NCBI GenBank assembly: GCA_017475525.1
Contig: JAFVFH010000017.1
Coordinates: 1-32,949 of the forward strand
Direction: 5' to 3'
Source of the DNA: Alphaproteobacteria bacterium
GTDB lineage: Bacteria > Pseudomonadota > Alphaproteobacteria > RF32 > CAG-239
Length of the DNA: 32,949 bases
Positions 1 to 32,949 of the stretch are shown piece after piece. A program made the translations under genes and the position numbers. Every line of letters starts with the position of its first letter. Position 1 is the first letter of the stretch. The notes beneath the pieces were generated by a model. The model did not search any database, had not been told where the DNA came from, and worked only from the letters and a program-made list of their open reading frames with translations.

Positions 1-141
1 GAAATGTTAAAAGCAACAGGAAATGCTGTTTTGATAAAATCTTGTCCGGTTTGTTATAAATGTGGGTTTGGAATTGGAAGCGGTCAAAATTGTATGGGAA
101 AAATTTTGATGCAAATTCGTGAGGAATTGCTAAGCTCGTAA
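1..141 (+). CDS. 3' end of an unidentified Cys-rich protein (partial)
   Basis: Frame 1 is open from the window edge to TAA at 139-141 and encodes the last 46 residues of a protein. The other two forward frames are closed by stops. The tail holds four cysteines spaced CPVCYKCG, then Cys about 11 residues later, which could bind metal or an Fe-S cluster. I do not recognise the family. A Rho-independent terminator follows at 165-195, which supports this being a real gene end. The start and main domains lie outside the window. Confidence 0.55.
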   Translation, partial: EMLKATGNAVLIKSCPVCYKCGFGIGSGQNCMGKILMQIREELLSS

Positions 142-164
142 TTTGCTTACATAGCATCACCAAT

Positions 165-195
165 AAAAAAGCACTTCGCAAGGAGTGCTTTTTTG
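165..195 (+). terminator. Rho-independent terminator
   Basis: AAGCACT (169-175) pairs with AGTGCTT (184-190) around an 8-nt loop. An A-run precedes it and a T-run follows. It ends the partial gene at the left edge. The IS200-like element begins directly after the T-run. Confidence 0.8.
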
Positions 196-209
196 TTGTA
201 TTGTGAAAA

Positions 210-228
210 CCACCAGCTAGGCTGGTGG
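210..228 (+). repeat. IS200-type left-end subterminal hairpin
   Basis: CCACCAGC (210-217), loop TAG, GCTGGTGG (221-228): a perfect 8-bp stem. It is the expected TnpA recognition structure. The hexamer GAAAAC overlaps its start, as it also precedes the hairpin of the second element at 32831. Confidence 0.75.
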
Positions 229-262
229 TTCGAAAGAGCTTATAGCGAGGGGTGGAAAAAAT

Positions 263-320
263 AAATTCCTTATGATAGGATGAAGTGTCTGGCAGACGCA
301 ACAAGAAACATAAGGAATTT
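263..320 (+). promoter_or_regulatory. RBS-sequestering hairpin in the tnpA leader
   Basis: AAATTCCTTATG (263-274) is the exact complement of CATAAGGAATTT (309-320), with an inner GTCTG/CAGAC hairpin (287-297). The 3' arm contains AAGGA, the probable ribosome-binding site of tnpA (ATG at 325), so folding would hide it. Translational repression by mRNA structure is known for IS200. The equivalent structure is at 32886-32941 in the second element. Confidence 0.7.
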
Positions 321-324
321 AATC

Positions 325-783
325 ATGAAAAATGACGTAAAAAGTATAGCACATACGAGCTGGAATTGTAAATACCATATCGTATTTGCGCCGAAATATA
401 GAAGAAAAGTATTTTAGGGAAGTAAAAGACTGGAGATAGTAAAAATATTAAAAGAGTTATGTAGCTGGAAAGGAGTAAATATTATAGAAGGAGAAGCTTG
501 TCCAGATCATATACATCTTTTAGTAGAGATACCACCGAAGATAAGTGTATCAAGTTTTATGGGATTCTTAAAAGGTAAAAGTAGCATAATGATATACGAG
601 CAGTGGTGTCAAATGCGGTACAAATATCGAAATCGAGAATTTTGGTGTCGAGGGTACTATGTAGATACGGTAGGTAAAGATAGCCAAAAGATACAAAACT
701 ATATATCACAACAACTAAGGGAAGACCAGCTTTCAGAGCAGTTAACCCTCGAATTAAATGACCCGTTTACGGGTAGGAAGTAA
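325..783 (+). pseudogene. tnpA: IS200/IS605 transposase TnpA with amber stop at codon 31
   Basis: This is a Y1 HUH single-strand transposase that excises and inserts IS200-type elements. The frame from ATG 325 to TAA 783 encodes 152 codons and matches the family along its length: HIVFAPKYRRKVF near the start, the HUH pair in CPDHIHLLVEIPP (His62, His64), GYYVDTVG, and the catalytic Tyr around residue 126 in QNYISQQ. The only defect is TAG at 415-417 (codon 31), where relatives have Tyr (FYG), so one substitution explains it. The remaining reading frame is undamaged, so inactivation is recent or the amber is suppressed. The 3' part from ATG 559 lacks the HUH histidines and cannot act alone. 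Confidence 0.88.
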
Positions 784-861
784 CAGATTGCGTCTGTCAG
801 ATGCAAAACAGCCCCGTTTAGGGGCTGCAAGTGGTAAAGGCTTTTAGCCGTTAATGAAGAA

Positions 862-880
862 CCGCCGGCTATGCCGGCGG
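862..880 (+). repeat. IS200-type right-end subterminal hairpin
   Basis: CCGCCGGC (862-869), loop TAT, GCCGGCGG (873-880): a perfect 8-bp stem. Compared with the left-end hairpin, A/G and T/C changes occur in both arms, so pairing is kept. Another hairpin, CAGCCCC/GGGGCTG near 810-828, lies between it and the tnpA stop. Confidence 0.75.
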
Positions 881-890
881 GTTGCTTTTT

Positions 891-1152
891 AAAATTTGGA
901 TATATGTAAAAAAATAAGGCAATATTTTATCCCCTCTGATCCCCATGCTTGTAAGGGGAAGATCAATAAAGAAGATACCTGATCCGTCAGACTGACGCTG
1001 ACGGAGGTATGACAAAATAGAAAATGATCGAAAGGGCGATAGTGGGAAAATGCGTTTATATCATATTGAAAAATCATTTTATTTTTTAATAAATTTAATT
1101 GACAATTGAAACATAATTTATGTATTTTCTAAAGTAGAAAGGAAGGAATGTC
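891..1152. other. Intergenic region with a bulged inverted repeat
   Basis: No convincing gene. The notable structure is at 975-1010: ATACCT, a 3-nt bulge, CCGTCAG, 7-nt loop, CTGACGG, AGGTAT, giving 13 paired bases. It has no T-run, so it does not look like a terminator. TTGACA occurs near 1100, about 50 nt before the next gene, and could be a -35 box. Confidence 0.5.
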
Positions 1153-3033
1153 GTGAGTATTAAATCTAAAATTATCTTAATGACTTTTGCGCTGTTGTTT
1201 GTGCTTGGGACGGTTGTTGTCAGTGTGGCAATTATGGCGTTTTATCATGACAAGGAATTGCTTATTTCAAGCAACGACACTTCCATCGCCGCTTTCAAAT
1301 GGCAGATAAATACTGAAATTTCAGCGCTTGAAAAAAACGCGCTTGACCTTTCTTTGATGGGAGAGGTTTATTATAAACGAGGAAAGTTGCAAGAAGTCGG
1401 CGAGCTTTTTACTTCTCAGATTTTGCAAAATTATCCCCATTCTATGGGAAACGGGATTTATTTTTTGCCGTATAAAATCACAAAAAATCACAAAATTTCT
1501 TGTATCCATGCCCTTTGGAATGAAGCAAGAGAAATTGATATGCTTTATTCGTGTGTCGACGGGAGTTTTGATTATTTTACACAAAATTGGTATAAGGAAA
1601 TTACGTCAGATTTGACGGGAGGCAAACGCACATCGTGGGCAAAGCCTTATAAAAGCACGCAACTCGGTATTTTGATGACAACGGTCGGAAGCGGTATTTA
1701 TGACGGAGATGATTTAGTCGGTTTGGCAACGGTCGATTGGGAGCTGGGCACGATTTTGAATTCAATTTTGAAAATCAAGCCAACGCCTAACAGCTTTGTT
1801 TTGTTTGCGGATAAAGTCAATGATTATATCATTGCAACAACCGAACCCGGCGTAGATAATTCAGCCATGATGGGGCAGCCCTTAGAGATGATGAAATGGT
1901 ATTCTGATGATTTGAAAGAAGGGCGTGCTTTTAACTATAATGGCGTGAGGTATATTCCATATATCAAGCGCTTGAACAACGGGATGTTTTTAATTGTGAA
2001 TGTGCCTTTGTTTGAGTTGTTTGATAATGCGGTGCAACATTTGATTGTGCTGTTGAGTGTGCTTTTAATCAGCACATTGGTGATTGTTTTTGTGCTCTAT
2101 AAAATATTGAAACGCAATATTAATCAGCCGATTGATACCTTAACGGAAATTGCAGGGCAAATCAGCCAAGGTGATTTGGATCAGGATATTTATCTGGAAG
2201 AGCCCTCTGAGCTTGCCAAACTTGCGGCATCGTTTAATAAGATGAAAGCCGATATGAAAACACATTTGACGGAGCTTGCGAAAGTGTCTGCCGAAAAAGA
2301 AAAGATTGAGTCAGAGCTTGCAATTGCAAAAACGATTCAAGATTCGGCTTTGCCTAAAGATTTTCCGAACAATGAATATTTTGAGCTTGTTGCGTCGATG
2401 ACGCCTACGCGAGAAATCGGCGGTGATTTTTATGACTTTTTTCCGGTTGATGAAAACCATGTGGGGCTTGTGATGGCCGATGTGTGCGGTAAGGGAATTA
2501 CGGCCGCGCTTTATATGATGTCTGCCAAAACGGTTATCAAGAATATGTTGCAAGCCGGCTATGGGCTTCAAAAGGCAGTGTGTAAGGCCAATGATTCTCT
2601 TTGCAATAATGCCGCACCGTTGATGTTTGTAACAGCTTTTATCGGCGTTCTGGATTTAAGGTCGGGCGACATAGAGTTTGTCAATGCCGGACATTGTCCG
2701 CCGCTTTTGAAGAACCGGCAAGAATATAAATTTATTGATGTGCGGCGTAATATGGTGTTAGGCGTTCAGGCGGGATATGACTATCAAGTTGAAAAAATAG
2801 TGTTGCAAGAAAACGATCGTTTGTTCTTATATACAGACGGTGTGACTGAAGCTCAGGCAAAAGAGCGTGAATTTTTTGGAGAAAAGCGTTTGCTCAAAGC
2901 ACTGAATCAAAAAGAATTGACACTATCCGAAACATTGGAATATGTGCACCAACGTATTCAAAAGTTTGCATCGGGTGTTGCTCAATCTGACGATATTACC
3001 ATGATGATTGTTGAGTTTTTTCACAAAAAGTAA
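1153..3033 (+). CDS. Membrane sensor PP2C-type (SpoIIE/RsbU) serine phosphatase
   Basis: Probable signal-regulated protein phosphatase acting on an anti-sigma-factor antagonist or similar phosphoprotein. Domain order: an N-terminal membrane helix (about residues 6-30), an extracytoplasmic Cache-like sensor to about 290, a second membrane helix (about 297-320), a HAMP linker (about 320-372), a short coiled coil, then an RsbU/SpoIIE phosphatase domain to the C-terminus. Phosphatase signatures are GGDFYDFF, MADVCGKGITAALY, NAGHCPPLL, LFLYTDGVTEA and SDDITMM; their Asp residues bind the metals. The start is GTG at 1153 behind GGAAGGA, because the ATG at 1149 reaches a stop at once. No partner-switch anti-sigma or STAS gene is in the window, so the target is unknown. 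Confidence 0.88.
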   Translation: MSIKSKIILMTFALLFVLGTVVVSVAIMAFYHDKELLISSNDTSIAAFKWQINTEISALEKNALDLSLMGEVYYKRGKLQEVGELFTSQILQNYPHSMGNGIYFLPYKITKNHKISCIHALWNEAREIDMLYSCVDGSFDYFTQNWYKEITSDLTGGKRTSWAKPYKSTQLGILMTTVGSGIYDGDDLVGLATVDWELGTILNSILKIKPTPNSFVLFADKVNDYIIATTEPGVDNSAMMGQPLEMMKWYSDDLKEGRAFNYNGVRYIPYIKRLNNGMFLIVNVPLFELFDNAVQHLIVLLSVLLISTLVIVFVLYKILKRNINQPIDTLTEIAGQISQGDLDQDIYLEEPSELAKLAASFNKMKADMKTHLTELAKVSAEKEKIESELAIAKTIQDSALPKDFPNNEYFELVASMTPTREIGGDFYDFFPVDENHVGLVMADVCGKGITAALYMMSAKTVIKNMLQAGYGLQKAVCKANDSLCNNAAPLMFVTAFIGVLDLRSGDIEFVNAGHCPPLLKNRQEYKFIDVRRNMVLGVQAGYDYQVEKIVLQENDRLFLYTDGVTEAQAKEREFFGEKRLLKALNQKELTLSETLEYVHQRIQKFASGVAQSDDITMMIVEFFHKK

Positions 3034-3119
3034 AATTTTAAGATAAGAATTTGCAACATATTTTGCCAATACAATCTTTTTGATTTTTGCTTGATGATGA
3101 ATATGAAAGAAAGGGAAAA

Positions 3120-3746
3120 ATGGCAGAAAATAAAATTTTAGCGGAGTTGAGGCAATTTCAAGCATTTAAGCAAAGGTTTGTTTTTAAGCCGCTGACGATT
3201 GAAGATGCAAGCGGGCTTTTGCAATGTGAAGGGTTTGCGCTTTATGATGCAGAGAACAAGCTTGTCGGCGAATGTGAAAAATGGATCAATATCGGGATTA
3301 TGATAAAGTCACCTCTTTCTCGGATTTTATCAAATCTTTATCCGTATGAGTTTGAATTTCGCGGATTTCAGCTCAAAAGTATTGAGGGATTTTTTCAAGG
3401 GGTGAAATTTAAGAATCCCGAAATGCAAAAGCTTGTTTTTTCTTATAGCGGATATAATGCGTATTGTTTGAAAGCGGCGAGTGATTATCGCTGGCAAGAC
3501 GAAGGAAATGTTTATTTTCAAGGCGAACCTATCAGGCGCGAGGGCAAAGAATATGCCGACATTGTTGATGAACTTTATATTTCAGCCGCGCAGAATCCGC
3601 TTTTCCGACAAGCGCTTAAAAATGTTCAAAAGCCGCTTATTCACTCAATCGGCAAAACGGATAAAAATGAAACTTTATTGACGCGTTATGAATACGAGGC
3701 TAAAATAAATGCGCTTGTTGCCTTTTTGAAAGGATTGGACCATTAA
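3120..3746 (+). CDS. NADAR-like domain protein (DUF1768/YbiA-related)
   Basis: A 208-residue protein. The segment from about residue 62 resembles the NADAR fold: LSNLYPYEFEFRGFQLKSIE, then GFFQGVKF, and near the end HSIGKTDKNETLLTRYEYE. Known NADAR proteins hydrolyse N-glycosidic bonds in ADP-ribosyl conjugates or riboflavin intermediates; the substrate here cannot be inferred. The ATG at 3120 is preferred over an upstream TTG at 3087, since GAAAGAAAGGG sits correctly before it. It follows the phosphatase gene by 86 nt in the same direction and is closed by a terminator. The family call rests on motif resemblance only. Confidence 0.6.
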   Translation: MAENKILAELRQFQAFKQRFVFKPLTIEDASGLLQCEGFALYDAENKLVGECEKWINIGIMIKSPLSRILSNLYPYEFEFRGFQLKSIEGFFQGVKFKNPEMQKLVFSYSGYNAYCLKAASDYRWQDEGNVYFQGEPIRREGKEYADIVDELYISAAQNPLFRQALKNVQKPLIHSIGKTDKNETLLTRYEYEAKINALVAFLKGLDH

Positions 3747-3756
3747 CAATATCGAA

Positions 3757-3789
3757 TTAAAAAGGCGGCCATGACGACCGCTTTTTTTA
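3757..3789 (+). terminator. Rho-independent terminator
   Basis: GCGG (3764-3767) pairs with CCGC around a short loop, flanked by an A-run and followed by seven T. It closes the NADAR-like gene and insulates the RNA leader promoter just downstream. Confidence 0.75.
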
Positions 3790-3791
3790 AT

Positions 3792-3820
3792 TTGACTTTT
3801 TGTGTTTAATGTGGCAAAAT
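3792..3820 (+). promoter_or_regulatory. Promoter of the type-1 RNA leader
   Basis: TTGACT (3792-3797), 17-bp spacer, CAAAAT (3815-3820). The G that starts the first RNA hairpin (3827) lies 7 nt after the -10 box, exactly as in the paralogous leader at 18222. Confidence 0.6.
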
Positions 3821-3826
3821 AAAAAT

Positions 3827-3988
3827 GTAACCAAATGGTTGCGGTGTTTAACAGACACATTCATCGTTTACGCTCCTTGATGAGGAGTTGTCGAGATAAG
3901 CGTATATTTTACGTCGAATAAGGCAAACTGTGCGATGACAGTTCTGTTAGCTCCTCCGTTTTGGTATTTATCTGAGACGGTTTTTTTT
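3827..3988 (+). ncRNA. Type-1 structured leader RNA with terminator (copy A)
   Basis: Candidate cis-regulatory RNA. Parts in order: hairpin GTAACCA/TGGTTGC (3827-3842); GGTGT, with P1 GTGT/ACAC (3844-3858), whose loop TAACAG (3849-3854) can pair with CTGTTA (3944-3949) as a pseudoknot; long stem TCATCG/CGATGA (3861-3866, 3933-3938) enclosing hairpins CTCCT/AGGAG (3873-3887) and CGTA/TACG (3901-3913); linker CTCCTCC; terminator CCGTTT/AGACGG (3956-3980) and eight T. Copy B (18222-18384) has the same layout with compensatory changes in every stem, and both hold the repeated unpaired motif CGA[A/G]ATAAG...CGAATAAGG. The next ATG is 37 nt after the T-run with no room for another promoter, so read-through should control that gene. 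Confidence 0.75.
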
Positions 3989-4024
3989 AATTTTGTAAAA
4001 ATAATAAAAAAATGAAGGAGAAAA

Positions 4025-5401
4025 ATGATGCAAAAAAAGTTTTTTAGTGTGCTGATGACAGGTGTCATATTTTCAACCGGTGCTTTGGCAGATGTTTCAC
4101 AATATTATTACAATGAAAAAGGGTTGCTGACAAAAAAATGTTGGACAACGGATTGTTCTTCTTATGTCTCTTATGAATATGACGATCAAGATCGGCTAGT
4201 CTCTGAAACGGATGGTGGCTGGAGCTATAAATACACCTATCAGGATAATGCCGTTATGCAACGTGATACCTATCGAAATGGGGTCAAAAGTGAGACTTAT
4301 TTTTTTAAACAGGATTTTGATTTTCCAAATGTTGCGTCACGTTATGATGAAGGGGAAAGCATGGGAGCTTTATACTATGATTCTAACGGAAATATAACAG
4401 GAGGTAATTTATATAGCGTTGAAAACGGCACGGTATACAAAACAGACTATACAAACGGTGTTGCGCAAACTCCCGAAGTCGTTGGCCGTTATGTTCATAC
4501 AGATGACGGCAGAACGTTGGAAACAAGGTATTCGGACTGGCGTACATCAACAACAATTCGTGATGAAACAAATATGAAAGGGCTTGGTTATGAAAATATT
4601 TACGAGGACGGGCGTAAGGAAATAACGAATTTTGATAACGGCTATGAACGTCCAAACGTAATGACTTATTATCCTGACGGAAGTTTTGAAGGAAGGATGC
4701 ATATTTTAGATGAATACGGCAATCCCATCAGCTATACACAATACAACAAAGATGGAACAAGCCTGATTGAAATAGCTTTTGATAATGTGTATGATAACGG
4801 GAAATTGATTTCTCAAACATTGACATTCGATAACGGTCAGTATCAGGTTGTCGAATATTATGATGACGGAACAAGAAAGTCAGAAAAAAATTATGATAAA
4901 GATGGTGTCCTTCAATCAGAGGTCTCATTTGATGAGCACGGAAATGACATATATTTTACTTCTAATGATGGCCAATACAGTGAGTTTTCTCATGAATATG
5001 ATAAACAAGGTAATCTTTTAAAAACAACATTTTCTCGCTATGATCAAGACGGCAAGTTAATAAGTGAGGGCGAAGAAAGTTGTGATTCTTGGCTTGTGAA
5101 GCAAATAGGCTTCGGTATGATGGACAGAAACTGTGTAAGCATTAAAGATATCGGCTATGATGCTGACGGAAATGTGATGTGGGGAAGATATTGGGAGTTT
5201 GATGAATATGGTAATCCGCTTCAAGAAATGCAATACCAAAACAATCAACCGGTTGCTCAAAGGGCGCATGTATATGCAAATCCAAACTGGAAAGCCGCTT
5301 TGAAAGCACTTCATAGAAAAATTCGTCGCAGCTATACGCTTGAAGAAGCCGCAGCAGCAAGCAAACCGACAGGAAATACGTTTAGGCTGAGATATAAATA
5401 A
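4025..5401 (+). CDS. Secreted YD-repeat-like protein with C-terminal RLRYK motif
   Basis: A 458-residue exported protein. The signal peptide is MMQKKFFSVLMTGVIFSTG followed by ALA and cleavage before DVSQYY. Most of the rest is a degenerate repeat of about 20 residues built on YDxxGxL or FDxxGNx (for example YDDQDRL, YNKDGTSL, YDKDGVL, YDKQGNL, YDADGNV), resembling YD/RHS-type beta repeats. It ends with RRSYTLEEA...TGNTFRLRYK, a tail shared with the proteins at 11137 and 29067. ATG 4025 or ATG 4028 may be the start; both follow AAGGAG. Expression is probably governed by the leader at 3827-3988. Its partner or ligand is unknown; surface location is inferred from the signal peptide and repeats. 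Confidence 0.82.
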   Translation: MMQKKFFSVLMTGVIFSTGALADVSQYYYNEKGLLTKKCWTTDCSSYVSYEYDDQDRLVSETDGGWSYKYTYQDNAVMQRDTYRNGVKSETYFFKQDFDFPNVASRYDEGESMGALYYDSNGNITGGNLYSVENGTVYKTDYTNGVAQTPEVVGRYVHTDDGRTLETRYSDWRTSTTIRDETNMKGLGYENIYEDGRKEITNFDNGYERPNVMTYYPDGSFEGRMHILDEYGNPISYTQYNKDGTSLIEIAFDNVYDNGKLISQTLTFDNGQYQVVEYYDDGTRKSEKNYDKDGVLQSEVSFDEHGNDIYFTSNDGQYSEFSHEYDKQGNLLKTTFSRYDQDGKLISEGEESCDSWLVKQIGFGMMDRNCVSIKDIGYDADGNVMWGRYWEFDEYGNPLQEMQYQNNQPVAQRAHVYANPNWKAALKALHRKIRRSYTLEEAAAASKPTGNTFRLRYK

Positions 5402-5408
5402 AATTTTC

Positions 5409-5431
5409 AGAGCGCTTTGGCGCTCTTTTTT
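5409..5431 (+). terminator. Rho-independent terminator
   Basis: AGAGCGC (5409-5415) pairs with GCGCTCT (5420-5426) around TTTG, followed by T. It closes the YD-repeat gene. Confidence 0.85.
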
Positions 5432-5435
5432 GTGC

Positions 5436-5462
5436 AAAAAAAAGGAAACTTAAAAAGTTTCC
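5436..5462 (-). terminator. Rho-independent terminator of rpmB
   Basis: Read on the minus strand, GGAAACTT pairs with AAGTTTCC (5444-5451, 5455-5462) and is followed by eight T. It lies 20 nt beyond the rpmB stop. Confidence 0.8.
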
Positions 5463-5482
5463 TTTATATTATTCATTATTTT

Positions 5483-5767
5483 TTATTTAGATTTTTTTGC
5501 AACGATTTGTTTTTTAATAGCTTTTGCTTCTGGTGTCAAATCTTTAGCAGAAGCTTTTTCAAGATAAGAATCTAAACCACCATTGTGTTCAATAGAACGA
5601 AGTGTTTTAGAACAAATCTTGAGCTTAAAAACCTTATTTAATGTTTCGCTCAAAAGAGAAACAACATGCAAATTCGGCATAAAGCGACGACGTGTGCGGT
5701 TGTTTGCGTGGCTGACATTGTTACCGCTTTGGACGCCAACACCTGTTAAATCACATTTTTTAGCCAT
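5483..5767 (-). CDS. rpmB: 50S ribosomal protein L28
   Basis: A 94-residue ribosomal protein of the large subunit. The N-terminus MAKKCDLTGVGVQSGNNVSH and the following NNRTRRRFMPNLH are diagnostic of L28, and the length fits the alphaproteobacterial form. The start at 5767 is preferred over ATG 5776, which would sit too close to the AAAGGA ribosome-binding site. It is a single-gene unit with its own terminator, convergent with the YD-repeat gene. Confidence 0.96.
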   Translation of the reverse strand: MAKKCDLTGVGVQSGNNVSHANNRTRRRFMPNLHVVSLLSETLNKVFKLKICSKTLRSIEHNGGLDSYLEKASAKDLTPEAKAIKKQIVAKKSK

Positions 5768-5912
5768 TTTATTCATCCTTTATTTCAAATAAAAACAAAC
5801 TTTGTTGCCATTAAATACAAACATTTTATGCGTATGTCAAGAAAAATTATTAAAAAAATATAAAAAACACTAGCCAAACACATATTTTTGATATAGAAAA
5901 CAAAGAAAAAAT

Positions 5913-5989
5913 GTATCCGTAGCTCAATTGGATAGAGTGTTGGCCTCCGACGCCAAAGGTTGCGAGTTCGAACCTCGCCGGATACGCCA
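5913..5989 (+). tRNA. tRNA-Arg (CCG anticodon)
   Basis: A 77-nt cloverleaf: acceptor GTATCCG/CGGATAC, D arm with AGCTCAATTGGATAGAG, anticodon stem TTGGC/GCCAA with loop CTCCGAC giving anticodon CCG, T arm GCGAGTTCGAACCTCGC, discriminator G and encoded CCA. It reads CGG arginine codons. Confidence 0.96.
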
Positions 5990-6013
5990 AATCAAAAAAA
6001 ACAACCACACATT

Positions 6014-6541
6014 TTATGCGTGGTTTTCTTTTTCATCTTCAATATTTCCGACCAAACATTCCGCACGATGGATATAGGCTTCAATATATGGTGCAAAAAT
6101 GCGGCAAACACGATGATATACACCCTTTTTAAAAAAGATGATACGTTTCGGAGCGCTTTTGATTTCTGCCCATTCAAAAGCCTTAAATTCCGGCGTTTGT
6201 GTTTCAACATTGATTTCGTCATCTTGACCTGTGAAATGGAGCAAGAACCAATACATTTTTTGACCGACATGTGTTTTGCCTTTTGCCACCAAACCTTCTC
6301 TGATTTGCTTCGGAAAAGTGTATGATATCGGTGCGTTCAGGCCCATAATGATTTCGGCCGATGTGACGGATGTTTCTTCTTTGAGTTCGCGAAGAGCTGC
6401 CTGTTCGGGGGTTTCGCCGTCTTCAATGCCGCCTTGCGGAAACTGCCAATGCAGACCTCGTTTATCAGCACGTGCACCCATCAAGACTTTGCCTTCGTCA
6501 TTGAACAAAATGATTCCGGCACAATTTCGATATGTTTCCAT
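6014..6541 (-). CDS. rppH: RNA pyrophosphohydrolase, Nudix family
   Basis: A 175-residue Nudix hydrolase of the RppH/NudH type, which removes pyrophosphate from 5'-triphosphorylated or NpnN-type ends and in proteobacteria triggers 5'-end-dependent mRNA decay. The full Nudix box is present: Gly37, Glu43, then RELKEET at residues 51-57 with the metal-binding glutamates. The N-terminus YRNCAGIILFN and WQFPQGGIEDGE are typical. Its ATG overlaps the ctpA stop by one base (TAATG), so it is translationally coupled as the last gene of the gpmI-envC-ctpA-rppH operon, an arrangement known in alphaproteobacteria. Confidence 0.92.
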   Translation of the reverse strand: METYRNCAGIILFNDEGKVLMGARADKRGLHWQFPQGGIEDGETPEQAALRELKEETSVTSAEIIMGLNAPISYTFPKQIREGLVAKGKTHVGQKMYWFLLHFTGQDDEINVETQTPEFKAFEWAEIKSAPKRIIFFKKGVYHRVCRIFAPYIEAYIHRAECLVGNIEDEKENHA

Positions 6542-7848
6542 TATTTTTGTTCCTCAGTTTGCAGTTCAGATGAAAGGTTTGTTTTGTAGAGCTTTAAGGC
6601 ATGAACCAAATCAAGCGCGCGGATGAGCTGATAATCCGTTATTTTCTCATCTTTGCCTTCTTTTTTCTTGCTCTCTTTTTTTGTTTCCTGTTCGTCGTTT
6701 TTCAAAGCACCGTTTAATTCTGCTTCTTTTAAGACAAAACCATAGTTTTCAAGCGGTTTGACTTCGGCCGGCAAAACCTCAATATCGGGCTCAATGCCTT
6801 TGGCTTGAATGGAGCGACCGGACGGCGTGTAATAACGCGCAGTTGTCAATCGCATGGCACCGAAATCGCCGAGCGGAACAACGGTTTGAACAGAGCCTTT
6901 ACCAAAGGATTTTTCACCTAAGATGATGGCGCGGTGATGGTCTTGCAAGGCACCTGCAACGATTTCTGAAGCAGAAGCCGAGCCCTCATTGATAATCACC
7001 ACAATCGGCAAGCCGTTTGAAATGTCACCGGCATGAGCCGAATATTTGACATTGTCTTGCTCGTTGCGCGAACGTGTGGAAACAATTTCGCCCTTGTCTA
7101 AAAACAAATCTGATACGGCGATGGCTTGATCTAAAAGTCCGCCGGGATTGTTTCGAACGTCAATAACAAGACCGGCGAGTTTGTCGCCCAATTTTTTTGA
7201 AACATCAGCATAAGCCTTTTTAATGGCTTTATCGTTGTCTTCCGTGAAAGAAGAAATGCGGATATACAAGATGTCATCTTCCTTGATGTCCGTTTTAACG
7301 GATTGGATTTTAATTTCCTGACGTTTTAGGGTCACATCAAATGGCTTTTCGCCTTCGCGTCTGATTGAGAGTTTGACTTTTGTGCCGATTTTACCGCGCA
7401 TTTTAGCCACAGCCTCGTTTAAGTTGAGACCGATTACCGTCTCGCCATCAATATGTGTGATATAGTCACCGGCTTTCAAGCCCGCTTTATGGGCCGGTGT
7501 GTCATCAATCGGAGAAACGACTTTGACAAGCCCGTTATCCATTGTGACCTCAATGCCGAGACCGCCGAATTTTCCTTTCGTTTGTTCGGACATATAGTTA
7601 AAACTTTCGGCATCTAAATAACTGCTGTGCGGATCTAATGATGAGAGCATACCGTTTAAGGCTTGTTCAATCAGTTCTTGATCCGAAACTTCTTCAACGT
7701 AGCCGGCTTTGGTGCGCTCCATCACTTCCCCGAAAAGGTTTAGCATTTCATAGGTTGTATGTTCTTGTTTTTTCTTCTTTTCGGCAGACATTGCACCTTG
7801 AGAAACAAGGGTTAAAACCAAAGTGAGTAATAAAAGTTTTTTAATCAT
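6541..7848 (-). CDS. ctpA: Carboxyl-terminal processing protease, S41 family
   Basis: A 435-residue periplasmic serine protease. It has a Sec signal peptide (about residues 1-22, ending AMSA), an N-terminal S41 helical region, a PDZ domain around residues 95-170 (GLGIEV, AGLKAGDYITHIDGE), and the S41 catalytic core. The nucleophile is in GSASASEI (near residue 290) and the catalytic lysine is in GEKSFGKGSVQ (near residue 315). The tail has a Lys/Glu-rich stretch. It probably trims envelope or peptidoglycan-associated proteins, consistent with envC directly upstream. CtpA-type proteases also degrade hydrolases in other proteobacteria, so a link to cell-wall remodelling is likely. Confidence 0.95.
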   Translation of the reverse strand: MIKKLLLLTLVLTLVSQGAMSAEKKKKQEHTTYEMLNLFGEVMERTKAGYVEEVSDQELIEQALNGMLSSLDPHSSYLDAESFNYMSEQTKGKFGGLGIEVTMDNGLVKVVSPIDDTPAHKAGLKAGDYITHIDGETVIGLNLNEAVAKMRGKIGTKVKLSIRREGEKPFDVTLKRQEIKIQSVKTDIKEDDILYIRISSFTEDNDKAIKKAYADVSKKLGDKLAGLVIDVRNNPGGLLDQAIAVSDLFLDKGEIVSTRSRNEQDNVKYSAHAGDISNGLPIVVIINEGSASASEIVAGALQDHHRAIILGEKSFGKGSVQTVVPLGDFGAMRLTTARYYTPSGRSIQAKGIEPDIEVLPAEVKPLENYGFVLKEAELNGALKNDEQETKKESKKKEGKDEKITDYQLIRALDLVHALKLYKTNLSSELQTEEQK

Positions 7849-7865
7849 GTTTTTTTCCTTATCAA

Positions 7866-9164
7866 TTATTGACCGAGCCAGCCGAGCGGGTTAACCGGTT
7901 TTTTGTTTTTTCTGATTTCCATATAAAGTTTTGCGTTTTGATTGTCAGGCATCAAGCCGACAGGTTCACCTGCCAAAACCATTTGTCCGTTTTCGGTGTC
8001 GATGCTTTTCATACCGGCAATTAAAGAGACAATGTCATCATCATGCGAGATAATGATGAGATTGCCATAGCCTTTGAAGGGGCCTGAAAAGACAATCGTT
8101 CCATCATAAGGAGCAACAACTTGTGCGTTATCGCGCGTTTTGAAAACGATGCCTTTAGAGTTTACACCTTTAGAAAGTTCCTGCCCGTAATGTGTGATAA
8201 CATCGCCGCGAACAGGGCGGATAAACAGGTTGGCTGACGATGTAATTTTCGGGGTTTTAGGGGCGGGAGCCGATTTGACAACTTCATAATTTTGTTCGTC
8301 TGAAGGCAAAAGGCTGTCTTGTCCTTCAAAGCCGAGAGAGCGTCCCTCGTGCAAACGTTTGAGTTGTTCTTCTTCCAATTTTCGCTGAGCCTCAAGCTCG
8401 CGTTCGTGAGCTGCACGCTTGAGCTCTTCTTGTTTGCGACGCTTGATTTCTGCTTCTTTGATGGCTTTTTCCATCAAATCACGCAAATCGGATGCTTCGC
8501 TTGCGAGTTTGACTGCCTCTTTTTTGGCTTGACTTGTTTTGCCCTCAAGCTGTTCGCGCAGTTTGTTTTTTTCGACAGCAAGTGTTTTGATGGTTTCTTG
8601 TCTTTTCTTTAAATCACGTGTTTTGTTTGAGAGTTCGACGAGCTTTTGATTAAGAGCTTCTTTTTGTGCTGTCAGATCCTCTAAATCGGCTTTGAGTTGT
8701 GAAGCTTTATTGCTCAATTCAGGAACCGTTTCGCGCATTAAAACAGCGCTTTGAATCACCTCAACAGGCGTTAAGGGTTGAAAAAGAAGCGAATCGGTCG
8801 GATGCAAGGCAAGATTTTGGATTGAGGCTAAAAGAGAAGCTAAATTTTGATATTCTTTATTGAAGTTTTCTTCAGTCACACGGAGTTTGTCTTTTAGAAG
8901 TTTGAGCTCTTCTTCTGTTTTTGTGATGCTGTCTTCGTCTTTTTGCACACGTTTTGCCGCCTCAACAAGCTCACGGTTCATTTTCGCAAGCTCTAAGCTC
9001 AAGGCAACCGACTCGGCCTGAAGTTTTTTATATTCCATCTTCTTTTGATCGGATTTTTGCTCCAAGGCTTCAACATCTGTTTGAGAAACAGAAGCTGCCT
9101 GCGCCAAAGAAGCCGATAAAAACATCGGCAAGGCAATTAAAATGTTCAGGCAGCGTTTATTCAT
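7866..9164 (-). CDS. envC: EnvC-like murein hydrolase activator (degenerate LytM)
   Basis: A 432-residue periplasmic protein: signal peptide (about 1-23), long coiled coils (about 28-270, rich in Glu, Lys and Gln), a linker, and a C-terminal LytM/M23 domain from about residue 318. The M23 metal ligands are missing: GVNSKGIVF stands where active enzymes have the H-x3-D motif, and SLYG/HxH is replaced by SLIAG. As in EnvC, the domain should activate an amidase rather than cut peptidoglycan itself. The ATG directly follows the gpmI stop (TAAATG) and ctpA follows after 17 nt, so the genes are co-transcribed. Alternative name: peptidase M23 family protein. Confidence 0.9.
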   Translation of the reverse strand: MNKRCLNILIALPMFLSASLAQAASVSQTDVEALEQKSDQKKMEYKKLQAESVALSLELAKMNRELVEAAKRVQKDEDSITKTEEELKLLKDKLRVTEENFNKEYQNLASLLASIQNLALHPTDSLLFQPLTPVEVIQSAVLMRETVPELSNKASQLKADLEDLTAQKEALNQKLVELSNKTRDLKKRQETIKTLAVEKNKLREQLEGKTSQAKKEAVKLASEASDLRDLMEKAIKEAEIKRRKQEELKRAAHERELEAQRKLEEEQLKRLHEGRSLGFEGQDSLLPSDEQNYEVVKSAPAPKTPKITSSANLFIRPVRGDVITHYGQELSKGVNSKGIVFKTRDNAQVVAPYDGTIVFSGPFKGYGNLIIISHDDDIVSLIAGMKSIDTENGQMVLAGEPVGLMPDNQNAKLYMEIRKNKKPVNPLGWLGQ

Positions 9165-10694
9165 TTATTTTTCAATCAAAGATTTTCCTGTCATGGCAGA
9201 AGGTTTTTCAATCTCAAGCAAGTCTAAAAGCGTTGGCGAAATATCTGCTAAGCGTCCGTCATGCAAACCTTTGACATAAGAAGGCGCATTATATAGTGCG
9301 GCTTGAACTTTGCCGACAGTGTGTGCCGTATAGGGCTCGCCTGTTTTTTCATCAACCATCTTTTCAACATTGCCGTGGTCGGCTGTCACAAGGAGAGTAC
9401 CGTCGGCTTTTTTGATGGCGTTCATCACACGACCTAAGTTTTCATCAACGGCCGCAACGGCTTTTAATGCGGCGTCCATGATACCCGTGTGACCGACCAT
9501 ATCGCCGTTTGCAAAGTTGCAGATGATGACATCAAACTTGTGATTTTCAATCGCCTCAACAAGGTTGTCAGTCACTTCATAAACGCTCATTTCGGGTTTC
9601 AAATCATAGGTTGCGACTTTCGGCGACGGAATTAAGATACGGCTCTCACCTTCAAACTCACGTTCTTCACCGCCGTTGAAGAAAAATGTAACGTGCGCAT
9701 ATTTTTCCGTTTCGGCAATGCGCAGTTGCGTTAAGCCGTTTTTCGACACGATTTCACCGAAAATATCTTTGAGTTCTTCGGGACCAAACAACGTTTGCAT
9801 GAAACGATTGTGGTCAACCGAATATTCCGCCATACCGACCGAAATGGCAAAACAAATCGTCTTTTTGCGTTCAAAACCTGAAAATTCTTTATCGGACAAA
9901 GCATATAAAATTTCGCGTGCGCGGTCTGCCCTGAAGTTTGCCATCAAAACGGCATCGCCGTCTTTGGCGCCCTGATAGTTTCCCACAACGCAAGGCACAA
10001 TAAATTCATCTGTGATGTTTTCGTCATAAGTTGCTTTCATTGCCTCTTGAACGGTTGCAAAGCGCTTGCCATCTGCCAAAACAATGTTGTTATAAGCTCT
10101 TTGAACACGATCCCAGCGTTTGTCGCGATCCATGGCATAAAAACGACCGGAGATGGTTGCTATATTCACATTTGAGAGGTTTTTGATGTCATCCTCAAAA
10201 GTTTTCAAGAATCCGGCGCCTGATTGCGGCGGAGTGTCGCGTCCGTCCATAAAGGCATGAACATCAACCTTGATGTTGTTGTCATTTAAGATTTTAGCTA
10301 AGGCTAAAATGTGGTTTTGGTGAGAGTGAACACCGCCCGGTGACATCAAACCCATCAAATGACAAGTGCCACCGGTTTGCTTTAAGGTGTCAATAAGTTT
10401 AAGCAAAACAGGGTTTTGAGCAAGTGTTCCCGTTTTGACGGCTTGGTCAATCTTTGGCAAATCTTGCATAACAACACGACCGGCACCTAAGTTCATATGC
10501 CCGACCTCGGAATTGCCCATTTGACCTTCGGGCAAGCCGACATCTAAACCCGATGTTTCAACAAAAGCGTGCGGACAAGTTTTTAGGAGTTCGTGCCAAT
10601 TTGGCGTATGTCCGTTTTCAATAGCATTATCGGGTGTTAAATTTTGGCGGTAGCCCCAGCCGTCTAAAATGAGCAGCATAACAGGTTTTTTCAT
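9165..10694 (-). CDS. gpmI: Cofactor-independent phosphoglycerate mutase
   Basis: A 509-residue glycolytic enzyme interconverting 3- and 2-phosphoglycerate, of the Mn-dependent alkaline-phosphatase-superfamily type. It starts MLLILDGWGYR (metal Asp) and carries the phosphorylated serine in MGNSEVGHMNLGAGR near residue 62. Further signatures are HAFMDGRDTPP, GRFYAMDRD, NFRADRARE, FNGGEE, NGDMVGHTG and TADHGN. Length matches the family (about 510). It is the first gene of a four-gene minus-strand operon; its 5' flank contains the structured region at 10695-10920. Confidence 0.98.
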   Translation of the reverse strand: MKKPVMLLILDGWGYRQNLTPDNAIENGHTPNWHELLKTCPHAFVETSGLDVGLPEGQMGNSEVGHMNLGAGRVVMQDLPKIDQAVKTGTLAQNPVLLKLIDTLKQTGGTCHLMGLMSPGGVHSHQNHILALAKILNDNNIKVDVHAFMDGRDTPPQSGAGFLKTFEDDIKNLSNVNIATISGRFYAMDRDKRWDRVQRAYNNIVLADGKRFATVQEAMKATYDENITDEFIVPCVVGNYQGAKDGDAVLMANFRADRAREILYALSDKEFSGFERKKTICFAISVGMAEYSVDHNRFMQTLFGPEELKDIFGEIVSKNGLTQLRIAETEKYAHVTFFFNGGEEREFEGESRILIPSPKVATYDLKPEMSVYEVTDNLVEAIENHKFDVIICNFANGDMVGHTGIMDAALKAVAAVDENLGRVMNAIKKADGTLLVTADHGNVEKMVDEKTGEPYTAHTVGKVQAALYNAPSYVKGLHDGRLADISPTLLDLLEIEKPSAMTGKSLIEK

Positions 10695-10920
10695 TGTTTT
10701 TCCTCTTTTGTTTTTTAATTATTTTTACTTAGAAAAGAAAATATATCAGGTTCATCGAAGCGTCAAGAGGTGTTTATGGTTTTTGATATCGTTTTTTTAT
10801 TTAAAATCGGTAGATCGCTTGACGCATTTGCCTGACGGCAAAGCGAGCGATGACATTTTTATTTTTTACAAAGTATTTTTTAGTTTATTTTTAAGAAAAT
10901 CTGTGTTATACTCATTTTCA
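10695..10920. other. Divergent intergenic region with GC-rich hairpin
   Basis: It lies between gpmI (minus) and the RNA leader at 10921. A compound inverted repeat at 10814-10851 has an outer ATCGC/GCGAT and an inner TTGCC/GGCAA pair, followed by a T-rich stretch. GCGTCAAG near 10760 is also the complement of CTTGACGC near 10820. TATACT at 10907-10912 is a plausible -10 box for the leader RNA, but no good -35 box is visible. No gene is seen. Confidence 0.5.
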
Positions 10921-11112
10921 GATGTGGGCAAGGGCACACATCAGCACCAAAAGGTGCGGAGCTTTCCAAAGCTTTGGATTCGCAGGCAATCTTGCCTAAT
11001 ATTCCCCGACATGGGTTGGGGAGCTTTTAGCGTATATATGAAGGCTAAAAGAGTCATTTGCGAATCTATGATTTTGGAACTCTCCAACCACCTTTTGAGG
11101 TGGATTTTTTTT
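10921..11112 (+). ncRNA. Type-2 structured leader RNA with terminator (copy C)
   Basis: Parts in order: hairpin GATGTG/CACATC (10921-10942); hairpin GCACC/GGTGC (10944-10957); GGAGC with P1 AGCTTT/AAAGCT (10960-10973), whose loop region TTCCAA can pair with TTGGAA near 11074-11079; long stem GATTCGCA/TGCGAATC (10977-10984, 11059-11066) enclosing GGCAA/TTGCC, CCCC/GGGG and CTTTTAG/CTAAAAG hairpins; conserved GTCATTT before and ATGATT after the 3' strand; CTCTCC (11080-11085), which can pair with GGAG at 10958; terminator CCACCT/AGGTGG (11088-11103) and nine T. Copies D and E share the layout and the conserved words. The downstream ATG is 25 nt after the T-run. Confidence 0.75.
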
Positions 11113-11136
11113 AATTTTGTTAGATGGAGAAAATTT

Positions 11137-12099
11137 ATGAGAAAGTGGGTTTTAGCTATTTGTCTTCTGGCAAGTTTTAATGCAAAGGCTGAAATTGTTA
11201 CAGGTGAAAAATGCGGTGATGATTGTTCTTGGACTTTGGATACGGATACAGGGCAATTGACTATTTCAGGAACCGGCAATATGTATGATTGGGATTTTTT
11301 TGATACGGGGCATCGTTTATGGGATGGTGGTGAAAGTCACCATCAAACCCTGGCGCCATGGGGGGAATATAGTGCCGATATTCAACATATTGAGGTTGGA
11401 AACGGGATAACATATATAGGAGATCACTCTTTTTACAATACATCAGCAACAAGTGTTAATCTTCCAAATACATTAGAGCAAATCGGACCACAATCTTTTC
11501 AATATTCTAATTTACAGGAACTAACTATTCCGTCTTCTGTCACAACTCTTGGATTTGCATCGCTTGATCATACAAAGATAAGCCATCTTGAGCTGCCGGA
11601 CAGTATTACTTCAATTGGAGATGTTGCTTTTCGATATATGCCGCTGGACAATCTAGTGATTCCGGATTCTGTGATATCAATTGAAGGAGATCGTGTTTTT
11701 TTAGGTGTTGGCGGAACAATTTATTGCACAGCCTCTTCGCCTTGTGCAGACAAAGGCTCTGAAAATATTGTTCCGTATGAACGAGAAGGCGGTGTATATA
11801 TTTTAAACGGCAAGTATTATTTTACCGGCGCTGATATGGCAGGCGAGACAAACGAGTGCCAAAAAGAACTCGGTGAATGTAAACGTGATGTTTTGGAAAG
11901 CAAAGGCATTTGCTCAGGTTCGGCTTGTGACACTTTCATTCAAAGCGATGGTCATTATATGCTCAAATATAATGGGAGAACCTATCAAAGTATCAATGAC
12001 CTTTTGAAAGGAAATTATGACAGACGGCGGATTTATACCGTCGAAGAAGCCAGTTTTGTGAGCGGTAAGAAAAATACGGTTCGTCTAAGATATAAATAA
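11137..12099 (+). CDS. Secreted BspA-like leucine-rich repeat protein with RLRYK tail
   Basis: A 320-residue exported protein. ATG 11137 is chosen because it follows ATGGAGA and gives the signal peptide MRKWVLAICLLASFNAKA; the longer upstream frame runs through the leader RNA. After the signal comes a beta-rich segment, CSWTLDTDTGQLTISGTG, shared in pattern with the protein at 29067. Then come BspA/LRR_5-type repeats (about residues 85-190: ITYIGDHSFYNT, LEQIGPQSFQYS, ITSIGDVAFRY). A Cys-containing region, DECQ-like and CKRD, follows, and the C-terminus is RRIYTVEEA...KNTVRLRYK. Such repeats often mediate adhesion; that role is inference. Expression is probably set by the leader at 10921-11112. 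Confidence 0.85.
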   Translation: MRKWVLAICLLASFNAKAEIVTGEKCGDDCSWTLDTDTGQLTISGTGNMYDWDFFDTGHRLWDGGESHHQTLAPWGEYSADIQHIEVGNGITYIGDHSFYNTSATSVNLPNTLEQIGPQSFQYSNLQELTIPSSVTTLGFASLDHTKISHLELPDSITSIGDVAFRYMPLDNLVIPDSVISIEGDRVFLGVGGTIYCTASSPCADKGSENIVPYEREGGVYILNGKYYFTGADMAGETNECQKELGECKRDVLESKGICSGSACDTFIQSDGHYMLKYNGRTYQSINDLLKGNYDRRRIYTVEEASFVSGKKNTVRLRYK

Positions 12100-12252
12100 A
12101 AAAAGAGATTGGCGGGTCTGCCTGCTGATGCAGGACACCCGTTAATGACTTTATATCAGGAGAAATGGCGAAAAACAAAAAAAACATTTGAAAAATGTTA
12201 AGCTTTGGCATAGCATAATGGCAGCATAAATAAAATAAGAAAAAAAAGAAAA

Positions 12253-13584
12253 ATGGAAGAAAAATATTTTATCAAAACTTACGGCTGCCAGATGAATGTG
12301 TATGACTCGCACAGAATGGCAATGATGTTGGAGGATATGGGCTATCAAAAGGCGCAAAATCAGTCAGAGGCTGATTTGGTGCTTTTTAACACATGCCACA
12401 TCAGAGAAAAAGCCGCCGAAAAGTTGTTTTCGGATTTGGGGCGTGCACTTATTATTAAAAACGAACGTGCGGAAAGGGGTTTGAAAACCATTATCGGTGT
12501 GGCAGGTTGTGTGGTGCAGGCCGAAGATGAGCAAATCTTAAAACGTGCGCCGTATGTTGATTTTGCCTTTGGACCGCTCACTTATCATCGTTTGCCGGAA
12601 ATTTTGAAGCAAATTAAAAACAAAAAAGAATCGGGGGTTGTGGACACAGATTTTCCGCCCGAATCGAAGTTTGACTTTTTGCCCGAAAATAAAGCCGAAG
12701 GCGGGTGTTCGTTTTTGGCTATTCAGGAAGGGTGCAACAATTTTTGCACATATTGTGTTGTGCCATACACAAGAGGGGTGGAATATTCAAGACCGGTTGA
12801 AGATGTGATAAAAGAGGCTAAAAAACTGATTGCCACAGGCACTTTGGAAATCAATCTTTTGGGGCAGAATGTCAACTCTTATCATGGCGAAGATCAAAAC
12901 GGCAAGGAGCGCAATTTGGCGTATTTGCTGAACAAAATGGCAGAGCTCGATGGCTTGAAAAGGCTTCGTTACACAACATCTTATCCGGCTGATGTGGATG
13001 ATGATTTAATCAAGTGCCACCATGATATTGGTATTTTGATGCCGTATTTGCATTTGCCTGTACAATCGGGGTCAAACAAAATCTTAAAAGCGATGAACAG
13101 GCGTCACACACGCGAAACCTATATCGAGGTTGTGCAAAAATTAAAAGCGGCGAATCCGAAGCTTGAAATGTCATCTGATTTTATTGTCGGCTTTCCGGGT
13201 GAAACGGATGAGGACTTTGAAGAAACGATGGATTTGGTGAATAAAATTCAATATATTCAGGCGTTTTCGTTCAAATATAGCAAACGCCCGGGAACACCTG
13301 CCGCAACGATGGAAAATCAAGTGCCCGAAAAGATTAAAAAAGAACGTTTGGACATATTGCAGACAAGGCTTTTTGAACTGCAAGATAAGTTTAATCAAAA
13401 ATGTGTAGGGCAGGTCTTTGATGTTTTGTTTGAACAAAACGGACGGCATAAAGGTCAGCTCATCGGTCGCACGCCATATATGCAAAATGTGCATGCTGTT
13501 GCAAGCTCTGATATGATGGGCAAAATCAAACAGGTCAAAATTTTAAGTGCAACAACAAATTCTTTAACCGGAAAGGTGATTTAA
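12253..13584 (+). CDS. miaB: tRNA-2-methylthio-N6-dimethylallyladenosine synthase MiaB
   Basis: A 443-residue radical-SAM methylthiotransferase that adds a methylthio group to i6A37 of tRNAs reading U-starting codons. The N-terminal UPF0004 domain has its three cluster cysteines in TYGCQMNVYDS, FNTCHIREKA and VAGCVVQAE. The radical SAM motif is CNNFCTYC (near residues 161-168), and a C-terminal TRAM domain follows from about 375. Length fits MiaB rather than RimO or MtaB. The upstream Shine-Dalgarno is weak. It heads the conserved miaB-phoH-ybeY-lnt cluster. Confidence 0.96.
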   Translation: MEEKYFIKTYGCQMNVYDSHRMAMMLEDMGYQKAQNQSEADLVLFNTCHIREKAAEKLFSDLGRALIIKNERAERGLKTIIGVAGCVVQAEDEQILKRAPYVDFAFGPLTYHRLPEILKQIKNKKESGVVDTDFPPESKFDFLPENKAEGGCSFLAIQEGCNNFCTYCVVPYTRGVEYSRPVEDVIKEAKKLIATGTLEINLLGQNVNSYHGEDQNGKERNLAYLLNKMAELDGLKRLRYTTSYPADVDDDLIKCHHDIGILMPYLHLPVQSGSNKILKAMNRRHTRETYIEVVQKLKAANPKLEMSSDFIVGFPGETDEDFEETMDLVNKIQYIQAFSFKYSKRPGTPAATMENQVPEKIKKERLDILQTRLFELQDKFNQKCVGQVFDVLFEQNGRHKGQLIGRTPYMQNVHAVASSDMMGKIKQVKILSATTNSLTGKVI

Positions 13585-13654
13585 ATGGGAGAGCCGGGTT
13601 AGAAAATTTTAATTTATTTATGTTATAAAGAAAAAAAAGAAAGGTGATTTAATT

Positions 13655-14659
13655 ATGGCAGAACTTAATTTTGAATTATATAATAATCAATTAATACAAA
13701 AGCTTGTCGGGGCATCAGATGCCAATTTAAGGCTTATTGAAAAAACGTTGGGTGTTGAGATTTTGAGCTTCGGCAATCAGATAACGATTAAAGGAAGCCC
13801 GAAAGAAATCGATCAGGCAAAGACTGCCATTATGGTTTTGTATGACAAGGTCAGCAAGAGCATTGAGGTTGGCGAAGAAGAAGTGAAAGCCGCTATCAGA
13901 ATGTGTTCGGGCGGTGCAGATGAGGCAGAGATTCAAAACTTGAACGATATGGTTTTGAAAACGAAAAAGCGTTATATTTATCCGAGATCTGCCACACAAG
14001 CCAAATATATTGACGCAATGCTCAAAAACGAGCTTGTGTTCGGTTTGGGTCCTGCCGGTACGGGTAAGACATATTTAGCGGTAGCTTTGGCTGTGTCAAT
14101 GATGCTTGAAGGAGCGGTTGATAAAATCATCTTATCTCGTCCTGCAGTGGAGGCCGGCGAAAACTTGGGCTTTTTGCCGGGCGATTTGAAAGAAAAAGTC
14201 GACCCTTATTTAAGACCTTTATATGATGCGCTTTATGAGATGTTGCCGGCGGAGATGGTTGATAAAAAGCTTTCCATCGGCGAGATTGAAATTGCCCCGC
14301 TTGCGTTTATGCGCGGACGCACACTTTCAAATGCTTTTGTGATTTTAGATGAAGCACAAAACACCACCCCGATGCAAATGAAGATGTTTTTAACGCGTTT
14401 GGGTGAAAATTCGCGCATGGTCGTCAACGGCGATTTGAGTCAGGTCGACTTGCCGCGCGGTGTTGTTTCTGGTTTGAGAGATGCGCTTGAAACATTAAAG
14501 AATGTGAAAAACATCACATCTGTCACATTCGGCTCGAATGATGTCGTGCGTCACGGATTGGTGGCAAAAATCGTTCAGGCTTATGAAGAAAAGAGCAAAC
14601 ACTTAAACGAGATGTATGAGGAAAAAACAAAACATTTATATGACCAAGACAATGTTTAA
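13655..14659 (+). CDS. phoH: PhoH-like ATPase (YbeZ)
   Basis: A 334-residue P-loop NTPase of the PhoH/YbeZ family, thought to act with YbeY in ribosome or RNA metabolism. An N-terminal KH-like segment (about residues 15-80) precedes the ATPase domain, with Walker A GPAGTGKT near 131, SRPAVEAGENLGFLPGD, and Walker B VILDEAQN. AAAGGTGA lies a few bases before ATG 13655. The C-terminal tail has a short repeated segment (EEKSKHLNEMYEEKTKHL), which overlaps the start of ybeY, implying translational coupling. Confidence 0.95.
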   Translation: MAELNFELYNNQLIQKLVGASDANLRLIEKTLGVEILSFGNQITIKGSPKEIDQAKTAIMVLYDKVSKSIEVGEEEVKAAIRMCSGGADEAEIQNLNDMVLKTKKRYIYPRSATQAKYIDAMLKNELVFGLGPAGTGKTYLAVALAVSMMLEGAVDKIILSRPAVEAGENLGFLPGDLKEKVDPYLRPLYDALYEMLPAEMVDKKLSIGEIEIAPLAFMRGRTLSNAFVILDEAQNTTPMQMKMFLTRLGENSRMVVNGDLSQVDLPRGVVSGLRDALETLKNVKNITSVTFGSNDVVRHGLVAKIVQAYEEKSKHLNEMYEEKTKHLYDQDNV

Positions 14660-15164
14660 GTTTGAAATTTTCGTTGATGTTCAGGATAAGCGCTGGGAAG
14701 ATAATATTTCGGGTCTTCCGGCGCTTGTCGAATCTTCAAAAAATGCGCTTTTGGAAGTTGTGGCAAAAGATGTTTGGTTTTTAAACAAGCCCAAAAATTT
14801 TTCAATCAATTTGGCTTTAAGCGATGACAAAACAGTGCACGCTTTGAACAAAGAATTCAGGGGGATGGACAAGCCGACAAATGTGCTCTCGTTTGCAAAT
14901 GTTGATGATGAATTTTTTGAAACGGAACTTGAGCAGGAGCAAGACATTTCACTTGGCGATGTGATTGTGGCGTTTGAAACAATGGCAAGTCAAGCGGCGG
15001 AACTGGAAGTGCCTTTCAAAGATCATTTTTGCCATTTGTGGGTGCACGGAATGCTCCATATTTTGGGTTATGACCATATTAAAGATGATGAACGAGCCCG
15101 TATGGAAGCGCTTGAAATTGCTGCGTTAAAAAAGCTCGGTATTGACAATCCGTATCAGGAATAA
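14616..15164 (+). CDS. ybeY: Endoribonuclease YbeY (16S rRNA maturation)
   Basis: A zinc-dependent endonuclease-family protein needed for 16S rRNA 3' maturation and ribosome quality control. The metal-binding signature H-x3-H-x5-H is seen in VHGMLHILGYDH near the C-terminus, and NVLSFAN is typical. The start is uncertain: ATG 14616, 14640 and 14652 are in frame. The last gives MFKFEIFVDV and overlaps the phoH stop by 8 bp, which best fits the family N-terminus. The corC gene that often follows ybeY in proteobacteria is absent; lnt starts 4 nt after the stop. Confidence 0.93.
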   Translation: MRKKQNIYMTKTMFKFEIFVDVQDKRWEDNISGLPALVESSKNALLEVVAKDVWFLNKPKNFSINLALSDDKTVHALNKEFRGMDKPTNVLSFANVDDEFFETELEQEQDISLGDVIVAFETMASQAAELEVPFKDHFCHLWVHGMLHILGYDHIKDDERARMEALEIAALKKLGIDNPYQE

Positions 15165-15167
15165 AAA

Positions 15168-16682
15168 ATGTTTGAAGGGGCAAAAATAAAACATCAAAAA
15201 ACGGCACTTTTGATTGCAGGAGTGCTCTCGTCGTTGGGATTTGCGCCGGTTTATGCTTTGCCGCTTTCTTTTTTAGGTTTTTTGTTTGCTTTTATGATAT
15301 GCGACGAATCGTCGGGTTATAAACATTCTGCCTTAACGGGATATATATTCGGATTTGGATTTTATGCCGCCGGTTTTTATTGGGCTTCAAACGCACTCTT
15401 GGTTGATATCAAAACTTTCGGCTTTTTATATCCGATTGCGCTTTTAGGTTTGGGCGCATTTTTCGGACTTTTTTTTATTTTGCCGTTTATGGTTTGGCAT
15501 GCATTCAAAAATGCAGGCGTATGGGAAAAGGTTTTCGGTTTTGCAAGCACTTTTGTATTGATGGAATATGTGCGTTCATTTTTGCTCACCGGTTTTCCGT
15601 GGAATATGATGGGCACAATGTTCGGGTTTTCAGATGTGTTGTTTCAAACGGCATCTGTTGTCGGAACGTATGGATTGAGTTTTATTTTGCTCGTTTTAAC
15701 GGGTGCACTCTATGGCTTGTGTCAAAAGCAATATAAAAGCGCGATGGCTGTTGCAATCAGTGTTTTGACTGTGATGTCGGTTTTTGGTGTTTGGCGCATC
15801 AGGTCTTATAACGACGGAGCGTCTGCTTTGAAGGTTCGTTTGGTGCAACCAAGCATTGCTCAATCTGTGAAGTGGGACGAACAATTGCTTGAGGAAAACC
15901 TTGAAACATATATTGCCATGAGCCGCAAAAACGGGGTTGACGGGGTGAAGTTTGTTGTGTGGGGCGAAACGGCAACGGCGTTTGATCCGCGATTTTCGGC
16001 TTATCATCGAGAGCTTATTAAGCGCGCTGTTCCTCAGAACGGCTATTTGATGACGGGGCTTTTGCGCTATGATGAACAAAAAGACGAGCTCTACAATTCG
16101 ATGTCAGTGATTGACGATAAGGGGCAAACGGTTGCTTTTTATGATAAAAATCATTTAGTGCCGTTTGGCGAGTATATTCCTTTTCGAAAGTTTTTGCCCG
16201 ACTGGATAAAACCCGTTGCGAATCAGATTTCAGATTTTTCAAGAGGGGAAAAATACAAAACGTTTGAGCTTATGGGGTTGCCGAAATTCGGGGCGCTGAT
16301 TTGCTATGAGGTGATTTTTGAAGATGAGGTCATCAATCGTTCAAATAAACCGCAATTTTTGGTGGTTGTCAGCAATGACGGCTGGTATGGAACAAGCAGC
16401 GGACCTTATCAGCATCTGCTGAGTGCACGGTTCAGGGCTGTTGAAGAAGGTGTCACCATCGTTCGTTCAGCAAACAACGGTATCAGTGCGGTGATTGATC
16501 CTTTAGGGCAAATTTTAGGACGAATCGGCTTAAATGAAAAAGGAAGTATTGATGTTCTTTTGCCGGAAGTGATGAGCGTTTCGACCGTGTATGCCAAACT
16601 CGGCGGCAAAAGTATACAATATGTTATGTTGTTTGTTTTGGTGTGCCTTTTTTTGAAAAATAAACTGAAGAAAAGACAATAA
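15168..16682 (+). CDS. lnt: Apolipoprotein N-acyltransferase
   Basis: A 504-residue inner-membrane enzyme that adds the third acyl chain to the N-terminal cysteine of lipoproteins. The first 210 residues hold about six to seven hydrophobic helices. The rest is a periplasmic nitrilase-fold domain with the catalytic triad in WGETATAF (Glu about 267), YDKNHLVPFGEYIP (Lys about 327) and GALICYEVIF (Cys about 379). A final helix precedes a basic tail, FLKNKLKKRQ. It is translated directly after ybeY. Confidence 0.96.
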   Translation: MFEGAKIKHQKTALLIAGVLSSLGFAPVYALPLSFLGFLFAFMICDESSGYKHSALTGYIFGFGFYAAGFYWASNALLVDIKTFGFLYPIALLGLGAFFGLFFILPFMVWHAFKNAGVWEKVFGFASTFVLMEYVRSFLLTGFPWNMMGTMFGFSDVLFQTASVVGTYGLSFILLVLTGALYGLCQKQYKSAMAVAISVLTVMSVFGVWRIRSYNDGASALKVRLVQPSIAQSVKWDEQLLEENLETYIAMSRKNGVDGVKFVVWGETATAFDPRFSAYHRELIKRAVPQNGYLMTGLLRYDEQKDELYNSMSVIDDKGQTVAFYDKNHLVPFGEYIPFRKFLPDWIKPVANQISDFSRGEKYKTFELMGLPKFGALICYEVIFEDEVINRSNKPQFLVVVSNDGWYGTSSGPYQHLLSARFRAVEEGVTIVRSANNGISAVIDPLGQILGRIGLNEKGSIDVLLPEVMSVSTVYAKLGGKSIQYVMLFVLVCLFLKNKLKKRQ

Positions 16683-16687
16683 GATTG

Positions 16688-16717
16688 TTGACAGTTTCGT
16701 ATAATCTTTTATATATT
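16688..16717 (+). promoter_or_regulatory. Predicted sigma70-type promoter for the XRE regulator
   Basis: TTGACA (16688-16693) starts 6 nt beyond the lnt stop and is followed by TATATT (16712-16717) at 18-bp spacing. The XRE gene begins 33 nt downstream, so it can be expressed independently of lnt. Confidence 0.6.
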
Positions 16718-16749
16718 AAAACTAATAATTGAAATAAAGGACTTGGACT

Positions 16750-17244
16750 ATGGAACAAATGAAAGAAAAATCATTGCGCGGACGCTTGGCAGAGGGCGAG
16801 CCGAATCCTGTTGATGTGCATGTCGGCAATCGAATTAAATGGCGTCGCAAGGTATTGAACTTAAGCCAACAACAAATGGCAGAAAAATTGGGGCTGACCT
16901 TTCAGCAAATTCAAAAATACGAAAAAGGCTTGAATCGTGTGGGCGCAAGCAGGCTTTGGGATATTGCACAGGTTTTGAATGTGTCGATGGATTTTTTCTT
17001 TGCCGATATGGACCAATCCGTTAAAGGTCAAAGCCCGATGATGCTCAACAAAGATGATGAGGAAACGGCAAAATATTTGAAAGAAGAAGGGGTTGAAATG
17101 GATTTTGACCCGATGAAGCGCAAGGAAACACTTGAGCTTGTGAGCGCATATTACAAAATCAACAACCGCAAAATTGCAAAATATCTGTTTGATTTGATTG
17201 TGGCAATGTCTAAATCGACTGCAAATCTGAGCGAAGAAGAATAA
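16750..17244 (+). CDS. XRE-family HTH transcriptional regulator
   Basis: A 164-residue protein. An HTH_3/XRE domain at about residues 24-82 includes VGNRIKWRRKVLNLSQQQMA, KLGLTFQQIQKYEKG and NRVGASRLWDIAQVLNV. A C-terminal helical region of unknown function ends EEE. Similar regulators often sit between lnt and metK/trmB in alphaproteobacteria and are typical of that class; the DNA target is not known here. metK, which usually follows, is absent, and trmB starts 4 nt after the stop. Confidence 0.88.
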   Translation: MEQMKEKSLRGRLAEGEPNPVDVHVGNRIKWRRKVLNLSQQQMAEKLGLTFQQIQKYEKGLNRVGASRLWDIAQVLNVSMDFFFADMDQSVKGQSPMMLNKDDEETAKYLKEEGVEMDFDPMKRKETLELVSAYYKINNRKIAKYLFDLIVAMSKSTANLSEEE

Positions 17245-17248
17245 GTCT

Positions 17249-17977
17249 GTGTTTGATATGAATGCACCAAAGTTTTTCGGTCGTCGAAAAGGGCGCACCA
17301 TTCGTAAGGCGAAAAGTTTTTTGCTTGAAAATTTTTTGCAAAAAGTCAAAATAACCGATGAAACGGTTTTTGAAGAAGATAAACTTTTCGACACGCCGGT
17401 CAAAGAAGTTCATCTTGAAATCGGGTTTGGCGATGGGGCACATTTGGCCGGTCTTTCGGCCTTAAAAAAAGATGTCGGTTTTGTCGGTGTTGAGGTTTTT
17501 CAAAACGGCATTGCGCACCTTTTGACACTGATGACGGGAGTGAAAGATGCCGAACATATTTCAGAAGCTGTCACTTTGCTTGCTGAACGTTCAGATAATG
17601 TGCGCATCTATGATGACGATGTCAGGCTTTTATTTCCATCTGTTCCGGACGGTTTTTTTGATAAGGTTTATCTTCTTTTTCCTGACCCGTGGCCCAAAAA
17701 ACGCCATGCTGACAGGCGCTTTATCAATCCGGATAATTTGAAACATCTGGCGCGAATCTTGAAAACGGGCGGCATTTTGCAGATTGCGACCGACCACCCG
17801 ATATATAAGCGTCATGTTTTGCGCACCATGCACGAATGCACAAATTTTATTTGGACGGCAAAAACTTCAGATGATTGGCGTTATCCGCCAAAAGATTGGG
17901 TTGAAACAAAATATCAAAGAAAAGCCTTGCGCGAAGGCCGTCGCCCTGTTTTTTTTGAATATAAAAAACTCGTCTAG
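17249..17977 (+). CDS. trmB: tRNA (guanine-N7-)-methyltransferase
   Basis: A 242-residue SAM-dependent enzyme forming m7G46 in tRNAs. Seen: the SAM-binding motif LEIGFGDGAHL, VGVEVFQNGIAHLL, the family signature LLFPDPWPKKRHADRRFINP, and ATDHPIYKRH. The start may be GTG 17249 or ATG 17258; the first fits the AAGAAG ribosome-binding site at the end of the XRE gene. It ends in a genuine TAG stop. Confidence 0.95.
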   Translation: MFDMNAPKFFGRRKGRTIRKAKSFLLENFLQKVKITDETVFEEDKLFDTPVKEVHLEIGFGDGAHLAGLSALKKDVGFVGVEVFQNGIAHLLTLMTGVKDAEHISEAVTLLAERSDNVRIYDDDVRLLFPSVPDGFFDKVYLLFPDPWPKKRHADRRFINPDNLKHLARILKTGGILQIATDHPIYKRHVLRTMHECTNFIWTAKTSDDWRYPPKDWVETKYQRKALREGRRPVFFEYKKLV

Positions 17978-18186
17978 CTGGTAACTGCTTGAAAATTTTT
18001 CGCTCGTGTACCTTTTTTGTACACAATGCTTAAAATTTTCTGCGTATTTACGCACGCTATCCGAATTTTTTGGGGAAAGCCTATGGATTCCATCGTTTCT
18101 TTCAGGGGCTTTCAAAACTTCTGATATATAAAGTATATAACCCGTTATATGCCTTGATTTTATTCACTTTCCAGCACTTTTTTGCC
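17978..18186 (+). other. Three-hairpin intergenic region after trmB
   Basis: GAAAATTTT (17991-17999) pairs with AAAATTTTC (18032-18040) around an inner GTGTAC/GTACAC. Next is TGCGT/ACGCA with loop ATTT (18041-18054), then GAAAGCC/GGCTTTC (18075-18113) holding ATGGATTCCAT. None ends in a clean T-run. It may be a trmB 3' end, a short RNA or degenerate repeat DNA. No gene is seen. Confidence 0.5.
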
Positions 18187-18215
18187 TTGACTTTTTTTTG
18201 TTTTTTTGATATAAC
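18187..18215 (+). promoter_or_regulatory. Promoter of the type-1 RNA leader (copy B)
   Basis: TTGACT (18187-18192), 17-bp T-rich spacer, TATAAC (18210-18215). The first RNA hairpin begins with G at 18222, 7 nt after the -10 box. The geometry equals that of copy A at 3792-3827. Confidence 0.7.
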
Positions 18216-18221
18216 CGAATT

Positions 18222-18384
18222 GTTATCTGAAATCAGGTAACGGTGTCCAACTGACACGTAAGACCTTAGCTCCTTTGCAGAGGAGTTCCCGAAATAAGCC
18301 AGTTTACTGTTCGAATAAGGGAGACTGTGGTCTTACAGTTAGTTGACTCCTCCATTTTGAGATTTTTTCAAGATGGATTTTTTT
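18222..18384 (+). ncRNA. Type-1 structured leader RNA with terminator (copy B)
   Basis: Hairpin GTTATCTGA/TCAGGTAAC with loop AA (18222-18241); P1 GTGTC/GACAC (18243-18257), whose 5-nt loop CAACT can pair with AGTTG (18341-18345); long stem GTAAGACC/GGTCTTAC (18258-18265, 18329-18336) enclosing CTCCT/AGGAG (18270-18285) and CAGT/ACTG (18300-18309); linker CTCCTCC; a 9-bp terminator CCATTTTGA/TCAAGATGG (18352-18376) and seven T. Every stem differs in sequence from copy A but pairs in the same place. The next ATG is 45 nt beyond the T-run. Confidence 0.78.
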
Positions 18385-18428
18385 GGACTATCTTTAATAT
18401 TAACCCTTTATTTTATGGAGAAATTAAA

Positions 18429-18812
18429 ATGGACCATGATACAAACAAAACGATTTATATCAACCGTGTTTTAGATTCAAACAAAAAACCGCTCGGCGGC
18501 ACCGTTCACGTTTATGAAGAAGTTGAAATCGAATCTGATGAACCGTTTTTAGATAATTACCTCGGCTTTGGGATTTCCGAACTCACCGATTCACAAAAAC
18601 TTAAAACGATGGATTTTATCCAGACCTTAACGGCCGGAAAAGTCAATTTTAATGAAGCGTTTGCTTATATATACTTGACAACAAATAACAAGAACATACG
18701 TTCTATCATTTCGCAAATTGGCGGAATGAAAGAAATCATTTCAAAGCTAAAAGCTCAAAAATTGCCTCAAAATGACAATGAGCTTTTGGATTTTATTCAA
18801 GAAAACATATAA
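18429..18812 (+). CDS. Unknown 127-residue cytoplasmic protein behind RNA leader
   Basis: No family recognised. The start ATG 18429 follows TATGGAGA at good spacing. There is no signal peptide, membrane segment or C-terminal RLRYK motif. The N-terminal part is polar and beta-like (YINRVLDSNKKPLGGTVHVY, then acidic EEVEIESDE). The C-terminal two thirds look helical (LTDSQKLKTMDFIQTL, ISQIGGMKEIISKLKAQK). It is monocistronic, ended by the terminator at 18813-18842, and preceded by leader copy B, so it may belong to the same regulon as the surface proteins and could be a regulator or chaperone for them; that is inference only. Confidence 0.75.
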   Translation: MDHDTNKTIYINRVLDSNKKPLGGTVHVYEEVEIESDEPFLDNYLGFGISELTDSQKLKTMDFIQTLTAGKVNFNEAFAYIYLTTNNKNIRSIISQIGGMKEIISKLKAQKLPQNDNELLDFIQENI

Positions 18813-18842
18813 AAAAAAGGCGGCGTTTAAGCCGCTTTTTTA
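18813..18842 (+). terminator. Bidirectional Rho-independent terminator
   Basis: GCGGC (18820-18824) pairs with GCCGC (18831-18835), with an A-run before and a T-run after. It serves the 127-residue gene and, on the other strand, lies at the end of the convergent broken gene. Confidence 0.8.
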
Positions 18843-19256
18843 ATATTCCGGATAGGTTGAGATTGTCGGGTCGATGTTTGGCTCGGTGATGGTTTTAATG
18901 TCTTTTAAGGGAAAAGACTGGACATCATAAATGCGGTCACCGCCTTCATAAAGCGTGTTTTCAATCTCATTTTGTTCGGCTTTCGGCGAAATTGAAAACG
19001 GTTTCGGGTTTTGAGGTGAAATTTGATGAATTTCTTTTAAGTTTGAAGCATTAAGCCTTTCGGGAAGCGGATTTTCTTTTGGCTATTGCGTCGGTTCGTT
19101 GACGAGTTGAGGGGGCGGCGTTTGTTGTTCTTCAAACGAAAAAGAGGCTGTGTCAGGTTTGCCCGAAGCCGTCTGCGCCGAACCGTAAATGTCAACATTT
19201 TCGGCGGCGTGCGTGCAAACCGGCAAAAAAATCAGTGCCCAAAAAATAGGTTTCAT
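18840..19256 (-). pseudogene. Small secreted protein gene interrupted by an amber codon
   Basis: From ATG 19256 the frame encodes a signal peptide (MKPIFWALIFLPVCTHAA) and a Pro/Gln-rich segment to TAG at 19083-19085 (codon 58). The same frame then stays open for 80 more codons (PKENPLPERLNASNLKEIHQ and so on) to TAA at 18840, right at a terminator. Without the TAG it would be a 138-residue exported protein rich in Pro, Glu and Asn. The downstream codon use looks like real coding sequence. One CAG-to-TAG change would explain it. No known family. Alternatively the 57-residue product is functional or the amber is read through. Confidence 0.6.
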
Positions 19257-19413
19257 ACTTTTTTCCTTTCTGATAAAAAAATAAAACTTTTTTTGGCTTT
19301 TTAAATAGGACAAAAAAAAGAAATGTAATAATATGTAACATAAATTTAAGAGATTTTATTGACAAATTGTGCTATATATCTTTGTAGTTTAACTTTATAA
19401 AAAAGGAAAATTG

Positions 19414-20424
19414 ATGACGAATTTGATTAAAGTTGCCGTTATCGGCGCTGGTATGATGGGTAAAAACCACCTTAAAACATATAAATCTCTTTCAGGGGTT
19501 GAGCTTGTCGGCGTGTATGATATTTTTGAAGATGCCGCCAAAGCCGCCGCTGAGATGTTTGGCATTAAAGCTTTTTCTTCTTTGGAAGAAGTGGCGCAAA
19601 ATGTGGATGCTGTCAGTGTTGTGACAACATCTGTGACGCATGCCGACGTGGGTGAATTTTTCTTGAAAAAAGGGATTCACTGTTTGATTGAAAAGCCGCT
19701 TGCGACAACGGAAATTGAATGTCAACGTCTGATTAAAGCCGCCAAAGAAAACAATGTGACATTGCTTGTCGGGCATATTGAGCGCTTCAACCCTGCTGTT
19801 GAACAACTTTCAAAAATTTTGGCGGATACTTCCAAAATTCGCTCTTTAACGGCTGAGCGTATGTCAGCCGCAAGCGGGCGCATTACAGATGTTGATGTGG
19901 CGATGGATTTAATGATTCACGATGTTGAAGTGGTTCAATCGCTTGTCAAATCTAAAGTTAAAAATGTTGAAGCCATGAGCGTCAAAACAAAAGACAAACC
20001 GGAAGGCAAAGACTATATTTCTGCTTTAATCCAATTTGAAAACGGTGTGATGGCTAACTTGACAGCCAGCCGCATAACACAATCACGCGTGAGAACGCTT
20101 AGAGTGACAACCGATGAAAACTATATTGATATGGATTTTATCAATCAGAGCATTAATGTCTGCACACAATCGCGTTCGCCATATATGAGCACGGAATTGC
20201 CGGATTGGATGAAATACGGCTTGAAAGGCTGTGAGGAACATTTGTTTATTCCATCAGCACAACCTTTGGCTGCCGAACAGAGCCACTTTATCAATTGCAT
20301 CTTAGGTAAAGAAACGCCGCGCATTACAGGTGAAAATGCTTTGGAAGCTTTGAAAGTCATTTGGGAAGTTCAGCGCAAGCTTGGTTTCTTGAGCTCTTCA
20401 GAATCTGTTAAGAAAGCTGCTTAA
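19414..20424 (+). CDS. Gfo/Idh/MocA-family NAD(P)-dependent oxidoreductase
   Basis: A 336-residue dehydrogenase-like protein. The N-terminal Rossmann fold begins VAVIGAGMMGKNHLKTY. The family's EKP motif is in CLIEKPLATT, followed by LLVGHIERFNPAVE. The C-terminal GFO_IDH_MocA sheet domain follows. Members act on sugars or related alcohols, often for surface glycans; the substrate cannot be set here. ATG 19414 is preferred over the TTG just before it, with AAGGA upstream. TTGACA occurs at 19359 but a good -10 box is not clear. It is a single gene, ended by a terminator. Confidence 0.9.
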   Translation: MTNLIKVAVIGAGMMGKNHLKTYKSLSGVELVGVYDIFEDAAKAAAEMFGIKAFSSLEEVAQNVDAVSVVTTSVTHADVGEFFLKKGIHCLIEKPLATTEIECQRLIKAAKENNVTLLVGHIERFNPAVEQLSKILADTSKIRSLTAERMSAASGRITDVDVAMDLMIHDVEVVQSLVKSKVKNVEAMSVKTKDKPEGKDYISALIQFENGVMANLTASRITQSRVRTLRVTTDENYIDMDFINQSINVCTQSRSPYMSTELPDWMKYGLKGCEEHLFIPSAQPLAAEQSHFINCILGKETPRITGENALEALKVIWEVQRKLGFLSSSESVKKAA

Positions 20425-20450
20425 TGCTTTTCGAGTTTTAATGAAAAAAG

Positions 20451-20480
20451 ACTTGAGGTGTTGACCTCAAGTTTTTTTTT
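20451..20480 (+). terminator. Rho-independent terminator
   Basis: ACTTGAGG (20451-20458) pairs with CCTCAAGT (20465-20472) and is followed by nine T. It separates the oxidoreductase gene from truA. Confidence 0.9.
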
Positions 20481-20511
20481 GAGTATGCTGTGTTTATCAA
20501 AGGAAATAAAT

Positions 20512-21255
20512 ATGACACGATACAAGATAACAATAGAATATGACGGAACAAATTTGGTCGGATGGCAAAGGCAAGATGAAGGCAACAGCGTTCAAGCATA
20601 TCTTGAAAATGCTGTTTTGGCGTTTAGCGGTCAAAATGTCGAGATTTTTGCGGCCGGTCGCACGGACGCCGGCGTGCATGCAACTGCCCAAGCGGCACAC
20701 TTTGATTTAGAAACAAAACTTGATTTATACCATCTGCGCGAGGCGTTTAATGCCAAATTGCGCGAAGTAAATGCGCCTGTTGCCGTTGTTGAAATTGAGG
20801 TGGCACCTGATGATTTTCATGCACGGTTTTCAGCTAAAAAACGCGGATACATATACCGACTTTTGAATCGTCGAGCAAGGTCTGTTTTGTTAGAGCATAG
20901 GGTGTGGCACGTGAACTTTCCTTTAGATGTTCAAAAAATGAGAGAAGGGGCAAAATATCTTTTAGGCCACCATGATTTCAGCGCATTTAGAGGCGCAGGG
21001 TGTCAGGCAAAATCGCCGATAAAAACGCTTGATAAGCTTGAGATTGTTCAAAACGGTGATGAAATAGATTTTATAGTAGAGGCAAAATCGTTTTTATATC
21101 ATCAGGTGCGCAATATGGTCGGAACCTTAAAAATGGTTGGTGACGGACATTTACAGCCCGAAGATGTTAAAACGATTTTAGAAGGCAAAAAAAGGGCAGA
21201 CGCCGGTGTGACAGCGCCTGCAGAAGGACTTTATTTGAACAAAGTGGAATATTAA
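20512..21255 (+). CDS. truA: tRNA pseudouridine synthase A (positions 38-40)
   Basis: A 247-residue TruA. The catalytic Asp is in FAAGRTDAGVHA near residue 52. YDGTNLVGWQRQ, FHARFSAKKRGYIYR, HDFSAFRGAGC and FLYHQVRNMVGTL are family signatures. ATG 20512 follows AAGGAAATAAAT; the longer upstream frame overlaps the terminator. It converges with hsp20, and the stop codons overlap by 4 bp. Confidence 0.96.
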   Translation: MTRYKITIEYDGTNLVGWQRQDEGNSVQAYLENAVLAFSGQNVEIFAAGRTDAGVHATAQAAHFDLETKLDLYHLREAFNAKLREVNAPVAVVEIEVAPDDFHARFSAKKRGYIYRLLNRRARSVLLEHRVWHVNFPLDVQKMREGAKYLLGHHDFSAFRGAGCQAKSPIKTLDKLEIVQNGDEIDFIVEAKSFLYHQVRNMVGTLKMVGDGHLQPEDVKTILEGKKRADAGVTAPAEGLYLNKVEY

Positions 21256-21737
21256 GCCTGAAGATTTTTAGTTGTTTGTTCTTTTTTCTTCACGCTGATT
21301 TTTTTATATTTTTGCTTTTCTTCTTTTAATTTCGGAATACAGATGTTTAGAACGCCGTTTTCATAAGTGGCGTCTGCCATATTATAATCCAAATCAAAAG
21401 GAAGCGGGATTGTGCGTTTGAACATCCCATAAGAAATTTCGGAAAAATAGCTGTTTTTCGAATTGTGCTCTTTGGTTTGTTCTTTTTCGCCCGAGATGGT
21501 TAAATAGCCATCTTCCGAGATTTTGAGATCGATATTATCTTCTTTAATTCCGGGGATTTCAGCTGTGACCAAAACGGCGTTTTTTTCATCCGTAACGTCA
21601 ATTTTAGGCTGAAGGTTATCTATATTTTCGGCACCGAAATCAAAAAAATAATTCCACAAGCCTCGCAAATCATGTGTTTGATTAGAGAAGCGAGAGGGAC
21701 GATTTTCATCCTCCCTTTTTCGAACCATTTCTTGCAT
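21252..21737 (-). CDS. Small heat-shock protein, Hsp20/alpha-crystallin family
   Basis: A 161-residue ATP-independent chaperone that holds unfolding proteins. The alpha-crystallin domain spans about residues 50-150: PKIDVTDEKNAVLVTAEIPG, IKEDNIDLKISEDGYLTISG, FKRTIPLPFDLD and YENGVLNICIPK. The ATG at 21737 is supported by GGAGA at good spacing; the longer frame upstream covers the neighbouring gene. It follows a Cys/Ser-rich small gene by 16 nt, in a two-gene operon. No clear sigma32 promoter was found, but an inverted repeat lies upstream of the pair. Confidence 0.92.
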   Translation of the reverse strand: MQEMVRKREDENRPSRFSNQTHDLRGLWNYFFDFGAENIDNLQPKIDVTDEKNAVLVTAEIPGIKEDNIDLKISEDGYLTISGEKEQTKEHNSKNSYFSEISYGMFKRTIPLPFDLDYNMADATYENGVLNICIPKLKEEKQKYKKISVKKKEQTTKNLQA

Positions 21738-21753
21738 AAAAGATTCTCCTTTT

Positions 21754-22011
21754 TTAGTAATCCCACTCTTCTTTGATTTCAACCACTTCTTCGTCCATCG
21801 GCTTGGTGCGAGATCCGCAACCGCAGCCGCAGGCAGATTTATGAGAAGATGTAGAATCGTGCGTGGCAGATGATGAATTTTGCTTAGAAGACGAAGATTG
21901 ATTTTTGGTTTCATCTTCGGCCGCATGAAAGGTGTGTGCGCTTGTGTCATCAGCATAAGCTCCGCCTAACATATCCTCATCAGAATTTTTGTGTGATTTA
22001 AAAATACCCAT
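21754..22011 (-). CDS. Small Ser/Cys-rich protein upstream of hsp20
   Basis: An 85-residue protein, family not recognised. It begins MGIFKSHKNSDEDMLGG, has a Ser/Thr/Lys/Asn-rich low-complexity centre, then the cysteine cluster ACGCGCGSR, and an acidic tail (EEVVEIKEEWDY). No signal peptide. GGAGAATGAA precedes the ATG. The three-Cys cluster could bind metal or sense redox state; this is inference. Its place as first gene of the hsp20 operon suggests a stress-linked role. Confidence 0.75.
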   Translation of the reverse strand: MGIFKSHKNSDEDMLGGAYADDTSAHTFHAAEDETKNQSSSSKQNSSSATHDSTSSHKSACGCGCGSRTKPMDEEVVEIKEEWDY

Positions 22012-22064
22012 TTCATTCTCCTTTTTAAATTGGTTAAAAAAATGTATCAGTTGTATCAGCAATT

Positions 22065-22101
22065 AAATTGCGCTTTAAAGTTATGTCTCAAAGCGCAATT
22101 T
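22065..22101. repeat. Perfect 12-bp inverted repeat before the hsp20 operon
   Basis: AAATTGCGCTTT (22065-22076) and AAAGCGCAATTT (22090-22101) with a 13-nt spacer. It sits 54 nt upstream of the Cys-rich gene and 42 nt downstream of the glycosyltransferase stop on the same strand. It could be the glycosyltransferase terminator (only a short T-tract), an operator, or a 5'-UTR thermosensor. It is not the CIRCE sequence. Confidence 0.6.
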
Positions 22102-22142
22102 TGAAGATAGACTTTCGGAGGAAATGAAAGAAATTATTTTTC

Positions 22143-23006
22143 CTAATACCTTAAGCTTGTTTTGATGTTTAAGAATGGGATTTTGCCAAACAGATAAATT
22201 TTTGTTCTTCGGTTTTGTTTGATGATTTTAAACAAAGGCAAAAAGCCGAACAAACGTATGGTGCTCGTTTGAGATGAACTGAGCAAAAGTTCATTATACA
22301 AAGCGGGATATTGGGCTTGAACAGATGCCCATAAGGCAAGCGAGGCATCGTCCATCTTTGAAGACTTTGTGTGTGAGCTGTTGTTTTTATGATTGCGATA
22401 ATGGAAAAGAACTTCTTGAATGTTTGCAAATTTTGTTATGCCAATCAGGCGACACCATAGGGCATAATCTTCGGCAGGGGAAAATTCGGCTTCGTAACGA
22501 ATGTTGTTGTCAATCAATACGGATTTTCGAATCATTGAAGAAGGGTGCAAAATGGCACAGCTTCGCATTAAAGCCACCTTGATTTTGTGGTCTGCTTCAG
22601 GTTTTTTTAAGATTTTTGATTTGACAATCTCTTTGCTCCATGTGCCGACAACGCCGACATCAGGGTGCGAATCGAGAAAAGCGACTTCTTTTTCAAATCT
22701 TGTCGGCAATGAAATGTCATCATGATCCATCACGGCCAGATATTCCCCTTTGCTCAAATCTATCAATTTGTTGCGCGAGGGGGAAATGCCTAAATTTTGC
22801 TTGTTTTTGAAATATTTGATGCGTTTGTCGTGATATGACTTGACAATATTTTCAACCGGATTTGCCGGACAATCATCTAAAATGAGAAATTCAAAATTTG
22901 TATAGGTCTGAGTTAAGATACTCTCGATGGCTTCGCGTAAATATGTTTCCGGCGTTTGATAAACGGGCATTAAAACGGAAACTTTCGGGTTTAAAAGGTT
23001 GGTCAT
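22143..23006 (-). CDS. Family-2 glycosyltransferase
   Basis: A 287-residue GT-A fold enzyme, likely building a surface polysaccharide. Features: KVSVLMPVYQTPETYLREAI at the N-terminus, SILTQTYTNFEFLILDD, NLGISPSRNK, the DxD-like metal site VMDHDD near residue 93, and AEDYALWCRL as the acceptor-side acidic motif. A C-terminal part from about 240 has two hydrophobic stretches ending FLNIKTSLRY. ATG 23006 follows GGAGATTGAC; the longer frame runs into the leader terminator. It is controlled by leader D and lies near an RgpF-like gene, suggesting a glycan locus. Confidence 0.92.
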   Translation of the reverse strand: MTNLLNPKVSVLMPVYQTPETYLREAIESILTQTYTNFEFLILDDCPANPVENIVKSYHDKRIKYFKNKQNLGISPSRNKLIDLSKGEYLAVMDHDDISLPTRFEKEVAFLDSHPDVGVVGTWSKEIVKSKILKKPEADHKIKVALMRSCAILHPSSMIRKSVLIDNNIRYEAEFSPAEDYALWCRLIGITKFANIQEVLFHYRNHKNNSSHTKSSKMDDASLALWASVQAQYPALYNELLLSSSQTSTIRLFGFLPLFKIIKQNRRTKIYLFGKIPFLNIKTSLRY

Positions 23007-23028
23007 GTCAATCTCCAAGTTAAAAGTT

Positions 23029-23294
23029 AAAAAAATAAACCACCTTTGGAGGTGGTCTGGAGAGTTGAACAATCATGTTACGCTAAATGACCCTCTCAGC
23101 CTTTATGATTTAAAAATCACTGGACATCCACTGAAAGCTCCCAGACCATATATATGACCTGGGATTATTTTACTTTTGGCGATTATCAAGCGCCAAAAGG
23201 TATGACGATGTCAATCCCAGACACCGAACGTAACAAGAGCTGTTCAAGGCTCCGAACCGCCTTCGGTTCTAAATGCGCTTTATCAAAGCGCATC
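23029..23294 (-). ncRNA. Type-2 structured leader RNA with terminator (copy D)
   Basis: On the minus strand: hairpin ATGCGCTTT/AAAGCGCAT (23293 down to 23273); hairpin GAACC/GGTTC; GGAGCC; P1 AGC/GCT, whose loop TTGAACA (23247-23241) pairs perfectly with TGTTCAA (23071-23065); long stem TGTTACGTT/AGCGTAACA (23235-23227, 23084-23076); inner hairpins including CTTTTGGCG/CGCCAAAAG; GTCATTT and ATGATT as in C and E; CTCTCC; terminator CCACCT/AGGTGG and a T-tract. A -10-like TATAAA and a -35-like TTGCCT lie just upstream. The glycosyltransferase ATG is 23 nt beyond the T-tract. Confidence 0.75.
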
Positions 23295-23345
23295 TAAGAA
23301 CTTTTATATCAGGATATCAAAAAAAGGCAACAGAAATTTTGAGTT

Positions 23346-23540
23346 AATAAAAATACCCGCAAAGGCGGGTTGCTTTTGGGCGGATACGATAAGAGATGGG
23401 CTCGGATAAACCTCGCCCTCCTCGTTCATTCGGCTTAAAAGCCTCACCGGCGTCTTTGCATCCGCCTTTCACTCGTCGTCGAACCCACTTCCCGGGTTCA
23501 AATCCCTTTCGGCCAATAAAAATACCCGCAAAGGCGGGTT
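23346..23540. repeat. Duplicated terminator with tRNA 3'-end remnant
   Basis: A 26-bp direct repeat holding the hairpin CCCGC/GCGGG occurs at 23346-23371 and 23515-23540. Read on the minus strand, each is a terminator with a T-rich tail; the second one follows tRNA-Ser. Between them are 143 bp of higher-GC DNA. Its plus strand ends GGGTTCAAATCCCTTTCGGCC, which resembles the T arm and 3' end of the neighbouring tRNA-Ser (GGGTTCGAATCCCTTTC) in inverted orientation. No 5' half of a tRNA is visible. The minus strand is open across the region, but that looks like a non-coding artefact. Confidence 0.5.
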
Positions 23541-23544
23541 TTAT

Positions 23545-23636
23545 TGGCGGATAGAAAGGGATTCGAACCCTTGGTACCCTTTGACAGGTACACACGATTT
23601 CCAATCGTGCGCCTTCGACCACTCGGCCATCTATCC
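23545..23636 (-). tRNA. tRNA-Ser (GGA anticodon)
   Basis: A class II tRNA with acceptor GGATAGA/TCTATCC, anticodon arm CACGATTGGAAATCGTG giving anticodon GGA, a long variable arm (TGTACC...GGGTACC), T arm AAGGGTTCGAATCCCTT, discriminator G and encoded CCA. It reads UCC and UCU. Confidence 0.95.
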
Positions 23637-23694
23637 AATATGAATTGTTCTTTAATGTATTTTTTGTGATGACGCAAGTGTTTTTTTCAAGTTT

Positions 23695-24525
23695 TTATAT
23701 TTTCGGATACCAGTTCGAGAGTTTGCGTTTGAACTTGTCAGTTGTCTTTTTGGCGTAATATTTGACCCCGAAACCATAAAAAGAATCGTCTGATTTTAGG
23801 TGATTGTTGATGAGGTGTTTGTCATATCCGCTTTTGTTTTCAATGCGCGAATCGATATAAAATATCGGCTCTTTCAAATTATATTCGGGGTGTTTTAAGG
23901 TATTGACGCGAATAAACGGCATGCGGCTTGTTTTGAACAATCTTAAAGGATATGCCAATTGGTCTTCTTTTTTATAGTTTTTAATATAGCTGTTGCCCGA
24001 AAATCCAAGCTCGGTTAAAAACGGCGTTAAAATACTTTCATATGTTTTACGATTTGATGTGGGAACAATGCTGTTCCAAAATTCATGAAATTTCGGATGT
24101 TTCAAAACATCGTTTTTAAAGACCATAAAATAGCTGTCCAAGTGATAGCTGCTGTTGTAGTTTTCGGTTAATCCCCAAAAATCATAGTCACGCAGATTCA
24201 TATAGTCAAAAATATCTTCCATGTTGCTTAAAGGGCCGTAGATGCTGTCGTTGCAGATGATCATTTCATCATAGGTCATGATTTTTTCCCAACCGATGTG
24301 ATTGATTAAAATCTGCCAAGAGCCGAAGTCATAACTCTTATGTGGCGCAGATGCGGCATATTTTGTATAGGGGCATATTTTTTGAAGCTCGGCAGGTGAG
24401 AAATTGCCGTCGGCAAAATAGTAAACATCGCTTATTTTTGAAAGTTTTCGCGCCAAATAAAGTACATAGTCTTGCAGTGTGTTTTTTTTATCAAATCCGG
24501 CAAGAAGGCAAAGTCTGTTTTGCAT
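23695..24525 (-). CDS. Rhamnan synthesis protein F-like (RgpF) protein
   Basis: A 276-residue protein resembling the RgpF family of polysaccharide-assembly proteins or glycosyltransferases. Signatures: SYDFGSWQILI, TYDEMIICNDSIYGPL, DYDFWGLTENYNSSYHLDSY, FMVFKNDVL, FHEFWNSIVP and YESILTPFLTELGFSG. It is shorter than full RgpF proteins because only one domain is present. The start at 24525 follows GGAGATCAAA; an upstream TTG at 24537 is less likely. It probably contributes to the same surface glycan as the GT2 at 22143. The GT2 transcript is separate, since tRNA-Ser and leader D lie between. Confidence 0.8.
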   Translation of the reverse strand: MQNRLCLLAGFDKKNTLQDYVLYLARKLSKISDVYYFADGNFSPAELQKICPYTKYAASAPHKSYDFGSWQILINHIGWEKIMTYDEMIICNDSIYGPLSNMEDIFDYMNLRDYDFWGLTENYNSSYHLDSYFMVFKNDVLKHPKFHEFWNSIVPTSNRKTYESILTPFLTELGFSGNSYIKNYKKEDQLAYPLRLFKTSRMPFIRVNTLKHPEYNLKEPIFYIDSRIENKSGYDKHLINNHLKSDDSFYGFGVKYYAKKTTDKFKRKLSNWYPKI

Positions 24526-24662
24526 TTTGATCTCCAATGTTTATGATTGTTCTAAAATATAAGGGAAGTTTTGCGCTTTTAAATGGGGTAAAAAATAAAA
24601 ATTTTAATGAAAGATTTAAAATTAAAGCGTATGTTCAGAACGCAAAAAAAAAGGATAGTTTC

Positions 24663-25784
24663 ATGAAAAATGTTTTTGATTTCGATTATAACACAAGTAT
24701 CGTTTCCGTTTCTAATTCAATTTTAAGGCATTACGGGGTGGCTCAAAAACACGCCTCACTTCAAGTTTTGGATAAAGCGCTTGAAAATTCGCCTAAAAAT
24801 GTGATTTATATGATTTTAGACGGGCTCGGGGCAGAACTGTTGGCAAAACATTTGCCTGAAAACAGTTTTTTGAGAAAGCATAAAATTTGCGATATTTATT
24901 CTGTTTTTCCGCCCACAACGGCAGCCGCAACAATTGCTTATCACAGTGGCTTAACACCTTATGAAAGCGGGTGGATTGGTTGGATGTGTTATTATCCGCA
25001 ATATCACAAAATCATTGAAAACTTTAATAATATTGATTTTTATTCTGGCGAAAAATTACAAACACCGGCACCTGCCAAAACACTCATTCAATTTCAAACG
25101 ATATATGAACAGATTGTTGCAAAAAATCCGGATGTTGAATATCACAAAATCTTTCCTGATTTTGAAACGAACGGGTGCAAAACATTTGATGAAATGTGCG
25201 GGCGAATCTCTCAAACAATTGAAAAAAACGACAATCGAAAATTGATTTCGGCTTATTGGACGGAACCCGACCATTTGACACATTTGAATGGTGTTTCATC
25301 TCAAATTGTGAAAAATACAATTGAAGATTTGAATGCAAAGCTCGAAAAAATGATGAGAGGCTTAAAAGACACGATTTTGATTGTTTCGGCGGATCATGGT
25401 CTGACAGATGTTGAGCAGATTTTCTTAAATGATTATCCTTTAGTTTTTGAAATGCTTAAAATGCCGCCATGTATTGAGGCGCGGTTTGTAACTTTTTTTA
25501 TTAAAGACGGTTTGGAAGAAGCTTTTAAGGCAACGTTTGAAAAATCTTTCGGTGTGGATTTTAAGCTTTATACCAAAGAAGAATTTTTGAAAACAGGCTT
25601 GCTTGGGCAAGGCAAAAAGCACCCTTGCTTAGATGGCTTTTTAGGTGATTTTGTTGCTATTGCCATAACAAACAAAACAATCAGATACAAAAGCGAATCG
25701 AGAATGCTAAATGTTGATAAGGCAGATCATGCCGGCATCAGCAAAGCAGAAATGGTTGTGCCGCTGATTGTGGCAAAAGTTTAG
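24663..25784 (+). CDS. Alkaline-phosphatase-superfamily phosphodiesterase/pyrophosphatase
   Basis: A 373-residue metal-dependent hydrolase of the type I phosphodiesterase/nucleotide pyrophosphatase group. Metal and catalytic sites are recognisable in order: MILDGLGAEL (Asp), FPPTTAAATIAYHSG (Thr nucleophile), WTEPDHLTHL (Asp, His), SADHGLTD (Asp-His) and KADHAGISKAE (His). ATG 24663 follows AAGGATAG at correct spacing; the 42-codon upstream extension has no such site. No signal peptide, so it probably acts in the cytoplasm. It is divergent from the RgpF-like gene. The TAG stop overlaps the end of the convergent TSCPD gene by 3 bp. Confidence 0.85.
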   Translation: MKNVFDFDYNTSIVSVSNSILRHYGVAQKHASLQVLDKALENSPKNVIYMILDGLGAELLAKHLPENSFLRKHKICDIYSVFPPTTAAATIAYHSGLTPYESGWIGWMCYYPQYHKIIENFNNIDFYSGEKLQTPAPAKTLIQFQTIYEQIVAKNPDVEYHKIFPDFETNGCKTFDEMCGRISQTIEKNDNRKLISAYWTEPDHLTHLNGVSSQIVKNTIEDLNAKLEKMMRGLKDTILIVSADHGLTDVEQIFLNDYPLVFEMLKMPPCIEARFVTFFIKDGLEEAFKATFEKSFGVDFKLYTKEEFLKTGLLGQGKKHPCLDGFLGDFVAIAITNKTIRYKSESRMLNVDKADHAGISKAEMVVPLIVAKV

Positions 25785-26050
25785 ACTGTTTTGCTGTCAG
25801 ATTTTGAGAGAACATCATCTAAAGCATGAGCCAATTGATCGGCACAAGAGGTTTGTTTGCCACGGCATAAATTGCCACGCAACAAATCTGCCGTTTTTTG
25901 CGGATCAGCCCCTTCCAAGAGTTTGCCGATGGCTGCTAAATTGCCGGGGCAACCGCCCTCAAACTTGACATTATGCAATTTGCCGTCTTTGAGTTCAAAG
26001 CTGATGTGTTTAGAACATGTGCCTTGCGGGGCATAAGAATATATTGCCAT
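25781..26050 (-). CDS. TSCPD domain protein (small)
   Basis: An 89-residue protein made of one TSCPD domain: YAPQGTCSKHISFEL, VKFEGGCPGNLAAIGKLLEG, and CRGKQTSCADQLAHAL near the end, with four conserved-looking Cys. The domain also occurs at the end of B12-dependent ribonucleotide reductases, where the Cys may bind metal; the stand-alone form has no firm function. It starts at 26050, since the longer frame overlaps the flavodoxin gene. It lies 11 nt downstream of the membrane-anchored flavodoxin gene on the same strand. Confidence 0.8.
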   Translation of the reverse strand: MAIYSYAPQGTCSKHISFELKDGKLHNVKFEGGCPGNLAAIGKLLEGADPQKTADLLRGNLCRGKQTSCADQLAHALDDVLSKSDSKTV

Positions 26051-26061
26051 TTTTTTTGCCT

Positions 26062-26682
26062 TTACTTTGAGAGATTGTTGAGCCATGTGATGATTTTGTT
26101 TTTAACCTGCGCGTTATATTCCGGTGTTAAATTGTTGAAATTTTCAGATATGAGAATATCGGCATTTTGCGCATTTGCGGCAAAGTCTTCAAAAAATTTG
26201 CCATAGTTGCTGCCTTGTGTTGAAAAAGGCACGACGCGTGCACCTTTGAAATCCGTTTTTTGCAAAAAGCTGAACAATGCGGGCGCCATGGTGTACCACC
26301 AAACGGGACCGCCGACAAAAATGGTGTCATAATCTGCAATGTTTGGTTTGAAACCTTTTTCGAGTTCAGGATAATTTTTGCTCATCAATTCTTTTTTGCT
26401 TTCCATATAAACGGAGGGCGAAGAATATTGTTTGATTGTTTTGATTTCATAGGTTTTGGCGTTTGTTAAAGCTGCAATTTGTTCGGCAATTTCTTTGGTG
26501 TGACCGGTCCAAGAATAGTAGACAACCAAAACATTTCCCAAATCGGCATGAAGCGTCGGCTCAATTTTAAAATTTGCCATCTCCGTTTTGTTTTTTTCTT
26601 TGACCTGATAGAGATGGTAGGCGCTTGCACCGCTGATAACAATGATGGCGATAACAACAATGTAAAAAATGATTTTAAACAT
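26062..26682 (-). CDS. Membrane-anchored flavodoxin
   Basis: A 206-residue protein: one N-terminal membrane helix (IIFYIVVIAIIVISGASAYH), a short linker, then a flavodoxin domain from about residue 50. The FMN phosphate loop is YYSWTGHTKEIAE. The ring-binding loop is VGGPVWWYTMAPALFSFL, and FSTQGSNYGKFFED follows. It should carry electrons at the membrane surface; orientation is not decided by the sequence. -35/-10-like TTGACT and TATAAT elements lie upstream on the minus strand. It is divergent from the NAD(P)H oxidoreductase gene. Confidence 0.88.
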   Translation of the reverse strand: MFKIIFYIVVIAIIVISGASAYHLYQVKEKNKTEMANFKIEPTLHADLGNVLVVYYSWTGHTKEIAEQIAALTNAKTYEIKTIKQYSSPSVYMESKKELMSKNYPELEKGFKPNIADYDTIFVGGPVWWYTMAPALFSFLQKTDFKGARVVPFSTQGSNYGKFFEDFAANAQNADILISENFNNLTPEYNAQVKNKIITWLNNLSK

Positions 26683-26757
26683 GGCTTTTCTCCGAAAATC
26701 TTTTTATTATATATAAGAGATAAAACATATAAGAGTCAAGACGGAAGGAAAAAAAGT

Positions 26758-27318
26758 ATGAAAGTTTTGTTTGTTAATGCATGTGTCAGAAGCCGGTCGC
26801 GCACAAAAATTTTAGCCGATTATTTGATTGAAAAACTCGGTGCAAAAGTTGATGAAATCAATTTAAATGAGGATGCGCCGAAGCCGTTTGATGAAATGAT
26901 GCTTGAAAAAAGAGATGCACTTATCAAAAAAGGTCAGTTTGATAATAAAGCTTTTGATTATGCAAAGCGGTTTGCAGATGCTGATATGATTATCATTGCC
27001 GCTCCGTTTTGGGATTTTTCGTTTCCTGCGCTTTTAAAAACATTTATTGAGCATGTGAATGTTTCAGGAATCGTGTTTAAGTATACCGATACAGGCATTC
27101 AAACGCTTTGCAAGGCATCGAAGCTTTATTATGTAACAACAATGGGAGGATATAACCCGACAGACTACGGATTCGGATATATCAAAGCATTATGCGGTGC
27201 ACTTTACGGGATTGATGATGTGCGGCTCATCAAGGCGGAAGGTTTGGATATCGTCGGCAACGACGTTGATGAGATTATGGAAAAGGCAAAAAAAGAGATA
27301 GACAAGATGGTTGGATAA
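26758..27318 (+). CDS. NAD(P)H-dependent FMN oxidoreductase (flavodoxin-like fold)
   Basis: A 186-residue flavodoxin_2-type reductase related to quinone reductases and azoreductases. Seen: KVLFVNACVRSRSRTKILA as the FMN phosphate loop, IIAAPFWDFSFPALLKTFIE and TMGGYNPTDYGFGYIKALCG. Such enzymes pass two electrons to quinones, azo compounds or nitroaromatics. ATG 26758 follows ACGGAAGGA. It is the first plus-strand gene of the redox island and lies upstream of the MerR-type promoter. Confidence 0.85.
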   Translation: MKVLFVNACVRSRSRTKILADYLIEKLGAKVDEINLNEDAPKPFDEMMLEKRDALIKKGQFDNKAFDYAKRFADADMIIIAAPFWDFSFPALLKTFIEHVNVSGIVFKYTDTGIQTLCKASKLYYVTTMGGYNPTDYGFGYIKALCGALYGIDDVRLIKAEGLDIVGNDVDEIMEKAKKEIDKMVG

Positions 27319-27332
27319 GTTTGAAATTTTAT

Positions 27333-27363
27333 TTGACTTAGAGCACACTCTAAAAGCTAAAGT
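27333..27363 (+). promoter_or_regulatory. MerR-type promoter of the CMD-cupin/flavodoxin operon
   Basis: TTGACT (27333-27338) and TAAAGT (27358-27363) are 19 bp apart. The spacer holds the palindrome TTAGAG-N4-CTCTAA (27338-27353). Over-long spacers with a central dyad are typical of promoters untwisted by MerR-family activators. A hairpin AAAGTGA/TCACTTT follows in the leader. The same promoter recurs at 30450. Confidence 0.75.
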
Positions 27364-27407
27364 GATAATGTTTTATTGTCACTTTAATTTTTATAAGGGG
27401 TCAGAAA

Positions 27408-28415
27408 ATGAAAAAAATTGCGTATGTGTTAATGGGCTTTTATTTGTTTTTGGGGAGTAATGCGATGGCTTTGAATATGCAGGAAAAAGCGATTGTGGAG
27501 GCGGCGGCAAATGCGGCGCTCGGCAATCAGGAAGGTTTGAAAAAAGCTTTGATTGAAGGTTTAGATAAGGGCGTGAGTGTCAATGAATTTAAGGAGCTTT
27601 TGGTTCAAGTTTATGCTTACTGCGGTTTTCCTAGAAGTTTGAACGCGCTTTCAACCTTAAAAAATGTTGTTGAAGAACGCGGAAACAAGGACAATGTAGG
27701 GCTTAAAGCCGGCGCAAAACCGCAAGGCGATGCACTTGAGTACGGCGCTCAAAATCAAACAAAATTGGTTGGTTCAGAGGTCAAAGGTCCGCTTTTTGAA
27801 TTTGCACCGCAAGTTGATGAATACTTAAAAGCGCATTTGTTCGGTGATATTTTTGCACGCGATAATGTGAGCTGGAAAACAAGAGAAATTGCAACCGTTG
27901 CAATGCTTGCCGTGCGCGACGGTGTCGAAGGGCAATTAAATGCACACATTGACATTGCCAAACACAATGGTGTTTCAAACGAAGACGTAGCGCAAATTTT
28001 GGACTTAGCCCGCTTTGAAAAGGCGCAAAATGTGCTTTTCGGTTTTGGTTTGCCAAACACGGCATATGCCAAATATTTTATCGGCAACAGCTATTTGCAA
28101 CCGCTGGTTTCTGAGGGTGTTGGTATTGCCAATGTTACCTTTGAACCGAAATGTCGCAACAACTGGCATATCCACCACAAAGGCGGGCAGATTTTGCTTG
28201 TTGTGTCGGGACGCGGTTGGTATCAAGAATGGGGTAAACCTGCTCAGGAATTGAAACCCGGTGATGTGGTGAATATTCCCCCCGAAATTAAGCATTGGCA
28301 CGGTGCGGCAAAAGACAGTTGGTTTACGCATATTGCCATAGCCGTTCCTGCAGAAGGCAGCTCAAATGAGTGGCTCGAAGAAGTGTCTGACGAAGAATAT
28401 AACAAATTAAAATAA
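27408..28415 (+). CDS. Exported carboxymuconolactone-decarboxylase-like/cupin fusion
   Basis: A 335-residue protein: signal peptide (about 1-21, ending AMA), two CMD/AhpD-like helical segments (about 25-90 with VYAYCGFPRSLNALSTL, and about 110-200 with WKTREIATVAMLAVRDG and QLNAHIDIAKHNGVSNE), then a cupin domain (about 225-320) with metal ligands in NNWHIHHKGGQILLVVSG and PPEIKHWHG. The CxxC pair of AhpD peroxidases is absent; only one Cys is present. Its substrate is unknown. It heads an operon with the flavodoxin 15 nt downstream. Confidence 0.85.
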   Translation: MKKIAYVLMGFYLFLGSNAMALNMQEKAIVEAAANAALGNQEGLKKALIEGLDKGVSVNEFKELLVQVYAYCGFPRSLNALSTLKNVVEERGNKDNVGLKAGAKPQGDALEYGAQNQTKLVGSEVKGPLFEFAPQVDEYLKAHLFGDIFARDNVSWKTREIATVAMLAVRDGVEGQLNAHIDIAKHNGVSNEDVAQILDLARFEKAQNVLFGFGLPNTAYAKYFIGNSYLQPLVSEGVGIANVTFEPKCRNNWHIHHKGGQILLVVSGRGWYQEWGKPAQELKPGDVVNIPPEIKHWHGAAKDSWFTHIAIAVPAEGSSNEWLEEVSDEEYNKLK

Positions 28416-28430
28416 AGAGGGCTTTTTAAT

Positions 28431-29039
28431 ATGAAAAAAATACTTACATTTTTAACCATCGTTTTATTAAACTTTAATGCGCAAGCACAGGAGAATGATA
28501 TGTCAAATTCAAAATCTATTGTTGTTTATTTTTCAAAAACGGGTGAGCAATATGGCGTCGGCACCATCACGGAGGGCAACACGGCAATTGTTGCGAAGAT
28601 GATTGCCGATAAGACAGGAGCTGATTTGTTTGAAGTGAAGGTCAAAAATGACAATTATCCGACGGCTTACAAGGCTTTAACCGAAGTTGCCTTAAAAGAG
28701 AAACAATCAAATGCACGTCCTGAATTTGAAGGCGATGTTGCAAATTTTGCAGATTATGATGTTGTCTTTTTAGGCTCGCCGAACTGGTGGGCAGATATGC
28801 CGATGGTTTTATACACTTTTATCGAATCGCATAACTGGCAAGGCAAAAAAGTTGCGCCGTTTGTGACCCACGAGGGAAGCGGGCTTTCATCTATTCCTTC
28901 AAAAATCAAATCTGCCACAGGTGCTGAGGTTTTAGAGGGTTTAGAGATGTATGGACACATTGCCCAAAACAGCCGCGAAGAAGCTGAGCAAAAAGTTGAG
29001 AGCTGGCTTCAAAAACTCAATTTTTTGAATAAGAGATAA
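28431..29039 (+). CDS. Exported flavodoxin with a possible internal cytoplasmic start
   Basis: A 202-residue protein with signal peptide MKKILTFLTIVLLNFNAQA and a flavodoxin domain: VVYFSKTGEQYGVGTITEGN (FMN phosphate loop with an insertion), VFLGSPNWWADMPMVLYTFI, and FVTHEGSGLSSIPSKI. A second ATG at 28500 (MSNSKSIVV) follows a better ribosome-binding site, AGGAGA with 5-nt spacing, than ATG 28431 has. Internal initiation would give a cytoplasmic flavodoxin of 179 residues. The second gene of the MerR-type operon. Confidence 0.88.
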   Translation: MKKILTFLTIVLLNFNAQAQENDMSNSKSIVVYFSKTGEQYGVGTITEGNTAIVAKMIADKTGADLFEVKVKNDNYPTAYKALTEVALKEKQSNARPEFEGDVANFADYDVVFLGSPNWWADMPMVLYTFIESHNWQGKKVAPFVTHEGSGLSSIPSKIKSATGAEVLEGLEMYGHIAQNSREEAEQKVESWLQKLNFLNKR

Positions 29040-29066
29040 TTTTCCAAGCCCATGGATTCTATCACC

Positions 29067-30113
29067 TTATTTATATCTTAACCTAAACGTATTTCCTGTC
29101 GGCTTGGAAATCTTTTCAGCCTCTTCAACGGTGTAGATGCGTTTGGGTGCGCTTCTTTGCGTATTATTTGTTGCCGGAATGTTCGGTTCAGACGAAGGCT
29201 CGGTATTATTTGAGGCTAAAACCAAAGTCTCGCCTGATTGACTTTGATATGTGTATCCGTCTTCTCCGTCTGAAACTTTGTTGTAGCGTGTGCCGTTATA
29301 AACAAAAGTGTCTAAAGCCCCTTCATCATTTGCGTCCGGAATATCTTCCAAAGAAGTATAATTTTTGAGAATATTATTGTTGGTATCAAACCACCCGAAA
29401 CTTAAAGCACTCACACCATCGTTTATATTCTCCCAATAATTTTTGCAAGTGCTGACATCACCTCTGCATTCAACCGTCAGATTGGAGAAGTTTGCATTTT
29501 GTCTGGCGTATTCTTCTAGTTCCTCAGTAATCCACTCCATCTCCATTTTCGCAGATTCTAACTGATTATACCAATACATTGCTTGTTCACGTTCATATGA
29601 TGATATGTATGGGTTGCTATCCAGAACACTACAGTCCCAACCATTAACTGTTTGGTTGCATGCCTGTCCGGGTCCCCAGTACATTTGCTGGAGAGCCTCT
29701 TCATGTTTGTTTGTGGCGTTTGTATATGCTGTTTCTCGTTGCCATAAATATTCTCTGTCCTGAAAATTAGCGTAATTGATTTTCAAACTGTCTGGAACAT
29801 CAATGCTTTCTAGGTTTTTCATACTGTCAAAAGCCATTTTTCCGACATTTGTGATTCCATCATTAATCACAATTTTTTTGACTGAAGATGCCGAATCATT
29901 CCATGGTGCAACGGTTCCATAATACATGCGCTGATAATCGCCTATGGCGCCGGTGCCGGAGAGAGTGAGTGTTCCGTCATCTGAGATAGACCACGTGCCA
30001 CTTCCCTCTGTGCCGTTCGCCCAACTTCCGCTTGCTATTTCAGCGTGAGCAGATGGCATTGATAATAAAACAGTTGTCAGAATGTTGAAAATTATAGTGT
30101 TATTTCTCATCAT
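29067..30113 (-). CDS. Secreted BspA-like protein with C-terminal RLRYK motif
   Basis: A 348-residue exported protein. ATG 30113 or 30110 follows GGAGAAAA; the longer frame runs into the leader terminator. The signal peptide is followed by EIASGSW, and a beta segment GTWSISDDGTLTLSGTGAIG shared in pattern with the protein at 11137. Then comes APWNDSASSVKKIVINDGIT, and only one or two LRR_5-like units. The centre (about residues 115-215) is helical and rich in Tyr, Trp, Asn and Glu. The end is PKRIYTVEEA...TGNTFRLRYK. It is the third carrier of this tail. Leader E precedes it. It breaks up the redox island on the opposite strand. Confidence 0.85.
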   Translation of the reverse strand: MMRNNTIIFNILTTVLLSMPSAHAEIASGSWANGTEGSGTWSISDDGTLTLSGTGAIGDYQRMYYGTVAPWNDSASSVKKIVINDGITNVGKMAFDSMKNLESIDVPDSLKINYANFQDREYLWQRETAYTNATNKHEEALQQMYWGPGQACNQTVNGWDCSVLDSNPYISSYEREQAMYWYNQLESAKMEMEWITEELEEYARQNANFSNLTVECRGDVSTCKNYWENINDGVSALSFGWFDTNNNILKNYTSLEDIPDANDEGALDTFVYNGTRYNKVSDGEDGYTYQSQSGETLVLASNNTEPSSEPNIPATNNTQRSAPKRIYTVEEAEKISKPTGNTFRLRYK

Positions 30114-30135
30114 TTTTCTCCTATTTAAGAACGTT

Positions 30136-30380
30136 AAAAAAACCGCACCTTGAGGAGCGGTCGGAGCGTGCAAAAATCATATTAGAGGAAATGACTCCGA
30201 CAGTCTTTAGGAAAAATCCTTGGACATTCACTATCGGCACCCCGAACCAAAATCGGGGATAAATGTGTTATTAAAAATAAAAAATAACACTTCATGCAGT
30301 GTTATCCTCACTGCCTCTAATAAACAAGCTTTTGCAAAGCTCCGCGCCTTTCAGGCACTTGATATGAGAAATCTCATATC
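30136..30380 (-). ncRNA. Type-2 structured leader RNA with terminator (copy E)
   Basis: On the minus strand: hairpin GATATGAG/CTCATATC (30380-30361); hairpin GTGCC/GGCGC; GGAGC (30343-30339); P1 AGCTTT/AAAGCT-like hairpin, whose loop TGCAAAA (30336-30330) pairs perfectly with TTTTGCA (30175-30169); long stem TATTAGAGG/CCTCTAATA (30322-30314, 30188-30180); inner hairpins ATAACACT/AGTGTTAT, CCCCGA/TCGGGG and CCGATAGT/ACTGTCGG, the last with the loop word ATGTCCA seen in D; GCTCC; terminator ACCGC/GCGGT and a T-tract. TTGACA lies just upstream as a -35 box. The gene starts 22 nt beyond. Confidence 0.75.
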
Positions 30381-30449
30381 TATTTTTATGATGGCATATT
30401 TTCAAAGAAATGTCAAAGAAAAAATGTTGAGATATCTTGAGATTTTTGC

Positions 30450-30480
30450 TTGACTTAGAGTATACTCTAAAAATTAGAAT
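30450..30480 (+). promoter_or_regulatory. MerR-type promoter of the flavodoxin/flavin reductase operon
   Basis: TTGACT (30450-30455) and TAGAAT (30475-30480) with a 19-bp spacer. The palindrome TTAGAG-N4-CTCTAA (30455-30470) is identical in its half-sites to that at 27338. The ATG of the next gene is 26 nt downstream. Confidence 0.78.
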
Positions 30481-30506
30481 AACAAAAAACAATAAGGAGA
30501 AATTAT

Positions 30507-31133
30507 ATGAAAGTTTTGCTGATTAACGGATCACCGCATAAAAACGGATGCACGTTTCGGGCTTTATCTGAGGTTGCCGAAACCTTAATCAAAAACGATA
30601 TCGAGGTCGAAATTTATCATATCGGGGTGAAACCGATATCAGGTTGTATTGCGTGTATGCAATGCAAAGAAAAAGGAAAATGTGTGTTTGATGATGGCGT
30701 TAATGAAATCGGAGCCAGATTAGATGAGTTTGACGGGCTTATTTTGGGTTCGCCGGTTTATTATGCAGGGCCGAGCGGACAAATTTGCTCGTTTTGCGAT
30801 AGAATGTTCTTTTCTTATGCCTCAAAGATGGCAGGTAAATTAGCTGCTGCTGTTGTTTCTTGCCGAAGGGGTGGTGCAACAGCTTCTTTTGACCGATTGA
30901 ACAAGTATTTTACAATCAGCAAAATGCAGGTTGTCGGCTCGCAATATTGGAATATGGTTCACGGTTTTACGCCCGATGATGTTGAAAAAGACAAAGAAGG
31001 TTTGCAAACGATGCGCACTTTGGGTCAGAATATGGCATGGCTCTTAAAGTGCATTGAACTCGGTAAACAACACGGGATTAACAGACCCGCATATGAACCT
31101 GTAACATTTACGAGTTTTCCGGATGGAAAATAA
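30507..31133 (+). CDS. Flavodoxin-family NAD(P)H reductase with Cys motif
   Basis: A 208-residue flavodoxin-fold oxidoreductase of the iron-sulfur-flavoprotein-like group. Seen: KVLLINGSPHKNGCTFRALS (FMN phosphate loop), GCIACMQCKEKGKCVFDDG (four Cys that could hold an Fe-S cluster), LILGSPVYYAGPSGQICSF, and CRRGGATASFDRLNKYF. The Cys spacing is C-x2-C-x2-C-x5-C. AAGGAGA lies before the ATG. First gene of a three-gene unit with short gaps under the MerR-type promoter. Confidence 0.87.
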   Translation: MKVLLINGSPHKNGCTFRALSEVAETLIKNDIEVEIYHIGVKPISGCIACMQCKEKGKCVFDDGVNEIGARLDEFDGLILGSPVYYAGPSGQICSFCDRMFFSYASKMAGKLAAAVVSCRRGGATASFDRLNKYFTISKMQVVGSQYWNMVHGFTPDDVEKDKEGLQTMRTLGQNMAWLLKCIELGKQHGINRPAYEPVTFTSFPDGK

Positions 31134-31160
31134 AACTTTAACTTTGTATGGAGAAAATAT

Positions 31161-31727
31161 ATGAAAAAAAGCTTTAATAACGATATGGTGATAACACCTC
31201 TTTCGGTGTTTGTGATTGCAACTTATGATGAAAACGGTGTGCCGAATGCAATGAATGCGGCATGGGGTACTCAATGCGATTACAAAAATGTGACGTTCTT
31301 TTTAAGCCCGCATAAAACAACAGATAATTTAAGGCTTAAAAAAGCATTTACACTTTCATTTGCAACGCCTGAAACACTCGAAATTTCAGATTATTTCGGC
31401 GTTGAAAGCGGGCATAAGGTCAACAAGATTGAAAAAGCCGGTGTGACGGTGACAAAAAGCGAGCATGTTGACGCTCCCGTTATTGATGTTTTTCCGCTCA
31501 CGCTTGAGTGCGAAGTGGTCAAAATGGAAGAAAGTCATGATGAAATCAGAGTCGTGGGCAAGTGTGTCAATATGCTTGCCGATGAAAGTATTTTAAATGA
31601 AAAGGGTAAAGTTGATTTGGGAAAATTACGTCCGATTTCATTTGACAGCGCTTCAAACACATATCGTGTTTTGGGCGATGTTGTCGGTAATGCTTTTCGC
31701 GATGGTCTAAAAATTAAAAACAAGTAG
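31161..31727 (+). CDS. Flavin reductase-like FMN-binding protein
   Basis: A 188-residue protein of the flavin-reductase split-barrel family. Seen: PLSVFVIATYDENGVPNAMN, NLRLKKAFTLSF, YFGVESGHKVNKIEKAGVT and PLTLECEVV. It probably binds FMN and may supply reduced flavin to, or be reduced by, the adjacent flavodoxin-fold enzymes. ATG follows TATGGAGA. The stop is TAG. The hydrolase gene begins 9 nt later in the same frame. Confidence 0.88.
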   Translation: MKKSFNNDMVITPLSVFVIATYDENGVPNAMNAAWGTQCDYKNVTFFLSPHKTTDNLRLKKAFTLSFATPETLEISDYFGVESGHKVNKIEKAGVTVTKSEHVDAPVIDVFPLTLECEVVKMEESHDEIRVVGKCVNMLADESILNEKGKVDLGKLRPISFDSASNTYRVLGDVVGNAFRDGLKIKNK

Positions 31728-31736
31728 AGGCGGATT

Positions 31737-32768
31737 ATGAAACTTTATATGTATGTTTTTGCAGCTTTAGCTGTTTTGATGGCGGCAAACGGGGTTTGTT
31801 TTGCGGCAGACGGTGAAAGTTCTTGGGATAAGGTGTTTGAAAAAAGCGATTTGGTTGATGTCAGGAAAGTGCATTTTACAAATCGTTTTGGTATTGAGCT
31901 GACAGGCGATTTATATGAACCGAAAAACAGAGGTGAAGAAAAAATGGGGGCTATTGCCGTTTCGGGGCCGTTTGGAGCTGTAAAAGAGCAGTCTTCGGGT
32001 TTATATGCACAAGAGCTTGCAAAGCGTGGTTTTGTCGCACTTGCGTTTGACCCGTCGTTTACCGGCGAATCGGGCGGCAATGTGCGCAATGTGGCATCAC
32101 CCGATATCAACACAGATGATTTTTCGGCTGCTGTTGATTATTTAACAACTTTGCCCGAAGTTGATGCCGAAAAAATCGGTATTTTAGGGATTTGCGGTTT
32201 TGGTGGGTTCGGATTGAATGCGGCGGCGCAAGATACGCGAATCAAAGCAACGGTTGCGTCAACGATGTATGATATGACGCGCGTTTCTGCCAAAGGGTAC
32301 AATGATTCAATGAATGAAGAAGATTTGTATCATTTGCGAGAAAGTTTGAATGCTGAGCGCACAAAAGATTATCAAAACGGCACATTTGAAGGTGCGCCGG
32401 GGTTGCCTGAAAAATTAACAGGCGATGAACCTCAATTTGTGAAAGATTATTTTGATTACTACAAAACACCGCGCGGCTTTCACGAACGTTCAATCAATTC
32501 AAACGGACATTGGAACACAACATCTGCTTTGTCGCTTATTACACAGCCGATTTTGGCTTATGCTGACACCATCAAAAACGCGGTTTTAATTGTGCATGGT
32601 GAAAAAGCGCACAGCCGTTATTTTGGCGAAGATGCTTTCAAAAAACTCAAAGGTTCTAATAAGGAGCTTTTGATTGTAGAGGGCGCAAATCATGTGGATT
32701 TGTATGACAATATGCAAAAAATTCCGTTTGATAAAATCGAAAATTTTTATCAAACTTATTTGAAATAA
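31737..32768 (+). CDS. Exported alpha/beta hydrolase (YcjY/dienelactone-hydrolase-like)
   Basis: A 343-residue protein with a signal peptide (about 1-22, ending CFA) and an alpha/beta-hydrolase fold. The nucleophile elbow GICGFGGFGLNAA has Cys where most have Ser, as is usual in the YcjY-like group (GICASGG). The oxyanion region is AVSGPFGAVKEQ, the acid is near VLIVHGEKAHS, and the base is in EGANHVDLYDN. Its substrate is unknown. Last gene of the MerR-type operon, closed by a terminator. Confidence 0.87.
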   Translation: MKLYMYVFAALAVLMAANGVCFAADGESSWDKVFEKSDLVDVRKVHFTNRFGIELTGDLYEPKNRGEEKMGAIAVSGPFGAVKEQSSGLYAQELAKRGFVALAFDPSFTGESGGNVRNVASPDINTDDFSAAVDYLTTLPEVDAEKIGILGICGFGGFGLNAAAQDTRIKATVASTMYDMTRVSAKGYNDSMNEEDLYHLRESLNAERTKDYQNGTFEGAPGLPEKLTGDEPQFVKDYFDYYKTPRGFHERSINSNGHWNTTSALSLITQPILAYADTIKNAVLIVHGEKAHSRYFGEDAFKKLKGSNKELLIVEGANHVDLYDNMQKIPFDKIENFYQTYLK

Positions 32769-32785
32769 GATTTTTTTGCCTGCTA

Positions 32786-32818
32786 TGAGCCGTTTGGCGT
32801 GAGCCGAACGGCTTTTTT
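32786..32818 (+). terminator. Rho-independent terminator
   Basis: AGCCGTT (32788-32794) pairs with AACGGCT (32807-32813), followed by T. It ends the redox operon. The second IS200-like left end starts directly beyond the T-run, as at 195. Confidence 0.88.
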
Positions 32819-32823
32819 GTACT

Positions 32824-32949
32824 CAGAAAACCCCGCGTTAGACGCGGGGTTCAGTGAAGCTTTCAGCGGTGAGATGGACAAAGCGCTCCAATTGGGTTAA
32901 AATTTTGCGGTCTGCCAAGACGCAAAATAACCCAATTGGAGAACATTCA
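32824..32949 (+). mobile_element. Left end of a second IS200/IS605-like element (cut by window edge)
   Basis: GAAAAC precedes hairpin CCCCGCGT (32831-32838), loop TAG, ACGCGGGG (32842-32849): an 8-bp stem with a TAG loop, as in the first element. The following TTCAGTGAAGCTTTCAGCGG resembles TTCGAAAGAGCTTATAGCG of the first element. A long RBS-hiding stem then reaches the edge (32886-32941). The last bases, CATTCA, imply that the tnpA ATG begins at 32949. No transposase sequence is inside the window. Confidence 0.75.
32886..32941 (+). promoter_or_regulatory. RBS-sequestering hairpin of the second tnpA
   Basis: CTCCAATTGGGTTA (32886 on) pairs with ACCCAATTGGAG (to 32941), and ATTTTGCG with CGCAAAAT inside, capped by TCT/AGA. 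GGAG at the 3' end is the likely ribosome-binding site, about 7 nt before the expected ATG. It has the same design as 263-320 with a different sequence. Confidence 0.7.

Follow-up and report, generated by a model that had tools for sequence, protein, structure and literature searches.

The leader RNA at positions 3827-3988 of the analysed stretch of DNA (the window, 32,949 nt) raises the question of what kind of regulator precedes the gene for a secreted repeat protein. The sequence-only reading had described a covarying pseudoknotted leader that ends in an intrinsic terminator before a gene, and this description is supported here. It had also proposed a ligand pocket, for which a different account is given below. 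The element is probably a transcription attenuator that acts in cis. It would descend from, or be a sister of, the antisense RNAs found as leaders of antirepressor operons in phages, which are of the sRNA-Xcc1 type and share the a1b1/a'b' logic of the P1/P7 C4 RNA.

The element, referred to as type 1, occurs twice in the window, and both copies have the layout reported earlier, with P0, TTGACT promoters and terminators in place. The pairings that had been noticed to differ between the two copies are present and covary, namely the pairing made by the P1 loop (K1 in what follows), TAACAG/CTGTTA versus CAACT/AGTTG, P2 with TCATCG/CGATGA versus GTAAGACC/GGTCTTAC, and P4 with CGTA/TACG versus CAGT/ACTG (here P4b). 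The conserved words GANATAAG and CGAATAA had been taken to be unpaired. Their conservation is confirmed, but they face each other in a single internal loop that separates P4b from an outer stem, P4a. The earlier structure was right as far as it went and missed P4a, P3 and the M:R helix, which overlaps the terminator (Table 1). The M strand of the 3827-3988 copy contains GAGGAG. In the Rfam search, at gathering as well as permissive thresholds, only spurious matches were returned for the two window copies, in line with the statement that no known riboswitch class is recognisable.

Table 1. Features of the window. Values of z measure covariation in copies of the same genome (own) and of other genomes (others).
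Feature	Position	Strand	Remarks
Promoter-like site	3792..3820	+	TTGACT, 17 bp spacer, CAAAAT; read from sequence; same arrangement in other copies
P0 hairpin GTAACCA-AA-TGGTTGC	3827..3842	+	presumed RNA 5' end; z=13.6 own, 18.1 others
K1 5' strand (a1-like)	3848..3855	+	inside P1 loop (P1 = GTGT/ACAC); K1 z=34 own, 21.5 others
P2 5' strand (b1-like) TCATCGT	3861..3867	+	P2 z=38 own, 30 others
P3 5' strand CTCCT (L)	3873..3877	+	competes for M; P3:M z=5.9 own, 7.7 others
M strand GAGGAGTT	3882..3889	+	pairs with P3 5' strand or R; M:R z=6.8 own, 12.1 others
P4 hairpin	3889..3926	+	outer stem P4a, internal loop GAGATAAG/TCGAATAA, inner stem P4b CGTA/TACG
P2 3' strand (b'-like)	3932..3938	+	flanked by CTG and CAGTT; from covariation
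K1 3' strand (a'-like)	3943..3950	+	from covariation
R strand AGCTCCTCC	3949..3957	+	common to M:R helix and terminator base; R:terminator 3' arm z=9.3 own, 7.7 others
Intrinsic terminator CCGTTTTGG...GAGACGG-T8	3956..3988	+	read from sequence
Downstream gene, secreted RHS/MORN-like repeat protein	4025..5401	+	C-terminal tail ...SKPTGNTFRLRYK
Type-2 leader, 3' half by model R3	11003..11092	+	a1/b1 strands about 10963-10986; precedes BspA-type LRR tail protein at about 11137-12099
Second type-1 leader	18224..18386	+	P0 at about 18224-18241; covariance model matches 18242-18353; terminator ends at about 18386
Gene behind second type-1 leader	18429..18812	+	127 aa protein, no Pfam match
Type-2 leader, 3' half	23051..23164	-	precedes glycosyltransferase-like ORF 22143-23072(-), whose true start is downstream of the leader
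Type-2 leader, 3' half	30156..30259	-	precedes weak LRR tail protein at about 29067-30113(-)

Three further pairings or readings were rejected. A simple P5 hairpin of CTG with CAG, the words around the P2 3' strand, has no covariation support because its sequence is invariant among the copies. An antiterminator between P0 and the terminator (CCAAAATGG/CCATTTTGG) shows striking complementarity, yet its covariation among own copies is only z 2-3. The third, a leader peptide in AGGAG...TAA, has no consistent start codon.

The window contains five leaders, two of type 1 and three of a second type, which follows the same plan with another internal loop sequence (GCGAATGTTCAAG/CTAAAGG). At the contig end, the Rfam family STnc490 matches window positions 32829-32941(+) with 58.8 bits, just over its 56-bit cut-off.

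Searches with covariance models, as proposed in the earlier reading, found many homologues with compensatory changes. Model R1 was built from the ten copies with the exact core word pair CGARATAAG...CGAATAAGG, which occurs 10 times in the genome versus once for the reversed control. Model R2 was built from 28 copies and model R3 represents type 2. In the 1.44 Mb draft genome, R1 finds 85 full type-1 copies at E<1e-5, R2 recovers the same 85 together with one fragment and one weak relative, and R3 finds 52 type-2 copies. The genome therefore carries no fewer than 137 leaders, which is one in every 10.5 kb or so. A promoter-like site, P0, the core and an intrinsic terminator are present in every copy where the contig flanks allow.

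The structure is carried by compensatory changes. Among 28 aligned copies, both sides have changed at every pair of K1, P4a and P4b, at all 7 pairs of P2 and at 24 of the 33 pairs of the whole structure. Pairing is kept in 86% of cells versus 63% after shuffling, and the covariation score of 0.624 (0.193 shuffled) is reached by none of 500 shuffles; slid versions of the structure collapse. At 70 further loci, mostly from other genera and nearly all outside the own genome, the values are 96.5% of cells and 0.952 versus 0.204, in an alignment fitted to the model. When the strands of a copy are compared with those of other copies, z is 32 for K1, 38 for P2 and 15 for P4a. An unbiased all-against-all scan of 20 segments, run separately in 79 own and 61 other copies, gives the same top interactions in both sets: P2, K1, P4a (z=15.8 own, 17.5 others), P0, R with the terminator 3' arm, P4b (z=8 and 9), M:R, P3:M and the terminator.

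Three of these covarying pairings, the P3 5' strand with M, M with R, and R with the terminator 3' arm, form one chain. The first, P3:M, was without covariation in the initial own-genome test, and it covaries once the segment borders are changed as well as in other genera. There the three strands change in concert, as TCCAC/GTGGAG/CTCCACC, TCCGC/GCGGAG/CTCCGCC and TCCTT/GGAAGGAGT/CTCCTTCC, and L resembles R within single copies (z=6.6). The terminator hairpin includes at least one R base in 91% of the own copies and 98% of the others, with means of 1.9 and 3.0 bases. Mutually exclusive terminator and antiterminator pairings are thereby placed before the gene. The attenuator anatomy is well supported by this covariation, and switching between the two pairings is predicted. 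As the overlap of R with the terminator is no more than about 2-3 bases, M:R might weaken the terminator rather than abolish it. We infer that in the OFF state P3 and the complete terminator would form, and that in the ON state K1, P2 and M:R would together free M and pull R off the terminator base. The trigger would most likely be the RNA itself, either as the nascent strand folds or when its own 3' half, once released, invades the code; a factor bound to the internal loop of P4 may assist.

Leaders of this kind are widespread among relatives. Among 100 genomes of the order, R1 matches 65, representing 13 of the 15 genera sampled and all belonging to one family, and within the genus 9 of 11 genomes carry 2-85 copies. 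In the other genera the next gene usually encodes an HTH-like protein that is small (72-100 aa). With R2, matches extend to four other families within the class and include two loci that act as bridges. In the first (genome G119), the element belongs to a prophage. An integrase next to a tRNA stands on one side of it and tail and lysis genes on the other, and the gene immediately behind it encodes a Rha-like regulator (a sub-threshold Pfam match). In the second (G382), the element matches the Rfam model of sRNA-Xcc1, RF02221, from end to end at 35.5 bits (cut-off 53), with E=1.2e-4 for that stretch.

The genes behind the leaders of the own genome are mostly of another kind. Complete genes for secreted proteins with a common tail (KRIYT..EA..SK.TGNTF.LRYK) follow 53 of roughly 82 copies having downstream sequence; the genes of the other copies are partly cut by contig ends. 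Prepilin-like genes follow eight copies, with Pfam N_methyl in the one tested, and small HTH-like genes follow a few. The tail is present at about 113 places in the genome, and many of those without a type-1 leader have one of type 2. In an independent set of 16 tail-gene loci from named rumen and ruminant-gut MAGs, type 1 is found at eight, one of them a weak, truncated match, and type 2 at six; the named relatives are uncultured rumen Alphaproteobacteria.

Some observations on these genes stand apart. The tail, in the form KRIYTxEEAxxxSKxTGNTFxLRYK, ends otherwise unrelated secreted proteins (window 5324-5398, 12007-12096 and 29070-29150), has no reported Pfam domain and looks like a sorting signal. 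A prepilin-like family with GRSMVEMLGVLAIIGVLSAGA lies behind type-1 leaders of the own genome (e.g., L068, L074, L086) and is also found in G066. A possible third scaffold, GCCTGAA...GGCGG.AAAATAA...TGCGGT with a1/b1-like strands, precedes a tail gene at about 480-730 of locus L189 and also lies downstream of the type-1 copy in L009.

The K1 and P2 strands behave as private codes. P2 strands are distinct in 81 of 84 own copies. Cross-pairing between copies is about at the level of shuffled strands and not below it, so that the case for insulation rests on the divergence of duplicates. In six recent duplicate pairs the flanks differ by 4.5%, P2 by 52%, P4a by 32%, K1 by 16% and the core by 1%, with the pairing kept; the number of pairs is small, some of them are not independent of one another, and the contrast may owe something to constraint on the flanks. 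An example of such divergence is seen in G386, where two copies before HTH genes have downstream DNA that is 97% identical and P2 codes that are unrelated. Since P2 has diverged by compensated changes between recent duplicates whose flanks are almost the same, the codes have the look of being private by design. The divergence fits selection that keeps codes apart, as immunity groups would require, and the private K1/P2 sequence would then insulate each of about 137 leaders from the others. A bolder extension is offered only tentatively: a phage superinfection-immunity code may have been domesticated into at least 137 insulated, self-recognising attenuators, each acting only on its own K1/P2 code, with P2 under diversifying selection. 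The outcome would be a surface-protein repertoire that is individually autoregulated, perhaps one at a time.

The origin of such codes is illuminated by the loci of RF02221, which is found above its cut-off in 39 of 398 genomes of the phylum. Its gathering threshold of 53 bits is reached neither in the window, which has no match, nor in the own genome, where four weak matches (E 0.5-9, the best at 20 bits) all fall on type-1 or type-2 leaders. As read at 20 loci (L165-L184), the Rfam model spans only the 3' half of the element. About 110 nt further upstream stand the 5' strands of K1 and P2, and the code recurs a third time downstream, at the ribosome-binding site. In L169, for instance, CCTAAGAAAC...CACACAGCGG stands upstream, CTCTGTGTGGGGTTTCTTAA in the RNA and CTAAGAAAGC...CACACAGAGGTAATG downstream. 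Matched against mismatched strands, z is 8.0 for a1:a', 4.5 for b1:b', 4.2 for a':a2, 5.2 for b':b2 and 8.2 for M:R, and none of 2000 permutations reaches any of these values. Eight ORFs behind these loci, chosen for their antirepressor-like look, all match Bro-N, P22_AR_N or KilA-N, one of them under the Pfam cut-off, and phage records have Ant genes at matching places. sRNA-Xcc1 appears to serve phage antirepressor genes (BRO, P22_AR_N, KilA-N) as a leader with C4-like logic. In the phage versions, the 3' half would cover the third copy, which sits on the ribosome-binding site of the antirepressor gene. The own and other gut copies show no such a2/b2 words near that site (z 0.4, 1.1, -0.8, -0.8); a terminator occupies the place, and the gut lineage would have lost the third copy.

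The models cross over weakly. None of the RF02221 loci is picked up by R2 at E up to 10, a single one is picked up by R3 (E=0.011), and RF01695 (C4) has no match in the own genome up to E=10. For these reasons the leaders are described as working like a C4-type leader and as probably kin of sRNA-Xcc1, below the thresholds of both Rfam families. Domestication of a phage-type RNA by the host is well supported, and we infer descent from phage rather than the reverse. One of the sRNA-Xcc1 loci also holds a sub-threshold match of c4-2 (RF02944) at L174:2890-2958(-), of 34.8 bits, about 1.3 kb from the element.

Among the alternatives to an RNA-code attenuator, the foremost, though unlikely, is protein-dependent antitermination, in which a host RNA-binding protein at the internal loop would stabilise M:R over the terminator. 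The loop is pseudo-symmetric, highly conserved and adjoins M, and the surface-protein genes would form a large coordinated regulon. The strong conservation of the loop GANATAAG/CGAATAA suggests a further binding partner and counts against the RNA-code reading. However, the same genes are served by two scaffolds with different loops, and no candidate protein was identified.

A new riboswitch class, with a small molecule at the P4 internal loop shifting M between P3 and R, comes next and is likewise improbable. Such a mechanism would account for the loop words, which are nearly invariant in 84 type-1 copies, for the pseudoknotted fold and for the classical expression platform of P3, M, R and terminator. 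It is harder to reconcile with type-2 leaders, whose architecture is shared and whose loop sequence differs, with the loss of P4b from some type-1 copies of G024, G040 and G059, and with K1/P2 codes that are private to each copy, a privacy that ligand sensing would not require. No riboswitch family of Rfam matches, and the downstream genes have no metabolic theme. To our knowledge, the copy number and gene set are unlike those of any known riboswitch. The number of copies, the surface-protein, prepilin and HTH genes, the copy-specific codes and the kinship with antirepressor leaders together argue for an RNA-code attenuator rather than a metabolite riboswitch, and the reading of the conserved words as a ligand pocket is not supported.

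It is very unlikely that the units are stand-alone genes for trans-acting sRNAs, with the nearby genes incidental, as a precedent of 21 C4-like sRNAs in Acinetobacter baumannii might suggest (PMC5320573). Each unit does have its own promoter and terminator. In G040 (L163:1990-2900), four tandem promoter-RNA-terminator units follow one another about 243 nt apart with a gene only behind the last; the first three have no P4b, and the code rule is kept in all four although three are geneless. Against this, start codons lie mostly 42-150 nt past the element on the same strand, a leader stands upstream at 14 of the 16 named rumen tail-gene loci, and code words elsewhere are not in excess (524 versus about 570 in the swapped control, 450 kb searched). 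A dispersed REP- or MITE-type repeat without regulatory function would explain the many scattered copies, but it has practically no chance against compensatory changes at nearly every pair (0 of 500 shuffles), an invariant core with varying flanks and the co-oriented position of the tabulated copies upstream of genes.

The attenuator reading would join three subjects that are not linked in the literature found, namely sRNA-Xcc1, C4-type antirepressor control in phages and the control of a very large surface-protein family in uncultured rumen-type Alphaproteobacteria. It would provide the poorly understood sRNA-Xcc1 family with a testable function. With about one attenuator per 10 kb and a private code in each, the genome would constitute a natural library of orthogonal attenuators, and it would become testable whether bacterial cis-regulation draws generally on the immunity codes of phages.

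Among known systems, plasmid pT181-type antisense attenuation and the phage P4 CI RNA provide an analogy only. In both, pairing of a leader with itself or with a related RNA governs premature termination, and specificity groups exist, but a separate antisense promoter is not seen in the gut leaders. The likeness to sRNA-Xcc1 (RF02221) is found in the M:R closing helix, the P4-type hairpin, whose 3' side carries GAAUAA, b' and then a' before R, the a1/b1 strands upstream and the position before phage regulators. The difference lies in the third code copy at the ribosome-binding site of sRNA-Xcc1, where the gut copies have a terminator. In Xanthomonas cassettes, sRNA-Xcc1 is located upstream of symE (PMC12444791). 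With C4 (RF01695) and c4-2 (RF02944), the leaders share a leader-encoded RNA with a1b1 and a'b' and a code-based specificity, there for an antirepressor operon (PMC5320573); in the leaders, a1:a' and b1:b' pair in an element-specific manner (K1/P2 z 21-38). A c4-a1b1 motif is also listed in PMC2864571. The C4 RNA of P1/P7 differs in having an a2b2 target, which gives way to a terminator in the gut copies; each of these also has a private code. Its processing by RNase P at the 5' end of the closing stem is known, and the same has been suggested for A. baumannii (PMC5320573). The C4-like sRNAs of A. baumannii resemble the present elements as a phage-type antisense RNA that has expanded in a chromosome with a variable a' region. 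They are proposed to act in trans, whereas the elements described here are cis leaders with attenuator anatomy, lie before surface-protein genes and are about six times as many.

Follow-up and report, generated by a model that had tools for sequence, protein, structure and literature searches.

What do three similar segments in a stretch of alphaproteobacterial DNA encode, and what could they do for the genes that follow? A reading from the sequence alone had proposed that these segments, here called C, D and E, are copies of a functional, structurally conserved leader RNA with a terminator. This proposal is supported by covariation, by copies across the home genome, by relatives throughout the class and by a position about 50 nt before an open reading frame (ORF). 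The three segments are members of a large family of structured regulatory RNAs that occurs in Alphaproteobacteria and in some other Pseudomonadota, on chromosomes as well as on Agrobacterium Ti and rhizobial plasmids. Judging by its shape, the leader may turn the gene that follows on and off. No description of the leader RNA was found in the literature searched.

Three Copies in One Window

The window is the whole stretch that was analysed, 32,949 nucleotides long. Two covariance models were used, with E-values from a shortened calibration: R1 was built from 33 paralogues of the home genome and R2, a broader model, from 49 sequences. Copy C, at 10921–11112 on the forward strand, is a complete leader with its terminator (R1 96.1 bits, R2 101.1 bits, E 1e-29); the gene after it starts at 11137 on the same strand and encodes a secreted BspA-LRR protein (PF13306, E 9e-23). 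Copies D (23029–23295; 133.4 and 139.5 bits, E 2.5e-41) and E (30136–30382; 185 and 141.9 bits, E 4.5e-42) are likewise complete, with terminators, and lie on the reverse strand. The gene after D, starting at 23006 on that strand, encodes a family-2 glycosyltransferase (PF00535, E 1e-28), and the one after E, also on the reverse strand, a secreted protein with a YTVEEA..FRLRYK tail. The scores of the three copies range from 96 to 185 bits with R1 and from 101 to 142 bits with R2, and their folding z-scores are -7.4, -8.2 and -7.5, none of 200 shuffles being as stable. All of the words and pairings that had been named for the shared architecture are present in C, D and E where they were placed.

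A Double Pseudoknot

The fold is a double pseudoknot, in which loop X of hairpin S1 pairs with a downstream strand, X', and strand Y pairs with the loop of hairpin P9. From 5' to 3', the order is P1; P2; S1 with loop X; Y; variable hairpins; P7; P8, which carries a conserved internal loop; P9 with loop Y'; X'; the tail CUCYCC-GACC; and the terminator.

In copy C, all on the forward strand, these parts can be followed by sequence and fold. The 5' hairpin P1 (GATGTG/CACATC) occupies 10921–10942 and P2 (GCACC/GGTGC) 10944–10957, with changes on both sides at 5/5 helix pairs family-wide. The GGAGC word follows at 10958–10962, and S1 (GGAGCU..AGCU), a covarying hairpin, at 10959–10974, with loop X (TCCAA) at 10965–10969. 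Its partner X' (TTGGA) lies at 11074–11078, with 98% of the cells paired and both-side changes at 5/5 pairs; the loop pairing in C extends to TTCCAA (10964–10969) with TTGGAA (11074–11079). Strand Y is GATTCGCA at 10977–10984 and its partner Y' is TGCGAATC at 11059–11066. P8, with CTTTTAGC/GCTAAAAG, spans 11024–11051 (both-side changes at 8/8 pairs), and its conserved internal motif GCGTAT..AAGGC is shortened in this copy. P9 (AGTCAT..ATGATT), with Y' in its loop, covers 11052–11073 and includes the words GTCATTT (11053–11059) and ATGATT (11068–11073).

How well does this fold hold in other copies? Among the 33 paralogues, 94.0% of the cells are paired vs 78.8±0.6 after shuffling, with slid controls at 36–54% and both-side changes at 30/43 pairs. 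The covariation that had been asked for in more homologues is overwhelming: 90.0% of the cells are paired in the 49 diverse sequences vs 75.4±0.5 after shuffling (slid controls 38–51%), likewise with both-side changes at 30 pairs. S1 appears as GAGC/GCUC, GGGG/CCCC, GAGU/ACUC or GGAUU/AAUCC, while P9 is 94.5% paired with compensatory changes such as GACCU/AGGUU, AACCG/CGGUU and AACAU/AUGUU.

The two pseudoknots stand out. X and X' are perfectly Watson–Crick complementary in 95/96 sequences, with 35 different words, and none of the 8608 non-cognate combinations is perfect. For Y and Y', the mean duplex energy is -11.9 kcal/mol for cognate vs -3.6 kcal/mol for non-cognate partners (z -42), and in the home genome the cognate partner ranks best in 21/21. 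Within that genome no parts vary more than X and Y, which have 0.46–0.59 differences per site; P8 (0.40) and P2 (0.29) follow, and the P9 stem has 0.00. A guide role like that of IscB or bridge RNAs was considered for these hypervariable strands and set aside, because they pair with each other inside the RNA. Both pseudoknots are mismatched in one home-genome copy, L007 (594–790, reverse strand, of C25), which looks like a product of two copies joined through recombination or misassembly; with both pseudoknots broken, it was excluded from the models.

Two parts of the sequence-only reading change with this fold. Its GTCAT and ATGAT words, thought to be single-stranded, form the hairpin P9, which covaries in distant relatives; its long stem is present, but the 3' strand lies in the P9 loop, so that the stem is the second pseudoknot. 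Minimum-energy folding had drawn a nested helix, P3a (GGAG with CUCC), as the main helix, yet its R–Y pair breaks in L089 and L265–L268 (GGAG with CUCCCC), and P3a was rejected because S1 and H10, the helix described below, account for both of its strands. A partial second 3' domain directly downstream of the full leader occurs in L315 (2064–2150 and 2178–2350, reverse strand), giving tandem 3' domains.

A Terminator with a Probable Competitor

As for the mechanism, the key element is strand GGUCGGGGAG, the 3' arm of P7, which can also form 10 bp with the tail CUCYCC-GACC, giving helix H10. The GACC of the tail is the start of the terminator 5' arm. Since the strand has two partners and GACC is common to H10 and the terminator, P7 excludes H10 and H10 excludes the terminator. 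In copy C, P7 (CCCCGAC..GGTTGGGG) lies at 11004–11021, the switching strand GGTTGGGGAG, at once P7 3' arm and H10 5' arm, at 11014–11023, and the H10 3' arm CTCTCCAACC, which begins with CTCTCC (11080–11085) and overlaps the terminator 5' arm, at 11080–11089; the intrinsic terminator, CCACC-TTTTGA-GGTGG plus a U-run, ends the leader at 11088–11112. The distance from the U-run to the ATG is only 24 nt, too short for a second promoter.

H10 is 94.2% paired, and over 98 sequences its cognate duplexes average -18.8 kcal/mol vs -16.1 kcal/mol for non-cognate ones (z -9.0, 0/5000 permutations). Compensatory swaps are seen in E (GGGGUG/CGCUCC), L008 (GGGGUG/CACUCC), L028 (GGGGAA/UUCUCC), D (GGUCUGGGAG/CUCUCC-AGACC), L282 (GGUCGGGGUG/CACCCCGAUC), L278 and others. 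P7 is conserved and 91.8% paired family-wide, but without covariation beyond shuffles in the family alignment, so that its role rests on the overlap with H10; a clear P7 is missing in a few relatives (L258–L260, L278). An antiterminator made of the P2 3' strand and the terminator is possible in C, but it was displaced by the stronger, covarying overlap of P7 and H10.

In sequence tests, the leader combines a 5' UTR position, an intrinsic terminator (a U-run, at least 5 of 9, follows the hairpin in 68/71 home-family loci) and a mutually exclusive antiterminator, as attenuation leaders do. It is thus probably a cis-acting transcription-attenuation element with a terminator/antiterminator switch, antitermination being the inferred step. 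P7 is transcribed first, before the tail. If it persists, the tail would stay free, GACC would serve as the terminator 5' arm and transcription would stop; if the pseudoknotted core stabilises H10, which can close the 3' domain of P8 and P9, GACC would be sequestered, the terminator would remain open and the gene would be read. H10 would then be the antiterminator state in vivo and the core the sensor, with a metabolite, a protein or an antisense RNA as the deciding signal. Mean energies in the home family are -14.3 (P7), -18.9 (H10) and -10.7 kcal/mol (terminator); as the sum of P7 and terminator (-25) is more stable than H10 alone (-18.9), read-through requires help from the pseudoknots or from a factor. 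It could also be that H10 is always formed and does not switch.

Some relatives differ at the 3' end. A hairpin over the ribosome-binding site replaces the terminator in L258–L260, as judged by eye, which suggests a translational version. In high-GC relatives (L314, L316–L321, L323, L325, L327, L331) a second conserved hairpin, GCGG-GGGCGYA-CCGC, lies between the leader and the ribosome-binding site, possibly a translational platform.

Compact Relatives in the Same Genome

The window also holds shorter leaders, from which C, D and E had been set apart as a separate "type 2" class. This division needs amending, as types 1 and 2 share one architecture and probably form one superfamily. The type-1 plan is GGUGU[X]ACAC, Y, CUCC..GGAG vs GAGGAG/CUCCUC, P9 as ACUGU[Y']ACAGU, X' and a terminator. 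One such relative, with terminator, lies at 3837–3997 on the forward strand before a secreted-protein gene at 4025: S1 is GTGT[TTAACAG]ACAC, X/X' is TAACAG/CTGTTA, Y/Y' is TCATCG/CGATGA in the P9 loop, and P7 CTCC..GGAG stands against H10 GAGGAG/CTCCTC. The other, also terminated and on the forward strand, at 18228–18385 before a gene at about 18430, has S1 GTGTC[CAACT]GACAC, X/X' CAACT/AGTTG, Y/Y' TAAGACC/GGTCTTA and H10 GAGGAGT/ACTCCTC. The home genome has 17 type-1 copies, vs 0 for the reversed control. Judged by their architecture, these leaders are probably homologous, compact versions of the double-pseudoknot design. A generic descriptor scan of the window was unspecific, with 9–14 false hits per shuffled window, and served only to indicate type-1 copies.

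Copies, Genomes and Neighboring Genes

How widespread is this RNA? The home genome (1.44 Mb, 85% complete) contains 36 occurrences of the skeleton GTCATT-N-ATGATT-N-CTCC vs 0 for the reversed control, and the genome-wide search with a covariance model that had been proposed as a check returned, with R1, 54 copies at E<1e-8. In a survey of mostly metagenome assemblies, the leader is found in 90/107 genomes and 14/16 genera of the family and in 127/153 genomes of the order; R2 matches occur in 50/385 genomes at class level and in 26/398 at phylum level, other Pseudomonadota classes included. A blastn search with an Agrobacterium traM leader returned 370 plasmid records, of which 271 are classed as conjugative, and 15 contigs of IMG/VR match a core pattern. 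R2 matches at full length in 25/27 viral and plasmid loci tested.

The first same-strand ORF begins within 100 nt in 50/53 home-family loci, typically about 50 nt from the leader, a distance that recurs in other orders and on plasmids. Most leaders in the home genome stand about 50 nt upstream of secreted-protein genes with a common C-terminal tail, YTVEEA..TGNTFRLRYK; the tail, in the form RIYTVEEAxxxSKPTGNTFRLRYK, occurs 116 times in the 1.44 Mb, and 53/71 leaders of both types were assigned to a gene of this family, several others lying at contig ends. It resembles a signal for sorting or anchoring. The window itself contains members of this secreted family (BspA-LRR, RHS/MORN-like) at 11137–12099, 29067–30110 and 4025–5401.

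In other genera, judging the proteins by eye, the genes after the leader encode autotransporters, lipoproteins, prepilins, glycosyltransferases, nucleases and XRE regulators. On Agrobacterium and Bradyrhizobium plasmids, including pTi_CFBP2788, the leader is upstream of TraM (PF09228, E 1e-33), between traH and traR, and it also precedes a DUF2285 protein and XRE regulators. The gene traM sets the quorum-sensing threshold for Ti-plasmid conjugation. Genes for phage antirepressor-like proteins follow some relatives, a position shared with the C4 antisense RNA of P1-like phages; however, there is no sequence or model match to C4, and the leader lies on the same strand as the gene.

A Known Small RNA, Probably Part of a Larger One

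Identity with a described Rfam family had been named as one of the refuting outcomes, and the answer is divided: no window copy is near any family, while RF02221 (sRNA-Xcc1) and the 3' half of the leader are linked as homologues by intermediates. C, D and E match nothing in Rfam, whether at the gathering cut-off or with E-values up to 5, and no other Rfam 15 family has a covariance-model match over the leader. RF02221 itself gives no hit in the window with E-values up to 5, its gathering score of 53 bits is not reached there, and its best copy in the home genome scores 20 bits. The window copies are thus distant, extended relatives, and not members of RF02221 by its own cut-off. Two matches to RF01405 (STnc490), at 32829–32941 (58.8 bits, above gathering) and 208–314 (41.9 bits), both on the forward strand, mark a repeated element far from Salmonella; they sit elsewhere in the window, are unrelated, and were dismissed as an identity for the leader.

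In distant relatives, RF02221 matches the 3' half, mostly below threshold, and coincides with R2 hits: in G695 its match at 2655541–2655633 coincides with the R2 match at 2655458–2655630, and in L395 it scores 70 bits where R2 gives E 5e-10. Conversely, R2 matches at full length on loci that pass RF02221 (L395, L393, L405, L376). Among 28 RF02221-passing loci from other genomes of the phylum, 54% have a combined stem-plus-Y score of 11 or more, a value reached by 1.6% when the upstream sequence is swapped, and by inspection L372, L373 and L375–L379 have the S1 hairpin upstream of RF02221, together with an X and a Y that match. The leader can therefore be traced to RF02221 through intermediates. 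The folds agree as well: in RF02221 the closing helix corresponds to H10, the long hairpin, which has an internal loop, to P8/P8a, the second hairpin to P9 and the short linker to X', and in a topology test of closing helix, long hairpin and second hairpin the leader consensus equals the RF02221 structure line. However, RF02221 is only 87 nt long, has no 5' domain, neither of the two pseudoknots and no terminator, and has been described as an sRNA that acts in trans.

This comparison makes it probable that sRNA-Xcc1 represents one part, the 3' half, of a longer leader RNA, and what is new would be an extended, cis-acting and previously unrecognised form of a known family, with antitermination as its putative mode of action. 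In Xanthomonas, sRNA-Xcc1 was detected by Northern blot at about 100 nt and measured as 88 nt by end mapping (PMC2996969), so that a stable RNA can consist of the 3' half alone, a point against the attenuation reading. According to another report, it precedes symE in a widespread integron cassette (PMC12444791), and Xylella Temecula1 has seven annotated homologues, five of them clustered on an island (PMC12189769).

What Else Could It Be?

Could the core be a riboswitch in the strict sense, binding a small molecule or second messenger? This is a real possibility, though it falls short of an even chance. Metabolite riboswitches with terminator platforms have the same combination of a conserved core and a helix that excludes the terminator; the internal-loop words GYGUAUGUYCARG..CYUAAAGGC, conserved beside freely covarying stems, are typical of aptamers, as are two expression platforms, which the terminator and the ribosome-site hairpin of L258–L260 probably represent. 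However, the two hypervariable pseudoknots set the leader apart from them, and the downstream genes (TraM, DUF2285, XRE, antirepressor-like, LRR, autotransporters, prepilins, glycosyltransferases) are not metabolic, nor is a common substrate visible among them. Processive antitermination RNAs of the EAR and put type, in which the folded RNA modifies the polymerase, are another group that the leader resembles, as a large pseudoknotted RNA directly upstream of a terminator and surface genes. Yet in the leader the antiterminator strand overlaps the terminator itself, and an overlap of exactly 10 bp between H10 and the terminator arm, with its compensatory changes, is expected under direct competition but superfluous for a processive element; we consider the processive reading improbable.

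Nor is it likely that the leader is a free-standing gene for a trans-acting sRNA, as sRNA-Xcc1 is described, with an incidental neighbor. Its own promoter-like sequence and terminator, the Northern signal of about 100 nt (PMC2996969) and the high copy numbers would suit such a gene, but the close same-strand ORF (50/53 loci), the spacing of about 50 nt kept in other orders and on plasmids, the 53/71 home-genome leaders before one gene family and a 3' tail constrained to pair with the strand overlapping the terminator all argue against it. The 54 copies beside a repeated gene family in one genome might even be repeats without RNA function that hitch-hike on gene duplication; this is scarcely credible, as compensatory changes at nearly every helix already contradict it and the same fold precedes unrelated genes in other families. 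With the attenuation switch as the preferred reading, a speculative extension, to which we give a small chance, is that X/X' and Y/Y' are private address codes that keep at least 70 leaders per genome orthogonal, so that partner RNAs or leaders would choose which surface gene is read.

Outlook

An obscure sRNA entry thus becomes what is probably a cis-acting RNA switch, widespread in Pseudomonadota, whose specific mechanism can be tested by mutation. The switch stands before genes that are already studied: traM, regulators carried by conjugative plasmids and by related mobile elements, prophage antirepressor-like genes and SymE-like genes of the integron-cassette type. If the address-code reading were true, an antigen-like repertoire in gut bacteria, and elsewhere conjugation (TraM) or prophage genes, would be governed by an RNA switch that is mobile. 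In the reduced gut genome considered here, at least 71 copies of the leader stand beside a secreted family of 116 genes, and what the cell displays on its surface may be set by one common signal or by a separate one for each copy.
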